Assembly: GCF_003143755.1 (NCBI RefSeq)
Contig: NZ_QFRI01000001.1
Location: forward strand, 1,572,051 to 1,636,050
Length of the DNA stretch: 64,000 bases
Source: Algibacter marinivivus
Lineage (GTDB): Bacteria; Bacteroidota; Bacteroidia; Flavobacteriales; Flavobacteriaceae
Direction of reading: 5' to 3'
Every line of letters begins with the position of its first letter. The stretch's first letter is position 1. The notes beneath the pieces are model-generated. The model worked only from the letters and a program-made list of their open reading frames with translations. It was not told the DNA's origin and ran no database searches. Positions 1 to 64,000 of the stretch are shown piece after piece. The translations under genes were made by a program, and so were the position numbers.

Positions 1-536
1 CAGATGCTGGTTTGATTAAAAAAGATGTGCATATTAACGCAGTTACTGGTGCCACAGGTGCTGGAACATCATTATCTGCAACAACGCATTATACCTGGAG
101 AGATAATAACTTTTCGTATTACAAACCCTTTACGCATCAGCATTTAGGAGAGATTAATCAATCTGTGAATCAGTTGCAAAATGATTTTTCATCGGAAATT
201 ATTTTTATGCCAAATAGAGGTAATTTTTCTAGAGGGATTTTTGCAACCATTTATACTGATTTTGAAGGAACAGTTGAAGATGCAAAAGCGATTTATAAAT
301 CATTTTATGCAGGTGCTAAATTTACATTTGTATCAGATGAATTTTTACATATGAAACAGGTAGTAAACACAAATAAGTGTTTGGTGCATTTGCATAAACA
401 TAACGGCAAATTATTAATTACGAGTTGTATTGATAATTTATTGAAAGGTGCTTCTGGACAAGCAGTACAGAATATGAATTTAATGTTTGGCTTAGAAGAA
501 ACAACAGGATTAGGATTAAAGGCAACTTACTTTTAA
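1..536 (+). CDS. argC: N-acetyl-gamma-glutamyl-phosphate reductase, 3' part (5' end outside window)
   Basis: C-terminal part of ArgC, which reduces N-acyl-glutamyl-phosphate to the semialdehyde with NADPH in arginine synthesis. The frame is open from base 3 and encodes about 177 residues. The full enzyme is about 325 residues, so nearly half is missing upstream. Family signals are the DAGLIKKDVHINAVTGATGAG segment after the catalytic Cys region, the conserved HQHLGEI containing a catalytic His, the MPNRGNFSRGI segment, and the C-terminal ASGQAVQNMNLMFGL. The gene ends with TAA at 534-536. It is the first visible gene of the arginine/proline operon and is separated from proC by a structured repeat. 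In this phylum the acyl group is probably succinyl (see argF'). Confidence 0.93.
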   Translation, partial: DAGLIKKDVHINAVTGATGAGTSLSATTHYTWRDNNFSYYKPFTHQHLGEINQSVNQLQNDFSSEIIFMPNRGNFSRGIFATIYTDFEGTVEDAKAIYKSFYAGAKFTFVSDEFLHMKQVVNTNKCLVHLHKHNGKLLITSCIDNLLKGASGQAVQNMNLMFGLEETTGLGLKATYF

Positions 537-561
537 AATTGAGTAAGCACATAACAGTGGC

Positions 562-646
562 GCGTTAGGGATAGTAGTGGAAAGCCCACAGCGACCTTTT
601 TGGGAGCGAGGACTTGTAACGGATAGCCCGACCCTTGTGGTAACGC
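562..646 (+). repeat. Structured intergenic repeat, copy 1 of 7
   Basis: 85-nt element between argC and proC. GCGTTA at 562-567 pairs with TAACGC at 641-646. Inside lie a small hairpin GTGG-AAAGC-CCAC and a second hairpin CGG-ATAGC-CCG, separated by a GACCTTTTTGGGAGCGAGGACTTGT stretch (570s-620). Related copies lie at 11600, 15814 (minus), 21695, 38399, 45249 (minus) and 62018 (minus). It is non-coding; a small antisense open frame over it is just the repeat. Confidence 0.8.
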
Positions 647-671
647 CAAAAAGAATAAAAAAAATAATATT

Positions 672-1466
672 ATGAAAGTAGCAATTATTGGAGCAGGAAG
701 TTTGGGGCAATCTATTGCAAAAGGATTGTTGTCTAAGAAAGTGGTGACTTCTTTGTATTTGACGAAGAGGAATACGTCGTCCTTAGAGAGTTTTAAGCGA
801 TATAAGGAAGTGACGCTAACATCGGATAATGCATTTGCGGTGGATAATGCGGACGTGGTTATTTTTGCTGTACAGCCCAAACATTTGAGTAAAATATTGG
901 AAGATGTGAAGTATTTATTAAGAAAAGATCAGTTGATTATTTCTGTAATTACTGGGTTTTCTATAGCTAAAATTGAAAATATTATTGGTGCTAAACACTA
1001 TATTATTAGGGCAATGCCAAATACTGCAGCGTCGGTTAGACAATCGATGACTTGCCTTTCTCCAAATGAAAAAGGGAAAGAAAAAGTAGAGTTGGCGAAA
1101 ACTATATTTAATAGTTTGGGAGTTTCTATGGAGATTCCGGAGGAACAATTACAAGCCGCAACCGTTATTTGTGCAAGTGGAATTGCCTTTTGGATGCGAT
1201 TAATTAGAGCGACTACGCAAGGTGCAATTCAGCTAGGGTTTGAAGCACATGAAGCACATGAATTAGCGATGCAAACTTGTTTTGGTGCTGCAACTTTATT
1301 AAAGAAATCTGGACGACATCCTGAGGAGGAAATAGATCGTGTTACTACACCAAGTGGCTGTACTATTGAAGGTCTTAATGAGATGGAACATCAGGGTTTA
1401 AGCTCCTCGCTTATAAAGGGAATTAATGCTTCGTTTGAAAAAATCAACCAAATAAAAACCAAATAA
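672..1466 (+). CDS. proC: Pyrroline-5-carboxylate reductase
   Basis: Last step of proline synthesis: NAD(P)H-dependent reduction of pyrroline-5-carboxylate. The 264-residue length is normal for the family. The N-terminus MKVAIIGAGSLGQSIAKG carries the GxGxxG Rossmann motif. RAMPNTAASVRQSMT (about residues 114-128) corresponds to the conserved RaMPNT substrate/cofactor segment, and TTPSGCTIEGLNEM (about 224-237) matches the P5CR signature near the C-terminus. The ATG at 672 follows an A-rich leader. The gene sits in the arginine operon, 1 bp before argD, with proA and proB further downstream, so proline and arginine synthesis are co-transcribed. Confidence 0.95.
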   Translation: MKVAIIGAGSLGQSIAKGLLSKKVVTSLYLTKRNTSSLESFKRYKEVTLTSDNAFAVDNADVVIFAVQPKHLSKILEDVKYLLRKDQLIISVITGFSIAKIENIIGAKHYIIRAMPNTAASVRQSMTCLSPNEKGKEKVELAKTIFNSLGVSMEIPEEQLQAATVICASGIAFWMRLIRATTQGAIQLGFEAHEAHELAMQTCFGAATLLKKSGRHPEEEIDRVTTPSGCTIEGLNEMEHQGLSSSLIKGINASFEKINQIKTK

Positions 1467-1467
1467 A

Positions 1468-2616
1468 ATGCCGTTATTTAATGTATATCCGTTGTATGAT
1501 GTAACACCTGTTTCAGGAAAAGGTGTTTATGTTTACGATGAAAAAGGAACCGAATATTTAGACCTTTACGGAGGGCATGCTGTGATTTCTATTGGTCATG
1601 CACACCCTAAATATGTTGAGGCTGTTACTAGTCAAGTTTCTAAACTTGGGTTTTATTCGAATGCTATTCAGAATCCGTTACAGAAGGAATTGGCTGATAA
1701 AATTGAAGTCCTTTCTGGTTGTAAAGATTACGAATTGTTTTTATGCAATTCTGGTGCTGAGGCTAATGAGAATGCTTTAAAATTAGCGTCTTTTAAAACA
1801 GGAAAATCTAGAGTTTTAGCATTTAGTAATGGGTTTCATGGGCGTACATCGGCTGCTGTAGCGGCTACTGATAACAAAAATATTATTGCGCCAATTAATG
1901 CGCAACAAGCGGTAACTATTTTGCCTTTAAATGATATTGAAGGTGTAAAAAAAGAACTTGAAAAAGGTGATGTTTGTGCTGTTATTGTTGAGTTTATTCA
2001 GGGTGTAGGTGGTTTAGATGAAGGTTCTGCTGAATTTTTTGAAGCTGTTGATGCTTTGTGTAAAGTGAACAATACAATGTTTATTGCTGATGAAGTGCAA
2101 TCTGGATACGGGCGTTCAGGAAAATTCTTTGCATTTCAACATTATAATGTAACACCAAATATTATATCTATAGCGAAAGGTATGGGAAATGGATTCCCAA
2201 TTGGTGGGATTTTGATTCATCCTGATATTGAAGCAAAGTTTGGAATGTTAGGAACTACATTTGGTGGAAATCATTTGGCTTGTGCTGCTGGTTTGTCGGT
2301 TTTAAATGTGATTGAAGAGCAGAAATTAATAGATAATGTTAATACCATGTCTGAGTACTTTATAAAAATTGCCGAAACGATTCCACAAATAAAAAAGATT
2401 AAAGGTAGAGGTTTAATGCTTGGTTTAGAATTTGATTTTGAAGTAGGCGATTTAAGAAAAAAATTAATTTACAACCATCATATTTTTACAGGTGGAGCTG
2501 CGAATAAAAAATTATTGAGAATATTACCACCATTAACGGTTAAAAAGGAGCATATTACTATGTTTTTTGAAGCGTTAATTGAAACTCTAACTGAAGTTGA
2601 AACAACTGTTGCATAA
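1468..2616 (+). CDS. argD: Acetyl/succinyl-ornithine aminotransferase (class III, PLP)
   Basis: PLP-dependent transamination of N-acyl-glutamate semialdehyde to N-acyl-ornithine. The protein has 382 residues. Visible signals are the LFLCNSGAEANENALK phosphate-binding region, NGFHGRT, the cofactor-binding Asp in FIADEVQSGYGRSG, and the Schiff-base Lys in SIAKGMGNGFPIGG. The start is directly after proC (1 bp gap). With an N-succinyl-type carbamoyltransferase downstream, the physiological substrate is probably the succinylated compound; this is inferred from context, not from ArgD itself. Confidence 0.93.
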   Translation: MPLFNVYPLYDVTPVSGKGVYVYDEKGTEYLDLYGGHAVISIGHAHPKYVEAVTSQVSKLGFYSNAIQNPLQKELADKIEVLSGCKDYELFLCNSGAEANENALKLASFKTGKSRVLAFSNGFHGRTSAAVAATDNKNIIAPINAQQAVTILPLNDIEGVKKELEKGDVCAVIVEFIQGVGGLDEGSAEFFEAVDALCKVNNTMFIADEVQSGYGRSGKFFAFQHYNVTPNIISIAKGMGNGFPIGGILIHPDIEAKFGMLGTTFGGNHLACAAGLSVLNVIEEQKLIDNVNTMSEYFIKIAETIPQIKKIKGRGLMLGLEFDFEVGDLRKKLIYNHHIFTGGAANKKLLRILPPLTVKKEHITMFFEALIETLTEVETTVA

Positions 2617-2617
2617 C

Positions 2618-3811
2618 ATGAATACATTATTATCCATAAACACTAGAAATACTGTATTGCTTAAAATGGCAATACTTTTAGAGCGTGAACGAAAAGCTAT
2701 AATTGCTATTAATAAAACGGATTTAGATGCTTACAAAGGTGATGACATCTCTATGTTTGACCGTTTAAAAGTTGATGATGCTAAAGTAGACGAGATGATT
2801 AAAGCTGTAACGCATTTAGCTTCTCAAGAAGACCCTGTTGGTGTTGAACGTTTTAGTTTTAAACATGAGAACGGAATGCAGGTATACAATAAAACAGCTT
2901 CGTTTGGTACAGTGTTGATTATATATGAATCGCGTCCAGATGTAACGGTTGAAGCTGCTGGAATTGCTTTTAAATCAGGTAATAAAATATTGCTTAAAGG
3001 AGGTAAAGAATCATTACGGTCAAATTTAAAAATTGTTGAGTTATGGCATGAAGCTTTGAAAGAAGAAAATGCCTCTACTGATTGGGTTGAGTATTTACAA
3101 TTTAACAGAACTGAAACTCAAGCTTTTTTAGAAAATCCAACTCAGAAAGTTGATTTGATTGTGCCTCGTGGTGGGGAGCGCTTAATTGCTTTTGTAAAAG
3201 AGCATGCTACCTGTCCTGTAATTATTAGTGGACGTGGTAACAACTTTGTATATGTTCATGAGGAAGCAGATTTAGATATTGCTATTGATGTGATTATGAA
3301 TGGGAAGTCGAAAATTTCAGCTTGTAATGCAGTTGATAAGGTTTTGATAGACGAAAACCTTCCAAATAAAAACGAGTTTGTTAAAACATTAATTTCAAAA
3401 TTAAAAGATTTTAAAATTGAAGTTTTAGGAGATGATATAGTTTCAAAAGATAATGGACTTGAAACTATCAAGTCTGATGATATCTGGTATGAAGAGTTTT
3501 TAGATTATAAGATTCTTATAGGGGAAATTGCATCAAATCAAGATACTATCGCCATGATTAATAAGTATTCTGGAGGACATTCTTCATCAATAATAACAAC
3601 CAATGATGCTGAAGCAAAATTGTTTATGGAGAATGTAGATACAGCTGCAGTATATCATAATGCGTCTACACGTTTTACGGATGGCGGGCAATTAGGTTTA
3701 GGTGGCGAATTAGCGATTAGTACGGATAAATTACACCAACGCGGACCAATTGGATTACAACATTTGGTAACCAATAAATGGTATGTTCATGGTAATGGAC
3801 AAATAAGATAA
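2618..3811 (+). CDS. proA: Glutamate-5-semialdehyde dehydrogenase (gamma-glutamyl phosphate reductase)
   Basis: Second step of proline synthesis. I place the start at the ATG at 2618, directly after the argD stop at 2616, rather than at an in-frame upstream codon (2597) inside argD; this gives 397 residues. Signals are YESRPDVTVEAAGIAFKSGN, LIVPRGGERLIAFV, the catalytic Cys in KSKISACNAVDKVLI, and the C-terminal block HQRGPIGLQHLVTNKWYVHG that matches the family end. It is followed by proB after 1 bp, so the two enzymes that channel gamma-glutamyl phosphate are translated together. Confidence 0.94.
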   Translation: MNTLLSINTRNTVLLKMAILLERERKAIIAINKTDLDAYKGDDISMFDRLKVDDAKVDEMIKAVTHLASQEDPVGVERFSFKHENGMQVYNKTASFGTVLIIYESRPDVTVEAAGIAFKSGNKILLKGGKESLRSNLKIVELWHEALKEENASTDWVEYLQFNRTETQAFLENPTQKVDLIVPRGGERLIAFVKEHATCPVIISGRGNNFVYVHEEADLDIAIDVIMNGKSKISACNAVDKVLIDENLPNKNEFVKTLISKLKDFKIEVLGDDIVSKDNGLETIKSDDIWYEEFLDYKILIGEIASNQDTIAMINKYSGGHSSSIITTNDAEAKLFMENVDTAAVYHNASTRFTDGGQLGLGGELAISTDKLHQRGPIGLQHLVTNKWYVHGNGQIR

Positions 3812-3812
3812 G

Positions 3813-4577
3813 ATGCAGAAAAAGAAACGCATATTACTAAAAATAGGGTCTAATACCTTAACCAAAGAAACCGATAACATTTCTAGAGGTAAGATTGAAG
3901 ATATTGCAAATCAAATTGCTAAACTTCAAGATACTTGTGAGTTTGTTATTGTGAGTTCTGGGGCAATAGCAGTTGCTAAACAGTTTGTGAAACTAGAGAG
4001 TAAGCAGAAAGAAGTTTTTGTGAAACAAGCTCTGGCGTCTATAGGGCAACCACATTTAATACGTATTTATCAAGAGATTTTTAGAGAATATGGGTTGTTG
4101 ACCTCGCAATGTTTATTGTCATATTCTGATTTTGAAAAGGAAGAGAGTCGCGTTAATATTACAAACACTATAAAGGTTTTAGTTAACAACAACTACATTC
4201 CTATTATAAATGAAAATGATACAGTGGCGACAGATGAAATTAAATTTGGAGATAATGATAAATTAGGAGCGTTAACTGCATCTCTTCTAGATGTTGATTT
4301 ATTTATGATTGCCACTAATACAAATGGTATTTATACGAAAGAGTCAATCGAAAATGGTACACATAAAACAATCAGTGAACTTCAAGATTTTGATGATTTA
4401 AGAAGGCAGGTTGTGAGTTCTAAATCAACACACGGAAGCGGAGGAATGGCATCAAAAATTGAAGCAGCTTCAGTAACTAAAAAGGCGAATATAGAAACAT
4501 GGATTGTAAATGGATTAGAAGATGATTTCATTTTGAATGCTATGGAAGAGAAAGTTCCTTTTACAAAAATAAAATAG
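3813..4577 (+). CDS. proB: Glutamate 5-kinase, short form without PUA domain
   Basis: First step of proline synthesis: phosphorylation of glutamate. The protein has 254 residues and consists only of the amino-acid kinase fold. The C-terminal RNA-binding-like PUA domain present in the E. coli enzyme (about 367 residues) is absent. Kinase motifs are LLKIGSNTL (N-terminal phosphate loop), VIVSSGAIAVA, PIINENDTVATDEI, FGDNDKLGALTASL and GSGGMASKIEAA. The start ATG is 1 bp after the proA stop. Loss of PUA is compatible with activity in characterised proteins; feedback behaviour cannot be read from the sequence. Confidence 0.92.
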   Translation: MQKKKRILLKIGSNTLTKETDNISRGKIEDIANQIAKLQDTCEFVIVSSGAIAVAKQFVKLESKQKEVFVKQALASIGQPHLIRIYQEIFREYGLLTSQCLLSYSDFEKEESRVNITNTIKVLVNNNYIPIINENDTVATDEIKFGDNDKLGALTASLLDVDLFMIATNTNGIYTKESIENGTHKTISELQDFDDLRRQVVSSKSTHGSGGMASKIEAASVTKKANIETWIVNGLEDDFILNAMEEKVPFTKIK

Positions 4578-4580
4578 AAG

Positions 4581-5516
4581 ATGAATTATACATCAATACA
4601 CGATATAGACAACATTAGCGCTTGGATTGAAGAAGCAAAAACTTTAAAAGCAAATCCGCTTAAACACATTCAATTAGGTAAAAATAAAGTACTAGGATTA
4701 TTATTCTTTAATTCAAGTTTACGTACGCGTTTAAGCACTCAAAAAGCAGCTTTAAATTTAGGAATGAATCCTATAGTAATGAATGTGTCTGGTGATGCTT
4801 GGGGTATTGAGTTTGGAGATGGAACGGTTATGAATGGAACAACTGCAGAACACATTAAGGAAGCAGCTGCAGTGGTTTCACAATATTGTGATATTATAGC
4901 TGTTAGGGCATTTCCATCATTGATTGATAAAGAAAAAGATGAAAGCGAACACGTTTTAAAATCATTTGCAAAATATGCCTCTGTGCCTATTGTGAATATG
5001 GAAAGTGCTACAGGACATCCATTACAAGGATTAACTGATGCTATTACCATTTCAGAGCATGCAAAAGTTGCTAAACCTAAAGTAGTTTTAAGTTGGGCAC
5101 CGCATATTAAGGCTTTACCTCATGCTGTGGGAAATAGTTTTGTTCAAGCAATGCAAAAAATGGATGTGGAGTTTGTAATTGCCAATCCTAAGGGTTATAA
5201 TTTGAACCCTGAAATTACTGGAGATACGCCAATTTATCATAATCAAGAAGAAGCATTTAAAGATGCCGATTTTGTGTATACAAAAAACTGGAGTTCGTAT
5301 GAAGATTATGGGAAAGTTGTAAATACAGACCCTAATTGGATGATTACTAAAGAAAAATTAGGTAATGCAAAGTTTATGCATTGTTTACCAGTGCGACGAA
5401 ATGTAGTTGTTGAAGACGCTGTGTTAGATACCGATAGCTCATTAGTTATCGAACAGGCCAATAACAGAACCTATGCAGCACAATTGGTGCTTAAAAAAAT
5501 ATTGGAAAATGCCTAA
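4581..5516 (+). CDS. argF': N-succinylornithine carbamoyltransferase (ArgF')
   Basis: Transfers carbamoyl phosphate to N-acylated ornithine. The protein has 311 residues. The carbamoyl-phosphate site is visible as NSSLRTR (44-50), with HPLQGLTDA and the C-terminal HCLPVRRN. It resembles the SOTCase/AOTCase branch rather than ordinary OTCase. At the position that separates acetyl (Glu) from succinyl (Pro) enzymes, this protein has Ala89 in the TTAEHIKE segment (alignment from memory). Published mutants of that residue to Ala, Ser, Val or Pro convert AOTCase to SOTCase, so succinylornithine is the better guess. Its 3' end overlaps argB by 8 bp. Confidence 0.85.
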   Translation: MNYTSIHDIDNISAWIEEAKTLKANPLKHIQLGKNKVLGLLFFNSSLRTRLSTQKAALNLGMNPIVMNVSGDAWGIEFGDGTVMNGTTAEHIKEAAAVVSQYCDIIAVRAFPSLIDKEKDESEHVLKSFAKYASVPIVNMESATGHPLQGLTDAITISEHAKVAKPKVVLSWAPHIKALPHAVGNSFVQAMQKMDVEFVIANPKGYNLNPEITGDTPIYHNQEEAFKDADFVYTKNWSSYEDYGKVVNTDPNWMITKEKLGNAKFMHCLPVRRNVVVEDAVLDTDSSLVIEQANNRTYAAQLVLKKILENA

Positions 5517-6291
5517 AGAAAAATTATCCATAGTAAAAATAGGAGGTAATATCATTGAAGATGAAGCGTCATTAAATGCATTTTTAAAATTATTTTCTAA
5601 TTTAGAAGGAAAGAAAATTTTGGTCCATGGTGGTGGAAAACGTGCAACTCATATCGCTTCAAAGCTTGGTATTGAATCTAAAATGATAAATGGACGTCGT
5701 ATCACCGATGCTGATACTTTAGAAGTTATTACTATGGTATATGGTGGTTTGGTGAATAAAAACGTGGTAGCTAAGCTTCAGGCTTTAAACACCAATGCCA
5801 TTGGTTTAACTGGAGCAGATGTAAACAGTATCAAATCTGATAAACGCCCTGTAAAAGATATTGATTTTGGATTTGTAGGTGATGTAAAAGAAGTGGCTTA
5901 TAAATCTATAGATAAATTAATTCAAGCCGATTTTACACCTGTTTTTTGTGCTATTACACACGATGGAAACGGCCAATTGTTAAATACCAATGCAGATACG
6001 ATAACCTCGCAAGTTGCTGTAGGAATGAGTAATTTATACGAAACATCTATTTATTACTGTTTTGAGTTGAAAGGTGTTTTAAGAGACATAAATGATAAAA
6101 ATTCTGTGGTTAAACATATCGATTCAAAAATTTATCAAGATTTATTGAATCAAGGTATTATTGCAGATGGTATGCTTCCAAAACTTGAAAATTGTTTTGA
6201 CGCATTACGACATGGCGTTAACACAATAAATATGGGAAATACAGCCATGTTAACTCAAGAGAATGATGATTTTACAACAATAACCTTATAA
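5509..6291 (+). CDS. argB: N-acyl-glutamate kinase
   Basis: Phosphorylates N-acetyl- or N-succinyl-glutamate. The true start is taken as ATG 5509 (MPKEKLSIVKIGGN), giving 260 residues; the open frame upstream lies inside argF'. The overlap ATGCCTAA with argF' suggests translational coupling. Amino-acid kinase motifs include KIGGN at the start, ILVHGGGKRATHIA, MINGRRITDADTLEVI, GLTGADVNSI, LNTNADTITSQVA and GIIADGMLPKLENC. No N-terminal extension of the arginine-inhibited type is present, so classical arginine feedback on this enzyme is doubtful. Confidence 0.93.
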   Translation: MPKEKLSIVKIGGNIIEDEASLNAFLKLFSNLEGKKILVHGGGKRATHIASKLGIESKMINGRRITDADTLEVITMVYGGLVNKNVVAKLQALNTNAIGLTGADVNSIKSDKRPVKDIDFGFVGDVKEVAYKSIDKLIQADFTPVFCAITHDGNGQLLNTNADTITSQVAVGMSNLYETSIYYCFELKGVLRDINDKNSVVKHIDSKIYQDLLNQGIIADGMLPKLENCFDALRHGVNTINMGNTAMLTQENDDFTTITL

Positions 6292-6292
6292 G

Positions 6293-7360
6293 ATGGCGAT
6301 ACAAGATTTAACAAATGATGCGATATCACTTTTAAAAAAGCTGATAGAAACGCAGTCGTTTTCTTCTGAAGAAGATGTTACTGCATCGCATATTGAAGAT
6401 TGGTTTACACGATATAAAATTGACTATAAGCGAACGAAAAACAACGTTTGGGCAGTTAATAAATATTTTGAAGAAGGCAACCCAACACTATTGTTAAACT
6501 CGCATCACGATACGGTTAAGCCAAATTCAGCATATACAAACGATCCTTTTAAGGCATTTGTTGAAGATGGAAAATTATTCGGGTTAGGCAGTAACGACGC
6601 TGGCGGCTGTTTGGTGTCTTTAATCGCAACATTTACGCACTATTATAATCACGAAAATTTAAAATATAATTTAGTTATTGTCGCTTCTGCGGAAGAGGAA
6701 AGCAGTGGTCCAAACGGGCTGAATAGCATGTTATCTATCATCCCAAAAGTTGATGTGGCTATAGTGGGAGAACCAACTTTAATGAATCTTGCCGTAGCTG
6801 AAAAAGGTTTAGTCGTTTTTGAAGCCGTTATTGAAGGAACACCAAGTCATGCAGCGCATCCAAATGATAATAATGCCATTTACAATACGATTGATGCTTT
6901 GCAATGGTTTAAAGATTTTAAGTTTGAAAAAGGCTCAAAAGCTTTAGGCGATGTGAAATTAACAGTAACACAAATTAGCGCAGGATCTCAGCATAATGTG
7001 GTGCCTGGTCATGTAGACTTGGTTATTGATGTTCGTGTGAATGATGCTTACAGTAATGCTGAGATTGCTGAAATTTTACAAGAAAAAGCGCCAGTAACTA
7101 AAATTACTCCACGTAGTTTACGATTAAATTCTTCTTCTATTCCTGTGGAGCATGATTTGGTAAAAGCAGGCATTGCTATAGGAAGAACAACTTACGGGTC
7201 GCCAACATTATCAGATCAAGCTGTGTTAAGTTGCCCAAGTTTAAAACTTGGTCCGGGGGATAGTACACGTTCACATTCAGCAGACGAATTTATTTATGTA
7301 AATGAAATTGAAGAAGGCATAAAAATATATGTTGAATTGTTGAATCGGGTAATCGTATAA
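6293..7360 (+). CDS. argE: N-acyl-ornithine/citrulline deacylase, M20 metallopeptidase family
   Basis: Removes the acyl group from the arginine intermediate; with an ArgF'-type pathway the likely substrate is N-succinyl- or N-acetyl-citrulline. The protein has 355 residues. M20 metal ligands are seen in NSHHDTVKP (His and Asp), GSNDAGGC (bridging Asp), the catalytic/ligand acidic pair in SAEEESSGPNG, and Asp/Glu in VGEPT. The dimerisation lid contains GTPSHAAHP. The start is 1 bp after argB. Specificity between acetyl and succinyl cannot be told from motifs alone. Confidence 0.88.
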   Translation: MAIQDLTNDAISLLKKLIETQSFSSEEDVTASHIEDWFTRYKIDYKRTKNNVWAVNKYFEEGNPTLLLNSHHDTVKPNSAYTNDPFKAFVEDGKLFGLGSNDAGGCLVSLIATFTHYYNHENLKYNLVIVASAEEESSGPNGLNSMLSIIPKVDVAIVGEPTLMNLAVAEKGLVVFEAVIEGTPSHAAHPNDNNAIYNTIDALQWFKDFKFEKGSKALGDVKLTVTQISAGSQHNVVPGHVDLVIDVRVNDAYSNAEIAEILQEKAPVTKITPRSLRLNSSSIPVEHDLVKAGIAIGRTTYGSPTLSDQAVLSCPSLKLGPGDSTRSHSADEFIYVNEIEEGIKIYVELLNRVIV

Positions 7361-7396
7361 ACAAATCAACGCATAAACAAATAAACATTTTTTACA

Positions 7397-8671
7397 ATGA
7401 AACTCTGGGATAAAGGTATATCAATCGATAAAAAAATAGAACAATTTACTGTTGGGAACGACCGTGAAATTGATATTCATATTGCGAAATACGATGTGAT
7501 TGCGTCAAAAGCACATGCTAAAATGCTTCAAAAAATCGGTATTATTTCGGTTGAAGAATTGGTTGATTTATTAAGAGGACTAAAAACTTTAGAATCTCAA
7601 ATACAAGAGGGCACATTTGTAATAAATGAGCAGTTTGAAGATGTACATTCAAAAATTGAATTTGAACTCACAAAATCATTAGGCGAGGTTGGAAAAAAAA
7701 TACATACAGCACGTTCAAGAAACGATCAGGTTTTAGTGGCTTGTCATTTGTATTACAAAGATAATTTAAGTTTAATTAAAACTAAAACAAAAACGCTTTT
7801 TGATACGCTTTTAAAGTTGTCTGAAAAATATAAAGATAAAGTTTTACCGGGTTACACGCACTTGCAAGTAGCAATGCCATCATCATTTGGGTTGTGGCTT
7901 TCTGCTTATGCAGAGTTAATGATAGACGATGTTTATATGCTAAATGCAGCCATAAAAACAGTTGATCAAAACCCCTTAGGTTCTGCTGCTGGTTATGGAA
8001 GTTCATTCCCGATTGATAGGGAGTTAACGACTAAAGAAATGGACTTTGCATCCCTAAAATATAATGTGGTTGCTGCACAAATGGGTCGTGGTAAAAACGA
8101 GCGAACTATTGCTGCCGCTTTAGGTGGTTTATGTAATACCTTATCGCGTTTTGCTATGGATGTGTGTTTATATATGAGTCAGAATTTTGGCTTTATATCG
8201 TTTCCAGATGAATTAACTACAGGAAGTAGCATTATGCCGCATAAAAAAAACCCAGATGTATTTGAATTAATACGAGGGAAGTGTAACAAAATTCAAGCCT
8301 TACAGTCTGAAATGATTTTGATTACCAATAATCTACCAAGTGGTTACCACAGAGATTTTCAATTATTGAAAGAAAACATGATTGCCGCTTTTGAAGAGTT
8401 AAAAGATATTTTAGATATTTTTAATTTCTCGATTCAGCAGATTATTGTAAAAGATGTTGATATACATGATGATAAATACAAGTATTTATTTACTGTAGAT
8501 AATATTAATACTTTAGTTGTGGAAGGACAAAGTTTTAGAGAGGCCTACCAAAAAATAGGTGGACAAGTGCAGGATGGGACTTATATTCCTGATACTTCAA
8601 AAAAGCATACCCATGTTGGAAGTATCCATAATTTGTGTTTGGATAAGATTAAAGAGAAATTTCCAAAATAG
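7397..8671 (+). CDS. argH: Argininosuccinate lyase
   Basis: Cleaves argininosuccinate to arginine and fumarate. The protein has 424 residues. The fumarase/aspartase superfamily signature GSSIMPHKKNPDVFE is intact, with its mobile catalytic Ser loop. The upstream conserved segments HTARSRNDQV and LPGYTHLQVAMP are also present. It is the last enzyme of the arginine block in this window. argG, carAB and the acyltransferase that begins the pathway are not here; argC is cut at the window edge, so some of them may lie upstream. Confidence 0.95.
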   Translation: MKLWDKGISIDKKIEQFTVGNDREIDIHIAKYDVIASKAHAKMLQKIGIISVEELVDLLRGLKTLESQIQEGTFVINEQFEDVHSKIEFELTKSLGEVGKKIHTARSRNDQVLVACHLYYKDNLSLIKTKTKTLFDTLLKLSEKYKDKVLPGYTHLQVAMPSSFGLWLSAYAELMIDDVYMLNAAIKTVDQNPLGSAAGYGSSFPIDRELTTKEMDFASLKYNVVAAQMGRGKNERTIAAALGGLCNTLSRFAMDVCLYMSQNFGFISFPDELTTGSSIMPHKKNPDVFELIRGKCNKIQALQSEMILITNNLPSGYHRDFQLLKENMIAAFEELKDILDIFNFSIQQIIVKDVDIHDDKYKYLFTVDNINTLVVEGQSFREAYQKIGGQVQDGTYIPDTSKKHTHVGSIHNLCLDKIKEKFPK

Positions 8672-8714
8672 TCAAACGTATAAAACTAAAAAAACTAACT
8701 AACTATATTGATTT

Positions 8715-9815
8715 ATGAAAATAGGTATTTTAAAAGAGACGCATAAAGGGGAAAAGCGTGTTTCTTTATCTCCATTTATTACTAAGCAATTAGTAGAAAA
8801 GGGATTTGAAGTTCTTGTAGAAAAAGGAGCAGGAACCAATTCTTCATATAAAGATTCTGATTATGAGGGTTATGGAGCAGAAATTGTTTCTAGAGAAGCT
8901 GTTTTTGAAGCAGCTCAAGTACTCATTAAAATTAACCCATTTGATGAACAAGATTTAAAGCTGGTTCATAAAAGACACATCTTAATGAGTCAATTATTTC
9001 ATAAGTCAAGCCCAGAATTGATTAAGGCTATTGCAGAAAAAGGTGCTTCGGCATTTTCAATGGATGCAATGCCACGTATTTCCAGAGCTCAAGATATGGA
9101 TGTATTAAGCTCTCAAAATAATTTAGCAGGTTATAAAGCGGTGATTTTAGGAGCTTATGAAATGACCAAAATATTTCCTTTAATGATGACTGCTGCTGGT
9201 ACTATCACACCGTCCAGGGTTTTGATCTATGGTGTTGGTGTTGCAGGTTTACAGGCTATTGCTACAGCTAAAAGACTAGGTGCTGTTGTTGAAGCTACTG
9301 ATATTAGATTGGAAACTAAAGAACAAGCAGAATCGTTAGGCGCTAAATTTATTTCTGTAGAAAACAATACTGAAGAATCTGAAGGAGGTTATGCTAAAGA
9401 AGCTTCAAGTGACTATGCTGAAAGACAAAAAGAAGCAGTTAATAAATCATTATTCCAAGCTGATTTAGTTATCACAACTGCTAATGTTCCAGGGAAGAAA
9501 GCACCATTATTAATAACTGAAGACCAAGTTCGCCACATGAAAAATGGGGCTGTAATTATAGATTTAGCTGCAAATCAAGGTGGAAATTGTGAAGTAAGTA
9601 AACTAAACGAAACCATTAATGTAAATGGTGTAAAAGTCATAGGAACTAGTGTTGCACCTGAAAGTGTGTCAACTAACGCTAGTGAGTTATATGCTAAGAA
9701 TATATATAATTTTATTATGCATTTAACAGAAGATCTAAATTTTAAATGGGATTTAGAAGAAGAGATTACAAACGAAACACTGATTGTTCAAGACGGAATT
9801 CAACGTAAAAACTAA
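8715..9815 (+). CDS. pntAA: NAD(P) transhydrogenase, NAD-binding alpha-1 subunit
   Basis: Soluble domain I of the proton-translocating transhydrogenase, which passes hydride from NADH to NADP+. The protein has 366 residues. The N-terminus MKIGILKETHKGEKRVSLSP and the segment RAQDMDVLSSQNNLAGYKAV are characteristic of the AlaDH/PNT fold (RQD-loop region). RVLIYGVGVAGLQAIATAKRLGA is the NAD-binding motif. It could be mistaken for alanine dehydrogenase, but the next two genes encode the matching membrane subunits. It follows argH by 43 bp and may share its transcript. Confidence 0.92.
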   Translation: MKIGILKETHKGEKRVSLSPFITKQLVEKGFEVLVEKGAGTNSSYKDSDYEGYGAEIVSREAVFEAAQVLIKINPFDEQDLKLVHKRHILMSQLFHKSSPELIKAIAEKGASAFSMDAMPRISRAQDMDVLSSQNNLAGYKAVILGAYEMTKIFPLMMTAAGTITPSRVLIYGVGVAGLQAIATAKRLGAVVEATDIRLETKEQAESLGAKFISVENNTEESEGGYAKEASSDYAERQKEAVNKSLFQADLVITTANVPGKKAPLLITEDQVRHMKNGAVIIDLAANQGGNCEVSKLNETINVNGVKVIGTSVAPESVSTNASELYAKNIYNFIMHLTEDLNFKWDLEEEITNETLIVQDGIQRKN

Positions 9816-9824
9816 ATTAAAATT

Positions 9825-10133
9825 ATGAATGAATTAATAGAATTTATTAGCAATAATCTACAAATTATATACATAGTTATTTTATCAATATTTGTAGGTG
9901 TAGAAATAATAAAAAGTATTCCTGCAGTTTTACACACACCTTTAATGTCTGGAGCAAACGCCTTAAGTGGTGTTGTGATAGTTGGAGCAATATTGGTGAT
10001 GTTGCATTCAAATCCAACAGACTATGTAGCATTAGTACTTGGGTTTATTGCAGTGGTGTTAGGTGTATTAAATGTTGTTGGCGGATTTGCTGTTACCAAC
10101 AGAATGTTAGACATGTTTAAAAAGAAAAAGTAA
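9825..10133 (+). CDS. pntAB: NAD(P) transhydrogenase, membrane alpha-2 subunit
   Basis: Small membrane subunit of the transhydrogenase. It has 102 residues with three hydrophobic helices (about 14-30, 38-60 and 66-92) and the cytoplasmic tail MLDMFKKKK. In E. coli this segment is fused to the end of PntA; here it is separate, as in three-subunit enzymes such as that of Rhodospirillum rubrum. Its stop overlaps the pntB start by one base (TAATG), a translational coupling that fits stoichiometric assembly in the inner membrane. Confidence 0.92.
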   Translation: MNELIEFISNNLQIIYIVILSIFVGVEIIKSIPAVLHTPLMSGANALSGVVIVGAILVMLHSNPTDYVALVLGFIAVVLGVLNVVGGFAVTNRMLDMFKKKK

Positions 10134-11521
10134 TGAGTATTATTTTAAGTATTATATATTTAATTGCAACAGTAACGTTTATTGTAGGATTAAAAAAGTT
10201 AGGGCACCCAGATACTGCAAAGTCAGGAAATTTGATTGCTGCAGGAGGAATGGGTTTAGCTATTGTTGGGACTATTTTTGTTCATGATTTAGAAGTGCCA
10301 ACACTTATTTATGTTTTAATTGGGGTCGCTATTTTAGTGGGTTCAATCATTGGGGGTTTAATAGCGGTTAAGGTAGAAATGACTAAAATGCCAGAATTGG
10401 TATCATTATTTAATGGATTTGGTGGTGCTAGTGCTGCATTAATTGGAATTGTTGAGTTTGGAAATGCAGATATTAAGGCAGCTAGTGCATCAATTGTTTC
10501 TACTATTTTATCGGCAATTATAATTGGAGCTATTACTTTTTCAGGAAGCTTAATAGCATGGGGAAAATTAAATGGTTCAGTAAAAAGTGTTATAAAAATT
10601 CCACAATATAACATTGTCAATAATCTGTTTATAATAGCAATAGTGGCTTTAGGAGCATATGTAGTTGTAGGAAATATTGATAGTCAAATACTATTATATT
10701 TATTATTAGTTGGTGGATTAGTTTATGGGATTTTATTTGTACTACCTATTGGAGGAGCTGATATGCCTGTGGTGATATCACTATTAAATTCCTTAACGGG
10801 TATTGCCGCGGCTATTACTGGAGTATTGTATAATAATATGGTAATGTTAGTAGGTGGTATTTTAGTGGGTTCTGCAGGAATAATTTTAACAGTAGCTATG
10901 TGTAAGGCCATGAATAGAACCTTAGCTTCAGTAATTTTTGGTTCGTTTACAGCAAGTGGAAGCGTTGAAGGAGTAAATAAAACTTTAGGGTCTATTAAAA
11001 GTACTACAGCTAGTGATTCGGCTATTATGATGAATTATGCATCAAATGTTATAATTGTTCCTGGGTATGGATTGGCTGTGGCGCAAGCACAACATGTTAT
11101 ACATGAATTAGAAGAGCTCTTAACAGATAAAGGCGTTAATGTAAAGTATGCTATTCATCCAGTTGCAGGACGTATGCCAGGACATATGAATGTATTATTA
11201 GCTGAATCGAATGTTGAGTATAATATGTTGGTTGAAATGGATGATATAAATCCACAATTTAATAATGCTGATGTGGTATTGGTAGTAGGTGCTAATGATG
11301 TTGTAAATCCAGCAGCTCATAACGATCCTTCTAGCCCTATTTACGGAATGCCTATATTGGATGTTGAAAACGCAAAACATATTATTGTTAATAAACGTAG
11401 TATGAAAGCTGGTTATGCTGGAATTGAAAACGAGTTGTTTTATAATTCTAAAACAGCCATGTTGTTTGGAGATGCCAAAGCTACTTTGACAGATTTGGTT
11501 GCTGAGTTGAAGAATATGTAA
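10133..11521 (+). CDS. pntB: NAD(P) transhydrogenase, beta subunit
   Basis: Beta subunit with 462 residues: about eight or nine transmembrane helices (1-270) forming the proton channel, then the NADP(H)-binding domain III (about 285-462). Domain III motifs visible are VIIVPGYGLAVAQAQH, HPVAGRMPGHMNVLLAE and VVLVVGANDVVNPAA, followed by NKRSMKAGYAGIENELF, all as in the family. With pntAA and pntAB it makes a complete enzyme that can supply NADPH to the reductive amino-acid pathways around it. The 3' flank holds a structured repeat and a strong bidirectional terminator. Confidence 0.94.
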   Translation: MSIILSIIYLIATVTFIVGLKKLGHPDTAKSGNLIAAGGMGLAIVGTIFVHDLEVPTLIYVLIGVAILVGSIIGGLIAVKVEMTKMPELVSLFNGFGGASAALIGIVEFGNADIKAASASIVSTILSAIIIGAITFSGSLIAWGKLNGSVKSVIKIPQYNIVNNLFIIAIVALGAYVVVGNIDSQILLYLLLVGGLVYGILFVLPIGGADMPVVISLLNSLTGIAAAITGVLYNNMVMLVGGILVGSAGIILTVAMCKAMNRTLASVIFGSFTASGSVEGVNKTLGSIKSTTASDSAIMMNYASNVIIVPGYGLAVAQAQHVIHELEELLTDKGVNVKYAIHPVAGRMPGHMNVLLAESNVEYNMLVEMDDINPQFNNADVVLVVGANDVVNPAAHNDPSSPIYGMPILDVENAKHIIVNKRSMKAGYAGIENELFYNSKTAMLFGDAKATLTDLVAELKNM

Positions 11522-11599
11522 TTTTCTATGGTTTGATTTATGTTATTGAATGTAGCTAACCATTAAATATTTTGAAGATTTTGATGCACGTTAAGTTCT

Positions 11600-11685
11600 G
11601 CGTTAGGGATAGTAGTGAAAAGCCCATAGCCTGACGAAGGAAGTGCGAGGACTTGTAACGTATAGCCCGACCCTTGGGGTAACGC
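11600..11685 (+). repeat. Structured intergenic repeat, copy 2 of 7
   Basis: 86-nt element downstream of pntB. GCGTTA at 11600-11605 pairs with TAACGC at 11680-11685. The core shows AGTGAAAAGCCCAT and GTATAGCCCGACCC in the same places as the two small hairpins of copy 1. It fills most of the 285-bp gap between pntB and leuB together with the terminator at 11723. Confidence 0.78.
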
Positions 11686-11722
11686 CCGAATAAATAATCA
11701 ATAGAAAAAAATAAGACATTAA

Positions 11723-11750
11723 AAAAGCGCATTTGTCACAATGCGCTTTT
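11723..11750. terminator. Bidirectional intrinsic terminator between pntB and leuB
   Basis: AAAAGCGCATT (11723-11733) and AATGCGCTTTT (11740-11750) form a perfect 11-bp stem around the loop TGTCAC. A-run on one side and T-run on the other make it work for both convergent transcripts, pntB from the left and leuB from the right. Confidence 0.85.
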
Positions 11751-11806
11751 AAGGACTTTCCGATAAAAATAGTAGTTTAATTTGTTTTGGTGACTAACTC
11801 AAATAA

Positions 11807-12925
11807 TTAAATAATAGTGGATTGCCCTATATGTATATTGGTGAAGTTTAGATTAGTTTCGTCTGGATTTTGTATAAAATCTTCTATAAAATCGCCCACT
11901 TTTGTAGTGGTTATATTATCGTATTTATTGTTTAAATCTGGTGTGGTAATGTGTAGTTTAAGCGATTTGTCTACACCTTCTCTTACCAAGGCGGCTTCTT
12001 CGTATAATCCGAAATGATCCAATAACATTGCTGCGGATAAAATGGATGCTATTGGATTTGCAACCCCTCTGTTAGCAGCTTTGGCATATGCACCATGAAT
12101 GGGCTCAAACATAGCATGTTTGTCGCCAATGGAAGCCGATGCTAATAGCCCGATGGACCCAACAATAACGCTAGCTTCTTCGGATAGAATATCGCCAAAC
12201 ATATTTTCGGTTAAAATAACATCGAATTGTCGCGGATGAATGATAAGTTCCATAGCGGCATTGTCTATGTACATGAAATTGACTTTTACATTTGGATATT
12301 GAGGTGCAATTTCTTTAACTACACGTCTCCAAAGACGAGAGCTTTCTAGTACGTTAGCTTTATCTACTAAGGTTAGCTTTCGTTTTCTTGAAAGGGCAGC
12401 TTTAAAGGCTAAATGTGCAATACGCTCTATTTCGAATCGTTCGTATTTACATACATCTGAAGCAATGTTACCATCGTCACTTAAATAACGATCCCCAAAA
12501 TAAATACCACCTGTTAACTCGCGATAAATTAAAATATTGGTGTCTTTTATTTGCTTTACTTTAAGTGAAGATTTGTTTAATAAATCTTCGTAAGCTATAA
12601 TTGGACGAATATTGGTGTACAAACCTAACTCTTTTCGGATGCCTAAAAGCCCTTGTTCTGGACGGATTTTAGCATCTGGATCTTCATCATATTTTGTGTC
12701 TCCTATAGCCCCAAATAAAACAGCATCTGCTTTTTTGCAAATGCTAATAGTTTCTTCTGGTAATGGGTTTCCTGTTTTATCTATGGCACTAGCTCCAACT
12801 AATGCTTTTTGAAATGTAAATATGTGGTTAAATTCCATAGCTACAGCCTTTAAAACCTTGACGGCTTGTGCTGTAACTTCTGGTCCTATACCATCGCCTT
12901 GTAAAACGGCAATATTTAATTTCAT
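11807..12925 (-). CDS. leuB: 3-isopropylmalate dehydrogenase
   Basis: Oxidative decarboxylation of 3-isopropylmalate in leucine synthesis. The protein has 372 residues. Family signals are LQGDGIGPEV at the N-terminus, LFGAIGDTKYD, the substrate segment RELTGGIYFGDR, VDKANVLESSRLWR, and the signature NMFGDILSEEASVIVGSIGL followed by the nucleotide-binding FEPIHGAYAKAANRGVANP. It lies 10 bp downstream of leuA on the same strand. leuC and leuD (isopropylmalate isomerase) are not adjacent, so they must be elsewhere. Confidence 0.95.
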   Translation of the reverse strand: MKLNIAVLQGDGIGPEVTAQAVKVLKAVAMEFNHIFTFQKALVGASAIDKTGNPLPEETISICKKADAVLFGAIGDTKYDEDPDAKIRPEQGLLGIRKELGLYTNIRPIIAYEDLLNKSSLKVKQIKDTNILIYRELTGGIYFGDRYLSDDGNIASDVCKYERFEIERIAHLAFKAALSRKRKLTLVDKANVLESSRLWRRVVKEIAPQYPNVKVNFMYIDNAAMELIIHPRQFDVILTENMFGDILSEEASVIVGSIGLLASASIGDKHAMFEPIHGAYAKAANRGVANPIASILSAAMLLDHFGLYEEAALVREGVDKSLKLHITTPDLNNKYDNITTTKVGDFIEDFIQNPDETNLNFTNIHIGQSTII

Positions 12926-12935
12926 TCTATTGTTT

Positions 12936-14111
12936 TTAAGCAGAAGTAATCTCGCTATATACTTTGCTGTTTTCTATAATTTGATGAATATCACTATCAT
13001 CAACTTCTTTTTTCTTATCTGCAAAATCTAAAAAATTAGTATAGATTTCGTCTAATTGAAGTTTTGTTAATTCGTATCCAATATTTTTGGCTCTATAAGC
13101 TAATGCAGCTCTTCCGCTTCTTGCTGTTAAAACAATTGCAGATTCTGTTACACCAACATCTTTGGGGTCCATGATTTCGTATGTTTCACGATTTTTAATA
13201 ACACCGTCTTGATGAATTCCAGAACTGTGAGCAAAGGCATTAGCACCAACAATAGCTTTGTTTGGTTGCGTGTAAATTCCCATACTGTCTGATACTAATT
13301 GGCTCATGCCGTAAAGCATTTCAGTTTGGATTCCTGTATCAAGATTTAGATAAGGGTGCTGCTTTAAAATCATAACCACTTCTTCTAGCGCCGTATTTCC
13401 AGCACGCTCTCCAATACCGTTAATAGTACACTCAATTTGACGTGCTCCGTTTATTACACCTTCAATAGAGTTTGCTGTAGCTAACCCTAAATCGTTATGG
13501 CAGTGACAAGATAAAATAGCCTTATCAATACCTTTTACGTTTTCTTTTAAATACTTGATTTTTGCACCATATTCACTAGGTAAACAGTAACCTGTGGTAT
13601 CAGGAATGTTTAAAACAGTAGCTCCGGCTTTAATTACAGCTTCACATACGCGAGCTAAATATTCGTTATCTGTTCTACCTGCATCCTCGGCATAAAACTC
13701 AACATCTTCAACAAAAGATTTAGCATAACTTACTGCTTTAACAGCTCGTTCTATAACGTCTTCTTGTGTAGATTTGAATTTGAATTTTATGTGAGAATCT
13801 GAAGTTCCAATACCAGTATGTATTCTTGGTGTTTTAGCATATTTCAATGCCTCACCAGCTACTTTTATATCATTTTCTACAGAACGGGTTAACCCACAAA
13901 CCGTAGCGTTTTTTACAATTTTAGAAATTTCTTCTACTGATTTAAAATCTCCAGGGCTAGACACCGGAAAACCAGCTTCAATAATGTCAACTCCTAATAA
14001 ATCAAGCTGTTCAGCAATAATTAATTTCTGTTCAGTATTCAATTTACAGCCAGGGACTTGCTCGCCGTCTCTTAGCGTTGTATCAAAAATTTGGACTTTA
14101 TTATCAGACAT
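12936..14111 (-). CDS. leuA: 2-isopropylmalate synthase, short form lacking the LeuA regulatory domain
   Basis: Condenses acetyl-CoA with 2-oxoisovalerate. The catalytic TIM barrel is complete: [13 protein letters not shown] near the N-terminus (metal Asp and Arg), [15 protein letters not shown], the metal HxH in [16 protein letters not shown], and the loop [16 protein letters not shown]. At 391 residues it stops after the linker region. The C-terminal leucine-binding domain of the usual roughly 510-residue enzyme is missing. Citramalate synthase or homocitrate synthase are alternatives, but leuB 10 bp downstream argues for isopropylmalate. A weak -7-like box TACATTCG reads on the minus strand at 14148-14141. 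Confidence 0.9.
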
Positions 14112-14259
14112 TTATTAAAATATATTTTCGTATTGTTACACGAATGTATATTTTGGTTTTCTAAATACATAACTTCTTATTTATTTTTTACGATGTTTAA
14201 CTTGGTTTATATTGTATTAAATAATTGAATATCAGTTTTTTAATACTGTTTTTGTGACT

Positions 14260-15804
14260 ATGACGAAAGAGCAAAAAGATAATTTATTTGTGTTAGTAAA
14301 ATCGTTGTCTAAATCCGAAAAAAGGCAATTTAAGCTTTATGTTGGACGATTGGGCGTAAATGAAGATTCTAAATTCTTAATGCTGTTTAATATTCTCGAT
14401 AAACTTTCATCGTATGATGAAGCTGTTATTCTTAAAAAAGGTATTGTAAAAAAACAACAGCTCTCAAACCTTAAAGCACATTTATACAAACAAATTTTAA
14501 TTAGCCTACGATTAAATCCGTCTCATCAAAATGTGAGAATTCAGATCAGAGAGCAGCTCGATTTTGCTACCATATTATATCATAAAGGACTCTACAAACA
14601 AAGCTTAAAGATTTTAGATAAAGCAAAAAACTTAGCTATTGCGCATGAAGAAAAAAATGTGGCTTATGAAATTGTTGAGTTGGAAAAAGTAATTGAGTCT
14701 CAATATATTACTAGAAGTATTAGCAATCGTGCAGATGAATTAACAATTCAAGCAAAAGACTTGAGTTTACAGAATGTTTTAGCAAGTAAACTCTCTAATT
14801 TGTCATTACAGCTTTACGGGCTGTTTTTAAAAACAGGTTATGTAAAGAATGATGAAGAGTATCAAATTATTGATAAATATTACCATGATAGATTACCAAA
14901 ATATGATATTAATAAATTAGGTTTTCGAGAAAAACTTTGGTTATATAAAGCAAAACTCTGGTATAGTTTTTTAACGGTAGATTTTTTATCATGCTACAAA
15001 TATGCATCTAAATGGGTTGATTTGTTCTATGATAATAAAGACATGATTGTACTAAATCCAGTCTTTTTTCTTAGAGGGAATCACTATTTGTTAGAGGCTT
15101 TGTTTTACCTAAGGCAGTACAATAAATTTAAAGAAACACTGGCGAGATTTGAAGAAATTACCCAAGAAAAATGGTTTCCTTTAGATGATAATAATGAGTC
15201 TTTGGCATTCTTGTATATTTATAATAATAAGTTTAATCTTCATTTTATTGAAGGCAGTTTTGTAGAAGGTTTATCTTTAATTGATGAGGTATTAGATAAA
15301 CTAAGAAGCTATAATAACCGTATAGACGAGCATCACATTATGGTTTTTTATTACAAAATGGCTAGTATGTATTTTGGTGCAGGAGATAGCAGAAAATGCA
15401 TTTATTATTTAGAAAAAATTATAAGCAATAAGTCGCTACAAATGCGAGAGGATTTACTGTGTTTTTCTAGAATTTTAAACCTAGTAGCGCACTACGAAGC
15501 TGGCTTAGATTACAATCTAGATGTGCTAATAAAAAGCACCTATAAATTCCTCATTAAAATGGAAGATTTGTACGAGGTGCAAATACAATTTATCAAGTTT
15601 CTTCGTGGATTGGGAGACATCTATCCACACCAAGTTAAGGGTGAGTTTATCAAGCTACACAAGAAATTAAAAGAATTTGAAAACGATCCTTACCAAAGTC
15701 GTGCCTTCCTGTATCTAGACATTATTTCGTGGTTAGAATCTAAGATTGAAAATCGTCCTATTGGCGATGTTATACGAGATAAATTTAAAGCAACTTTATC
15801 CTAA
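14260..15804 (+). CDS. Conserved helical-repeat protein of unknown function
   Basis: 514 residues from the ATG at 14260; an in-frame GTG two codons upstream (14254) is the alternative start. No signal peptide or membrane segment is seen, so it is probably cytoplasmic. The N-terminus (KSLSKSEKRQFKLYVGRLG) is basic. Most of the rest is repeated amphipathic helices with a TPR-like look, for example YHKGLYKQSLKILDKAKNLA around residue 108-127 and YFGAGDSRKCIYYLEKI around 370-386. I recognise this as a type of protein common in Flavobacteriaceae but know no assigned role. It stands alone between divergent leuA and the SAM-riboswitch operon. Confidence 0.75.
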   Translation: MTKEQKDNLFVLVKSLSKSEKRQFKLYVGRLGVNEDSKFLMLFNILDKLSSYDEAVILKKGIVKKQQLSNLKAHLYKQILISLRLNPSHQNVRIQIREQLDFATILYHKGLYKQSLKILDKAKNLAIAHEEKNVAYEIVELEKVIESQYITRSISNRADELTIQAKDLSLQNVLASKLSNLSLQLYGLFLKTGYVKNDEEYQIIDKYYHDRLPKYDINKLGFREKLWLYKAKLWYSFLTVDFLSCYKYASKWVDLFYDNKDMIVLNPVFFLRGNHYLLEALFYLRQYNKFKETLARFEEITQEKWFPLDDNNESLAFLYIYNNKFNLHFIEGSFVEGLSLIDEVLDKLRSYNNRIDEHHIMVFYYKMASMYFGAGDSRKCIYYLEKIISNKSLQMREDLLCFSRILNLVAHYEAGLDYNLDVLIKSTYKFLIKMEDLYEVQIQFIKFLRGLGDIYPHQVKGEFIKLHKKLKEFENDPYQSRAFLYLDIISWLESKIENRPIGDVIRDKFKATLS

Positions 15805-15813
15805 TTTTTTTTG

Positions 15814-15892
15814 GCGTTACCCACAAGGGGTCAGGCTTTTACTGCTCTCCCGATTACTATCTGAATCAAACATACCGTTCAATCCCTAACGC
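15814..15892 (-). repeat. Structured intergenic repeat, copy 3 of 7 (divergent copy)
   Basis: 79-nt inverted copy. GCGTTA at 15814-15819 and TAACGC at 15887-15892 are intact, as are the flanking GGCGTTACCCACAAGGGGTCAGGC and CAATCCCTAACGC ends, but the middle has drifted. It lies in the 493-bp gap between the helical-repeat gene and metY; the rest of that gap holds a promoter, a riboswitch and a hairpin. Confidence 0.7.
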
Positions 15893-15980
15893 ATTATCCG
15901 CCAACTGCAAATTTTTATTAGTAGTTTTCAGTATTTGATAAAATCTCTAAGCACTTAAAATAAATTTTTCTTCTTAAAAG

Positions 15981-16011
15981 TTTGGATATTAACTTTTCTA
16001 CACGATATTTG
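15981..16011 (+). promoter_or_regulatory. Probable promoter of the SAM-riboswitch/metY operon
   Basis: TTTG at 15981-15984, 19 bp, then GATATTTG at 16004-16011. This is one base off the Bacteroidetes -7 box TAnnTTTG, with the usual spacing to a -33 TTTG. Transcription would start near 16018, about 25 nt before the riboswitch. Confidence 0.5.
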
Positions 16012-16041
16012 CAGTCACAAAGTTCAAATACTTATTGAAAT

Positions 16042-16163
16042 GTTATCAAGAAAGGTGGAGGGATTAGACCCTGTGAAACCTTAGCAACCCTTTAAACTTA
16101 TTAAAGAAGGTGCTAAATTCTACTTGAATTACCAATTCATTTATTGGTGTTTAGATAGATAAC
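16042..16163 (+). ncRNA. SAM-I (S-box) riboswitch upstream of metY
   Basis: P1 is formed by GTTATC (16042-16047) and GATAAC (16158-16163). The conserved core follows the S-box pattern: AAGAAAGGTGGAGGGATT, ACCCTGTGAAACC, TTAGCAACC, then GAAGGTGCTAAATTC, with a variable P4 arm TACTTGAATTACC...GGTGTTTA. It senses S-adenosylmethionine and lowers methionine-operon expression when SAM is plentiful. A hairpin at 16220-16239, TACGCTAC-ATGA-GTAGCATA followed by TTTTGACTTTT, is the best candidate for the expression platform; a long U-tract is lacking, so this part is uncertain. Confidence 0.93.
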
Positions 16164-16219
16164 CCCAAAAAATTACTTTATGTAATTTTAATAATTCTTT
16201 ATAACATTTTTCTATTGAG

Positions 16220-16250
16220 TACGCTACATGAGTAGCATATTTTGACTTTT
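16220..16250 (+). terminator. Candidate expression-platform hairpin of the first SAM riboswitch
   Basis: Stem 16220-16227 with 16232-16239 around the loop ATGA, with one C/A mismatch, followed by the T-rich stretch TTTTGACTTTT. It lies between the riboswitch and the metY start at 16298. The broken T-run makes it a weak terminator candidate. Confidence 0.35.
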
Positions 16251-16297
16251 GGTTTAGTCACAATTGTGATAAATTATTAACTAAAAAAATTAGAAAA

Positions 16298-17572
16298 ATG
16301 AGCGATCAAAAATTAGCAACAAACGCATTACACGCAGGTCATGATGTCACAGCAAACGGAGGAGCAAGAGCAGTTCCTATTTACCAAACAACGTCTTACG
16401 TTTTTAATAATTCAGACCATGCGGCAAACCTATTTTCTTTGCAAGAATTAGGGTTTATTTACACACGTTTAAATAACCCAACAAACCAAATTTTACAAGA
16501 GCGTTTAGCGGCTGTAGAAGGTGGTATTGGAGCCGTAGTTTTTGCTTCAGGAACAGCAGCCATTGCAACAGGATTATTAACGCTTTTAAAAGCAGGAGAC
16601 CATGTTGTAGCATCTAGTAGTTTGTATGGTGGTACTTATAATTTATTAAGTGTTACACTTCCAAGATTAGGTATTACAACTACATTTGTAGATGCTTCAA
16701 ATCCTGATAATTTCAAAGATGCTGTGCAAGATAATACCAGAGCGTTTTTTGTAGAATCTTTAGGAAACCCTAAACTAGATGTTTTAGATTTAGAAGCTAT
16801 TGCAGAACATTCAAAAGCAGCAGAAGTACCTTTTATTGTAGATAATACGGTAGCAACACCAGCATTATTAAACCCAATAAAACACGGAGCAAATATTGTA
16901 ATCCACTCGTTAACCAAATATATTGGCGGACAAGGAACATCTTTAGGTGGAGCTATTATTGACGCTGGTACTTTCAATTGGGCAAACGGGAAATTTCCAG
17001 AATTTACAGAACCATCTGCGGGGTATCACGGTTTAAAATATCATGAAGTTTTAGGTGCCGCCTCTTACACATTCAAATTGATTTTAGAAGGTTTAAGAGA
17101 TTTTGGTGGGGCTATGAGTCCAACAAATGCATTCAACATCATTCAAGGTTTAGAAACATTACCAGTTAGAATCAAGCAACATAGTGAAAACGCTTTAGAA
17201 TTAGCAAAATGGTTAGAGGCGCAAGATGAAGTGGCTTGGGTAAATTATCCTGGGTTAGAGAGTAGTAAATACAATGCTTTGGCTAAGAAATATTTACCTA
17301 AAGGGCAAAGTGGTATTGTTACTTTTGGACATAAAGGTGGATTCGATGCAGCAAAAACGATTGCAGATGAAACTCAAATATTTTCTTTGTTAGCTAATAT
17401 TGGAGATACTAAATCATTGATTATTCATCCGTCGAGTACCACACACCAACAATTGGATGAAGCAGAACAAGCTTCGGCAGGTGTATCTACAGACTTAATA
17501 CGTTTGTCAGTAGGTATTGAAGATATTGAAGATTTAAAAGCAGATTTAAAACAGGCGTTTGCAAAAATATAA
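16298..17572 (+). CDS. metY: O-acetylhomoserine sulfhydrylase (aminocarboxypropyltransferase)
   Basis: PLP enzyme that makes homocysteine from O-acetylhomoserine and sulfide. At 424 residues it is in the MetY range, longer than MetB/MetZ. Signals are ALHAGHDVTANGGARAVPIYQTTSYVF, YTRLNNPTNQILQERLAA, VFASGTAAIATGL, and the Schiff-base Lys in HSLTKYIGGQGTSLGG. First gene after the SAM-I riboswitch. Two further sulfur-amino-acid genes follow in the same operon, including a second sulfhydrylase (metZ), so the cell has two routes from acylhomoserine to homocysteine. Confidence 0.93.
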   Translation: MSDQKLATNALHAGHDVTANGGARAVPIYQTTSYVFNNSDHAANLFSLQELGFIYTRLNNPTNQILQERLAAVEGGIGAVVFASGTAAIATGLLTLLKAGDHVVASSSLYGGTYNLLSVTLPRLGITTTFVDASNPDNFKDAVQDNTRAFFVESLGNPKLDVLDLEAIAEHSKAAEVPFIVDNTVATPALLNPIKHGANIVIHSLTKYIGGQGTSLGGAIIDAGTFNWANGKFPEFTEPSAGYHGLKYHEVLGAASYTFKLILEGLRDFGGAMSPTNAFNIIQGLETLPVRIKQHSENALELAKWLEAQDEVAWVNYPGLESSKYNALAKKYLPKGQSGIVTFGHKGGFDAAKTIADETQIFSLLANIGDTKSLIIHPSSTTHQQLDEAEQASAGVSTDLIRLSVGIEDIEDLKADLKQAFAKI

Positions 17573-17581
17573 TTGAGTAAA

Positions 17582-17614
17582 AGACCTCTCTGACTTTTAT
17601 AATCAGAGAGGTCT
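17582..17614 (+). repeat. Intercistronic hairpin between metY and metX-thrA
   Basis: AGACCTCTCTGA (17582-17593) and TCAGAGAGGTCT (17603-17614) make a perfect 12-bp stem around a 9-nt loop, followed by AAATTA. There is no T-run, so it looks more like a processing or stability element, or a partial attenuator. A hairpin at 31365-31397 begins and ends with the same AGACC/GGTCTAAATTA. Confidence 0.7.
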
Positions 17615-17632
17615 AAATTAAAATTTAGATAA

Positions 17633-20600
17633 TTGAAACACCCATTACAACACATCATTATTAATAACTACACAACTGAGAGCGGTGTGCTTAACTCTAA
17701 AATAAAGTTAAGTTACCAGGTTTTTGGTAAGCCAATAGGAAGCGCACCAATTGTGTTGGTTAATCATGCACTGACAGGAAATAGTGAGGTGGCAGGAGAG
17801 TATGGTTGGTGGAAAGATTTAATTGGTGATGATAAAGTTATTGATACTAAAATTTACACGATTTTAGCATTCAATATTCCTGGAAATGGTTTTGATGGTT
17901 TTGTGATTGATAATTATAAAGATTTTGTGGCGCGAGATGTTGCCAAAATATTTCTAAGTGGTTTAAAAGAACTAAAAACAGGAAAATTATTTGCAACAAT
18001 TGGCGGCTCTTTAGGTGGTGGAATTGCTTGGGAAATGGCAGTTTTATCACCTGATTTTACAGAACACTTAATAGTGGTAGCCACCGATTGGAAATCTACT
18101 GATTGGTTGATTGCCAACTGCCAAATACAAGAACAATTTTTATTAAACTCTAAACACCCTGTGCACGATGCACGCATGCACGCTATGTTGTGTTACCGCA
18201 CACCAGAGTCTTTTAAAGAACGTTTTCAGCGTTCTAAAAATGACGATTTGGAGATTTTTAATGTAGAGAGTTGGCTGTTGCATCATGGTAAAAAGTTGCA
18301 GGAACGTTTTCAATTGTCGGCCTATAAATTAATGAATCAGTTATTAAAATCCATTGATGTGACTAAAGGACGTTCAAGTAACTTTAATGTGCTTGAAAAT
18401 ATTGAAGCCAAAATTCATATTGTAGGTGTAGATTCTGATTTGTTTTTTACCGCAGAAGAAAATAGAGAAACTCATAAACAATTAGCATTAACCCATCCTA
18501 ACGTTACGTACAATGAAATTCATTCTGTTCACGGTCACGATGCATTTTTAATGGAGTATGACCAATTAGAAAAAATTGTAGAAGGCATTTTTGTGCCACA
18601 TTCTAAAAGAAAACCAATGAAGGTATTAAAATTTGGAGGTAAATCTTTAGCCAACGGAAAAGGCTTAGAAACAGTACTTTCAATTATAAAAAATAAAGTG
18701 GAAGCTGGCGATAGAATTTCTGTTGTGGTATCTGCAAGAGGTTCAGCAACTGATGATTTAGAGGTTATTTTGAATAAAGCTCTAAAAGGAGAAACGTATC
18801 AAAAGGATTTAGAAGCTTTTAAAGCATACCAAATTGAGCCTTTGAAAACCATTGATTTTTCTGAAGAGTTTTCAGTTTTAGATAAGTTATTTGAAGGAGT
18901 TAGCCTGTTACGAGATTACAGTAAAAAGACAAAGGATAATATATTGGCGCAAGGTGAATTGTTATCTATCAAACTTATTTCAAATTTATTGAATCAATAT
19001 GGAGTAAAAGCTCAAGCAACTGACGCACGCGAACTTATAAAAACTGATGAATCTTTTGGCAATGCACAACCGCTATCAAAAATTTCAAAAGAAAATACAC
19101 AGGCCTATTTTAATGCAAATAAAGCCGTGGTTAATGTAGTGGCTGGTTTTATAGCTTCAAATTTAAAGAATGAAACCACTACTTTAGGAAGAAACGGAAG
19201 TAATTATACCGCAGCTTTGATAGCTAATTTTTTAGATGCAGAAGAATTACAAAATTATACACATGTTAGTGGAATTTATACTGCAGACCCAAGTCTAGTT
19301 GCCGATGCTAAAAAGATTAGAGAGTTATCTTTTAGTGAAGCTAATGAGTTGGCAAATTTTGGAACTTCTGTTTTACATGCTAAAACCATTATTCCTTTAG
19401 TTGAGAAAAATATCAACTTACGGATTTTAAATACTTTTAATGCAGATGATGAAGGGACGCTTATAACGGCTAGACCAAGTACGAAAGAAGTAACGTCATT
19501 ATCCATTTTAGATAATGTAGCGCTATTAAATTTAGAAGGCCGTGGTTTACTCGGAAAAATTGGTGTTGATGCACGTATTTTTGGTGCATTGAGTAAATAT
19601 GGTATTAGTGTGGGGATTGTATCGCAAGGTTCCTCAGAAAGGGGTATTGGACTTATTATTGATGCAGACCAAGCAACCCAAGCGGTAATTGCTTTAGAAC
19701 GTGAATTTGAAAGCGATTTCTATTCGCAAGACGTCAATAAAATTGATGTTATTGATGATGTTGCCGTTATTTCGATTATTGGAATTGAGTTAAGTTCGTT
19801 TCATAAACCATTTAATGCACTAATTAAAAATCAAATTACACCCTTATTATTTAATAATACAGTTACAGGAAAGAATGTAAGTTTGGTGGTGAAGAAATCG
19901 CAATTGCACAAAGCGGTAAACGTAGTTCATGGCGAGATTTTTGGGATTTCAAAAAAGATAAATATTGCCATTTTTGGACATGGTGGCGTTGGTGGCGCAT
20001 TGATTAATCAAATTTTAAAATCGAAAGATGATATTGAAAAACGCAAAGGCATTAATTTGAATGTATTTGCTATTGCGAATTCTAGAAAATTGATATTGGA
20101 TAAAAATGGTGCGAATGCCAATTGGGAGAATGCTATAGCTTCGAGCTCTTACAAGAGTTCTATTGCCGATGTTATTACTTATGCAAAAAACCATCATTTA
20201 GAGAATTTGATAGCAGTAGATAATACTGCAAGTTCGGAGTTTTATACCAATTATATTCCGTTAGTTGAAGCGGGATTCGATTTGGTGTCGTCCAACAAAA
20301 TAGCGAATACCATTTCGCACGAGTTTTATACTGAATTACGAGTACAATTAGAAAAAAACAACAAACAGTATTTATACGAAACAACGGTTGGTGCGGGTTT
20401 ACCGTTAATTGATACGATTAAATTATTGCACGAATCTGGAGAAAATATCACACGAATTAGAGGTGTGTTTTCGGGGACGTTGAGTTATTTGTTTAATAAT
20501 TTTTCTATGGAAGACAAGCCATTTAGTGCCATTATTCAAGAAACGGTGGATAAAGGTTTTACAGAACCCGACCCTCGAGAAGATTTCTCAGGAAATGATG

Positions 20601-21031
20601 TGGCTAGAAAGCTGTTAATTTTAGCAAGAGAATTAGATTTGCAAAATGAATTTGAAGATGTTGAAGTATTGAATTTGATTCCTGAGGCTTACAGAGATAT
20701 TTCGGTTGAAGACTTTTTGAGTCAGTTAGCCGTTTTAGATGACCAATATCAAACGTTGAAAGACGATCAAAAGGAAGGATATGTATTGCGTTATGTTGGT
20801 GATTTATCAGGAGATTTATCGCAAGACAAAGGGAATTTGGAAGTGAAATTAGTTTCAATTCCAGAGGACAGCACGTTGGGGCATGTAAAAGGTAGTGATG
20901 CTATTTTTGAGATTTTTACAGAAAGTTATGGCGAGCAGCCTATAGTGATTCAAGGAGCGGGAGCAGGAGCAGAAGTTACGGCGCGTGGTGTGTTTGGTGA
21001 TATTTTGAGGTTGAGTAAGCATATTAATTAG
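17633..21031 (+). CDS. metX-thrA: Three-enzyme fusion: homoserine O-acyltransferase (MetX) - aspartokinase - homoserine dehydrogenase
   Basis: 1132 residues in one uninterrupted frame. Residues 1-325 are MetX-like alpha/beta hydrolase: GGSLGG nucleophile elbow with Ser126, an Asp in GVDSD (267/269), and His302 in HGHDAF. Residues 329-615 are aspartokinase (MKVLKFGGKS at 329; GRNGSNYTAALIA near 520). Residues 620-770 are ACT domains. Residues 775-1132 are homoserine dehydrogenase (GHGGVGG at 782-788, KGFTEPDPREDFSGNDVARK). It thus phosphorylates aspartate, reduces the semialdehyde to homoserine and activates homoserine for methionine. The start is TTG at 17633: a stop codon (TAA 17630-17632) sits just before it and the next ATG is deep in the MetX domain. 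The aspartokinase KFGG(T/S)S motif reads KFGGKS. Confidence 0.92.
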   Translation: MKHPLQHIIINNYTTESGVLNSKIKLSYQVFGKPIGSAPIVLVNHALTGNSEVAGEYGWWKDLIGDDKVIDTKIYTILAFNIPGNGFDGFVIDNYKDFVARDVAKIFLSGLKELKTGKLFATIGGSLGGGIAWEMAVLSPDFTEHLIVVATDWKSTDWLIANCQIQEQFLLNSKHPVHDARMHAMLCYRTPESFKERFQRSKNDDLEIFNVESWLLHHGKKLQERFQLSAYKLMNQLLKSIDVTKGRSSNFNVLENIEAKIHIVGVDSDLFFTAEENRETHKQLALTHPNVTYNEIHSVHGHDAFLMEYDQLEKIVEGIFVPHSKRKPMKVLKFGGKSLANGKGLETVLSIIKNKVEAGDRISVVVSARGSATDDLEVILNKALKGETYQKDLEAFKAYQIEPLKTIDFSEEFSVLDKLFEGVSLLRDYSKKTKDNILAQGELLSIKLISNLLNQYGVKAQATDARELIKTDESFGNAQPLSKISKENTQAYFNANKAVVNVVAGFIASNLKNETTTLGRNGSNYTAALIANFLDAEELQNYTHVSGIYTADPSLVADAKKIRELSFSEANELANFGTSVLHAKTIIPLVEKNINLRILNTFNADDEGTLITARPSTKEVTSLSILDNVALLNLEGRGLLGKIGVDARIFGALSKYGISVGIVSQGSSERGIGLIIDADQATQAVIALEREFESDFYSQDVNKIDVIDDVAVISIIGIELSSFHKPFNALIKNQITPLLFNNTVTGKNVSLVVKKSQLHKAVNVVHGEIFGISKKINIAIFGHGGVGGALINQILKSKDDIEKRKGINLNVFAIANSRKLILDKNGANANWENAIASSSYKSSIADVITYAKNHHLENLIAVDNTASSEFYTNYIPLVEAGFDLVSSNKIANTISHEFYTELRVQLEKNNKQYLYETTVGAGLPLIDTIKLLHESGENITRIRGVFSGTLSYLFNNFSMEDKPFSAIIQETVDKGFTEPDPREDFSGNDVARKLLILARELDLQNEFEDVEVLNLIPEAYRDISVEDFLSQLAVLDDQYQTLKDDQKEGYVLRYVGDLSGDLSQDKGNLEVKLVSIPEDSTLGHVKGSDAIFEIFTESYGEQPIVIQGAGAGAEVTARGVFGDILRLSKHIN

Positions 21032-21047
21032 TTGTTAGTAATTTGAA

Positions 21048-21611
21048 ATGGGAATATTTTCATGGTTCAATAAAAAAGCAAGTTTTAATTTAAAAAAGTC
21101 TGACTTTAAAATCGAAAATGAATCATTTTACGATTCAGAGGCATCAGAACTTGTAAATGTGGAGTTTGCCAAAGACGTGACTGAATGGAAAAAGGAAAAT
21201 GGCATAACCGAAGACAGAGAGTTAAACTACGATAGAAGTGTAGCTAATCTTCTTCTTTTTGGAAATCAAGTAGAAATAGTTTACCACCATGCAGAAATAG
21301 AACTGAATGAAAATGATTTTCTTAATGAAATAAATAAAAAATTAAATTGGGTTTCGAAAAATCAAAAGGAAATTAATAATGATATAGCAAGAAAACTTGT
21401 TCCATTAAAAAATGGAAGTTGGTTAGGAGAAAATGAGTCCAAAATTTCTAAAAATAATTTTCTAAATCGAATAAGATTAGATTCAATATTATTTTTTGGA
21501 GATTTAAGTTTTGAATTAATATACGATGATGGTAATTTGTTTTGGAAACACCAAATTGTTGTGGATTTGAATAAAGATAACAAACTAATTAATATAGATA
21601 TTCAAGGATAA
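21048..21611 (+). CDS. DUF2262-like protein of unknown function
   Basis: 187 residues, no signal peptide, probably cytoplasmic. The C-terminal part SFELIYDDGNLFWKHQIVVDL followed by an acidic/hydrophilic tail resembles the DUF2262 pattern (a DDG-FW-H segment near the C-terminus); I place it there from memory, with moderate confidence. The N-terminal 60 residues are variable and charged. It sits 16 bp after the metX-thrA fusion and before metZ, inside the SAM-regulated operon. Nothing in it suggests a role in sulfur metabolism, so it may be a passenger. Confidence 0.6.
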   Translation: MGIFSWFNKKASFNLKKSDFKIENESFYDSEASELVNVEFAKDVTEWKKENGITEDRELNYDRSVANLLLFGNQVEIVYHHAEIELNENDFLNEINKKLNWVSKNQKEINNDIARKLVPLKNGSWLGENESKISKNNFLNRIRLDSILFFGDLSFELIYDDGNLFWKHQIVVDLNKDNKLINIDIQG

Positions 21612-21694
21612 AAATGTGTACACGCAAAACATATAAATAAAGTTTGTAACGAGCGTAAGCGTTTAGATTTAAAACCAAACCCCAGCAAACAAGT

Positions 21695-21781
21695 GCATTA
21701 GGGATTGCAGAGGAAAGCCCACAGCCCGACAAAGGAGGTGCGAGGACTTGGAACGGAAAGCCCGACCCGATAGGGAAATGC
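21695..21781 (+). repeat. Structured intergenic repeat, copy 4 of 7
   Basis: 87-nt copy between the DUF2262-like gene and metZ. Here the closing stem is GCATT (21695-21699) with AATGC (21777-21781), replacing the GCGTT/AACGC of other copies. Both sides changed together, which keeps the pairing. The core has AGAGGAAAGCCCACAGCCCGAC and AACGGAAAGCCCGACCC. Confidence 0.78.
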
Positions 21782-21811
21782 CCAAATAATAAAATAAAAA
21801 AAAGAATTAAA

Positions 21812-22978
21812 GTGAGCCATAAAAAATTTGAAACCGACGCGATAAGAACGCAGAGTGAACGCTCTCAGTTTTCGGAACATTCTGTGCCCTTGTACTTAAC
21901 GTCGGGGTTTGTATTTGACGATGCGGAGGATATGAGAGCTTCTTTCGCGGAGGAGAAGCAGCGCGATTTGTACAGTCGTTACAGCAACCCAAACGTAAAC
22001 GAGTTTGTGGATAAAGTAAGCGTAATGGAGGGCGCGGAAGCAGGATTTGCCTTTGCGAGTGGTATGGCTGCGGTGTTTTCTACATTTGCAACATTGCTAG
22101 ATGCGGGCGACCATGTGGTGTCTTGCAGCTCTGTATTTGGGGCAACGCATGGATTGTTTACCAAATACTTCCCGAAGTGGAATATTGAATGTTCGTATTT
22201 TAGTATTAATGATGTTGAAGCGATTGAGGATTTAATTCAACCAAATACCAAGTTTATTTATGCAGAAACGCCAACAAATCCTGGGGTTGATGTTTTAGAT
22301 ATGGAAGCGTTAAGTGCTATTTGTAAAAAGCACAATTTGCTATTGGTGATTGATAATTGTTTTGCGACACCGTATTTACAAAACCCGATTAAGTTTGGTG
22401 CGGATTTGGTGATACATTCGGCTACGAAATTAATGGATGGACAAGGGCGTGTTTTAGGCGGTGTTACGGTTGGTAAAGCGGACTTGATTCGCGAGATTTA
22501 TTTGTTTTCTAGATTAACAGGGCCAGCTATGAGTCCGTTTAACGCATGGGTACTATCTAAATCTTTAGAAACATTAGCTATTCGTGTGGATAAGCATTGT
22601 GAGAATGCTTTAAAATTGGCTGAATTTTTGGAGGCACACCCTAAAGTGAAATGGGTGAAATATCCGTTTTTAAAATCGCACCCAAAATATGAGATTGCCA
22701 AAAAACAGATGAAGCTTGGTGGTAATATTGTTGCTTTTGAAGTGGAAGGTGGTTTAGATGGTGGTAGGGCATTTTTAAATGCTATTAAAATGTGTTCGCT
22801 TTTGGCTAACTTAGGAGATACGAGAACTATTGTAACACATCCTGCAAGTACTACGCATGCTAAGGTTGAAACTGATGTTAAAGATGCTGCGGGCATTACT
22901 GATGGTATGGTTCGCGTTTCGGTTGGGTTAGAGCATGTACATGATATTATTGCGGATTTGAAGCATGCTTTAGGGTAA
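21812..22978 (+). CDS. metZ: O-succinylhomoserine sulfhydrylase
   Basis: PLP enzyme of the Cys/Met metabolism family, 388 residues, distinct from MetY. TQSERSQFSEHSVPLYLTSGFVF, YSRYSNPNVNEF, FASGMAAVFSTF and the Schiff-base Lys in HSATKLMDGQGRVLGG resemble MetZ. The start is GTG at 21812, just after the A-rich end of the repeat; no ATG lies near. It ends the SAM-riboswitch operon. The acyl donor used by the upstream MetX domain (acetyl or succinyl) is not decided by this, as both MetY and MetZ are present. Confidence 0.88.
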   Translation: MSHKKFETDAIRTQSERSQFSEHSVPLYLTSGFVFDDAEDMRASFAEEKQRDLYSRYSNPNVNEFVDKVSVMEGAEAGFAFASGMAAVFSTFATLLDAGDHVVSCSSVFGATHGLFTKYFPKWNIECSYFSINDVEAIEDLIQPNTKFIYAETPTNPGVDVLDMEALSAICKKHNLLLVIDNCFATPYLQNPIKFGADLVIHSATKLMDGQGRVLGGVTVGKADLIREIYLFSRLTGPAMSPFNAWVLSKSLETLAIRVDKHCENALKLAEFLEAHPKVKWVKYPFLKSHPKYEIAKKQMKLGGNIVAFEVEGGLDGGRAFLNAIKMCSLLANLGDTRTIVTHPASTTHAKVETDVKDAAGITDGMVRVSVGLEHVHDIIADLKHALG

Positions 22979-23027
22979 ACTTTATTAAATCATTTTTAAT
23001 CATTGAACTATTTTAGTCTATTAACTT

Positions 23028-23047
23028 TCCATTTAGATTAAAATGGA
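23028..23047 (+). terminator. Possible weak terminator after metZ
   Basis: TCCATTT (23028-23034) and AAATGGA (23041-23047) form a 7-bp stem with a 6-nt loop, followed by TTTAATTTTC. It is AT-rich and therefore weak. Confidence 0.35.
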
Positions 23048-23100
23048 TTTAATTTTCATGAGTGAAATACATGTTTTGAGCGTTTTACAAGGATTTTTTA

Positions 23101-23118
23101 AAATTGGTTAACCAATTT
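23101..23118. promoter_or_regulatory. 18-bp perfect palindrome, candidate operator of the alginate lyase gene
   Basis: AAATTGGTTAACCAATTT is its own reverse complement over all 18 bases. It ends 14 bp before the -7 box of the alginate lyase promoter, so it overlaps the -33 region. Its shape is close to GntR-family hexuronate operators (for example the UxuR/ExuR type AATTGGTATACCAATT), which fits control by uronate or alginate breakdown products. Confidence 0.65.
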
Positions 23119-23132
23119 CGAAATTAAGTTAC

Positions 23133-23140
23133 TACTTTTG
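23133..23140 (+). promoter_or_regulatory. Bacteroidetes -7 box of the alginate lyase gene
   Basis: TACTTTTG matches TAnnTTTG exactly and lies 13 bp before the ATG at 23154. There is no good TTTG at 19-21 bp upstream; the operator-like palindrome occupies that place. Confidence 0.6.
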
Positions 23141-23153
23141 TAAAAAACATGTT

Positions 23154-24158
23154 ATGAAGAAAATAGCAAATAAATTGTTACCAATTCTTTTAATCAGTAT
23201 TTTTTTATTGGGTTGTAGTAAAAGCGATTCTGTAAATGAAGACGAAGAAATGGAAGAGGTGATTCAAGAAGAAGAGGAAGAGGAAGAAGAGGAGCAACAA
23301 CAATCTAATGATGGCTTAGATCCAAATAAAGCACCTTCGGAAAATTTCGATTTATCTACATGGAATTTGAGCATACCTGAAGATAAAGGTAATGGTACTG
23401 CAACGACTATTACTGTTAGTCAGATTAATAATAAATATGAAAACAATAAATATTTCTACACAGGAACTGATGGCGGTATGGTTTTTAAATGCCCTGTGGA
23501 AGGTTTTAAAACGTCCCTAAATACTAGTTATGTACGTGTAGAACTCCGTGAAATGTTGAGAGGTACTAATACAAGTATAAGTACGCAAGGTGTAAATAAA
23601 AACAACTGGGTTTTTGGTACTGCTCCAGCTGCTGACAAAAGCGCTGCTGCTGCTTATGATGGAGAAATGACTGCCACACTTGCAGTAAATCATGTTACCA
23701 CAACAGGTAGCAGTGGTCATATTGGACGTTTAGTTATTGGCCAAATTCATGCTAATAGTGATGAACCAATTAGAATCTATTACAGAAAATTAAAGAATAA
23801 CACGTTAGGTTCTATCTATTTTGCTCATGAACCAACTGATGGAAATGGAGATGAACAATGGCATGAGATGATAGGCTCTAGAAGTAATAGTGCTTCTAAT
23901 CCTTCAGATGGAATAGCCTTAAATGAAAAATTCACTTATAGTATAAAAGTTGTTGGGGATTTGTTAACCGTTACTATTTCTAGAGAAGGAAAAAATGATG
24001 TAGTTAAAACTGTTAATATGGTAAATAGCGGCTTTAATGTTGGAGGCCAATATATGTATTTTAAAGCCGGTTTATATCATCTTAATAACTCTGGTAATAA
24101 TGATGATTATGCTCAAGTTACTTTTTATGCTCTAGAAAAATCTCATACAAATAACTAA
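23154..24158 (+). CDS. Alginate lyase, polysaccharide lyase family 7, lipoprotein
   Basis: Cleaves alginate by beta-elimination. 334 residues. The N-terminus is a lipoprotein signal with lipobox LLGC (Cys21), followed by a very acidic linker (residues 29-47, largely Glu) and a Gln/Asn stretch to about 60. The catalytic jelly roll shows the three PL7 motifs: RVELREM (128-134), QIH (197-199) and YFKAGLYHLN (302-311). The Ile in QIH is usually linked to activity on G-containing alginate rather than pure poly-M. No SusC/SusD or other alginate genes are adjacent, so it stands alone at this locus. It is expected on the cell surface or outer membrane. Confidence 0.9.
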   Translation: MKKIANKLLPILLISIFLLGCSKSDSVNEDEEMEEVIQEEEEEEEEEQQQSNDGLDPNKAPSENFDLSTWNLSIPEDKGNGTATTITVSQINNKYENNKYFYTGTDGGMVFKCPVEGFKTSLNTSYVRVELREMLRGTNTSISTQGVNKNNWVFGTAPAADKSAAAAYDGEMTATLAVNHVTTTGSSGHIGRLVIGQIHANSDEPIRIYYRKLKNNTLGSIYFAHEPTDGNGDEQWHEMIGSRSNSASNPSDGIALNEKFTYSIKVVGDLLTVTISREGKNDVVKTVNMVNSGFNVGGQYMYFKAGLYHLNNSGNNDDYAQVTFYALEKSHTNN

Positions 24159-24197
24159 AATAACTTGTTCGTTTTTTAAAATTCCTATATTAGCATC

Positions 24198-24617
24198 ATG
24201 CTATCTAAAAAAACAAAATACGGTTTAAAAGCGCTTACTTATATTGCAAGAAGTGAAAGTGATATGCCTGTTCAAGTTGGTCTTATAGCTAAGAGTGAAC
24301 AAATTCCGCAAAAATTTTTAGAGGGTATTCTTTTGACTTTAAGGAAATCAGGGATTTTAGGTTCTAAAAAAGGGAAACACGGTGGCTATTATCTAAGAAG
24401 TTTGCCTTCAGAAATTAAAATGACTGATGTGATGCGTGTTTTGGAAGGACCAATTGCTATGGTGCCTTGTGTAAGTTTGAATTACTATGAGAAATGTGAC
24501 GATTGTCCAGATGAAAACTTGTGTAGCGTCCATAAATTGATGATTCAAGTTAGAGATAATACTCTTAGTGTATTTAGAAACACCACTTTAGCTGATTTAT
24601 CCAATACTTCCAAATAG
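24198..24617 (+). CDS. Rrf2-family transcriptional regulator with a four-cysteine cluster
   Basis: 139 residues. The N-terminal winged helix is typical of Rrf2 (MLSKKTKYGLKALTYIA, LAKSEQIPQKFLEGIL-type recognition region, GSKKGKHGGYYL wing). The C-terminal part carries Cys91, Cys100, Cys103 and Cys109 (C-x8-C-x2-C-x5-C), which could hold an iron-sulfur cluster or sense thiols; IscR uses three Cys in this region. It is immediately upstream of the sulfate assimilation genes and is a good candidate for their regulator. Its own terminator-like hairpin (24620-24652) separates it from them. Confidence 0.87.
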   Translation: MLSKKTKYGLKALTYIARSESDMPVQVGLIAKSEQIPQKFLEGILLTLRKSGILGSKKGKHGGYYLRSLPSEIKMTDVMRVLEGPIAMVPCVSLNYYEKCDDCPDENLCSVHKLMIQVRDNTLSVFRNTTLADLSNTSK

Positions 24618-24619
24618 AG

Positions 24620-24652
24620 AATTCTTAAAATTGATCCAGTTTTAAAAGAATT
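24620..24652 (+). terminator. Possible terminator after the Rrf2 gene
   Basis: AATTCTTAAAA (24620-24630) can pair with TTTTAAAAGAATT (24640-24652) with a 2-nt bulge, followed by TTATAC. It is all AT apart from two C-G pairs, so weak. Confidence 0.4.
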
Positions 24653-24700
24653 TTATACAGTTAAACCTTAAAATATTCCATTATTCTAAAAAGTTGTTAA

Positions 24701-24735
24701 AACACTTTTTTGTGTTATAAAATGTGTTACATTTG
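24701..24735 (+). promoter_or_regulatory. Promoter region of the sulfate assimilation operon
   Basis: A perfect -7 box TACATTTG lies at 24728-24735, 44 bp before the first gene. Just upstream is an inverted repeat AACAC (24701-24705) with GTGTT (24712-24716), spaced by six T, placed where a -33 element or an operator for the Rrf2 protein would be. Confidence 0.5.
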
Positions 24736-24778
24736 TATTTCCTACTAAATTGATAGGATTAATATAAAATAACAACAA

Positions 24779-25036
24779 ATGATAGCGCAAATGTTATTAA
24801 AGAGTAAAGAAAAGTCCACTTACAAGGAGGATAGTGTTGGCGAAAAGCCAATACGAAGTGTAGCAAAGGCATTAAGTTGGAGGGTTGTAGGTACTTTAGA
24901 TACTCTGGTAGTTTCATACATATTAACTGGTAAAATTACGGTTGCAGCATCTATAGCTTCAGTAGATTTTTTAACAAAACTAGTATTGTACTTTTTCCAT
25001 GAGCGTATTTGGAATGCTATTAAATGGGGGAAATAA
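24779..25036 (+). CDS. DUF2061 small membrane protein
   Basis: 85 residues. The C-terminal 60 residues fit DUF2061: KALSWRVVGTLDTLVVSYILTG, then ASVDFLTKLVLYFFHERIWNAIKWG, with two hydrophobic helices. The ATG at 24779 is used; an internal ATG four codons later (24791) is possible. DUF2061 genes are often found beside or fused to sulfate-activation enzymes, and here it is the first gene of that operon, 12 bp before cysH. Its biochemical role is unknown to me; an inner-membrane accessory or transport function is only a guess. Confidence 0.8.
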   Translation: MIAQMLLKSKEKSTYKEDSVGEKPIRSVAKALSWRVVGTLDTLVVSYILTGKITVAASIASVDFLTKLVLYFFHERIWNAIKWGK

Positions 25037-25048
25037 AGGAGTAGAATT

Positions 25049-25669
25049 ATGTTTACAGACAATCAAATAGAAGAATTAAATAAAAGCTTTGAAAAAGCTT
25101 CACCATCTGAAATTATTCAGAAGGCTTTTGAACTTAATAACAAAGCGGTAGTTACAACAAATTTCAGACCTTATGAAGCGGCAATCCTTCATGCGGTTAG
25201 TGCTGTTGATTCAACAATACCAGTAGTTTGGTGTGATACAGGTTACAACACACCACAAACCTATAAACACGCAGAACAAATAATTAAAGATTTAAGCTTG
25301 AATGTGTCTTTATATGTGCCAAAACAAACATCTGCACACAGAGATGTGGTTATGGGGATTCCTAGTATAGATGCACCAGAGCATGCTTTATTTACTGAGC
25401 AAGTGAAGTTAGAACCTTTTAAAAGAGCGATGGAGGAGCACAAACCAAACGTATGGTTTACAAACTTACGTCAAGGGCAAACAGCATTTAGAAATAGTAT
25501 CGGTATTTTTAGTTTAAGTAAAGATGGTGTTTTAAAAGTAAGTCCATTTTACTATTGGTCTGATGAAAAATTAGATACCTATTTAGAAGAAAATAACCTA
25601 TCAAACGAATTTAAATACTTTGATCCAACAAAAGCATTAGAAAACAGAGAGTGTGGTTTACACGCTTAA
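25049..25669 (+). CDS. cysH: Phosphoadenylyl-sulfate (or adenylyl-sulfate) reductase
   Basis: Reduces activated sulfate to sulfite. 206 residues. The PP-loop fold and the C-terminal catalytic motif ECGLH (ending RECGLHA) are present. The paired cysteines (CC...CxxC) that bind a 4Fe-4S cluster in APS reductases are absent: only two Cys exist in the protein (VVWCDTG and ECGLH). By family rules this makes it a PAPS-type, thioredoxin-dependent enzyme. Yet no APS kinase (cysC) is in this operon, and cysN is not fused to one. Confidence 0.88.
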   Translation: MFTDNQIEELNKSFEKASPSEIIQKAFELNNKAVVTTNFRPYEAAILHAVSAVDSTIPVVWCDTGYNTPQTYKHAEQIIKDLSLNVSLYVPKQTSAHRDVVMGIPSIDAPEHALFTEQVKLEPFKRAMEEHKPNVWFTNLRQGQTAFRNSIGIFSLSKDGVLKVSPFYYWSDEKLDTYLEENNLSNEFKYFDPTKALENRECGLHA

Positions 25670-25679
25670 ATAAGATATT

Positions 25680-26585
25680 ATGAATAAAGACACATCACAT
25701 ATCAACTCGCTTGAAAACGAAGCGATTTACATCATGAGGGAAGTAGCAGCACAGTTTGAAAAACCTGTATTGTTATTCTCTGGAGGGAAAGATTCAATTA
25801 CCTTAGTAAGATTAGCTGTAAAAGCTTTTTATCCAGCTAAAGTTCCTTTTCCATTAATGCACATTGATACTGGGCATAACTTCCCTGAAACGATTGAGTT
25901 TAGAGATCGTTTATGTAAAGAATTAGGTTTGGAATTAATCGTTAGAAACGTACAAGATTCTATTGATGAAGGTAAAGTTAAAGAAGAGTCTGGACGTTAT
26001 GCAAGTAGAAATATGTTGCAAACAACAACGCTTTTAGATGCTTTAGAAGAATTCAAGTTTGATGCTGCAATTGGTGGTGCAAGACGTGATGAAGAAAAAG
26101 CAAGAGCTAAAGAGCGTATTTTTTCTGTTCGTGATGATTTTGGGCAATGGGATGAAAAAAATCAAAGACCAGAATTGTTTGATATGTTGAATGGTGATAT
26201 TGATCATGGTCAAAATGTGCGCGTATTTCCAATTTCAAACTGGACCGAATTAGATGTTTGGTCTTATATAGAAAAAGAAAATATTGAAATTCCTTCAATT
26301 TACTTTGCACACAAACGTAACGTATTCTTAAGAGATGGTATGATTTGGTCTGCTGAAGATGATGTAGTTTATAGAGATGAAAACGAAGAAGTTGTAGAAA
26401 AAATGGTTCGTTTTAGAACTGTTGGAGATATGAGTTGTACAGCGGCAGTATTATCAGATGCAGTTTCAATTTCTAAAGTAGTAGAAGAAATTAGAGATTC
26501 TACAATTTCTGAAAGAGGTGCTAGAATCGATGATAAACGATCTGAAGCAGCGATGGAGAAACGTAAACAACAAGGGTATTTCTAA
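25680..26585 (+). CDS. cysD: Sulfate adenylyltransferase subunit 2
   Basis: Catalytic subunit of ATP sulfurylase, 301 residues, the normal size. The ATP pyrophosphatase loop LFSGGKDSITLVRLA, the segments HIDTGHNFPETIEFRD and GGARRDEEKARAKERIFS, and PISNWTELDVWSYIEKENI are all as in CysD. It works with the GTPase CysN, encoded 53 bp downstream, to make adenylyl sulfate. It lies 10 bp after cysH. Confidence 0.95.
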   Translation: MNKDTSHINSLENEAIYIMREVAAQFEKPVLLFSGGKDSITLVRLAVKAFYPAKVPFPLMHIDTGHNFPETIEFRDRLCKELGLELIVRNVQDSIDEGKVKEESGRYASRNMLQTTTLLDALEEFKFDAAIGGARRDEEKARAKERIFSVRDDFGQWDEKNQRPELFDMLNGDIDHGQNVRVFPISNWTELDVWSYIEKENIEIPSIYFAHKRNVFLRDGMIWSAEDDVVYRDENEEVVEKMVRFRTVGDMSCTAAVLSDAVSISKVVEEIRDSTISERGARIDDKRSEAAMEKRKQQGYF

Positions 26586-26638
26586 AAAGAATAAATCAAC
26601 TAAAAAAACAATCCTTCTTTAGAGGGTAATCATATAAA

Positions 26639-27886
26639 ATGGAAGTATTAAAAATAGCAACAGCAGGAAGTGTAGATGATGGGAAAAGTACGTTGATAGG
26701 ACGTATTCTTTACGATACAAAATCCTTAACTACAGATAAGTTAGAAGCCATTGAAAAAACAAGTAAACAACGTGGATACGATTACTTAGATTTTTCATTA
26801 GCTACGGATGGTTTAGTTGCAGAAAGAGAACAAGGAATCACAATTGATGTAGCACATATTTATTTTTCAACAAAAAAGAAAAGTTACATTATTGCAGATA
26901 CACCTGGTCATGTTGAATATACACGTAACATGGTAACAGGAGCTTCAACTTCCCAAGCATCTATTATCTTAATTGATGCTAGAAAAGGTGTTATTGAGCA
27001 AACAAATCGTCATTTCTTCATCAATAATTTATTGAGAATTAAAGATGTTGTTGTTGCAATTAACAAAATGGATTTAGTTGACTACTCTGAAGAAGTTTAC
27101 AATAAAATCAAAGCTGATTTTTCTGAATTGATGAGCAAAAGAGATTATCAAGATCAGAAAATTACTTTTATTCCTGTAAGTGCTTTAAAAGGTGATAATG
27201 TTGTAAATAAATCTGATGCAATGCCTTGGTATGAAGGCGAAGCCTTATTAGAGCATTTAGAGCAGTTGGATAAAGCTGATATTTTTAATGTTGGTACACC
27301 ACGTTTCCCTGTGCAATATGTTATTCGTCCAAAAACGGAAGATTTCCATGATTATAGAGGGTATGCAGGAAAAGTATACGGAGGCGATTTAAGTGTTGGC
27401 GATGATATTATTGTGTTGCCATCAAAAACACGTTCTAAAATTAAGGATATTTATTTCTATGATGAAAAGTATGAAACGGCTTCAAGACGTTCATCGGTAA
27501 CCATCACTTTAGAAAATGATATTAATGTAAGTCGTGGCGACATGATTGTTAAAGAAAACGATTTACCAACGATTGATAAACAATTTACTGCCAATGTATG
27601 TTGGATGGATTCAGACCAATTAAATCCTGGAGGAAAGTATATTGTTCAGCACGGAATTAATAAAGTACTGGCAAAAGTGGATAGAATCAATCATAAAATT
27701 AATCCAGATTATTCAGGTTTTGAAAAAGATGTTACAGGGTTAGAAATTAATGATATTGCTTCAGTAACATTCAAATTAAATAAACCGATTTTTTACGATC
27801 AGTTTAGAAATCATAGAACAAATGGTTCATTTATTTTAATTGATCCACAATCAAATAATACGGTTGGAGCCGGATTTATCCAATAA
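26639..27886 (+). CDS. cysN: Sulfate adenylyltransferase subunit 1 (GTPase)
   Basis: Regulatory GTPase subunit of ATP sulfurylase, 415 residues. G1 AGSVDDGKSTLIGRIL, the switch region EREQGITIDVA, G3 DTPGHVEYTRNM and G4 NKMD are intact, followed by EF-Tu-like domains II and III. E. coli CysN is about 475 residues and NodQ/CysNC about 630; this protein ends without an APS-kinase domain. GTP hydrolysis drives the unfavourable adenylation of sulfate done by CysD. Confidence 0.94.
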   Translation: MEVLKIATAGSVDDGKSTLIGRILYDTKSLTTDKLEAIEKTSKQRGYDYLDFSLATDGLVAEREQGITIDVAHIYFSTKKKSYIIADTPGHVEYTRNMVTGASTSQASIILIDARKGVIEQTNRHFFINNLLRIKDVVVAINKMDLVDYSEEVYNKIKADFSELMSKRDYQDQKITFIPVSALKGDNVVNKSDAMPWYEGEALLEHLEQLDKADIFNVGTPRFPVQYVIRPKTEDFHDYRGYAGKVYGGDLSVGDDIIVLPSKTRSKIKDIYFYDEKYETASRRSSVTITLENDINVSRGDMIVKENDLPTIDKQFTANVCWMDSDQLNPGGKYIVQHGINKVLAKVDRINHKINPDYSGFEKDVTGLEINDIASVTFKLNKPIFYDQFRNHRTNGSFILIDPQSNNTVGAGFIQ

Positions 27887-27899
27887 ATAGAAAAAGAAG

Positions 27900-30005
27900 A
27901 TGAAAAGTTTCGAAACAGAAATAGAGAATCCGATAGTCCAAAAAGACATTATAGAATTAGCTCAAAAAATAGAGCTTTTCCATAACGGAAAAATCGACGA
28001 AGAAAAATTTAGAAGTCTGCGTTTAGCACGTGGAGTTTACGGTCAGCGTCAAGAAGGCGTACAAATGATTCGTATCAAAGTACCTTACGGAAAACTAAAA
28101 AGCAATCAATTACGAAGAATTGCAGCAGTTTCTGATGAGTATTCTCGCGGTCGTTTACATATCACAACACGTCAAGATATTCAGATTCACTATGTGGATT
28201 TAAATAGAACGCCAGAGCTTTGGGCAGAGTTAGAAAAGGATGATGTTACTGTCCGTGAAGCTTGTGGAAATGTAGTAAGAAATGTAACCGCTTCTGAAAC
28301 AGCAGGTATTGATATAGATGAACCTTTTGATGTTTCTCCTTATGCTGATGCATTGTACAAGTTCTTTTTGCGTAACGCTATCTGTCAAGAAATGGGACGT
28401 AAATTTAAAGTCTCTTTTTCTTCAACAGATGAAGATACAGGATTGTCGTACTTACATGATATAGGATACATTGCCAAAGTAAAAGACGGTGTTCGTGGTT
28501 TCAAAGTAATGGTGGGCGGAGGCTTAGGGTCTCAACCACGTCATGCAGATGTATTGTTCGATTTTGTTGAGACCGATAAAATCATTCCAATTATGGAAGG
28601 TGTTTTAAGAGTTTTTGACCGTTACGGAGAGCGTAAAAGTCGTGCTAAAGCAAGAATGAAATTCTTATTAAAAGATATCGGTTTAGATGCTTTTAGAGAA
28701 TTAATTGAGCAAGAACAAAACGCTATTGAATTTAAAAGTGTTGCTATTGATGCAGAATCTTATGTGGCTTCAACTCCAGTAGAACTTACTGAAATTCCAG
28801 AAGTAACAATTAAAGATCAACAAGCTTTTGAAACTTGGAAATCGACTAACTTAATTCCTCAAAAGCAGGAAGGTTATGTAGGTATCGGTATCAAAGTATT
28901 GTTAGGTGATTTTTATACAGATAAAGCACGGTTATTAGCTGATTTAGTAGATAAATATAGTGCCGGTGAGGTGCGTTTAACATTACGTCAAAACATCGTT
29001 ATTCCTTTTGTAAAAAGAGAATTAGTACCGTTTTTCTATAATGAATTAGAAAAATTAGGTTTTGTTGAAGCGGGTTATAATAAAGCGGTTGATATTACAG
29101 CTTGTCCAGGTACAGATACATGTAATCTAGGTATTGCGAGTAGTACTGGAATTGCAGTGGAATTAGAGCGTGTTATTAAAGCGGAATATCCGCAATACTT
29201 AAAGAACCAAGATTTAGTTATCAAAATTAGTGGTTGTATGAATGCTTGTGGACAACACAATATGGCAAATATTGGTTTCCAAGGCATGACGGTTCGTACA
29301 CCAGATAAATTAATTGCACCTGCATTGCAAGTATTACTAGGAGGAGGAAATCAAGGCGATGGAAATGCAACGTTTGCAGATAAAGTAGTAAAAGTGCCAA
29401 GTAAAAGAGGACCTGAAGCATTACGAAGAATCTTAAATGATTATGAAGCGAATGCCAACGGAAAACAATTTGTTGAGTACTACCAAGAAAAAGGCGAAAA
29501 GTACTTCTATGATTTCTTGAACGATTTACAAGATGCAAGTAATTTAACTCAAGCCGATTTTATTGATTGGGGCGAAGAAGAAAAATACGTAAAAGAAATA
29601 GGGATTGGAGAATGTGCTGGTGTTGTTATTGATTTAATCGCTACCTTATTTTTTGAAAGTGAAGAGAAAATTGAAAATGCAAAAGAATCTTTTGGTAACG
29701 GAGTGTATTCAGGAGCTATTTATTTAGCTTACCAATCTTTAGTTAATTCTGCGAAAGCTTTGTTATTAGCTGAAAACAAGAAGACCAATACACATGCAGG
29801 CATTATTTCTCAATTTGATGAGTTATTTATTGCTAGCGGAAGAATAGATTTAGGGACGTCTTTCTCTGAAATGATATATCAAATTAATAAATTTGCACCA
29901 ACAGCCGAATTTGCAACAAAGTATATTGAAAATGCTAATGAATTTTTAGGTAAAGTTAGAGCATTTAGAGAAGCTCAAACACGTCTAGAAAAAAAGGCAG
30001 TTTAA
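27900..30005 (+). CDS. Sulfite reductase (ferredoxin-type hemoprotein) with C-terminal HEPN domain
   Basis: 701 residues. The first about 560 are a siroheme sulfite/nitrite reductase with duplicated ferredoxin-like halves: RLHITTRQDIQIHYVDL in the first half, and the 4Fe-4S/siroheme ligands Cys402, Cys408, Cys446 and Cys450 (CPGTDTC and GCMNAC). Residues about 568-701 form an added all-helical HEPN-like domain (YSGAIYLAYQSLVNSAKALL, then FDELFIASGRIDLG). The operon (cysHDN upstream, siroheme genes and a ferredoxin reductase downstream) argues for sulfite rather than nitrite as substrate. No CysJ flavoprotein is present, so ferredoxin is the likely electron donor. Confidence 0.88.
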   Translation: MKSFETEIENPIVQKDIIELAQKIELFHNGKIDEEKFRSLRLARGVYGQRQEGVQMIRIKVPYGKLKSNQLRRIAAVSDEYSRGRLHITTRQDIQIHYVDLNRTPELWAELEKDDVTVREACGNVVRNVTASETAGIDIDEPFDVSPYADALYKFFLRNAICQEMGRKFKVSFSSTDEDTGLSYLHDIGYIAKVKDGVRGFKVMVGGGLGSQPRHADVLFDFVETDKIIPIMEGVLRVFDRYGERKSRAKARMKFLLKDIGLDAFRELIEQEQNAIEFKSVAIDAESYVASTPVELTEIPEVTIKDQQAFETWKSTNLIPQKQEGYVGIGIKVLLGDFYTDKARLLADLVDKYSAGEVRLTLRQNIVIPFVKRELVPFFYNELEKLGFVEAGYNKAVDITACPGTDTCNLGIASSTGIAVELERVIKAEYPQYLKNQDLVIKISGCMNACGQHNMANIGFQGMTVRTPDKLIAPALQVLLGGGNQGDGNATFADKVVKVPSKRGPEALRRILNDYEANANGKQFVEYYQEKGEKYFYDFLNDLQDASNLTQADFIDWGEEEKYVKEIGIGECAGVVIDLIATLFFESEEKIENAKESFGNGVYSGAIYLAYQSLVNSAKALLLAENKKTNTHAGIISQFDELFIASGRIDLGTSFSEMIYQINKFAPTAEFATKYIENANEFLGKVRAFREAQTRLEKKAV

Positions 30006-30014
30006 AAAACATAA

Positions 30015-30776
30015 ATGAGTATTAAAACCCCAAAATTAACGGTTGTAGGTGCAGGTCCTGGCGATGAAGATTTAATTACCCTTAAAGCAATTAAGGCTAT
30101 TGAGTCTGCGGATGTTATCTTATATGATGCACTTATCAACGAATCTTTATTAAAATATGCTTCGGATGAAACTGAATGTATTTTTGTGGGGAAACGTAAA
30201 GGTTGTTATGCTTTTCAACAGGAGCAAATCAACGAGTTAATTGTTACTAAAGCCAAAGAAAAAGGGCATGTTGTACGATTAAAAGGGGGCGACCCATTTA
30301 TTTTTGGTCGTGGTGCAGAGGAGATTGATTATGTAAGAGGATTTGGTTTAGAAACCTACGTGGTGCCAGGTATTTCATCAGCATTGGCTGTTCCGGCATA
30401 TCAAGGCATTCCGTTAACAAAACGTGGGTCTTCTGAAAGTTTTTGGGTAGTTACGGCTACAACTAAAGACCATGCCTTATCTGCCGATGTTGAATTAGCG
30501 GCAAAATCGACTGCAACCATTGTTATTTTGATGGGGATGCATAAATTGAGTGAAATTGTTAAAGTGTTTTATGCTGAAAATAAGCGAAACACACCAGTTG
30601 CAATCATTCAGAATGGTACACGAGATAATGAGAATGTAGGTTTTGGAACTATTCGTAACATTCAACAAGTTGTAAAAGAAAAGCAACTCACAGCTCCAGC
30701 TATTATAGTTATTGGAGATGTTGTAAAAGAGCGAGCAAAATTAGACTCAATTTCAAGAGAAGTGGTTGAACTATAA
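30015..30776 (+). CDS. cobA: Uroporphyrinogen-III C-methyltransferase
   Basis: SAM-dependent double methylation of uroporphyrinogen III to precorrin-2, the first committed step to siroheme. 253 residues. Signals are VVGAGPGDEDLITLKA, DVILYDALI, KRKGCYAFQQEQIN, RLKGGDPFIFGRGAEE and VPGISSALAVPAYQGIPLTKRG. It is directly downstream of the siroheme-containing sulfite reductase and 3 bp before the precorrin-2 dehydrogenase, so the operon makes both apoenzyme and cofactor. Confidence 0.94.
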   Translation: MSIKTPKLTVVGAGPGDEDLITLKAIKAIESADVILYDALINESLLKYASDETECIFVGKRKGCYAFQQEQINELIVTKAKEKGHVVRLKGGDPFIFGRGAEEIDYVRGFGLETYVVPGISSALAVPAYQGIPLTKRGSSESFWVVTATTKDHALSADVELAAKSTATIVILMGMHKLSEIVKVFYAENKRNTPVAIIQNGTRDNENVGFGTIRNIQQVVKEKQLTAPAIIVIGDVVKERAKLDSISREVVEL

Positions 30777-30779
30777 ATT

Positions 30780-31358
30780 ATGGAAAGAAATAATTTATAT
30801 CCAATTTTTTTGAAAGCTAAAAGCTTAAGTGTGCTTATTGTTGGAGGTGGAAACGTTGCTGAAGAAAAATTAACGTTCTTATTAAAATCGAGCCCTGATG
30901 CTCATGTTACTATGGTATCGCCTATGTTTCGTGAAGGTACTAGAGCGCTTGCAAAAAAAGGTTGTGTAACATTAGTTGATGATGTTTACAATAAAAAGTA
31001 TTTAATTGGCAAGCATATGGTTGTAGCTACGACAGATGTACCTGAAGTGAATGTTCAGGTTTGGAAAGATTGTAGAGCAGAAGCCAAATTAGTAAACGTT
31101 GCCGATAATCCACCATATTGTGATTTTTATATGGGCGGTATTGTAACAAAAGGTAATGTGAAAGTAGCGATTAGTACTAACGGAAAATCGCCAACAACAG
31201 CTAAGCGTTTACGTCAGTTTTTTGAGGATGTCATTCCTGAAAATGTGGACGATTTAGTAAAGAATTTAAACGAGTATAGAAAAACAATAAAAGGGGATTT
31301 CGAAGAAAAAGTAGAAACACTAAACGAATTCACAAAAGGATTAATAAGTAAAAAGTAA
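30780..31358 (+). CDS. Precorrin-2 dehydrogenase / sirohydrochlorin ferrochelatase (CysG N-terminal domain type)
   Basis: 192 residues, matching the N-terminal part of E. coli CysG or the stand-alone Met8/SirC-type proteins. The Rossmann motif is VLIVGGGNVAEEKLTFLL; ATTDVPEVNVQVWKDCR and VNVADNPPYCDFYMGGIV are the conserved dimer/active-site segments, with KVAISTNGKSPTTAKRLRQ. It completes siroheme synthesis after CobA. Whether it also inserts iron, or a separate chelatase does, is not visible. Confidence 0.9.
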   Translation: MERNNLYPIFLKAKSLSVLIVGGGNVAEEKLTFLLKSSPDAHVTMVSPMFREGTRALAKKGCVTLVDDVYNKKYLIGKHMVVATTDVPEVNVQVWKDCRAEAKLVNVADNPPYCDFYMGGIVTKGNVKVAISTNGKSPTTAKRLRQFFEDVIPENVDDLVKNLNEYRKTIKGDFEEKVETLNEFTKGLISKK

Positions 31359-31364
31359 AGAACA

Positions 31365-31397
31365 AGACCAGTCAGGTTTAAAAAACCTGACTGGTCT
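31365..31397 (+). repeat. Intercistronic hairpin between siroheme gene and FNR
   Basis: AGACCAGTCAGGTTT (31365-31379) and AAACCTGACTGGTCT (31383-31397) form a perfect 15-bp stem with a loop AAA, followed by AAATTAGATAA. It has no T-run after it. It shares its ends with the hairpin after metY at 17582-17614. Confidence 0.7.
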
Positions 31398-31410
31398 AAA
31401 TTAGATAAAA

Positions 31411-32466
31411 ATGATTAAGACTGATATAATTATCATAGGTGCAGGACCAACAGGGTTATTTACTGTTTTTGAAGCAGGATTATTGAAATTGAAATGTCAT
31501 TTAATTGACGCATTGCCACAACCAGGTGGACAATGTTCAGAGTTATATCCTAAAAAACCTATTTATGATATTCCTGGGTTTCCAGAAATTTTAGCAGGAG
31601 ACTTAACCAGAAATTTGTTAGAACAAGGAAAGCAGTTTGAACCAGGATTTACTTTGGGAGAACGTGCTGATACTGTTGAGAAACAAGAAGATGGTACATT
31701 TATAGTAACTACAAATAAAGGAACAAAGCATCAAGCGCCTGTTGTAGCAATAGCTAGTGGTCTTGGTAGTTTTGAACCAAGAAAACCACAACTGGAAGCG
31801 CTTGCTAAATATGAGGATAGAGGTGTTGAGTACATGATTAAAGAGCCAGAGATGTATCGTGATAAGAATGTTGTGATTGCTGGTGGTGGAGATTCAGCAT
31901 TAGATTGGAGTATATTTTTAGCAGATGTTGCAAAAAGTGTAACGCTTATTCATAGACGTAATGAATTTAGAGGTCATTTGGATTCTGTTGAAAAAGTTCA
32001 AGAATTAAAAAATGATGGTAAAATCAATTTGATTACACCTGCAGAAGTAACTGATATTTTAGGAGATGGTAAGGTTGAAGCATTAGAAATCACAAAAAAG
32101 GACGAGTCTCCTATTACTTTGGAAACTGACCATTTTATACCTCTGTTTGGGCTATCACCAAAATTAGGGCCTATTGCGAATTGGGGCTTAGAGATTGAAA
32201 AAAACGCCATAAAAGTTAATAATGCCTTAGATTATCAAACTAATATTCCTGGTATTTTTGCTATCGGAGACGGTAACTATTACCCAGGAAAATTAAAACT
32301 AATTCTTTGTGGTTTTCATGAGGCAACAATAATGTGTCAAGCGGCATATAAAATCATTAATCCAGGTAAGAAATTTGTATTGAAGTACACAACTGTTAGT
32401 GGTGTAAACGGTTTTGATGGCACTAGAAAAGAAGCGCCAAAAGCTGTAGTTCAAGCTATTAATTAA
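31411..32466 (+). CDS. Ferredoxin/flavodoxin-NADP+ reductase, thioredoxin-reductase-like type
   Basis: 351-residue flavoprotein. FAD-binding IIIIGAGPTGLFTVFEAG and NADP-binding NVVIAGGGDSALDWSIFLA motifs are present, with the late FAD segment GIFAIGDGNYYPGKLKL. The CxxC redox pair of thioredoxin reductase is missing, which is the mark of the type-2 FNR family. The C-terminal extension after the FAD segment also fits. Placed beside a ferredoxin-dependent sulfite reductase, its probable job is to pass electrons from NADPH to ferredoxin for sulfite reduction. Confidence 0.88.
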   Translation: MIKTDIIIIGAGPTGLFTVFEAGLLKLKCHLIDALPQPGGQCSELYPKKPIYDIPGFPEILAGDLTRNLLEQGKQFEPGFTLGERADTVEKQEDGTFIVTTNKGTKHQAPVVAIASGLGSFEPRKPQLEALAKYEDRGVEYMIKEPEMYRDKNVVIAGGGDSALDWSIFLADVAKSVTLIHRRNEFRGHLDSVEKVQELKNDGKINLITPAEVTDILGDGKVEALEITKKDESPITLETDHFIPLFGLSPKLGPIANWGLEIEKNAIKVNNALDYQTNIPGIFAIGDGNYYPGKLKLILCGFHEATIMCQAAYKIINPGKKFVLKYTTVSGVNGFDGTRKEAPKAVVQAIN

Positions 32467-32509
32467 TGAAAAAGACTTTTTAAGTCAAGAATTAAAAATA
32501 TAAATTCAT

Positions 32510-32543
32510 AATCCTACGAGATTTTTCAAAACCTTGTAGGATT
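32510..32543 (+). repeat. Intercistronic hairpin between FNR and cysE
   Basis: AATCCTACGAGATTTT (32510-32525) can pair with AAAACCTTGTAGGATT (32528-32543) with one A/C mismatch and one G-T pair. This is a third long hairpin between genes of the sulfur operon; no T-run follows. Confidence 0.65.
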
Positions 32544-32556
32544 TCATATTTAACAG

Positions 32557-33300
32557 ATGAAAAGTTATAACGTTTGCCTAAAAGATACAGCAAAAACATT
32601 CACTAAAAGATTGTTTTACTCGTTGTTTGATTGTGCGCAAGAGGAGGTGCATGCTGATTATTTGGAGAAGACTTTTTTAAAGATACTGACTACGTTAGAG
32701 ATTGAAAATGGCAAGGAAATTTGGGCGACATTTAAGGCTGAGCTTCCTGAAATTAGAAAAAAACTGGATTTAGATGCGATTGCTTTTGAGAGTAATGACC
32801 CTGCTTCGCACTCTTTGGCGGAGATTTATATGGCGTATCCTGGTTTTTATGCGATTTCGATTTACAGATTGAGTAATGCGCTTTACAAACTTGGGATTTA
32901 TATTTTACCGAGGATGATGAGTGAGTATATTCATGGGATTACGGGTGTTGATATTCATCCAGGAGCAACAATTGGCGAGTCGTTTTACATTGACCACGGA
33001 ACGGGAATTGTGATTGGTGAAACGTCTATTATTGGTAAAAATGTTAAGATTTATCAAGGGGTAACTTTGGGAGGAATTTCGGTTTCTAAAAATTTGGCTT
33101 CTACAAAAAGGCATCCAACAATTGAAGATAATGTTTGTATTTATGCTAATGCGACCATTTTAGGTGGCGATATTGTAATTGGTGCAGATAGTATTATCGG
33201 AGCTAACGTATGGATTACAGAATCGGTTCCAGAAAATTCGTTGGTAACCTATCAAACAGAAATTAAAATAAGACCAAGAAAAAATGGGATTCGAAAATAG
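32557..33300 (+). CDS. cysE: Serine O-acetyltransferase
   Basis: Acetylates serine for cysteine synthesis. 247 residues: a helical N-terminal domain followed by a left-handed beta-helix. MAYPGFYAISIYRLSNALY, the active-site segments GVDIHPGATIGESFYIDHGTGIVIGETSIIG, then GVTLGG and KRHPTIEDNVCIYANATILG are conserved. The C-terminal tail is where CysM/CysK usually docks; here it ends PRKNGIRK rather than in the typical Ile. It overlaps cysM by 17 bp. Confidence 0.93.
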   Translation: MKSYNVCLKDTAKTFTKRLFYSLFDCAQEEVHADYLEKTFLKILTTLEIENGKEIWATFKAELPEIRKKLDLDAIAFESNDPASHSLAEIYMAYPGFYAISIYRLSNALYKLGIYILPRMMSEYIHGITGVDIHPGATIGESFYIDHGTGIVIGETSIIGKNVKIYQGVTLGGISVSKNLASTKRHPTIEDNVCIYANATILGGDIVIGADSIIGANVWITESVPENSLVTYQTEIKIRPRKNGIRK

Positions 33301-34174
33301 TATTATTGGTCAGATTGGAAATACACCTCTAGTTGAAGCGACGCATCTTTTGAAAAAAGAAGGTGTGCGTTTGTTTTTAAAACTGGAAGGAAATAACCCT
33401 GGTGGAAGCGTGAAAGATCGTCCTGCTTTTAATATGATTAATGAAGCTTTAAAAAGAGGCGATATAAAAAAAGGTGATACTTTAGTTGAGGCTACCAGTG
33501 GAAATACAGGAATTGCCTTGGCTTTTATTTCTAAACTTTTAGGGCTTAATATGGTTCTAATTATGCCAGAACACTCTACAGAAGAACGTGTAAAAACGAT
33601 GCGTGCTTATGGTGCTAAGGTTATTTTAACCCCATCGGATATTGGTATTGAAGGATCAAGAGATTTGGCTTTTAAATTAAGAGATGAAAAAGGGTATACT
33701 GTGCTAAACCAGTTTGAAAATAATGACAACTGGAAAGCGCATTATAAAACCACAGGTCCAGAAATTTGGAAGGCTACAGAAGGTAAAATAACTCATTTTG
33801 TCTCTGCAATGGGAACAACAGGAACTATTACGGGTGTTTCTAACTATCTAAAAGAGAAGAGTAATAATATTACAATTGTTGGTGCACAACCCGCAGACGG
33901 TTCTAGAATTCCTGGGATTAGAAAATGGTCACCAGATTATGTACCAACAATTTTTAGTAAAGCAAAAGTTGATAAAGTAATTGAAGTTACAGAAGAAGAA
34001 GCTAAAGAAACAACCCAGCGTTTAGCTAAAAAAGAAGGTGTTTTTGCAGGAATGAGTAGTGGTGGTTCTGTGTTTTGTGCATTAACAATTGCTGAACAAA
34101 TAGATGAAGGAATTATTGTAGCAATTATTTGCGATAGAGGAGATCGATATTTGTCATCATCACTTTTTGAATAG
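33284..34174 (+). CDS. cysM: Cysteine synthase (O-acetylserine sulfhydrylase B type)
   Basis: Makes cysteine from O-acetylserine and sulfide. 296 residues. IGQIGNTPLVEA, the PLP Lys in NPGGSVKDRPAFNM, the substrate loop VEATSGNTGIALA and the glycine-rich phosphate site SAMGTTGTITGVSNYL are present. The length and short C-terminus fit CysM better than CysK. Its ATG lies inside the last codons of cysE (17-bp overlap), so the two are translationally coupled. It ends the sulfate-to-cysteine block; a SAM riboswitch follows. Confidence 0.93.
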   Translation: MGFENSIIGQIGNTPLVEATHLLKKEGVRLFLKLEGNNPGGSVKDRPAFNMINEALKRGDIKKGDTLVEATSGNTGIALAFISKLLGLNMVLIMPEHSTEERVKTMRAYGAKVILTPSDIGIEGSRDLAFKLRDEKGYTVLNQFENNDNWKAHYKTTGPEIWKATEGKITHFVSAMGTTGTITGVSNYLKEKSNNITIVGAQPADGSRIPGIRKWSPDYVPTIFSKAKVDKVIEVTEEEAKETTQRLAKKEGVFAGMSSGGSVFCALTIAEQIDEGIIVAIICDRGDRYLSSSLFE

Positions 34175-34221
34175 TAGGTACAATTTTTATAAAATTAGTG
34201 TGAATAAAGGAATATAGTTAG

Positions 34222-34229
34222 TACTTTTG
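34222..34229 (+). promoter_or_regulatory. Bacteroidetes -7 box before the second SAM riboswitch
   Basis: TACTTTTG matches TAnnTTTG exactly, 26 nt before the riboswitch P1 stem. No clear -33 TTTG is seen. It implies that the metH operon is transcribed separately from cysM. Confidence 0.55.
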
Positions 34230-34255
34230 TGCCTGAGTTCATTAACGTAATTATT

Positions 34256-34362
34256 GTTATCAAGAAAGGTAGAGGGATTAGACCCGTTGAAGCCTTGGCA
34301 ACCCTTTAACTTTTAAAGAAGGTGCTAAATTCTACTAATATAATTTGTATTAGAAAGATAAC
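34256..34362 (+). ncRNA. SAM-I (S-box) riboswitch upstream of metH
   Basis: P1 is GTTATC (34256-34261) with GATAAC (34357-34362). The core AAGAAAGGTAGAGGGATT, ACCCGTTGAAGCC, TTGGCAACC, GAAGGTGCTAAATTC matches the riboswitch at 16042 nearly base for base, and the P4 arm differs. Compared with the first copy the P3 segment reads GACCCGTTGAAGCC instead of GACCCTGTGAAACC. A 7-bp hairpin GAAAAGT/ACTTTTC (34363-34384) follows directly, without a U-tract, so the mode of control (transcription or translation) is not settled. Confidence 0.93.
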
Positions 34363-34412
34363 GAAAAGTATTTCACAACTTTTCTTGATGACATATAGAT
34401 AATAAATATCGA

Positions 34413-35429
34413 ATGTCGAATATACAACAAGTATTAAAAGAACGAATTTTAGTTTTAGATGGCGCTATGGGCACCATGCTACAAGCTTATAAATTCACGG
34501 AAGAAGATTTTAGAGGTGAGCGTTTTAAAGATTACCCTACACCATTGCAGGGTAATAACGATTTGTTGTCTATTACACAGCCAGAAGCAATTAAAACCAT
34601 TCACGGAAAATATTTTGAAGTAGGTGCAGATATTGTTGAAACCAATACGTTTTCAGGAACGACCATTGCTATGGCAGATTACCAAATGGAAGATTTGGTA
34701 TATGAATTGAATTATCAATCGGCTAAAATAGCAAAAGAAGTTGCTGATGAATTTACTGCTAAAGAACCCCATAAACCACGTTTTGTAGCAGGTTCAATAG
34801 GGCCAACAAATAGAACAGCAAGTATGTCTCCTGATGTGAATGATCCTGGATATAGAGCTGTAACTTTTGATGAATTACGTATTGCATACAAACAACAAGT
34901 TGAAGCTTTAGTTGATGGCGGTGTAGATTTGTTATTAGTAGAAACGGTATTTGATACTTTGAATGCCAAAGCAGCTTTATTTGCTATTGAGCAAGTAAAG
35001 GAAGAACGCAATATTGATATGCCAATTATGTTAAGCGGAACAATTACGGATGCATCAGGGAGAACTTTATCAGGACAAACAGCTGAAGCGTTTTTAATTT
35101 CGGTATCACATATTCCATTATTATCTGTTGGGTTTAATTGTGCTTTAGGGGCAAATTTATTGCAACCACATTTAGAGGCAGTTGCTAATAAAACAGATTT
35201 TGCTATTTCAGCACATCCAAATGCTGGTTTACCAAATGCCTTTGGAGAATACGATGAAACCCCAGAAGAAATGGGAGAACAAATTGAAGAATATTTAAAG
35301 AAAAATTTAATAAATATTATTGGTGGTTGTTGTGGTACTAGTCCGGAGCATATTCGTGTGATAGCGAATATTACTGCTAAGTATAAACCACGTGAATTTG
35401 TCACTCTGAGCGCAGTCGAAGAGTCTTAG
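34413..35429 (+). CDS. metH1: Methionine synthase, homocysteine-binding module (split MetH, part 1)
   Basis: 338 residues corresponding to the N-terminal homocysteine domain of B12-dependent Met[17 protein letters not shown] at the start, [12 protein letters not shown], and the zinc-binding cysteines in GFNCALGAN and [14 protein letters not shown] are intact. The rest of MetH is a separate protein encoded downstream. The last nine residues, VTLSAVEES, are encoded by a widespread intergenic repeat (35400-35425) that has run into the end of the gene and supplies its stop region. First gene after the SAM riboswitch. Confidence 0.93.
35400..35425 (+). repeat. Flavobacterial GTCACTCTGAGCG repeat overlapping the metH1 3' end
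   Basis: The 26-nt element, ACTCT...AGAGT hairpin with the core GAGCGCAGTCGA, is a form of the repeat seen in many Bacteroidetes genomes (reverse reading GACTCTTCGACTGCGCTCAG). Here it codes in frame for the final residues of MetH1. Only this copy was seen in the window. Confidence 0.7.
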
Positions 35430-35441
35430 TCTAAACAAATT

Positions 35442-35723
35442 ATGATTCTAGAAGTAGCCATATTAAACATAAAAGAAGGGCTTTCTGCTGAGTTTGAAAT
35501 TAATTTCAAAAAAGCAGAATCAATCATTTCTTCAATGAAAGGTTATATTTCTCATGAATTAAAAAAGTGTATCGAAGAAGACGATAAATATATATTATTA
35601 GTAAACTGGGAAACGATTGAAGACCATGAAATTGGTTTTAGGCAATCAGATGAATATCAAGAATGGAAAGCATTATTACACCATTTTTATGAACCGTTTC
35701 CAACAGTAGAGCATTATAAATAA
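35442..35723 (+). CDS. ABM-domain (antibiotic biosynthesis monooxygenase-like) small protein
   Basis: 93 residues forming one ferredoxin-like ABM fold: [26 protein letters not shown], then [41 protein letters not shown], and a terminal [11 protein letters not shown] proteins include quinol monooxygenases, heme-degrading enzymes and many of unknown role. It is 12 bp after metH1 and its stop overlaps the metH2 start by one base (TAATG), so it is made together with both halves of methionine synthase. A link to MetH is suggested by this placement only. Confidence 0.82.
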
Positions 35724-38395
35724 TGAAGATTAAGCAAACAAAATACATGAAATTATCTGGTTTAGAACCTTTGATTCTAAACGAAAACAGCAATTTTATA
35801 AATGTAGGTGAGCGTACAAACGTTGCTGGTTCTAGAAAGTTTCTACGGTTAATCAAGGAAGAGAAATTTGATGAAGCGCTAGATATTGCAAGACACCAAG
35901 TAGATGGTGGAGCGCAAATTGTAGACATAAACATGGACGATGGACTTCTTGATGGAAAAGAATCCATGGTACGTTTTTTAAACTTGATAGCTGCTGAACC
36001 AGATATTTGCCGTGTGCCTATGATGATTGATTCTTCCAAATGGGAAATCATTGAGGCTGGGTTACAAGTGGTACAAGGGAAGTGTGTGGTAAATTCTATT
36101 TCGCTTAAAGAAGGCGAAGAAAAATTTATTTGGGAAGCGAAGCAAATAAAAAAGTATGGAGCTGCTGTTATTGTTATGGCGTTTGATGAAGTTGGACAAG
36201 CCGATAATTATGAAAGGCGTATTGAAATAGCAAAACGCTCTTATGATGTTTTAGTAAAAAAAGTTGGTTTCCCTTCAGAAGATATCATTTTCGATTTAAA
36301 TATATTTCCTGTAGCAACAGGAATGGATGAGCATAAAAGAAATGCTATTGATTTTATAGAAGCGACGAAATGGGTTCGAGAAAATCTTGAGAATGTTTCT
36401 GTAAGTGGTGGTGTGAGTAATGTGTCGTTTTCTTTTAGAGGAAACAATACGGTACGTGAAGCGATGCATTCGGTGTTTTTGTATTATGCCATCCAGAATG
36501 GTATGAATATGGGGATTGTAAATCCTGCGATGTTGGAGGTTTATGATGATATTCCAAAGGATTTATTAGAACACGTTGAAGATGTAATTCTTGATAGACG
36601 AGACGATGCTACAGAGCGATTATTAGATTTTGCTGAAACAGTAAAAGGTACTAAAGCTGAAAAAACAGTCGATTTATCATGGCGCGAAAATCCGTTACAA
36701 GATAGAATTACGCATGCATTGGTAAAAGGTTTGGATGCCTTTATTATTGAAGATATAGAGGAAGCAAGACTTGCTGCGAACAAACCCATTGAAGTTATTG
36801 AGGGCAATTTAATGACTGGTATGAATGTGGTTGGCGATTTGTTTGGAGCAGGAAAAATGTTTCTGCCTCAGGTAGTAAAATCGGCACGTGTGATGAAAAA
36901 AGCGGTGGCGTATTTGAATCCGTTTATTGAAGCTGAAAAATCAGATAAGTCAGAGCCTGTTGGTAAAATATTAATGGCAACCGTAAAAGGAGATGTTCAT
37001 GATATTGGTAAAAATATTGTGAGTGTTGTACTAGCCTGTAATAACTACGAGATTGTAGATTTAGGTGTTATGGTGCCACCTGAAAAAATTATTGAAACGG
37101 CTATTTCAGAGCGTGTAGATGCTATTGGATTATCAGGGTTAATTACGCCATCGTTAGATGAGATGGTGTATTTGGCAAAAGAGATGCAAAACAAAAATTT
37201 TGAAGTGCCATTGCTAATTGGTGGAGCAACAACATCAAAAGCGCATACGGCTGTTAAGATTGATACACAATACAATAATGCTGTAGTACACGTTAATGAT
37301 GCCTCAAGAGCGGTAACGGTTGTTGGCGATTTACTGAATAAGAAAACAGCGCATGCTTATGTGGCGAAAATGAAGAAGGATTATGATGAATTCCGTACTA
37401 AGTTTTTAAAACGTGGTAAGGAGAAATCATATATTTCAATTGAAGAGGCACGAAAAAGAAAATATAAAATTGATTGGGAAACATCTGAAATTGTAAAGCC
37501 TAAGGAATTGGGCGTTCAAATTTTAAAGCAATTAAGCTTGAAAGAATTATTGCCTTTTATAGATTGGAGTCCGTTTTTTAGAAGTTGGGATTTACATGGA
37601 AAATATCCAGATATTTTAAAAGATAATGTTGTTGGTGAGCAAGCCACACAATTGTTTGAAGATGCTCAAGACATGGTTCAGCAAATTATAGCGAAGCAAT
37701 CTTTAAAACCAAAAGCAGTTTTTGGATTATTTGAAGCGAATTCAATTAATGAGGATGATATTTCGGTTCAGAAAAAGAGTGAAGAGATTGCTGTTTTTAG
37801 AACATTGCGTCAGCAATTAAAAAAGCGTGATGGAATTCCAAATCATGCTTTAGCAGATTTTGTTGCGCCAAAAGAGTCTGGTAAAACAGATTATATGGGA
37901 GCTTTTTGTGTGGGTATTTTTGGAGCACAAGAATTGGCTGATAGTTATAAAGCAAAAGATGATGATTACAATGCGATAATGGCACAAGCCATAGCCGATA
38001 GATTTGCAGAAGCATTTGCTGAATATTTGCATAAACAAATAAGAACAAAGCATTGGGGTTACGCTGCCAATGAAGATTTAACAAACCAAGATTTAATAAA
38101 AGAGAGTTATAAAGGAATTCGTCCAGCACCTGGGTATCCTGCGTGTCCTGATCATTTGGAAAAGGAAACGATTTGGGACTTATTGGATGTTGAAAAATTG
38201 ATAGGGGTTACCTTAACTGAAAGTTTAGCAATGTGGCCTGCAGCAGCAGTTTCTGGATATTATTTTGGTAATCCAGAATCGAAATATTTTGGATTAGGTA
38301 AAATTACAGATGATCAATTAACTGATTATGCAGAGAGAAAAGGCATTGACAAAAGTAAAGCTAGAAAATGGTTACACCCTAATTTGGCGGAATAA
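35723..38395 (+). CDS. metH2: Methionine synthase, folate-, cobalamin- and SAM-binding modules (split MetH, part 2)
   Basis: 890 residues. Order of domains: pterin-binding barrel (about 18-280, [16 protein letters not shown]), cobalamin cap (about 310-400, [21 protein letters not shown]), B12-binding fold with DVHDIGKN whose His426 is the lower cobalt ligand, and C-terminal reactivation domain (about 560-890, with [12 protein letters not shown] for SAM binding). With MetH1 it makes a complete methionine synthase that moves a methyl group from methyl-folate to homocysteine. The reactivation domain shows that it is the self-repairing type needing a flavoprotein reductant. Confidence 0.95.
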
Positions 38396-38398
38396 CCC

Positions 38399-38497
38399 GC
38401 GTTAGGGATTGCAGTGGAAAGCCCACAGCCCGATCCCGATAGCTATCGGGAGAGGTGCGAGGACTTGTAACGGAAAGCCCGACCCTTGTGGTAACGC
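38399..38497 (+). repeat. Structured intergenic repeat, copy 5 of 7 (longest)
   Basis: 99-nt copy 4 bp after metH2. GCGTTA (38399-38404) pairs with TAACGC (38492-38497). Hairpins GTGG-AAAGC-CCAC and CGG-AAAGC-CCG are present. The variable middle arm contains a perfect 16-bp palindrome CCCGATAGCTATCGGG (38435-38450), which would make a hairpin. It lies between metH2 and metF. Confidence 0.82.
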
Positions 38498-38554
38498 CAA
38501 AAAAATAAATTATAGATGAGGTTTCGCTATAGCGATAATGACAAAAAAGAATAG

Positions 38555-39508
38555 ATGAAAGTAACAGAGCACATAGAAAAAGCGAACGGTAAAACGTTGT
38601 TTTCGTTTGAGATTATTCCGCCTAAAAAAGGAAAAAATATTCAGGAATTATATAATAATATAGATCCTTTGATGGAATTTGAGCCTCCTTTTATTGATGT
38701 AACAACTTCCAGAGAGGAGTTTATTTATATTGAAAAAGAGGGGCTATTTGATAGAAAGATTACTAGAATGCGACCAGGGACTCTAGGTATTTGCGCTGCA
38801 ATAAAGCATAAATACAATGTAGATACTGTACCTCACGTACTGTGTGGTGGCTTTACTAAAGAAGAAACTGAGTATTTGTTGGTGGATTGCCATTACTTAG
38901 GCATTAATAATGTTATGGCTTTACGTGGTGATGCTATGAAAGGTGAACAATATTTTAAAGCTACAAAAGGAGGACATTCTTATGCTACGCAACTCGTAAA
39001 TCAAATTCAGAATTTAAATTCTGGAAAGTATTTACATGGTATTTTAGATGTTGATGATAAAGCAGATTTTTGTATTGGCGTAGCTGGTTACCCAGAAAAA
39101 CATTTAGAGGCGCCATCAATGAAAACCGATTTAAAACGCTTAAAAGAAAAGGTTGATGCCGGTGCGGATTATGTTGTAACACAGATGTTTTTTGATAATA
39201 AAAGGTATTTTGACTTTGTTGAGGCTGCAAAAAAAGAAGGGATTAATGTGCCTATAATTCCTGGCATTAAACCAATTGCTGTAAATAGACATTTACAATT
39301 ATTACCGCAGGTTTTTAAAATTGATTTACCTGAATCTTTAATTACAGAAGTTTATAAATGTAAAGATAATAAGCAGGTAAGACAGGTGGGGGTTGAATGG
39401 TGCATTCAGCAGTCTAAAGAATTACTAGATGCTGGTGTTCCCGTATTGCATTATTATTCTATGGGTAAAAGTGATAATATAAAAGCTATTGCTTCGGCAT
39501 TGTTTTAA
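38555..39508 (+). CDS. metF: Methylenetetrahydrofolate reductase
   Basis: Makes 5-methyl-tetrahydrofolate for MetH. 317 residues. FSFEIIPPKKGKNIQEL with the catalytic Glu, PHVLCGGFTKEE, NNVMALRGDAMKGE, IGVAGYPEKHLEAPS and YVVTQMFFDNKRYFDFV are conserved MTHFR segments, with IPIIPGIKPI. It is the last gene of the second SAM-riboswitch operon, 159 bp after metH2 across a structured repeat. Its placement closes the methionine cycle supply chain. Confidence 0.95.
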   Translation: MKVTEHIEKANGKTLFSFEIIPPKKGKNIQELYNNIDPLMEFEPPFIDVTTSREEFIYIEKEGLFDRKITRMRPGTLGICAAIKHKYNVDTVPHVLCGGFTKEETEYLLVDCHYLGINNVMALRGDAMKGEQYFKATKGGHSYATQLVNQIQNLNSGKYLHGILDVDDKADFCIGVAGYPEKHLEAPSMKTDLKRLKEKVDAGADYVVTQMFFDNKRYFDFVEAAKKEGINVPIIPGIKPIAVNRHLQLLPQVFKIDLPESLITEVYKCKDNKQVRQVGVEWCIQQSKELLDAGVPVLHYYSMGKSDNIKAIASALF

Positions 39509-39542
39509 TAATTACGTTACTTTTACAGCGTAAAACCTATTT

Positions 39543-40643
39543 ATGCGCCAAATAATTTTATGCGTTTTTTGTTTAGCTTTTAGCTTGTCTTTTGCTCAAG
39601 ATAAGACGCATACATCGTATATTGACGTGAATTATTTTCGAGGTAATATTGCACTTCACAACAATGAAATTCTACATTTGATAAAAGGGCATCCTGATGG
39701 TGTTATCTTAAGTTGGAATAAAAAAACGTATGGTTTTGAAGATTGGGAACAGCGTTTTAATTATCCTGACTATGGTGTGTCTTTTGCTTACCAAGGGATG
39801 AAAAACCCTGTTTTAGGAAATAACTTTTCGTTTTATGCGCATTACAATTTCTATTTTTTTAATCGGAACTTAATGTTTAGAATTGGTCAAGGGATGGCAT
39901 ATAATACCAATCCTTATGATAGAGAAACCAATTTTAAAAACGTAGCATTCGGAACTAAATTTGGAAGCAGTACCTATGTGATGCTCAATTACAAAAAGGA
40001 GCGTATAATTGATAGGTTTGGTTTGCAGGCTGGGTTTTCGTTGATTCATTATTCTAATGCTAATGTGAAATCGCCAAACAACGGAACGAATTCTATAACC
40101 TTTAATATTGGTATTAATTATAATTTGGAAGACACAAATTTGGAGTATCAACACACTTTAGATAAAAGGTCTGACCAAGAGTATTCTGAACCTATAAAGT
40201 ATAACCTAGCGTTTAGAACAGGCATAAATGAAAGTGATATTGTAGGCAGCGGACAATACGCTATGTATGTGGTTTCTGCGTATGCTGATAAACGTATTAA
40301 TAAAACAAGTGCACTACAATTGGGTGCTGATGTGTTTTTTTCAAACTTTTTAAAGGAGCTTATTTATTACAGAAGTGTTGCGTTTCCTGATGATGGACTT
40401 ACAGGGAATGAAGATCATAAACGTATTGGAGTTTTTGCTGGTCATGAGCTATTTATTAATCAAACATCTTTAATAACACAACTTGGTTATTACGTATATT
40501 ATCCTTTTGATTTTGAAGGTAGAACTTATGTCAGGATTGGTTTAAAACGCTATTTTGCTAAAAAGTGGTTTGGCGCTTTAACACTAAAATCTCACGGTGC
40601 AAAAGCTGAAGGTGTAGAATTTGGAATAGGTGTTAGATTGTAA
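39543..40643 (+). CDS. Outer-membrane PagL-like lipid A deacylase / acyloxyacyl hydrolase family protein
   Basis: 366 residues: signal peptide (1-19, ending SFAQ) followed by amphipathic beta strands, with a C-terminal strand ending in VRL as for outer-membrane beta barrels. The motif HYSNANVKSPNNG (169-181) matches the PagL catalytic His/Ser region (His169, Ser171). The third PagL residue, a Glu twelve residues after the Ser, is Asn183 here, so either the acid is supplied elsewhere or the chemistry differs. Likely acts on lipid A acyl chains in the outer membrane. The role is inferred from the motif only. Confidence 0.7.
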   Translation: MRQIILCVFCLAFSLSFAQDKTHTSYIDVNYFRGNIALHNNEILHLIKGHPDGVILSWNKKTYGFEDWEQRFNYPDYGVSFAYQGMKNPVLGNNFSFYAHYNFYFFNRNLMFRIGQGMAYNTNPYDRETNFKNVAFGTKFGSSTYVMLNYKKERIIDRFGLQAGFSLIHYSNANVKSPNNGTNSITFNIGINYNLEDTNLEYQHTLDKRSDQEYSEPIKYNLAFRTGINESDIVGSGQYAMYVVSAYADKRINKTSALQLGADVFFSNFLKELIYYRSVAFPDDGLTGNEDHKRIGVFAGHELFINQTSLITQLGYYVYYPFDFEGRTYVRIGLKRYFAKKWFGALTLKSHGAKAEGVEFGIGVRL

Positions 40644-40653
40644 AACTAAAAGT

Positions 40654-41079
40654 ATGGAACAAAGATTAACTATTGTTGGACTTGGAGTAAATGATTTAAA
40701 AACAGCTTCAGATTTTTATGAACATAAATTTGGTTGGAAGAAAACAAAATCAAGTAATGATGGGATTGCTTTTTTTCAAATGAATGGAATTCTTTTGTCG
40801 CTTTACCCGAGAGAGAAGCTAGCTGAAGATGCTACTGTGAATCATGAAGGTTCGGGTTTTAAAGGCTTTACTTTGGCTTATAATACGCGAACAAAAGAAG
40901 AGGTTGATACTTTGATTGAAGCACTTGAAAATAAAGGCGTTAAAATTGTGAAGCGACCAGAAGAAGTGTTCTGGGGTGGTTATAGTAGTTATGTTGCTGA
41001 TATGGACGATAACCTTTGGGAAATAGCTTTTAACCCTTTTTTACCTTTGGATGACAACGGTAATGCAGTTGATGAATAA
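40654..41079 (+). CDS. VOC (glyoxalase/bleomycin-resistance) family protein
   Basis: 141 residues from the ATG at 40654; an upstream in-frame codon lies inside the previous gene. Two beta-alpha-beta-beta-beta modules of the VOC fold are visible: LTIVGLGVNDLKTASDFYEHKFGWKK, then GFKGFTLAYNTRTKEEVDTLIEAL with YVADMDDNLWEIAFNPFLP at the end, the place of the second-module metal Glu. Substrate unknown; VOC proteins are dioxygenases, isomerases or binding proteins. It lies 10 bp after the PagL-like gene. Confidence 0.82.
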   Translation: MEQRLTIVGLGVNDLKTASDFYEHKFGWKKTKSSNDGIAFFQMNGILLSLYPREKLAEDATVNHEGSGFKGFTLAYNTRTKEEVDTLIEALENKGVKIVKRPEEVFWGGYSSYVADMDDNLWEIAFNPFLPLDDNGNAVDE

Positions 41080-41085
41080 CGATAT

Positions 41086-41832
41086 ATGAAGATTTTTAAG
41101 TACATATTTCTATTTGTTTTCATTTTTGCTTGTGATAGCGAAGATGCAGGAGACTGTTTTCAAAAAGCAGGGTCTATTATTCAAGAAGAAGTAACTGTTT
41201 CTAGTTTTAATAAAATTCTTGTAAATCGAGATGTTGAGTTAATAATTAAGCAGGGAGCAATACAAAGCGTGACTGTTGAAACTGGAAAGAATTTATTAAA
41301 TGATGTTACTGTTGAGGTTGTAAATAACCAATTGATACTAACCGATAATAATACCTGTAATTACGTTAGAGATTATGGTATTACAAAAGTATACGTAACA
41401 TCGCCAAATATTTCAGAAATAAGAAGTTCTACGCAGTATGATATTAGTTCTGATGGTATTTTAACCTATCCGAGTTTAACGGTTTTATCTGAAGATTTTG
41501 GTGCTCCAGGAAGTTTTAATGTGGGTGATTTTAGATTGCAGATTGATAATGTTAATTTCAACTTAACTTTCAATAATTTATCAGTATGTTACATTTCAGG
41601 GGAAACGGATAATTTGAGTGTTACTTTTGCAGCAGGTACTTCTCGATTTGAAGGGCGTAATTTAATAGCTCAAAATGTGACTGTTTCAAATAGAGGTTCA
41701 AACGATATGATTGTAAATCCTCAACAAGAAATTAAAGGGAAAATTTCTGGAATAGGGGATGTTATTTCAGTAAATGTGCCTCCCGTTATTGATGTAGAAG
41801 AAGTATATCGCGGACGATTAATTTTCGAATAA
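41086..41832 (+). CDS. DUF2807 (head GIN domain) lipoprotein
   Basis: 248 residues with a lipoprotein signal: hydrophobic segment then FIFAC as the lipobox (Cys about 16). The body is a right-handed beta-helix-like repeat typical of DUF2807 (VSSFNKILVNRDVELIIKQGAIQSV, then VTSPNISEIRSSTQYDI). Such proteins are common in Bacteroidetes envelopes; function unknown. Its last 15 bp overlap the 3' end of ackA on the other strand, so the two transcripts converge with no spacer or terminator. Confidence 0.78.
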   Translation: MKIFKYIFLFVFIFACDSEDAGDCFQKAGSIIQEEVTVSSFNKILVNRDVELIIKQGAIQSVTVETGKNLLNDVTVEVVNNQLILTDNNTCNYVRDYGITKVYVTSPNISEIRSSTQYDISSDGILTYPSLTVLSEDFGAPGSFNVGDFRLQIDNVNFNLTFNNLSVCYISGETDNLSVTFAAGTSRFEGRNLIAQNVTVSNRGSNDMIVNPQQEIKGKISGIGDVISVNVPPVIDVEEVYRGRLIFE

Positions 41833-43005
41833 ACCAACAGACTGTTTGGCTATTTCTAATTCTTCATTAGTAGGGATTACTAATACTTTTACTTTAGAGT
41901 TTTCAGGGCTAATAACAGTTAGTTTGTCTGGTCTAATATCATTCTTATCTAAATCGATTTCAATGCCTAAATAATCCAAGTCTTTACAAACAAGCTCTCG
42001 CATTAATGGTGAGTTTTCACCAATTCCAGCAGTAAATACTATAGCATCCAATCCATTTAAAATAGCAGTATAGCTTCCTATGTATTTTTTAATACGATAA
42101 GCATTCATTTGTAATGCTAATTGGCAAGATTTGTTTCCTTTTTCAGCTCCAGCTTGAATATCTCTTAAATCACTAAACCCTGTTAAACCTAACATGCCAC
42201 TTTTCTTTTGAAGTAGTGTGTTTATTTCACTTAAAGTATAACCAAATTTTTCGGCTAAATGAAAGATTATAGATTGGTCTATATCGCCAGAACGTGTTCC
42301 CATAATCAACCCATTTACAGGTGAAAACCCCAGAGAGTGGTCTATACTTTTTCCATCTTTTATGGCAGTCATGCTACAACCATTTCCAAGATGAATAGTA
42401 ATAATTTTAGAGTGTTCTTTTCCTAAATATTCGATTGCTTTTTCTGAAATGTATTTATGACTTGTCCCATGAAACCCATATAAACGAATGTTGTGCTCAT
42501 CCAAAAATTCATTAGGGATAGCGTATTTATAAGCATATTCAGGAATTGATTGATGGAATGCTGTATCAAAAACGGCCACTTGTTTTGCATTTGGAAAAAT
42601 AGCTTCAGCAACTTCAATACCTTCTAAATTAGCAGGGTTGTGCAATGGTGCTAAAGAAGATAAGGCTTTGATTTTTTGCTTCACAGCATCTGTTATTTCC
42701 GCGGTATCTGTAAAGTGTTTACCACCATGCACCACACGATGCCCCACAATATCAATGGCATCCGTAGATTTTATAATACCAGTTTCGCTATTCAATAATT
42801 GTTTGGATAGCATTTCTAAACCCACTTTATGGTTTGGGATTGCTTCAACAACTTTAATAGTGTCTTTGTCTGTTTTGAATGTAAATATCGCATCCTCTAA
42901 ACCAATGCGCTCAATTAACCCAGAGCATAAAATAGTAGCTTCTGGCATGGAGAATAATTGAAATTTCAGTGAAGAACTTCCTGAGTTTAAAACAAGTACT
43001 TGCAT
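41818..43005 (-). CDS. ackA: Acetate kinase
   Basis: Converts acetyl phosphate and ADP to acetate and ATP. 395 residues. VLNSGSSSLKFQLFS at the N-terminus, VVHGGKHFTD, VFDTAFHQSIPEYAYKYAIP, YGFHGTSHKYISEKA and the C-terminal VIPTNEELEIAKQ are diagnostic. It is downstream of pta with a 1-bp gap, forming the Pta-AckA acetate overflow/activation pair. Transcribed on the minus strand. Confidence 0.96.
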   Translation of the reverse strand: MQVLVLNSGSSSLKFQLFSMPEATILCSGLIERIGLEDAIFTFKTDKDTIKVVEAIPNHKVGLEMLSKQLLNSETGIIKSTDAIDIVGHRVVHGGKHFTDTAEITDAVKQKIKALSSLAPLHNPANLEGIEVAEAIFPNAKQVAVFDTAFHQSIPEYAYKYAIPNEFLDEHNIRLYGFHGTSHKYISEKAIEYLGKEHSKIITIHLGNGCSMTAIKDGKSIDHSLGFSPVNGLIMGTRSGDIDQSIIFHLAEKFGYTLSEINTLLQKKSGMLGLTGFSDLRDIQAGAEKGNKSCQLALQMNAYRIKKYIGSYTAILNGLDAIVFTAGIGENSPLMRELVCKDLDYLGIEIDLDKNDIRPDKLTVISPENSKVKVLVIPTNEELEIAKQSVGLFEN

Positions 43006-43006
43006 A

Positions 43007-45097
43007 TTAAATATCTTGAGCTTGAATGGCGGTTATAATTACGGTACTGTAAATATCATCAGCAGTACAGCCTCTGCTTAAATCGTTAACAGGTTTGTTA
43101 AGCCCTTGTAGCATTGGGCCAATTGCTAATGCACCAGTTTCACGTTGCACCGCTTTGTAAGTGTTGTTTCCCGTATTTAAATCAGGGAAAATTAAAACAC
43201 TAGCTTGTCCTGCAACTTCAGAATCTGGTAGTTTGCTTTGTCCGATACGCATATCAACCGCAGCATCATATTGGATAGGGCCTTCAATTTTTATATGAGG
43301 TGCTTGCTTTTTTACTATTTCTGTGGCTTCTCTAACACGTTCTACATCTTCACCTTTTCCAGAAGCTCCTGAAGAATAAGATAACATGGCAACTTTAGCT
43401 TCAACACCAAAATCTTCGGCAGACTTAGCTGATGATATCGCAATTTCTGCTAACTGTTCAGCATTAGGGTTTGGATTTATAGCACAATCTCCAAATATTG
43501 AAACACGATCTTCTAAACACATAAAGAATACTGAAGACACAATATTTACTCCAGGTTTGGTTTTTATAAATTGTAAAGCAGGCCTTAAAGTATGAGCGGT
43601 GGTATGTGCAGCACCAGAAACCATTCCATCTGCATGCCCTTTGTAAATCATCATCGTAGCAAAATAAGATACATCAGACATCGCATCTCTGGCCATATCT
43701 AAGTTCACATTTTTATGCTTTCTAAGTTCATAAAATGTCTCTACATAATCTTTAAAATGAGGTGATTTTTGTGGAGAAACAATATTTAATTTTTTAAGAT
43801 TTAGAGGGATGTCAAGTTTTTCTACACGTTCTATAATTTTGTCTTCATCTCCAATTAAAGTCAAATCAACAACATTGGCATCAATTAATCTTGCTGAAGC
43901 TCTTAGAATTCGTTCATCATAGCCTTCAGGAAGTACAATGTGTTTTTTGTTTTTTAAAGCACGTTGTAACAAATTATATTGAAACATTCTTGGAGTAAAA
44001 ATTCCAGATTCAAAAGTGATTAAATCATTAGAAAGTTTATCTGTATCCACATGTTTTTCAAACGTAGCAATTGAGGTTTCAATTTTTTCTGTGTTTTCAG
44101 CATAAATCCTTGATTTAATTTTCCCAATGGTATTGGTTACATAAAAAGTACCTTCTTTAACACTAATAATTGGGACTACACTGGAGAGCCCTTCTATTAG
44201 TTTTAAAATAGAATCTTCAGGAATCAGACCACCTGTTAAGATAATACCCGAAATTTTTGGATAGTTTTTAGAAATATTGGCTTGAAGTGCTCCTAAAATA
44301 ATATCTGCTCTATCACCAGGTGTTATAACTAATGCATTTTCTTTAAGGTGTGTTAAATAATTACGCAATTGCATAGCGCCTACGCTAAAATTTTCAGATT
44401 GATTGTTAATCATGTCCTCTCCAAAAAGAATATTACCTTTTAGTTTTTTTAAGATTTCTTTAATGGTAGGGCTTGCTAGACTTTTAATTTTAGGAATTAC
44501 AGTAATATCAGTACCGCTATTAATCCGCGCTTTTAAAAGTGTTTTTAATTCAGAAACATCTTCAGGATTAATTTTGTTGGTCATTATAGAAAGCACATCA
44601 ACCTCTTCCTTAAACGTATCGTGAGCTAGTTGTACATTATCAACAACTTCAGATAGCGTTTTCCCATCGCCCTGAGAAACAATTATGGCGGGTAAGCCTA
44701 AGTTTTTAGAAATTAAAAGATTAATATCTAATTCTAAGCTAGAATTCTCATGAGAAAAGTCGGTGCCTTCAACTAAAATAATATCAAATTTCTCCTCTAA
44801 ATGCTTATACTTTTTAATTATTTGGTCTAACACATCGCCAGACTTCCCTTTGTTGTAAAGGTCTAACACTTCACTTCTTGTGTAAGCAAATGTTTTTTTA
44901 TAATTAATGTCAATTTCAAAATACGACACCACTGTGTTAATATGGTTATCCATTTCTCCAGCTTTGGTGTCTTCAATAATTGGTCTAAAATATCCAACCT
45001 TAGCAGTTTTACCCAATAACATGCGCATTAACCCAAGCACAACAACAGATTTACCGCTATTTGGCTCTATCGTAGCTACATAAATTCCTTTACCCAT
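43007..45097 (-). CDS. pta: Phosphate acetyltransferase (long form)
   Basis: Interconverts acetyl-CoA and acetyl phosphate. 696 residues: N-terminal P-loop domain of the dethiobiotin-synthetase type (IEPNSGKSVVVLGLMRML, about 1-220), a DRTGG-type middle domain (about 225-340), and the catalytic PTA domain (about 370-696; HIVLPEGYDERILRASARL, YSSGASGKGEDVERVREAT, GPIQYDAAVDM). A -7 box TATCTTTG reads on the minus strand at 45126-45119, 22 bp before the start codon. Co-transcribed with ackA. Confidence 0.95.
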   Translation of the reverse strand: MGKGIYVATIEPNSGKSVVVLGLMRMLLGKTAKVGYFRPIIEDTKAGEMDNHINTVVSYFEIDINYKKTFAYTRSEVLDLYNKGKSGDVLDQIIKKYKHLEEKFDIILVEGTDFSHENSSLELDINLLISKNLGLPAIIVSQGDGKTLSEVVDNVQLAHDTFKEEVDVLSIMTNKINPEDVSELKTLLKARINSGTDITVIPKIKSLASPTIKEILKKLKGNILFGEDMINNQSENFSVGAMQLRNYLTHLKENALVITPGDRADIILGALQANISKNYPKISGIILTGGLIPEDSILKLIEGLSSVVPIISVKEGTFYVTNTIGKIKSRIYAENTEKIETSIATFEKHVDTDKLSNDLITFESGIFTPRMFQYNLLQRALKNKKHIVLPEGYDERILRASARLIDANVVDLTLIGDEDKIIERVEKLDIPLNLKKLNIVSPQKSPHFKDYVETFYELRKHKNVNLDMARDAMSDVSYFATMMIYKGHADGMVSGAAHTTAHTLRPALQFIKTKPGVNIVSSVFFMCLEDRVSIFGDCAINPNPNAEQLAEIAISSAKSAEDFGVEAKVAMLSYSSGASGKGEDVERVREATEIVKKQAPHIKIEGPIQYDAAVDMRIGQSKLPDSEVAGQASVLIFPDLNTGNNTYKAVQRETGALAIGPMLQGLNKPVNDLSRGCTADDIYSTVIITAIQAQDI

Positions 45098-45118
45098 TTT
45101 AGTGTTTTTGTAGTATTA

Positions 45119-45126
45119 CAAAGATA
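45119..45126 (-). promoter_or_regulatory. Bacteroidetes -7 box of pta-ackA
   Basis: On the minus strand TATCTTTG fits TAnnTTTG exactly, 22 bp upstream of the pta ATG at 45097. No clear -33 TTTG. Confidence 0.5.
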
Positions 45127-45248
45127 GTTAATGCTCGTTTCTTATTATAAGTTAACTATGCTTATTATAGTTTAAAACAGCAAAAATAATAAGGTAAGTA
45201 AAGGATAAAGATGATATTTGTTAGGAACAGAAAATAATTAAAATTTGG

Positions 45249-45329
45249 GCGTTACCACAAGGGTCGGGCTTTCTGTTTCAAGTCCTCGGTCGTGCCTCCC
45301 TGTGGGCTTTTCACTCCAATCCCTAACGC
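45249..45329 (-). repeat. Structured intergenic repeat, copy 6 of 7
   Basis: 81-nt inverted copy between pta and gldA. GCGTTA (45249-45254) and TAACGC (45324-45329) close it. On the minus strand it reads GCGTTAGGGATTGGAGTGAAAAGCCCACAGGG (start) and ends CAGAAAGCCCGACCC then TTGTGGTAACGCCC. It lies downstream of gldA in gldA's own direction. Confidence 0.8.
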
Positions 45330-45370
45330 GGGGATATTTGCTAAAAATTTTTAGAGTTACAAAATTAAAA

Positions 45371-46270
45371 CTAACCAACAGAAGTCAATTCCCTAAATAA
45401 ACTCTCCAAACTCGCATTTTTCTGATTTAATTGCAAGATTTTAAGTTGATTATCATGTGCAAAATCAAATACATAAGAGCGCATATCATCAACAGTTTTA
45501 AAAGTAATCTCATAAACAAAATCATATGTATTTACTACTTTAGATACTTTAGGGAGTTTCAATAAAAAAGCATCCTCCACACGATAATCAAATTCCACAA
45601 TTACAACTTGTTCTTTTTCGTCGCGAAGTTCTTTTAATTTTTTATCGGCAACAATTTCTCCTTTATTAATAATAATTACTCGGTCGCACATGGCTTCTAC
45701 CTCTTGCATAATATGTGTTGAAAGAAATACTGTTTTAGTTTTTCCGATGGATTTTATAAGGTTTCTAATATCTACTAATTGGTTTGGGTCTAAACCTGTA
45801 GTTGGCTCATCTAAAATTAAAACCTCAGGATCATGCAATAAAGCATTTGCTAAACCTACACGTTGGCGATAGCCTTTTGAGAGCTGACCAATTTTTTTAT
45901 GTGCTTCAGGTGCTAATCCAGTTAATTCAATAACCTCGTCAATACGTTGTTTACTAACACCATATATATTGGCATTAAAAGCTAAATACTCTTTAACATA
46001 TTGTTCTAAATATAAAGGATTATGTTCTGGAAGATAACCAACACTTTTTTGAACATCATTTTTATCACCTTCAACATTAAAGCCATTTACTTTGGCTTCA
46101 CCAGAATTGGCATTTAAATATGTTGTTAAAATTTTCATCATGGTTGATTTTCCAGCGCCATTCGGACCTAAAAAACCAACAATTTCAGGTTTGTCAACTT
46201 TAAAGGATACATTATTTAGGGCTTTTTGGGTTCCGTAAATTTTTGACACCTCTTTAACTTCAATAGACAT
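45371..46270 (-). CDS. gldA: Gliding-motility ABC transporter ATP-binding protein GldA
   Basis: 299-residue ABC ATPase. Walker A GPNGAGKSTMM (about 35-45), signature LSKGYRQRVG and Walker B VLILDEPTTGLD are intact. The N-terminus MSIEVKEVSKIYGTQKALNNVSFKV and the C-terminal half after the ATPase core closely resemble GldA of Flavobacterium as I remember it. GldA works with GldF and GldG, which are not adjacent, as is common. Other drug- or Na-export ABC ATPases are the alternative. A minus-strand -7 box TATTTTTG lies at 46294-46287. Confidence 0.85.
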   Translation of the reverse strand: MSIEVKEVSKIYGTQKALNNVSFKVDKPEIVGFLGPNGAGKSTMMKILTTYLNANSGEAKVNGFNVEGDKNDVQKSVGYLPEHNPLYLEQYVKEYLAFNANIYGVSKQRIDEVIELTGLAPEAHKKIGQLSKGYRQRVGLANALLHDPEVLILDEPTTGLDPNQLVDIRNLIKSIGKTKTVFLSTHIMQEVEAMCDRVIIINKGEIVADKKLKELRDEKEQVVIVEFDYRVEDAFLLKLPKVSKVVNTYDFVYEITFKTVDDMRSYVFDFAHDNQLKILQLNQKNASLESLFRELTSVG

Positions 46271-46286
46271 ATTTAAATAATTTGTT

Positions 46287-46294
46287 CAAAAATA
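46287..46294 (-). promoter_or_regulatory. Bacteroidetes -7 box of gldA
   Basis: TATTTTTG on the minus strand, matching TAnnTTTG, 17 bp upstream of the gldA start at 46270. Confidence 0.5.
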
Positions 46295-46375
46295 AATGAT
46301 TATCTAATGTAATATAAGATTTACTATAAAATCTTTAAAACTTTTCAGAAAAGTAAAAAAAAGGTTTTATAGTAT

Positions 46376-46405
46376 TTTGATTTCTTAAAATAATAATTAC
46401 TTTAG
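46376..46405 (+). promoter_or_regulatory. Probable promoter of the pheA leader
   Basis: TTTG at 46376-46379, then 18 bp, then TACTTTAG at 46398-46405, one base from TAnnTTTG. Transcription would begin near 46411, only a few bases before the leader-peptide ATG at 46416. Confidence 0.5.
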
Positions 46406-46415
46406 CCTCATAATT

Positions 46416-46499
46416 ATGACAATGACAACAGGTTATACATATTTTAGCAACTGGTTCTATTTCTTTTTTAGCAAAAGAAACGAGACGTTGTATGTATAA
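46416..46499 (+). CDS. pheL-like: Phe/Tyr-rich leader peptide of the pheA operon
   Basis: 27-codon open frame just downstream of the promoter. Residues 7-18 read YTYFSNWFYFFF: five Phe, three Tyr and one Trp in twelve codons, including the run F-Y-F-F-F. The product is then charged and ends ETLYV-stop at 46497-46499. This is the arrangement of amino-acid attenuation leaders (the E. coli pheA leader also has runs of Phe codons). The ribosome position on these codons would report charged tRNA-Phe/Tyr. It is too short for ordinary gene calling. Confidence 0.82.
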   Translation: MTMTTGYTYFSNWFYFFFSKRNETLYV

Positions 46500-46551
46500 T
46501 TTATAAACTATAAATTGAATATGAGTCTCGATGAAAATCGGGACTTTTTTT
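46481..46551 (+). promoter_or_regulatory. Transcription attenuator of pheA: antiterminator and terminator
   Basis: Terminator: AGTCTCGAT (46524-46532), loop GAAA, ATCGGGACT (46537-46545), nine pairs including one T-G, then a run of T to 46551. Competing antiterminator: CGAGAC (46481-46486, inside the leader peptide codons 22-24) pairs with GTCTCG (46525-46530), with a nested perfect 8-bp stem AATTTATA/TATAAATT (46498-46505 and 46509-46516). A ribosome stalled on the Phe/Tyr codons leaves 46481 free and prevents termination. One that reaches the stop codon covers it and allows termination. Confidence 0.85.
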
Positions 46552-46553
46552 AT

Positions 46554-47381
46554 ATGATTAAAACGATAGCCATACAAGGAGCTGAAGGTTCTAACCATCA
46601 TAAAGTTGCCAGAGACTTTTATGGTAATGATATTGCATTAAAAGAATGTTTGTCTTTTGATGTATTGGTAGATAGTTTATTGAAAAACGAATCTAGTCAG
46701 GCAGTTATGGCTATAGAAAACACTATTGCTGGTTCTATAATTCCTAATTACGCGTTGATTGATAAAAACAACTTGCATATTTGTGGAGAGCGTTATTTAA
46801 ACATTCATCATCATTTAATGGCATTACCGGGTCAAAAAATGGAAGATATAAAAGAAGTGTGTTCTCATCCTATGGCGTTGTTACAATGTAAAGAGTTTTT
46901 TAAAAAACACTCGCATATAAAATTGGTTGAGGATGTTGATACAGCTGAAGTTGCTAAAAGAATAGCAAAAGATAAATTGGTTGGAGTAGCAGCAATTGCC
47001 CCAAAGATTGCATCAGAAATTTTTGGACTTGAGGTTATTGAAGATGAAATTCAAACTATAAAAGATAACTCTACACGGTTTGTTATTATTCAGACAGAAC
47101 AGCCAAATAATGGCATAGACCAAATTAATAAAGCGTCATTAAAATTTCAGTTAGATCATAAAAGAGGAAGTCTTGCCGCAATTTTAAACGTATTGAGTGA
47201 TTGTAAAATGAATTTAACAAAAATTCAATCGTTACCAGTTATTGAAACACCTTGGAAATATGCCTTTTTTGTTGATGTAACTTTTGAAACTTATGAAGAT
47301 TATAAAAAAGCAAAGTCCATAATAGAAATTATGGCAACAGAATTTAAAGTATTAGGGGAATATAAAAATGCAAAGCTATGA
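46554..47381 (+). CDS. pheA: Prephenate dehydratase
   Basis: Converts prephenate to phenylpyruvate. I place the start at ATG 46554 (MIKTIAIQGAEGS), 2 bp after the attenuator T-run; the open frame further upstream runs through the terminator and is not translated sense. 275 residues: catalytic PDT domain (1-180; VMAIENTIAGSI, and NSTRFVII carrying the catalytic Thr) followed by an ACT domain (about 195-275; KRGSLAAILNVL and NLTKIQSLP for Phe binding). So it is probably feedback-inhibited by Phe as well as attenuated. Overlaps the next gene by 4 bp (ATGA). Confidence 0.93.
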   Translation: MIKTIAIQGAEGSNHHKVARDFYGNDIALKECLSFDVLVDSLLKNESSQAVMAIENTIAGSIIPNYALIDKNNLHICGERYLNIHHHLMALPGQKMEDIKEVCSHPMALLQCKEFFKKHSHIKLVEDVDTAEVAKRIAKDKLVGVAAIAPKIASEIFGLEVIEDEIQTIKDNSTRFVIIQTEQPNNGIDQINKASLKFQLDHKRGSLAAILNVLSDCKMNLTKIQSLPVIETPWKYAFFVDVTFETYEDYKKAKSIIEIMATEFKVLGEYKNAKL

Positions 47382-48523
47382 TTGAGGTTGCAAAGAGATT
47401 GCAAACGGTTGAAGAATATTACTTTTCTAAAAAATTAAGAGAAGTAAATTTGCTTATTGCAAGTGGTAAGCCTATAATAAATCTTGGTATTGGTAGTCCA
47501 GATTTGCAACCACCAAAAAAGGTTTTATCTGCTATTTCTGCTAGTTTTGAAAACCCTATTGCTCATAAATATCAAAGTTACCAAGGGCTTCCAGAGCTTA
47601 GAGATGCTATTTCTAGGTTTTACAAAGAACATTTTTCGGTAAATCTAAGTTCAGGTACAGAAATACTTCCATTAATGGGAAGTAAAGAAGGGATTATGCA
47701 CATTTCTATGACTTATTTAAATGAAGGGGATGAAGTTTTAATTCCAAATCCAGGATATCCAACATATCAATCTGTAACAAAATTAGTTGGTGCTAAAGGT
47801 GTTTTATATGAATTGGATGCTGCAAATAATTGGATGCCAAATTTTGATGCTTTAGAAAAAACGGATTTAAGTAAAGTGAAACTCATGTGGGTTAATTATC
47901 CGCATATGCCAACAGGAGCAAAACCAAGTAAAACGGTTTTTGAAGAATTAGTAGCTTTTGGTAAACGCAACAATATTTTAATTGTAAATGATAATCCTTA
48001 CAGTTTTATATTAAACGATAACCCAACAAGTATTTTAAGTGTTGAAGGCGCCAAGGATGTGTGTTTAGAACTAAACTCTTTAAGCAAAACGTTTAACATG
48101 GCTGGATGGCGTGTAGGAATGGTAATGGGAGCCAGCGAGCATATTAATAATATTTTAAAAGTAAAAAGTAATATGGATTCTGGTATGTTTTACGGCATAC
48201 AAAAAGGAGCCATTGAAGCTTTAAAATGTTCAAATATGTGGTTTGCTACGTTAAATAGTGTTTATGAAGAACGTAGAAATTTAGTTTGGCAATTAGCAGA
48301 TGCGCTTAATTGTACTTACGATAAAGAAGCTTCTGGACTTTTTGTTTGGGCAAAATTACCAGCATATTTAAAGTCAGAAGAGTTTATAGATTTGGTGTTA
48401 AAAGAGAATCATATTTTCATTACACCAGGGACTATTTTTGGAACTAAAGGAGAAGGATATATAAGATTTTCTTTATGTGCTTCAACAGAAGTATTAGAAG
48501 AAGCCATAGCGCGAGTTAAATAA
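47378..48523 (+). CDS. Aromatic/aspartate-type aminotransferase (class I, PLP)
   Basis: 381 residues. LGIGSPDLQPPKKVLSAI, YQSYQGLPELRDAISRFY, PNPGYPTYQSVTKLVGA, VNYPHMPTGAKPS and the Schiff-base Lys in ELNSLSKTFNMAGWRVGMVMG fit the class I fold. Overlap with pheA and position before tyrA suggest that it makes phenylalanine and tyrosine from their keto acids. LL-diaminopimelate aminotransferase-like enzymes share these motifs, so exact specificity is open. Confidence 0.88.
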   Translation: MIEVAKRLQTVEEYYFSKKLREVNLLIASGKPIINLGIGSPDLQPPKKVLSAISASFENPIAHKYQSYQGLPELRDAISRFYKEHFSVNLSSGTEILPLMGSKEGIMHISMTYLNEGDEVLIPNPGYPTYQSVTKLVGAKGVLYELDAANNWMPNFDALEKTDLSKVKLMWVNYPHMPTGAKPSKTVFEELVAFGKRNNILIVNDNPYSFILNDNPTSILSVEGAKDVCLELNSLSKTFNMAGWRVGMVMGASEHINNILKVKSNMDSGMFYGIQKGAIEALKCSNMWFATLNSVYEERRNLVWQLADALNCTYDKEASGLFVWAKLPAYLKSEEFIDLVLKENHIFITPGTIFGTKGEGYIRFSLCASTEVLEEAIARVK

Positions 48524-48524
48524 G

Positions 48525-49376
48525 ATGAAAAATATATACGCCATAGGAGTCGGTTTAATAGGAGGTAGTCTTGCTATAGATATCAAGAAGCATAATCCAG
48601 ATGTGATTATTCATGGTATTAGCCGAAAGGATGCTACGCTTAATACGGCTTTAGAGTTAGGCTTAATTGATAAAAAGGCAACTCTAGATGATATTAAAAA
48701 TGCCGATTTGGTTATAGTTTCTATTCCAGTGGATGCCACTGTAAAATTATTGCCTACTATTTTAGATAAAATATCAGATTCAGGTTTAGTTGTTGATGCA
48801 GGTTCAACAAAAGAAGATATTTGTAAGGTTGTAGAGAACCATCCAAAACGAAGAAATTTTTTAGCAATGCATCCTATTGCAGGTACCGAGCATTCTGGAC
48901 CAACTGCAGCTATTGAGGGACTATTTGTTGGCAAAACAAATATTGTTTGTGAGGTTGAAAAAACCACTTTTAAATTACAAGAAAAGGCATTAAAACTATT
49001 TACTGAGATAGGAATGCGTATACGATATATGAATCCTATTGAGCATGATAGGCATATAGCTTACGTTTCGCATTTATCGCATATTAGTTCTTTTATGCTT
49101 GGAAAAACAGTCATTGAAAAAGAAAAAAACGAACGTGATATTTTTGATATGGCTGGTAGTGGATTTGCATCTACAGTAAGGCTTGCCAAAAGTTCGCCAG
49201 AAATGTGGACACCAATTTTTAAACAAAATAAAACTAATGTTATTGAAACATTAGAAGAGTATATAAACAATCTCACGCATTTTAAAGACTTAATGAAAAA
49301 AGATGATTTTGATGCTATTTTTAATGAGATGGAAAGTACAAATCACATAAAAGATATATTAAACGGAATTAGTTAA
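48525..49376 (+). CDS. tyrA: Prephenate dehydrogenase
   Basis: NAD(P)-dependent conversion of prephenate to 4-hydroxyphenylpyruvate. 283 residues. The nucleotide-binding IGVGLIGGSLAIDIKK is at the N-terminus; AGSTKEDICKVVE, AMHPIAGTEHSGPTAA (His in the active site) and HDRHIAYVSHLSHISSFML are conserved, as is GSGFASTVRLAKSSPEMW. No ACT or chorismate mutase domain is fused; the mutase is on the next gene. One bp after the aminotransferase. Confidence 0.94.
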   Translation: MKNIYAIGVGLIGGSLAIDIKKHNPDVIIHGISRKDATLNTALELGLIDKKATLDDIKNADLVIVSIPVDATVKLLPTILDKISDSGLVVDAGSTKEDICKVVENHPKRRNFLAMHPIAGTEHSGPTAAIEGLFVGKTNIVCEVEKTTFKLQEKALKLFTEIGMRIRYMNPIEHDRHIAYVSHLSHISSFMLGKTVIEKEKNERDIFDMAGSGFASTVRLAKSSPEMWTPIFKQNKTNVIETLEEYINNLTHFKDLMKKDDFDAIFNEMESTNHIKDILNGIS

Positions 49377-49386
49377 GAGTAAAATT

Positions 49387-50469
49387 ATGGAAAACAAGAA
49401 AGAAATGAGAACCTGGTTAGATGATTTAAATCTAGATCATCCATTAGTAATTGCAGGTCCGTGTAGTGCTGAAACAGAAGAGCAAGTGTTAAAAATTGCT
49501 CATGAATTAAAAGATACAGATGTTAGCTATTTTAGAGCTGGTATTTGGAAACCAAGAACACGCCCTGGAAATTTTGAAGGCGTGGGAGCTTTAGGTTTAA
49601 AGTGGTTGCAAAAGGTTAAAGCTGAGACAGGGATGAAGACTTGTACAGAGGTTGCAAATGCAGCTCATGTAAAACTGGCTTTAGAGTATGATATTGATTT
49701 ACTATGGATTGGTGCCCGTTCTACAGTATCTCCTTTTATAATGCAAGAAATTGCAGATGCTTTACAAGGAACTGATAAACCAGTATTAATTAAAAATCCA
49801 GTAAATCCAGATTTATCTTTATGGTTAGGTGGAATTGAAAGAATTTACAGTTCTGGAGTTAAAAATATAGGAGCGATTCATAGAGGGTTTTCTACGTATC
49901 AAAAAACTAAATATAGAAATATTCCTGAATGGCAAATGGCTATTGAGTTTCAAAACAAATTTCCTGATATTCCATTAATAAATGATCCTTCTCATATTAC
50001 TGGAAATCGTGAAATGATTTTTGATGTATCTCAAACAGCATTAGATTTAAATTTTGATGGATTAATGATTGAAACACATTACGATCCTGATAATGCATGG
50101 AGTGATGCTGCGCAACAAGTTACACCATCTACTTTAGTGCAAATCATGAGAGATTTAAAAATTAGAAAAGAAACTAATGCTGAAGCTGAGTACAATAGTG
50201 CTTTAGATAATTTAAGAGCTCAAATTGATGTGGTTGATAATCAAATTATTGAGTTACTAGGGCAACGTATGAAGACTTCGGACAGCATTGGTGCGCTTAA
50301 AAAGCAAAAGAATGTTGCTGTTTTACAATCTAAACGATGGAATGAAATTCTTGGAAAAATGGTTCTTGAAGGAGAACAACATGGTTTAAGTGAAGAGTTT
50401 ATCTTAAGAATGTTTAAAGCGGTTCATCAAGAATCTATTAATCATCAAGAAAAAGTGATTAATGGATAA
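49387..50469 (+). CDS. Bifunctional DAHP synthase / chorismate mutase
   Basis: 360 residues joining the first and the branch enzymes of the aromatic pathway. Residues 1-265 are a KDPG-aldolase-like (type I beta) DAHP synthase: VIAGPCSAETEEQVLKIA, RAGIWKPRTRPGNFEGVG, WIGARSTVSPF, LIKNPVNPDL and GAIHRGFSTY. Residues about 270-355 are an AroQ chorismate mutase helix bundle (LRAQIDVVDNQIIELLGQRMKTSDSIGALKKQKN). In such fusions prephenate binding to the mutase can inhibit the synthase. Last gene of the attenuated aromatic operon. Confidence 0.93.
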   Translation: MENKKEMRTWLDDLNLDHPLVIAGPCSAETEEQVLKIAHELKDTDVSYFRAGIWKPRTRPGNFEGVGALGLKWLQKVKAETGMKTCTEVANAAHVKLALEYDIDLLWIGARSTVSPFIMQEIADALQGTDKPVLIKNPVNPDLSLWLGGIERIYSSGVKNIGAIHRGFSTYQKTKYRNIPEWQMAIEFQNKFPDIPLINDPSHITGNREMIFDVSQTALDLNFDGLMIETHYDPDNAWSDAAQQVTPSTLVQIMRDLKIRKETNAEAEYNSALDNLRAQIDVVDNQIIELLGQRMKTSDSIGALKKQKNVAVLQSKRWNEILGKMVLEGEQHGLSEEFILRMFKAVHQESINHQEKVING

Positions 50470-50491
50470 AAAAATCTAATTTCCGTGATAT

Positions 50492-50523
50492 AAAAAAGCC
50501 TCCTAATTTTTGGAGGCTTTTTT
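50492..50523 (+). terminator. Strong intrinsic terminator of the aromatic operon
   Basis: AAAAAAGCCTCC (50492-50503) pairs with GGAGGCTTTTTT (50512-50523), a 12-bp stem with an 8-nt loop. The A- and T-runs on the two sides make it bidirectional. It serves the aromatic operon from the left and the secreted hypothetical gene from the right. Confidence 0.9.
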
Positions 50524-50532
50524 TCTTAATAT

Positions 50533-50982
50533 TTATTTATTCCTTTTGAAAATATATCGGGTAATAAAAATCCCTTGGTTATCACCTTTACCTCCTGAGC
50601 TTTCAACACCACTAGTAACAAAAGCAAGTTCCCAACCTTCTTCAATCATAGTATTTATTTTAGATTCTATTATTGCATCATTAGCTGCAATATTCTGGAA
50701 ACGAATACCTCCAATATTATAAAAGTTTAGCAATTTGGTTTCATCAAATCCTTTTACACGAATTTCACCACGTTTTGATTTATTACGTGTATTGTCTTCC
50801 TCTGTTTGAGTTGAAGTAAATTCTTTGTAATCTTTGGTGTCGTTAGCACTAATAATTCTAGAACGCCCTAAACCATTAGGAACAATAGATTCTACACTTG
50901 TTACTACTTTGTACTGTACTTGTGCATTTGATTCTATAAAAGCAAATAAAGAAACAGTTAATACGATTAATAATTTTTTCAT
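50533..50982 (-). CDS. Secreted protein of unknown function
   Basis: 149 residues with a clear signal peptide (MKKLLIVLTVSLFAFIESNAQ, cleavage after about 20). The mature part is a small mixed domain ending in NTMIEEGWELAFVTSG and FITRYIFKR. This end looks like the DUF4177 type of pattern (a GWEL segment followed by a strand with aromatic residues), but the match is only suggestive. Lone gene on the minus strand facing the aromatic operon and sharing its terminator. Confidence 0.7.
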   Translation of the reverse strand: MKKLLIVLTVSLFAFIESNAQVQYKVVTSVESIVPNGLGRSRIISANDTKDYKEFTSTQTEEDNTRNKSKRGEIRVKGFDETKLLNFYNIGGIRFQNIAANDAIIESKINTMIEEGWELAFVTSGVESSGGKGDNQGIFITRYIFKRNK

Positions 50983-51057
50983 GTTGTTGATTTTTGATTA
51001 AGATTAATAAATGACAAGATTAACCAATATCTATGCCAAAAAAAATTTTTTTAGCTT

Positions 51058-51065
51058 TACTTTTG
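51058..51065 (+). promoter_or_regulatory. Bacteroidetes -7 box of rsgA
   Basis: TACTTTTG, an exact TAnnTTTG match, only 7 bp before the rsgA ATG at 51073. The transcript would have almost no 5' leader. Confidence 0.5.
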
Positions 51066-51072
51066 AAAAATT

Positions 51073-52023
51073 ATGACAGGACACGTTTATAAATCTACAG
51101 GTAGTTGGTACACGGTTAAAACCAATTTAGGTCATACTTACGAATGCCGTATAAAAGGTAAATTTAGAATTAAAGGTATAAAAAGCACTAACCCAATTGC
51201 TGTTGGTGACGTTGTAGATTTTGAGCTTGAAACAAATAACAATACAGATACTGGTGTTATTTATAAAATTCATGATAGAACTAATTTTATTGTTAGAAAA
51301 TCTGTAAACTTATCTAAGCAAACACATATTATTGCGGCTAATTTAGATCAGGTTTTTTTAATGATAACTATTAATAATCCACCAACGCTTACCAGTTTTA
51401 TTGATCGGTTTTTAGTTACCGCAGAAGCATATTCTATTAAAACCGTATTACTCTTTAATAAAATAGATACCTATGATGAAGAAACATTAAACGAAGTCAA
51501 GTATTTAGCTCATGAATACAGGAATATTGGTTATGAATGTATTGGTGTCTCAGCAAAAACAGGCAAAAATGTAGATAAGGTTAAGGCTTTAATGCATAAT
51601 AAAACAAGTATGTTTTCTGGTCATTCAGGTGTTGGTAAATCTACTCTGGTAAATACAATTGAGCCTTCATTGAATATTAAAACCAAAGAAATTTCTACAC
51701 AACATAGTCAAGGGCAACATACTACTACTTTTGCAGAAATGTTTGATTTAAGTTTTGATGCAAAAATTATAGATACCCCAGGAATAAAAGGTTTTGGTGT
51801 AGTGGATATGGATAGAGAAGAAGTTGGAGACTATTTTCCTGAGATTTTTAAGCTAAAGCAAGATTGTAAATTTAATAATTGCTTACATTTAAAAGAGCCA
51901 AAGTGTGCTGTAAAAGATGCTTTAGATAATGATGAAATTGCTTATTCTAGATACCGAAGTTATGTCCAAATTTTAGAAGGTGAAGATGAACATTACAGAA
52001 CTGATATTTGGGATAAAGAATGA
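51073..52023 (+). CDS. rsgA: Ribosome small-subunit-dependent GTPase A
   Basis: Late 30S ribosome maturation factor. 316 residues in RsgA order: N-terminal OB fold (about 1-70), a circularly permuted GTPase with G4 LLFNKIDTY before G5 GVSAKTGKN, G1 SGHSGVGKSTLVN and G3 DTPGIKGFG, then the C-terminal zinc-binding segment CKFNNCLHLKEPKCAV. Followed by dtd after 25 bp. Confidence 0.95.
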   Translation: MTGHVYKSTGSWYTVKTNLGHTYECRIKGKFRIKGIKSTNPIAVGDVVDFELETNNNTDTGVIYKIHDRTNFIVRKSVNLSKQTHIIAANLDQVFLMITINNPPTLTSFIDRFLVTAEAYSIKTVLLFNKIDTYDEETLNEVKYLAHEYRNIGYECIGVSAKTGKNVDKVKALMHNKTSMFSGHSGVGKSTLVNTIEPSLNIKTKEISTQHSQGQHTTTFAEMFDLSFDAKIIDTPGIKGFGVVDMDREEVGDYFPEIFKLKQDCKFNNCLHLKEPKCAVKDALDNDEIAYSRYRSYVQILEGEDEHYRTDIWDKE

Positions 52024-52048
52024 AACAAGCATTAATAAACTTTAAAGT

Positions 52049-52501
52049 GTGAAAGTAGTTATTCAAAGAGTTTTAAAAGCAAGTGTAACTATTGAAGGTG
52101 AAAAAGTAGCTTCAATTGATAACGGACTTTTAATTTTACTTGGTATTGTTAATGAGGATACCCAAGATGATATCAAATGGCTATCTAATAAAACTATTAA
52201 TCTAAGGGTTTTTAATGATGAAAATGGTGTTATGAATAGGTCTTTAAAAGACATTAAGGGTGATGCTATTGTAGTAAGTCAATTTACATTGCATGCTTCA
52301 ACTAAAAAAGGAAACAGACCAAGCTATATAAAAGCAGCAAAACCTGATATTGCCATTCCATTGTACGAGAATTTCATAAATCAAATTCAAATAGATTTAG
52401 GTAAAAAAGTGCAAACAGGGCAATTTGGTGCAGATATGAAAGTGGAGTTACTAAATGACGGACCTGTTACCATAATTATCGATTCAAAAAATAAAGAGTA
52501 A
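52049..52501 (+). CDS. dtd: D-aminoacyl-tRNA deacylase
   Basis: Hydrolyses D-amino acids mischarged onto tRNA. 150 residues. The start is GTG at 52049, giving the canonical N-terminus MKVVIQRVLKASVTI; no ATG is in range. Catalytic segments SQFTLHASTKKGNRPSYIKAA and the C-terminal LLNDGPVTIIID (GPVT motif) are intact. The stop codon overlaps the next start by one base (TAATG). Confidence 0.95.
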   Translation: MKVVIQRVLKASVTIEGEKVASIDNGLLILLGIVNEDTQDDIKWLSNKTINLRVFNDENGVMNRSLKDIKGDAIVVSQFTLHASTKKGNRPSYIKAAKPDIAIPLYENFINQIQIDLGKKVQTGQFGADMKVELLNDGPVTIIIDSKNKE

Positions 52502-53016
52502 TGGCTTCAGTATTTGGGCATGCCGTTGTTGGTTTAACTTTAACTAAAGTCATTGATACTAAAAACCTAAAATGGTTGCTATTAGCAGCTATTTTTTCAA
52601 CTGTTTTACCAGACTTTGATGTTATTGCTTTCAAATTTGGAATATCTTATGAGCATCCTTTAGGGCACCGCGGGTTTACACATTCTATTGGTTTTGCAGT
52701 ACTTTGGGCATTAGCTTTAATGTTTACTATTGGTAGGAAAAATAAATCAATTTGGTTTTTAGTCATTTTTCTATCAACCATATCACATGGTATTCTTGAT
52801 GCCATGACTTCTGGTGGAGAAGGTGTAGGTTTTTTTATCCCATTTAATAACGATAGATTCTTTTTTTCTTTTAGAGAGATAGTAGTTTCACCTTTAGGGT
52901 TTAAAAACTTTTTTTCCACTTGGGGAATAAAAGTGCTTTTTAGCGAATTTAAGTATGTAGTTATCCCTTGTTTTCTTATATTTCTTGTAAGATTTTTAAT
53001 TAAAAAATTATATTAG
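52501..53016 (+). CDS. YdjM/DUF457-type membrane-bound metal-dependent hydrolase
   Basis: 171 residues with four hydrophobic segments. The N-terminus MASVFGHAVVGLTLTKV with its His, STVLPDFDVIAF and GHRGFTHSIGFAVLWAL, then SHGILDAMTSGGEGVGFFIPF, carry the conserved His/Asp pairs of this membrane family. Its substrate in this organism is unknown (some relatives respond to LexA or act on lipids). Translationally coupled to dtd. Confidence 0.85.
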   Translation: MASVFGHAVVGLTLTKVIDTKNLKWLLLAAIFSTVLPDFDVIAFKFGISYEHPLGHRGFTHSIGFAVLWALALMFTIGRKNKSIWFLVIFLSTISHGILDAMTSGGEGVGFFIPFNNDRFFFSFREIVVSPLGFKNFFSTWGIKVLFSEFKYVVIPCFLIFLVRFLIKKLY

Positions 53017-53097
53017 CCTTTTAACTTAAAAAAATGATTTTTATCATAGAAGAGAAGGTAGAGTTAATCTATTTTTAATTTTTCTATATAGATTTAT

Positions 53098-55014
53098 ATG
53101 TCAAGAATGAATTTGAAACGTTTACTTAACGTCATATTGTTATTAACTATAACAAATGTGTTTTCCCAAGAAAATTTCCTAGCCAGTTTTACCATTCCAG
53201 CAAATTTAAATGAAAATGCAAATGCTGTCGTGCGTTCTAATGATATTAATATTTCTCTTGAGTCATTAAGTGAAATGTATGTTACAGAAAAAAGAATAGT
53301 TACTGTTCTAAATAAATCTGGTAATGATGCTGTAAATGCATATGTTTATTATGATAATAATGTAAAAATAAAAGAATTAGAAGCAGTAGTTTATAATGCA
53401 GCTGGTGCGCAAATTAAAAAAATTAAGAAAAACGATTTTAAAGATGTTAGTGCTGTAGATGGCGGAACATTATATTCTGATTCTAGAGTTAAGTACTTAG
53501 AGTATACTCCAGTAGGGTACCCTTATACTATAAAGTTTACATGTAAAACAATAAATAATAATACAGCATTTATTCAATCCTTTAGGCCTTTAAATAGTTA
53601 TTTTGTTAGTGTAGAAAAGAGCTCTTATCAGATTAATTTTCCGATGGAAATGACTTTAAGAACCAAAGAGAAAAATTTTGAAAATTTTGATTTAATTAAA
53701 GAGGAAGAGGATGGTTTCTTTAAGTTTAAAGTTGAAAACATTTCAGCAATAAAACCAGAAAAATATGCGCCTGCATTTTTTGAAATGATGCCAAAAGTTA
53801 TGATAGCATCAAACGAGTTTACTCTAGAAGGCGTTAAAACCAAAGTAACTAATTGGGAAGATTTTGGGAAATGGATGTATCACGATTTAATAAAGTCTAC
53901 ACATGATTTACCTGCTGGTACAGTTAGTATGATTCAAGATTTGGTAAAAAACGAGCCAAATGATATTGAAAAGGCAAAAAAAATATATCAATATGTACAA
54001 GATAAAGTAAGATATATTAGTGTTCAAGTAGGTATTGGTGGTTGGAAACCCTTCAATGTTTCAGAGGTAGATAGATTGGGTTATGGAGATTGTAAAGGAT
54101 TAACAAATTATACCATGGCCCTTTTAAATGCGGTAGGAGTTAAATCTAACTATACAGTGGTTTTTGCAGGTAAATCGAAAAGAAGTTTAGAGAAGGATTT
54201 TGCTGCAATGCAAGGAAATCATGTAATATTAAATATTCCTACCGAAGATGATAATATTTGGTTAGAGTGTACTAGTCAAAAATTACCTTTTGGGTTTATT
54301 GGTGACTTTACTGATGATAGAGATGTGTTGGTAATTACTCCAGAAGGTGGTAAAATTCAGCACACAAAAAAATATAGTGTAGATGAAAGTACTCAAATCA
54401 TAAAAGGGAAATATAGTATTACAAGCAATGGGGTTTTAAATGCGCAAGTCAATGTAAATTCAAAAGGAATTCAATACGACGATAAGTATTGGCTAGAGAC
54501 CGAAACACAAAGAGATTTAGATAAGCATTACAAAAACCGTTGGCGTTATATAAATGGCTTGATAATGAATAGTATGCATGTTGAAAACGATAAAAACAAG
54601 ATTGAATTTATAGAGGATATTACTTTTGAAGCATCAAATTATACTAAAATAGCTGGAGACAGAATGCTACTTACTGTTAACACATTTAATAGAAATACAC
54701 ATGTGCCAGATCGTTACAGAAATAGAAAATGGCCATTAAAAGTAAGTCGAGGGTTTAAAGATATTGATGAAGTTGAAATAGAAATTCCTGCTAATTATAA
54801 GGTAGAATCTTTTCCAAAAAACAATTCTATTGAAAACAAATTTGGACATTATAAAACAGAAATTATTGTTAAGGATGATAATCATTTTGTGTATAAGAGG
54901 GAATTTAAAGTTAATGATGGCGAGTTTCCAAAAGAAGATTATAAAGATTTTAGAGCGTTTTATAAAACTGTTTCTAGGCAAGACAATGCTAAAATTGCCT
55001 TAATTAAAAAGTAA
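53098..55014 (+). CDS. DUF3857 / transglutaminase-like secreted protein, first of three
   Basis: 638 residues with a signal peptide (1-23, ending VFSQ). An N-terminal DUF3857 beta domain (about 45-200) is followed by a transglutaminase-like domain (about 270-420). The triad looks usable: Cys332 in GYGDCKGLT, His375 in GNHVIL and an acidic Glu390 in WLECTSQ. The C-terminal part is a beta-rich domain of unknown function. Periplasmic or outer-surface location expected. The two following genes encode related proteins without the Cys and His. Confidence 0.83.
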   Translation: MSRMNLKRLLNVILLLTITNVFSQENFLASFTIPANLNENANAVVRSNDINISLESLSEMYVTEKRIVTVLNKSGNDAVNAYVYYDNNVKIKELEAVVYNAAGAQIKKIKKNDFKDVSAVDGGTLYSDSRVKYLEYTPVGYPYTIKFTCKTINNNTAFIQSFRPLNSYFVSVEKSSYQINFPMEMTLRTKEKNFENFDLIKEEEDGFFKFKVENISAIKPEKYAPAFFEMMPKVMIASNEFTLEGVKTKVTNWEDFGKWMYHDLIKSTHDLPAGTVSMIQDLVKNEPNDIEKAKKIYQYVQDKVRYISVQVGIGGWKPFNVSEVDRLGYGDCKGLTNYTMALLNAVGVKSNYTVVFAGKSKRSLEKDFAAMQGNHVILNIPTEDDNIWLECTSQKLPFGFIGDFTDDRDVLVITPEGGKIQHTKKYSVDESTQIIKGKYSITSNGVLNAQVNVNSKGIQYDDKYWLETETQRDLDKHYKNRWRYINGLIMNSMHVENDKNKIEFIEDITFEASNYTKIAGDRMLLTVNTFNRNTHVPDRYRNRKWPLKVSRGFKDIDEVEIEIPANYKVESFPKNNSIENKFGHYKTEIIVKDDNHFVYKREFKVNDGEFPKEDYKDFRAFYKTVSRQDNAKIALIKK

Positions 55015-55027
55015 CAAAAATAAATTT

Positions 55028-57040
55028 ATGAAAATTATTACCATTTTATTTTGCATTCTTATTTCAGCAAACACTTTTTCCCAAAATTACAAATTTGGTA
55101 AGGTGTCAAAAGAAGAATTAAGCGAAAATGTTTGTCCAATTGATTCGTCAGCAAACGCAGTTTATCTCTACAAGTACAGAAATACTTATTATGAATATGA
55201 TAAAGTAAACGGTTTTAAATTAATAACAGAAATACATGAGCGTGTAAAAATTTATAACCAAGAAGGTTTTAATCATGCTACTAAACAAATTAGACTTTAT
55301 AAAATGAGTGCTGGAAATCACGAAAAAATTTCAACAATTAAAGCACAAACTTATAATTTGGAAGAAGAAAAAATAGTTATTGATAAGTTAAATAAAAGTA
55401 GCATTTTTGAAACTGAAGCCAATAAGTATAATGACAAGATTAAGTTTACGATGCCCAATATAAAACCTGGGTCTGTTATTGAATATAAGTATAAAATAAC
55501 ATCACCATTTTGGTCTAAAGTTGATGAATTTGTTTTTCAGCATAGTATACCTATTAAGAAATTAGAAGCTAGCTTTGAAGCACCAGAATATTATTCTTTT
55601 AAAGTAAATACTAAAGGGTTTTTAACTATAACTCCTAAAATAGAATATGAACGAGGTTTTATTACATTTATCAATAAAACGAGAAATACTGGAAATGGAC
55701 GTACTAGTGCATCAGCTACAACTATTAGTAAATCTGAATTAGAATATAGTAAGCACATTAGTAAATATATTTCAGAAAATATTCCAGCTCTAAAAGATGA
55801 GCCTTATGTTAATAATATAAATAACTATAGGGCATCAGTGAAATATGAGCTTTCATATACCAAATTTCCAAACTCTATTGCAGAAACGTATTCTACAACT
55901 TGGGGAGATGTTGTCGAAAGAATTTACGAAAGCCCCAGTTTTGGAGAGGAACTTAAAAAAACAAGTTATTTCAAGAAGGATATCGATGCTTTAGTAGGTT
56001 CAGTTTCAGATCCTGCAACCAAATTAGGATTAATATATAATTTTGTAAAGTCACAAGTTAAATGGAATGGTTACTATGGTTTTTATGCAGATGATGTTAG
56101 AGAAGCTTATAAAGAGCATGTTGGCAGTAGTGGTGATATTAATTTAATGCTAACCGCTATGTTAAGATATGCTGGTTTAAATGCAAATCCAGTTTTAGTT
56201 AGTACAAGAACTCATGGGGTACCTTTATTTCCAACTAGAGAGGGTTATAATTATGTGGTTACTTGTGTGAAACTACAAGATGATTCGGTAGCATTGTTGG
56301 ATGCCACAGAACAATATGCAGCACCTAATATCTTACCTTTTAGAGCTTTGAATTGGCAAGGAAGAATTGTTGCTGAAAATGGAGGTTCTCAGTTAGTAGA
56401 TTTATATCCAAAAACTAAATCTAATAATTCGATAACCATGATGGTGAAAATTGATAAGGAAGGCACTTTAGAGGGGAGCTATAGAAGCATTAAAACAAAT
56501 CATATTGCATTGTCTTTTAGAGCGAAATATAATGATGCTGATAAAGATGAGTTTCTAGAAAAAATAGAAAATAAAGGACTTGAGATTTCTGATTATGATG
56601 TTAAGAATAGTGAGGACTTATCTAAACCTATAATTGAATCTTATAAATTTGTTAAAGAAAGTCAAGCTGATATTATTGGTGATAAAATGTACTTTTCACC
56701 TTTGTTTCATTTAAAAGTAAGTGAAAACCCATTTAAGTTAGAAAAAAGAGAATTCCCTATAGATTTTGGATATCCATCAGTTATATCACATAGGGTAATT
56801 ATAAATATACCAGAAGGTTATAAAATTGAAAATTTACCAGAGCCTGCAGCCATCGGGCTTCCAGATAATCTAGGGTCGTTTAAGTTTAAAGTTGTTGGAT
56901 GCGGGAATACAATTCAAGTATCTGTTGTGTCTCAAATTAACCAGTCTATTATCTCGCCATTATATTATGAGGCCTTGAAAGAATATTTTAATAAGTTCAT
57001 CCAGAAAGAAGATGAACAAATAGTTTTAACCAAAGGATAG
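55028..57040 (+). CDS. DUF3857 secreted protein, second of three, degenerate transglutaminase site
   Basis: 670 residues with a signal peptide (1-19, ending TFSQ). It shares with the third gene the segments NYKFGKVSKEEL, LITEIHERVKIYN, and IKPGSVIEYKYKITSPF. In the transglutaminase-like domain the expected Cys is replaced (GSSGDINLML) and the expected His is Tyr (YNYVVT), while the acidic position remains (LLDATEQ). Probably a non-catalytic relative. 13 bp after the first gene. Confidence 0.8.
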   Translation: MKIITILFCILISANTFSQNYKFGKVSKEELSENVCPIDSSANAVYLYKYRNTYYEYDKVNGFKLITEIHERVKIYNQEGFNHATKQIRLYKMSAGNHEKISTIKAQTYNLEEEKIVIDKLNKSSIFETEANKYNDKIKFTMPNIKPGSVIEYKYKITSPFWSKVDEFVFQHSIPIKKLEASFEAPEYYSFKVNTKGFLTITPKIEYERGFITFINKTRNTGNGRTSASATTISKSELEYSKHISKYISENIPALKDEPYVNNINNYRASVKYELSYTKFPNSIAETYSTTWGDVVERIYESPSFGEELKKTSYFKKDIDALVGSVSDPATKLGLIYNFVKSQVKWNGYYGFYADDVREAYKEHVGSSGDINLMLTAMLRYAGLNANPVLVSTRTHGVPLFPTREGYNYVVTCVKLQDDSVALLDATEQYAAPNILPFRALNWQGRIVAENGGSQLVDLYPKTKSNNSITMMVKIDKEGTLEGSYRSIKTNHIALSFRAKYNDADKDEFLEKIENKGLEISDYDVKNSEDLSKPIIESYKFVKESQADIIGDKMYFSPLFHLKVSENPFKLEKREFPIDFGYPSVISHRVIINIPEGYKIENLPEPAAIGLPDNLGSFKFKVVGCGNTIQVSVVSQINQSIISPLYYEALKEYFNKFIQKEDEQIVLTKG

Positions 57041-57098
57041 CGAATACTAAAAGTATTGAACAAAACAACGATAAAGGCATTAATAAAAATTAAGTTAA

Positions 57099-59117
57099 AT
57101 GAGAATAGTTACTATAATACTTAGCTTAAGTATTTCTATAACAGCATTAGCACAAAATTATGATTTTGGAAAAGTGTCTAAAGAAGAACTTCAAGAACAA
57201 TTTAATCCAGAAGACTCTACTGCTAATGCTACTTATTTGTATAAATATAGAAGAACGTATTATGAATACAGTCAACAAGTTGGTTTTCAACTCATAACAG
57301 AAATACATGAACGTGTTAAAATATACAATAATGAAGGTTTTGATTTCGCAACAAAATCGATAAAACTTTACAAGAGTTCAAGGGAAGAAGAGAGTGTAAG
57401 CAGTTTAAAAGCCTATACTTACAATTTGGATAATGGTAAAATTGTTAAGATAAAATTAGATAAATCTGGAATTTTTGATAATGAAGTTTCTAAATTTCTT
57501 GATGAAAAAACTTTTACTATGCAAGATATTAAACCTGGGTCAGTTATCGAATATAAGTATAAAGTGTTTTCTCCCTTCATAACTAATATTGACGAGTTTG
57601 TTTTTCAGCACAGTATTCCAGTTAAAAAATTAGAAGCAGATTTTGAATCACCTGAGTATTTTAATTTCAAGTATAATGAAAAGGGCTATCTTCCTGTTGT
57701 TCCTAAAAAGGTCTTTAGAAATGGAACCATTACTTTTGTTAATAAAACTAGAAGTGGTGGTGGAGGCATTAATAGTTCTCCTGTTCAAACAAGTTACTCT
57801 AATTCTAAAATAGATTACACTAAAAATGCTGATGTATATAGTCTTACAAATATACCTGCATTAAAAGAGGAACCCTATGTTAATAACATAGATAATTATA
57901 GATCTGCAGTTAAATATGAATTATCGTACACAAGATTTCCTAATTCTGCTATAGAACATTATACTAGCTCTTGGGAAGATGTTATAAAGAGAATTTATGA
58001 AAACTCAAATTTTGGAGGTGAATTAGATAAAACAAGTTATTTTAAAAATGAAATTAATGATTTAATAGGAGCTGTTACAGATCCTAAAAAGAAAACAGCT
58101 TTAATTTTTAATTATGTAAAATCTAGAATAAACTGGAATGGATATTATGGATATTATGTTGATGAAGGTGTAAAAAAAGCATTTAAAGAACAAACGGGTA
58201 ATATTGCCGATATTAACCTAATGTTAACTTCTATGTTACGCTATGCAGGAGTTAAGGCTTACCCTGTACTTGTTAGTACTAGAAAAAATGGGATACCATT
58301 GTTCCCAACCAGAGAAGGTTTTAATTATGTTATAACTTATGTGAAAATTGGAGAAATTTCTTTTCTTCTAGATGCTACAAGTAAATATAGTTTCCCAAAT
58401 TTATTACCATTCAGAGCTTTAAACTGGCAAGGTCGAGTTATTACAGAACATGGTAACTCTAAATTAATTGATTTGTATCCAAAAACTATTTCAAAAGATA
58501 TAATTGAAATGATGGCGAACCTTGATGAGAATGGAACTATATCAGGTAAGTTCAGAAATACAAAAACAAATCATAATGCTTTGTTTTTTAGAAAAGATTT
58601 TAATAGCAAAAGTGAAGATGATTTTTTAAGTGATTTAGAAAATAAATATAATGGTTTGGAAATATCAGAGTTTGAAGTAAAAAACAACGAGGATTTATCA
58701 AAACCTATTATAGAGTCTTTTGCTTTTGAAAAAGAAAATCAAGCTGATATAATTGGTGATAAAATTTATTTTTCTCCCCTGTTTTTCATGAAATTAAATG
58801 AAAACCCATTCAAACTTGAAAACCGAGAGTATCCAGTTGATTTTGGTTATCCATATGAAACTAAATATCGATTTACAATTAACTTGCCAAAAGGTTTTAA
58901 AGTAGAAAGTTTACCTAAACCAGAAATGTTCAAAATGCAAGATAATCTTGGTTCTTTTTCTTATAATATTTTTAATGATGAAAAAAATATTCAAGTTATT
59001 ATTTCATCCAAAATAAATAGTTCTGTTGTTAATCCTCAATATTATAAAGCTTTAAAATCTTATTTTAGCATGATAGTAAAAAAAGAAACAGATCAAGTAG
59101 TACTAACACGAATATAA
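57099..59117 (+). CDS. DUF3857 secreted protein, third of three, degenerate transglutaminase site
   Basis: 672 residues, signal peptide 1-18 (ending ALAQ). It resembles the second gene over its whole length (NYDFGKVSKEELQEQF, IKPGSVIEYKYKVFSPF, LPFRALNWQGRVI), so the pair arose by tandem duplication. The active-site positions read NIADINLML and FNYVITYV, again without Cys or His, with LLDATSK at the acidic site. 58 bp after the second gene and directly before mazG. Confidence 0.8.
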   Translation: MRIVTIILSLSISITALAQNYDFGKVSKEELQEQFNPEDSTANATYLYKYRRTYYEYSQQVGFQLITEIHERVKIYNNEGFDFATKSIKLYKSSREEESVSSLKAYTYNLDNGKIVKIKLDKSGIFDNEVSKFLDEKTFTMQDIKPGSVIEYKYKVFSPFITNIDEFVFQHSIPVKKLEADFESPEYFNFKYNEKGYLPVVPKKVFRNGTITFVNKTRSGGGGINSSPVQTSYSNSKIDYTKNADVYSLTNIPALKEEPYVNNIDNYRSAVKYELSYTRFPNSAIEHYTSSWEDVIKRIYENSNFGGELDKTSYFKNEINDLIGAVTDPKKKTALIFNYVKSRINWNGYYGYYVDEGVKKAFKEQTGNIADINLMLTSMLRYAGVKAYPVLVSTRKNGIPLFPTREGFNYVITYVKIGEISFLLDATSKYSFPNLLPFRALNWQGRVITEHGNSKLIDLYPKTISKDIIEMMANLDENGTISGKFRNTKTNHNALFFRKDFNSKSEDDFLSDLENKYNGLEISEFEVKNNEDLSKPIIESFAFEKENQADIIGDKIYFSPLFFMKLNENPFKLENREYPVDFGYPYETKYRFTINLPKGFKVESLPKPEMFKMQDNLGSFSYNIFNDEKNIQVIISSKINSSVVNPQYYKALKSYFSMIVKKETDQVVLTRI

Positions 59118-59444
59118 ATGAACATTCAAAACGCACAAAAAGAAGTAGATAATTGGATTAAAGAACACGGTGTTCGATATTTTAATGAGCTTACAAATAT
59201 GGCACAACTTACTGAGGAAGTAGGTGAAGTTGCTCGAATTATAGCCAGACGTTATGGCGAGCAAAGTGAAAAAGAAAGCGATAAAGATAAAGACCTTGGT
59301 GAAGAACTAGCTGATGTTATGTTTGTTGTATTATGTTTAGCAAACCAAACAGGAGTAGACTTACAAAAAGCGTTTGATAAAAGAATGTATAAAAAAGGTA
59401 AACGAGACCACGATAGACACCATAATAACGATAAATTGAAATGA
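59118..59444 (+). CDS. MazG-like nucleotide pyrophosphohydrolase
   Basis: 108 residues, a single MazG-type four-helix domain. Metal-binding acidic residues are seen in LTEEVGEVARIIARRYGE and LGEELADVMFVVLCLANQTG (EExxE and ExxD). It likely hydrolyses a non-canonical or surplus NTP/dNTP. The start codon directly follows the stop of the third DUF3857 gene. Confidence 0.9.
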   Translation: MNIQNAQKEVDNWIKEHGVRYFNELTNMAQLTEEVGEVARIIARRYGEQSEKESDKDKDLGEELADVMFVVLCLANQTGVDLQKAFDKRMYKKGKRDHDRHHNNDKLK

Positions 59445-59529
59445 CAATTTTAAAATGGGATATGTTTAAAATTTAGACGAAACCCATAAAAAAACAATCA
59501 ATTACTTAGTATTAATCTCTATTATCGAG

Positions 59530-59537
59530 TAAATTTG
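59530..59537 (+). promoter_or_regulatory. Bacteroidetes -7 box of aroA
   Basis: TAAATTTG matches TAnnTTTG, 30 bp before the aroA ATG at 59568. No clear -33 TTTG. Confidence 0.45.
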
Positions 59538-59567
59538 CGACTTCTTTAAATAGACAGTTTCAAGAAT

Positions 59568-60791
59568 ATGCACTTTACACTTCAAAAATCTAAAATTGCT
59601 AAGCAATCTTCTGTTGAAATAACTGGTTCAAAAAGTGAATCTAATAGATTATTACTACTACAAGCATTATATCCAGAATTCAAACTAGAAAACGTTTCAA
59701 ATTCAGACGATAGTAATTTAATGACTAATGCGTTAAGTTCTCAATCCGAAGTTATAGATATTCATCACGCAGGAACAGCAATGCGTTTTTTAACGGCATA
59801 CTTCTCAATTCAAGAAGGTAGAGATACAATTCTAACAGGTTCTAAAAGGATGAAAGAACGCCCAATCAAAATTTTGGTTGAAGCCTTACAAGAATTAGGA
59901 GCAGATATTAGTTATGAAGAAAATGAAGGTTTCCCACCAATAAAAATAAAAGGAAAAAAGCTTAATAAAAATAAAGTCTCTTTAAAAGCAAATGTAAGTA
60001 GTCAGTACATTTCTGCACTATTACTTATTGCTTCAAAACTTGAAAACGGATTAGAATTAACTTTAGAAGGCGAAATCACATCCATTCCATATATCAAAAT
60101 GACACTAAGTCTATTGGACGAAATAGGAATAGAATCATCATTTGAAGGAAATACTATAACTGTAAAGCCTAACACTAAAAAGTTAAATGCTAAAACATTA
60201 ACTGTAGAGTCAGATTGGTCGTCAGCATCTTATTATTTTAGTATCGCAGCTTTAAGCGATGTAGGTACAGAAATAACATTATCATCTTACAAAGAAAATT
60301 CATTACAAGGTGATTCTGCTTTGGTAGAAATTTACAAACACTTTGGTGTATCAACTGTTTTTAATGAAAATGCATTAACCTTAAAAAAGGAAACTTCAAA
60401 TTTAGAGCTACTAACTTTAGATTTAAAAAACGCACCAGACATTGCACAAACCATAGCAGTAACATGTTTTGCTTTAGGAATGTCATGTGATTTAGTAGGT
60501 TTGCATACCCTTAAAATTAAAGAAACCGATAGGCTTGTAGCTTTAAAAACCGAAATTGAAAAGCTAGGAGGTAAGGTTGAAATTACAGATAAATCTTTGC
60601 ATTTGTCAACTTCAATAGATGTAAAATCAATGGTCTCTATCACAACATACAACGATCATAGAATGGCTATGGCTTTTGCACCTTTAGCCTTAAAAACCTC
60701 TATAATTATAGAAGATGCTATGGTAGTTTCAAAATCGTATCCAACCTTTTGGGAAGATTTAAAATCTATTGGATTTCAAATAAGTAAATAA
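59568..60791 (+). CDS. aroA: 3-phosphoshikimate 1-carboxyvinyltransferase (EPSP synthase)
   Basis: Sixth step of the shikimate pathway. 407 residues, slightly shorter than the E. coli enzyme (427). TGSKSESNRLLLLQAL, HAGTAMRFLTAYFS, GSKRMKERPIKILVEAL, the SSQYISALLL loop, KIKETDRLVALKTEIEKLG and TYNDHRMAMAFAPLAL are diagnostic. The GTAMR segment keeps Ala where glyphosate-sensitive class I enzymes have G-N-A-G-T-A-M-R, here preceded by His. Alone in its transcript, it supplies chorismate for the attenuated operon upstream. Confidence 0.94.
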   Translation: MHFTLQKSKIAKQSSVEITGSKSESNRLLLLQALYPEFKLENVSNSDDSNLMTNALSSQSEVIDIHHAGTAMRFLTAYFSIQEGRDTILTGSKRMKERPIKILVEALQELGADISYEENEGFPPIKIKGKKLNKNKVSLKANVSSQYISALLLIASKLENGLELTLEGEITSIPYIKMTLSLLDEIGIESSFEGNTITVKPNTKKLNAKTLTVESDWSSASYYFSIAALSDVGTEITLSSYKENSLQGDSALVEIYKHFGVSTVFNENALTLKKETSNLELLTLDLKNAPDIAQTIAVTCFALGMSCDLVGLHTLKIKETDRLVALKTEIEKLGGKVEITDKSLHLSTSIDVKSMVSITTYNDHRMAMAFAPLALKTSIIIEDAMVVSKSYPTFWEDLKSIGFQISK

Positions 60792-60806
60792 TAATTACTC
60801 ATTTAC

Positions 60807-60838
60807 TTGACAACCCCTATCTTCAGATTGTATATTTG
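60807..60838 (+). promoter_or_regulatory. Promoter of queA
   Basis: TTG at 60807-60809, 21 bp, then TATATTTG at 60831-60838, an exact Bacteroidetes -7 box. Start codon at 60904 leaves a leader of about 60 nt. Confidence 0.6.
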
Positions 60839-60903
60839 CAACCGTTTGTAATTTTCAAATGTTGCAACTCAGAAATTAATAAACTAATAAAAACGCATTT
60901 TAA

Positions 60904-61953
60904 ATGAAATTATCACACTTCGGTTTCGAATTACCAGAAGAAAGACTAGCAGAATACCCTGCAGAAAACAGAGATGAATCGCGTCTAATGGTGCTTAATA
61001 GAAAAGAGCAAACCATTGAACATAAAATGTTTAAAGATGTTATTGATTATTTTGATGAAGATGATGTTTTAGTTTTAAACAACACAAAAGTATTTCCAGC
61101 AAGACTTTTTGGGAACAAAGAAAAAACTGGAGCAAGAATAGAGGTGTTTTTGTTAAGAGAATTAAACGAAGAGCAACGTTTGTGGGATGTATTAGTAGAT
61201 CCAGCTCGTAAAATTCGTATCGGGAACAAATTATATTTTGGTGAAGACGAATCTTTAGTAGCAGAGGTTATAGATAACACAACCTCTAGAGGGCGTACAT
61301 TACGATTTTTATATGATGGGTCTTACAGAGAATTCCGTATCAAATTAAACGAGTTGGGAGAAACACCACTACCTAAATATATTAAGAGAGATGTAGAGCC
61401 AGATGATGAAAGTCGTTACCAAACTATTTACGCAAAAAACGAAGGTGCAGTAGCAGCTCCAACAGCAGGACTTCACTTTTCTAGACACTTATTAAAACGT
61501 TTAGAGATTAAAGGTGTTAATTTTGCAGAAGTTACGCTTCACGTAGGTTTAGGGACGTTCAATCCTGTAGAAGTTGAAGATTTATCTAAACATAAAATGG
61601 ATAGCGAAGAGCTAATCATAAACGAAGATGCCGTAAAAATTGTAAACAAAGGGCTTAAAGAAAAACGTCGTATTTGCGCCGTAGGTACCACTGCGGTTCG
61701 TGCTGTAGAAAGTGCTGTGTCTACTAGTGGTCAGTTAAACGAGTTCGATGGATGGACTAACAAATTCATTTTTCCACCTTACGAGTTCAGCATTCCAAAC
61801 GCTATGATAACCAATTTTCACACGCCAAAATCAACGTTGTTAATGATGGTTTCCGCATTTGCAGGTCACGATTTTATTAAACGCGCTTATGATGAGGCTA
61901 TCAAAGAAGGCTACAATTTCTATAGCTACGGAGATGCCATGTTAATCATATAA
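60904..61953 (+). CDS. queA: S-adenosylmethionine:tRNA ribosyltransferase-isomerase
   Basis: Makes epoxyqueuosine in tRNA from preQ1. 349 residues. [88 protein letters not shown], and [19 protein letters not shown] are all conserved. Monocistronic with its own promoter and terminator. Confidence 0.96.
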
Positions 61954-61975
61954 GTACATCAGCATAAATTAATTT

Positions 61976-62002
61976 AAAAGCCTCTTTTTAAGGGGCTTTT
62001 TT
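61976..62002 (+). terminator. Intrinsic terminator of queA
   Basis: AAAAGCCTC (61976-61984) pairs with GGGGCTTTT (61992-62000), nine pairs with one T-G, loop TTTTTAA, then TT. Located 22 bp after the queA stop. Confidence 0.8.
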
Positions 62003-62017
62003 ATTTTAATTATTTGG

Positions 62018-62101
62018 GCATTCCCCAAGGGTCGGGCTTTCGGCAGTCGCTTCCCGATAAAAAATCGGGAGAGCTTCAACAAATGCCTCAATCCCTAATG
62101 C
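62018..62101 (-). repeat. Structured intergenic repeat, copy 7 of 7
   Basis: 84-nt inverted copy between queA and rlmN. Its closing stem is GCATT (62018-62022) with AATGC (62097-62101), the same paired change as in copy 4. The middle arm contains CCCGATAAAAAATCGGG, a hairpin in the place of the CCCGATAGCTATCGGG palindrome of copy 5. Confidence 0.8.
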
Positions 62102-62160
62102 AAAGTACAGAACTGAATATAATTAATAATTCAAAAACCGAAATTCGTAAATCGATTCAC

Positions 62161-62168
62161 TATTTTTG
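62161..62168 (+). promoter_or_regulatory. Bacteroidetes -7 box of rlmN
   Basis: TATTTTTG matches TAnnTTTG, 8 bp before the rlmN ATG at 62177; a near-leaderless transcript. Confidence 0.5.
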
Positions 62169-62176
62169 CAAAACTT

Positions 62177-63217
62177 ATGGCAACAGGTAAAAAAGACATA
62201 CGCGCATTAACCAAAGAACAACTCAGAGAATTCTTTGTAAAAGAAGGCGATAAAGCTTTTCGTGGCAATCAAGTTTACGAATGGTTATGGCAAAAAGGTG
62301 CACATAATTTTGAGGACATGACCAACATCTCAAAAGAAACCCGTCAAAAGCTTGAAGATAATTTTGTAATCAACCACATTCAGGTCGATCAAATGCAACG
62401 TAGCTCAGACGGAACCATAAAAAATGCTGTACGTCTTCATGATGATTTAATTGTAGAATCTGTTTTAATCCCTACAAAAACCAGAACAACAGCATGTGTA
62501 TCAAGTCAGGTAGGTTGTAGTTTAGATTGTAAGTTTTGTGCAACAGCACGATTAAAACGCATGAGAAACCTTAATCCAGACGAAATTTACGATCAAGTAG
62601 TTGCCATAGACAACGAAAGCAGATTGTATCATAACAGACCATTAAGCAATATTGTATTTATGGGTATGGGAGAACCCCTCATGAATTACAATAACGTTAT
62701 AAAAGCTATAGATAAAATTACCTCACCAGAAGGTTTAGGGATGTCGCCAAAGCGTATTGTGGTATCTACCTCTGGCGTTCCAAAGATGATTAAAAAAATG
62801 GCGGATGATGCCGTTAAATTTAAATTAGCAGTATCATTGCATTCAGCTATTGATGAGGTTCGAACATCTATTATGCCGTTTAATGCTACATTTCCGCTTA
62901 ACGATTTAAGAGAGGCGCTTCAATATTGGTATTCAAAAACAAAAAATAGAATTACTTATGAATACGTTGTTTGGGATGCAATAAACGACAAAAGAAAAGA
63001 TGTAGAAGCTTTAGTCGAATTCTGTAAATTTGCACCAAGTAAAGTCAACCTAATAGAATATAATCCTATTGACGACGGCGAGTTTCAACAAGCAAACTCC
63101 AAAGCTATAGATATGTATGTTAGTGTATTAGAGAAAAACAATATTACAGTAACCGTAAGACGAAGCCGAGGTAAAGATATTGATGCTGCCTGCGGACAAT
63201 TAGCAAACAAATCCTAA
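62177..63217 (+). CDS. rlmN: 23S rRNA/tRNA (adenine-C2)-methyltransferase
   Basis: Radical-SAM methyltransferase for A2503 of 23S rRNA and A37 of some tRNAs. 346 residues. The radical-SAM triplet lies in GCSLDCKFCATA (C-x3-C-x2-C). The two mechanistic cysteines are present: one in TTACVSSQVGC and the methyl-carrying one near the C-terminus in DAACGQLA. FMGMGEPLMNYNNV and RIVVSTSGVPKMI are further family marks. No Arg change at the active site is seen that would suggest the Cfr resistance enzyme. Confidence 0.95.
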   Translation: MATGKKDIRALTKEQLREFFVKEGDKAFRGNQVYEWLWQKGAHNFEDMTNISKETRQKLEDNFVINHIQVDQMQRSSDGTIKNAVRLHDDLIVESVLIPTKTRTTACVSSQVGCSLDCKFCATARLKRMRNLNPDEIYDQVVAIDNESRLYHNRPLSNIVFMGMGEPLMNYNNVIKAIDKITSPEGLGMSPKRIVVSTSGVPKMIKKMADDAVKFKLAVSLHSAIDEVRTSIMPFNATFPLNDLREALQYWYSKTKNRITYEYVVWDAINDKRKDVEALVEFCKFAPSKVNLIEYNPIDDGEFQQANSKAIDMYVSVLEKNNITVTVRRSRGKDIDAACGQLANKS

Positions 63218-63236
63218 AAAATTATATTCTAAAACT

Positions 63237-63244
63237 TATCTTTG
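63237..63244 (+). promoter_or_regulatory. Bacteroidetes -7 box of the polyprenyl synthetase gene
   Basis: TATCTTTG matches TAnnTTTG, 20 bp before the TTG start at 63265. Confidence 0.45.
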
Positions 63245-63264
63245 AATTTCTTTAAATCAATCAA

Positions 63265-64000
63265 TTGAAAGTAGTAGAACAAATAAAGCACCCAATAGCT
63301 TATGAAATGGATCTTTTCGAGCAAAAGTTCCAGCTTTCTATGTCTAGTAAAGTGGCTTTATTAAACAGAATTACGCATTACATTGTAAACCGAAAAGGGA
63401 AACAAATGCGTCCTATGTTTGTATTTCTAGTTGCTAAAATGGTATCAAACGGAGAAGTTAGCGAACGTACTTATAGAGGTGCATCTGTTATCGAGTTAAT
63501 TCATACAGCAACTTTAGTACATGATGATGTGGTTGATGATAGTAACCGCAGAAGAGGTTTTTTCTCAGTAAATGCGCTTTGGAAAAATAAAATAGCAGTT
63601 TTAATTGGCGATTTTCTACTCTCAAAGGGTTTACTATTATCTATTGATAATAATGATTTTGATTTATTGAAAATTATTTCAATTGCCGTTCGAGAAATGA
63701 GCGAAGGCGAATTACTTCAAATCGAAAAAGCTCGAAAATTAGATATCACAGAAGATGTGTATTACGAAATCATTCGTCAAAAAACGGCAACTTTAATAGC
63801 GGCTTGTTGTAGCCTTGGTGCAGCATCTGTAAAGCCAGAATCTCAGCATGTTGAAACCATGCGTAAATTTGGAGAACTTATTGGTATGGCATTTCAAATA
63901 AAAGATGATTTATTTGATTATGGAAATACCCAAATTGGAAAACCAACAGGGATAGATATTAAAGAGCAAAAAATGACTTTGCCTTTAATCTATGTTTTAA
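63265..64000 (+). CDS. Polyprenyl synthetase (octaprenyl-diphosphate synthase type), 3' end outside window
   Basis: Trans-prenyltransferase that elongates isoprenoid chains, probably for menaquinone. About 245 residues are visible from a TTG start at 63265 (KVVEQIKHPIAYEMDLFEQKF); the first ATG, at 63307, would cut the conserved N-terminus. The first aspartate-rich motif is in TLVHDDVVDDSNRRRG and the second begins at FQIKDDLFDYG. KGKQMRPMFVFLVAKM is the diphosphate-binding region. The frame is open to the end of the window; the full protein is usually about 325 residues. Confidence 0.9.
   Translation, partial: MKVVEQIKHPIAYEMDLFEQKFQLSMSSKVALLNRITHYIVNRKGKQMRPMFVFLVAKMVSNGEVSERTYRGASVIELIHTATLVHDDVVDDSNRRRGFFSVNALWKNKIAVLIGDFLLSKGLLLSIDNNDFDLLKIISIAVREMSEGELLQIEKARKLDITEDVYYEIIRQKTATLIAACCSLGAASVKPESQHVETMRKFGELIGMAFQIKDDLFDYGNTQIGKPTGIDIKEQKMTLPLIYVL

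What the first reader, a model, noticed from the sequence alone, without database searches (positions are those of the whole stretch)
46416..46551. Complete leader-peptide attenuator controlling pheA-aminotransferase-tyrA-DAHP synthase/chorismate mutase
Seen: a 27-codon leader with YTYFSNWFYFFF at residues 7-18, a 9-bp GAAA-loop terminator with a T-run ending 2 bp before the pheA ATG, and an alternative pairing of CGAGAC (46481-46486) with GTCTCG (46525-46530) around a nested 8-bp stem. The CGAGAC strand lies in leader codons 22-24, where a ribosome at the stop codon (46497) would cover it. Known: this is the geometry of Phe/Trp/His attenuation in Proteobacteria. Inference: the organism uses coupled transcription-translation attenuation for the aromatic operon, despite Bacteroidetes initiation lacking Shine-Dalgarno signals and the ATG being only about 5 nt from the predicted transcript start, so the leader may be translated almost leaderlessly.
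Basis: partly seen in the sequence, partly recalled or inferred. Interest (0 to 1): 0.72.

Follow-up and report, generated by a model that had tools for sequence, protein, structure and literature searches.

The report
Aromatic leader-peptide attenuator upstream of pheA
In front of the genes that make phenylalanine and tyrosine, this bacterium carries a short aromatic-rich reading frame and two competing RNA hairpins that very probably let a stalled ribosome switch the genes on, an ordinary mechanism that is well conserved here and was already hinted at in a related flavobacterium.

Summary
An ORF rich in Phe/Tyr/Trp codons (46416-46499) lies between a Bacteroidota-type promoter and pheA, followed by an intrinsic terminator whose 5' arm (GTCTCG, 46525-46530) can instead pair with CGAGAC (46481-46486) near the ORF's end. 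The leader is visible in 135 of 138 family loci and in 22 of 31 loci from other families of the class. Both helices covary. The antiterminator arm starts 9-12 nt after the last aromatic codon in 109 of 124 sequences, while its reading frame and distance to the stop codon vary: the spacing expected if a stalled ribosome frees the arm and a ribosome at the stop codon covers it. The same genome has His-, Trp- and Ile/Val-rich leader ORFs with terminators before hisG, trpE and an ilvD-like gene. Ribosome-mediated transcription attenuation is well supported, though no expression data were available. It is a new member of a known kind: a 2021 Flavobacterium psychrophilum paper already lists a conserved structured element before pheA and 'strong clues' for leader-peptide attenuation. 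Refinements: no protector (1:2) pairing conserved by my test, and a predicted 6 or 12 nt 5' UTR instead of leaderless initiation.

The parts
46376..46405 (+). Bacteroidota sigma-A-type promoter: TTTG (-33) 46376-46379 and TACTTTAG (-7 box) 46398-46405; predicted transcription start near 46410
   Evidence: Consensus match; a like box lies upstream of the leader ATG in 121 of 128 relatives, 81 of these with a full TTTG at -33 (no shuffle control was run for this); box position -12 to -5 from PMC9723704; start not mapped
46416..46499 (+). Leader ORF, 27 codons (25 if started at the second ATG, 46422); regulatory Phe/Tyr/Trp codons at residues 7-18
   Evidence: conserved in relatives; ATG1 or ATG2 kept in close relatives
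46460..46480 (+). Hairpin of the last Phe codons (TTTCTTTT) with AAAAGAAA, just before region 2; possible pause hairpin
   Evidence: 32 nt before region 2 fold to a mean -4.2 against -1.6 kcal/mol for shuffles (124 sequences); role inferred; in this window alone z only -0.8
46481..46486 (+). Region 2: antiterminator 5' arm CGAGAC, 11 nt after the last Phe codon
   Evidence: Pairs with region 3; 94.4% of cells paired, covariation score 0.328 against 0.222 shuffled
46525..46530 (+). Region 3: GTCTCG, shared by antiterminator and terminator
46523..46551 (+). Intrinsic terminator (regions 3:4, stem 46523-46546) and T-run 46545-46551
46554..47381 (+). pheA, prephenate dehydratase with a weak ACT-domain match: first regulated gene
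   Evidence: Pfam PF00800 over cut-off; PF01842 below its cut-off
47378..48523 (+). class I/II aminotransferase gene of the operon
   Evidence: Pfam PF00155; a relative lies in the fetched flank beside pheA in 38 of 38 family and 80 of 80 named loci examined
48525..49376 (+). tyrA, prephenate dehydrogenase
   Evidence: Pfam PF02153, PF20463
49387..50469 (+). DAHP synthase / chorismate mutase fusion
   Evidence: Pfam PF00793, PF01817

Best explanation
It is a ribosome-mediated transcription attenuator for the aromatic operon pheA - aminotransferase - tyrA - DAHP synthase/chorismate mutase. RNA polymerase starts near 46410, and a ribosome starts on the leader ORF almost at once. If charged tRNA-Phe, -Tyr or -Trp is short, the ribosome stalls within codons 7-18. 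Even at the last Phe codon its leading edge (about 10 nt past the A-site codon; footprint recalled, not from a call) stops just short of CGAGAC (46481). CGAGAC then pairs with GTCTCG (46525-46530) before the terminator's 3' arm is made, and transcription runs on into pheA. If aromatic amino acids are plentiful, the ribosome reaches the stop codon (46497-46499), covers CGAGAC, and GTCTCG pairs with CGGGAC (46539-46544), so that transcription ends at the T-run. Shown by sequence and comparison: the ORF, both helices, their covariation, the spacing, and the position before pheA. Inferred: the transcription start, translation of the leader, stalling, termination and response to amino acids. Leaders carry Phe, Tyr and often Trp codons, so the switch probably reads all three products of the pathway.
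For: Leader and terminator by strict script in 128 of 137 family loci; with by-eye cases and the later-added G075 the leader is visible in 135 of 138. Named relatives (a set that overlaps the first): 79 of 80 by script, and the 80th (L254) has the ORF 523 nt upstream. Other families of the class: 10 of 12 and 12 of 19; other classes of the phylum: 2 of 7. Aromatic-ORF null: 7 of 2,720 shuffles against 127 of 136. Covariation of 2:3 and 3:4. At the central pair, region 2/region 3 is A-U in 70 and G-C in 47 of 122 sequences; in 31 sequences region 4 has gone to a G-U pair while 2:3 stays A-U. Region 2 starts 9-12 nt after the last aromatic codon in 109 of 124, while its codon phase (68/35/21) and its place relative to the stop codon (-28 to +4) vary: the RNA arm, not a peptide motif, keeps its distance. 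Folding: with the ribosome at the last aromatic codon and region 4 not yet made, 2:3 is in the MFE in 122 of 124; with the ribosome at the stop codon the terminator forms in 124 of 124. In close leader pairs (not independent of one another) aromatic codons change into other aromatic codons 49 times and into anything else 12 times. The gene upstream is divergent, so the terminator is not that gene's end. His-, Trp- and Ile/Val-rich leader ORFs with terminators precede hisG, trpE and an ilvD-like gene in the same genome.
Against: No expression, term-seq or codon-mutant data were available. PMC1262725 (passages) reports that mutating candidate regulatory codons before Streptomyces ilvB had no effect, so such anatomy is not proof. 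Sequence by sequence the 2:3 helix is less striking: it beats all 40 shuffles in 57% of 128 sequences (mean score 16.0 against 6.4, median z 1.8), four give no helix of at least 5 pairs, and in L075 and L103 the best helix is no better than shuffles. Region 2 was there taken as the best-pairing stretch. In one search two of five measures are not extreme (32 and 43 of 500 shuffles as high). The tree-based independent-pairs test had no power: 2 and 1 supported pairs. At equilibrium with region 4 present the terminator state wins in 108 of 124, so the switch must be kinetic. Three family loci (L107, L118, L128) show no leader, and 19 of 149 family genomes had no match to this PheA and were not examined.
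Confidence: 0.92

Rival explanations
1. The leader peptide itself senses something: a nascent-chain arrest peptide (tna- or erm-like) stalls the ribosome, and stalling is not due to tRNA charging.
For: The core of the peptide is very similar across close relatives.
Against: The aromatic run changes order, length and make-up; aromatic-to-aromatic swaps are common; the sequence after the run differs between groups and carries the RNA arm in different reading frames.
Confidence: 0.04
2. The 5' region is a constitutive or partial terminator that sets a fixed basal level, with no regulation through the ORF.
For: A terminator alone would explain 3:4; it is the stable state at equilibrium in 108 of 124.
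Against: Does not explain the conserved aromatic ORF, the covarying 2:3 helix or the kept codon-to-arm distance.
Confidence: 0.02
3. A riboswitch, T-box or protein-bound leader controls the operon.
For: Only sub-threshold Rfam matches here, lowest E-value 0.26 for a PyrR site.
Against: No Rfam family reaches its gathering score at this locus or in the 10 relatives given. An undescribed structure outside the aligned part (region 2 to terminator) was not searched for.
Confidence: 0.01

Closest known systems
5' structured element upstream of pheA in Flavobacterium psychrophilum (PMC9723704: passages, section 19 and section 15 part 1 read; supplements not readable)
   Same: Same gene; conserved in other Flavobacteriaceae genera; no Rfam match; the paper reports strong clues for leader-peptide attenuation before amino-acid operons and also names hisG
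   Different: The parts read give no leader sequence, helices, codon geometry or taxonomic range; whether the supplement does is not known to me
E. coli pheA attenuator (pheL; recalled) and the trp/his prototypes
   Same: Leader ORF rich in regulatory codons, antiterminator against terminator, same first gene
   Different: Mixed Phe/Tyr/Trp codons instead of Phe alone (recalled); operon also holds tyrA and DAHP synthase; no protector pairing conserved by my test; very short predicted 5' UTR; no match to an Rfam leader family
Actinobacterial trp and ilvB leader attenuators (PMC1262725, abstract and passages)
   Same: Predicted by the same comparative logic outside Proteobacteria
   Different: Other amino acids and phylum; that paper reports no conserved RNA structure before phenylalanine or tyrosine operons in Actinobacteria

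Membership tests
Ribosome-mediated transcription attenuators (class defined by mechanism) | Short leader ORF with codons for the amino acids that the operon makes | tested here: met
   ORF and conservation shown; translation itself inferred
Ribosome-mediated transcription attenuators (class defined by mechanism) | Intrinsic terminator before the first gene | tested here: met
   (sequence and covariation; termination not measured)
Ribosome-mediated transcription attenuators (class defined by mechanism) | Mutually exclusive antiterminator sharing a strand with the terminator | tested here: met
Ribosome-mediated transcription attenuators (class defined by mechanism) | Ribosome at regulatory codons frees, and at the stop codon covers, the antiterminator arm | tested here: met
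   Distances and folding: 114 of 124 arms start at least 9 nt, 91 of 124 at least 10 nt after the last aromatic codon; 122 of 124 at least partly, 103 of 124 fully under a ribosome at stop; footprint size recalled
Ribosome-mediated transcription attenuators (class defined by mechanism) | Read-through rises when the cognate amino acid is scarce | not testable with these tools
   No expression data
E. coli trp-type four-region layout (recalled prototype, not needed for the class) | Protector (1:2) pairing that hides the antiterminator arm when the leader is not translated | tested here: not met
   Ungapped pairing of the arm with upstream leader is no better than shuffles (8.4 against 9.1, 124 sequences). 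In this window a hairpin 46446-46492 does tie up part of the arm (-9.6 kcal/mol, z -1.3)
Known Rfam families, Phe_leader and T-box among them (names recalled) | Match at the family's gathering score | tested here: not met
   no leader or T-box match at this locus or, at gathering score, in the 10 relatives given
F. psychrophilum pheA 5' element of PMC9723704 | Same element (orthologous structure) | tested here: inconclusive
   Same gene and family, but that element's sequence could not be read here

The most novel reading that the evidence does not exclude
Bacteroidota have a lineage-wide, two-state aromatic attenuator without a protector hairpin: its default when untranslated is read-through, it integrates Phe, Tyr and Trp charging in one run of mixed codons, and it works with Shine-Dalgarno-free initiation on a 5' UTR of mostly about 6-14 nt. 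It would show that transcription and translation are tightly coupled in this phylum.
Probability: 0.3. Interest if true: 0.55.

Novelty: new member of a known kind. Interest (0 to 1): 0.4.

Why it matters
If right, core amino-acid operons of a large and understudied group are run by ribosome-mediated attenuation, so ribosome and polymerase must keep close company there even without Shine-Dalgarno initiation. The element is well conserved, easy to test in a laboratory flavobacterium, and gives a natural reporter of coupling, a sharp prediction for untranslated leaders (on instead of off), and a template for annotating unmarked leader ORFs before his, trp and ilv operons.

Tried and rejected
Rfam at gathering and at E up to 10 gave nothing relevant at this element. 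MAFFT on whole leaders (A1; 42 of 128 sequences) misaligned the antiterminator arm by one base between groups, so pair counts on it (166 of 252 cells for 2:3) were set aside. They were replaced by A2, cut by a rule that does not use the 2:3 pairing (from 6 nt after the last aromatic codon to the terminator end). A2 holds 126 of 128 sequences; I left out L008 and L011 as near-copies of L006 and L010. The tree test for independent covariation was inconclusive: plain parsimony on a quick 98-residue tree gives 9 changes in region 2 and 10 in region 3 at the central pair, but the paired test lacked supported pairs. A conserved protector hairpin was tested for and not found (ungapped helices against mononucleotide shuffles). 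The leaderless reading was tested and weakened. No covariance model was built, no protein structure was predicted and no R-scape run was possible.

Rows dropped or odd: G075 was missed in the first fetch and added later, read by eye only. L021, L124 and L131 failed the strict terminator rule but show one by eye. L064 starts inside the leader and is counted as having it. L107, L118 and L128 have none in the stretch fetched. In one search loci of minus-strand matches were read unflipped; corrected from then on. In one search two of the 14 printed rows (L003, L008) came out off register and were not used. Genomes without a match to this PheA were not examined: 19 of 149 in the family, 78 of 109 in the class, 16 of 118 in the phylum. 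Of the 102 phylum genomes with a match only those of the best 30 places were fetched.

Literature: 9 full-text searches, listings of at most 20 papers seen. Opened: PMC9723704 (passages, section 19, section 15 part 1), and passages only of PMC4833913, PMC2965389, PMC1262725 and PMC1183508. Of these only PMC9723704 bears on the locus. Searches for ribosome-mediated attenuation with Bacteroidetes, leader peptide with Bacteroidota and attenuation and leader peptide with Phe and Tyr codons returned no paper in this library; most subscription papers are not in it.

Full report
What is there. Between a divergent ABC-transporter gene (45371-46270, minus) and pheA (46554) lie a Bacteroidota-type promoter, a short ORF and a terminator. 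The ORF 46416-46499 reads MTMTTGYTYFSNWFYFFFSKRNETLYV*. Its last Phe codon of the run ends at 46469; CGAGAC starts after 11 further nt (46481) and its stop codon is 46497-46499. GTCTCG (46525-46530) can pair with CGAGAC (fold 46480-46531: -14.6 kcal/mol, z -4.0) or with CGGGAC at 46539-46544 (terminator: -13.4 kcal/mol, z -4.7). The T-run ends 2 nt before the pheA ATG. Downstream genes are prephenate dehydratase, an aminotransferase, prephenate dehydrogenase and a DAHP synthase/chorismate mutase fusion. Because the upstream gene is divergent, the terminator acts on transcripts headed into pheA.

More than chance. The collection holds one genome per species. In the genus 10 of 10, and in a family sample 130 of 149, have this pheA: 138 different loci, 137 in the scripts and one (G075) added later. 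A strict script finds leader plus terminator in 128 of 137. Three more have a terminator that the rule missed, two have the leader further upstream, one contig starts inside the leader, and G075 has it by eye: 135 of 138; three (L107, L118, L128) show none. Among 80 named loci, many of them uncultured or metagenome assemblies and some the same contigs as above (Wocania, Algibacter, Tenacibaculum, Polaribacter, Kordia, Cerina and others), the script finds 79, and L254 has the ORF 523 nt upstream. In other families of the class 10 of 12 (L147-149, L151-155, L158-161) and 12 of 19 loci have aromatic leaders, 22 of 31. Of seven loci from other classes of the phylum two have one (L156, L157) and five do not (L162-L166). 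For the 19 loci the threshold was 6 aromatics in 14 codons, which 5% of shuffled family regions reach, four of the 12 sit at that threshold and two had no terminator by the rule, so this count is softer. In 260-nt upstream regions of the family an ATG ORF with at least 8 aromatics in 14 codons is found in 127 of 136, against 7 of 2,720 shuffles.

Two competing helices that covary. A2 (126 sequences) was cut without using the 2:3 pairing. Helix 2:3: 94.4% of cells paired (shuffles 88.7%; slid versions 14-43%), 63 cells changed on both sides (22.4), score 0.328 (0.222), with 5 of 6 pairs showing double changes; two measures are less extreme (32 and 43 of 500 shuffles as high). Helix 3:4: 99.1% paired, 67 doubly changed cells (2.4), score 0.335 (0.215). 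Region 3 thus covaries with both partners, as a shared strand should. At the central pair region 4 has drifted to G-U in 31 sequences while region 2 stays A-U, so at that pair the antiterminator is kept at least as strong as the terminator. Taken one sequence at a time the 2:3 helix is less striking: it beats all 40 shuffles in 57% of 128 sequences, mean score 16.0 against 6.4. A tree-aware test lacked power.

Geometry. Region 2, taken as the best-pairing stretch between the aromatic run and the terminator, starts 9, 10, 11 or 12 nt after the last aromatic codon in 109 of 124 sequences (11 nt in 58). Its codon phase differs between groups (68, 35, 21) and it starts from 28 nt before to 4 nt after the end of the stop codon. 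A peptide function would keep frame and residues; mainly the distance is kept. By the usual ribosome footprint (recalled), a ribosome reading the last aromatic codon stops just short of region 2, and one at the stop codon covers region 2 at least in part in 122 of 124 and wholly in 103. In folding, 2:3 is in the best structure in 122 of 124 when region 4 is not yet made, and the terminator forms in 124 of 124 with the ribosome at stop; with all RNA present the terminator state wins in 108 of 124 and the antiterminator in 16, so the switch has to be decided during transcription.

What it senses. Leaders carry on average 5.2 Phe, 3.2 Tyr and 0.7 Trp codons up to the end of the run; Phe and Tyr occur in all 128, Trp in 86. 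In close pairs of leaders (113 overlapping pairs, 1,047 aromatic codon comparisons) there were 53 synonymous changes, 49 changes to another aromatic and 12 to anything else. This fits an operon that makes Phe, Tyr and the common precursor.

Where it departs from the textbook. Pairing of region 2 with earlier leader sequence is no better than mononucleotide shuffles (8.4 against 9.1), so I find no conserved protector hairpin. Without a ribosome and before region 4 is made, 2:3 is in the best structure in 82 of 124, not in 42, and it is in this window: the untranslated default may be read-through. A hairpin of the Phe codons with the following A-rich stretch is more stable than shuffles on average (-4.2 against -1.6 kcal/mol), but in this window alone it is not remarkable (z -0.8); it may be a pause site. 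With the published box position the 5' UTR is 6 nt to ATG1 or 12 nt to ATG2; close relatives keep one, the other or both, and the family median distance from box to the script's ATG is 17 nt (121 of 128 with a box), about 13 nt of UTR.

Same genome, other operons. hisG is preceded by MTFIQLHHHFHICSQAK* and a terminator, trpE by MKSILNNTWWWCFRN* and a terminator, and an ilvD-like gene (named by recalled likeness; it lies before the ilvB match) by MKKQILNTISINVIVIISHE* and a terminator. A Thr-rich ORF lies upstream of an aspartokinase gene of bifunctional length, without a clear terminator. These were read in one genome, the first two by eye, and not tested for conservation, but together they suggest that leader-peptide attenuation is a habit of this organism.

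What is known. PMC2965389 (passages) said in 2010 that to its authors' knowledge leader-peptide systems had been shown only in Proteobacteria and Actinobacteria, and added Firmicutes. The present locus is therefore a new member of a known kind, with detail (helices, geometry, range, mixed aromatic codons, no conserved protector) that I did not find in the parts of papers I could read. Whether the element responds to amino acids has not been shown here.

Noticed in passing
L168 (own genome, upstream of trpE): Leader ORF MKSILNNTWWWCFRN* followed by a strong terminator just before trpE: candidate trp attenuator.
   Followed up: partly
L167 (own genome, upstream of hisG): Leader ORF MTFIQLHHHFHICSQAK* followed by a terminator before hisG: candidate his attenuator.
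   Followed up: partly
L177 (own genome, about 370-250 nt upstream of an ilvD-like gene): Ile/Val-rich ORF MKKQILNTISINVIVIISHE* followed by a terminator: candidate ilv attenuator.
   Followed up: partly
L172 (own genome, upstream of an aspartokinase gene of bifunctional length): Thr-rich ORF MIQLNQNTFTTVSFLLKGNASIFGTTTNTTTLWGY* without a clear terminator; possible thr leader.
   Followed up: no
window 16040-16165 and 34254-34364 (+): Two SAM riboswitches by Rfam (73.9 and 93.5 bits).
   Followed up: no
L158 and L161 (other families of the class), within 420 nt upstream of pheA: Two aromatic leader ORFs in tandem before one pheA in each; in L158 both are followed by terminator-like sequence. 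Possibly duplicated attenuators.
   Followed up: no
L147 and L148 (another family of the class): pheA follows closely after another reading frame (aroA-like by recalled likeness) and has no leader of its own, so control may sit further upstream.
   Followed up: no
L156 and L157 (other classes of the phylum): Aromatic leader ORF and terminator before pheA although the genomes belong to other classes than the window's: old inheritance or transfer.
   Followed up: no
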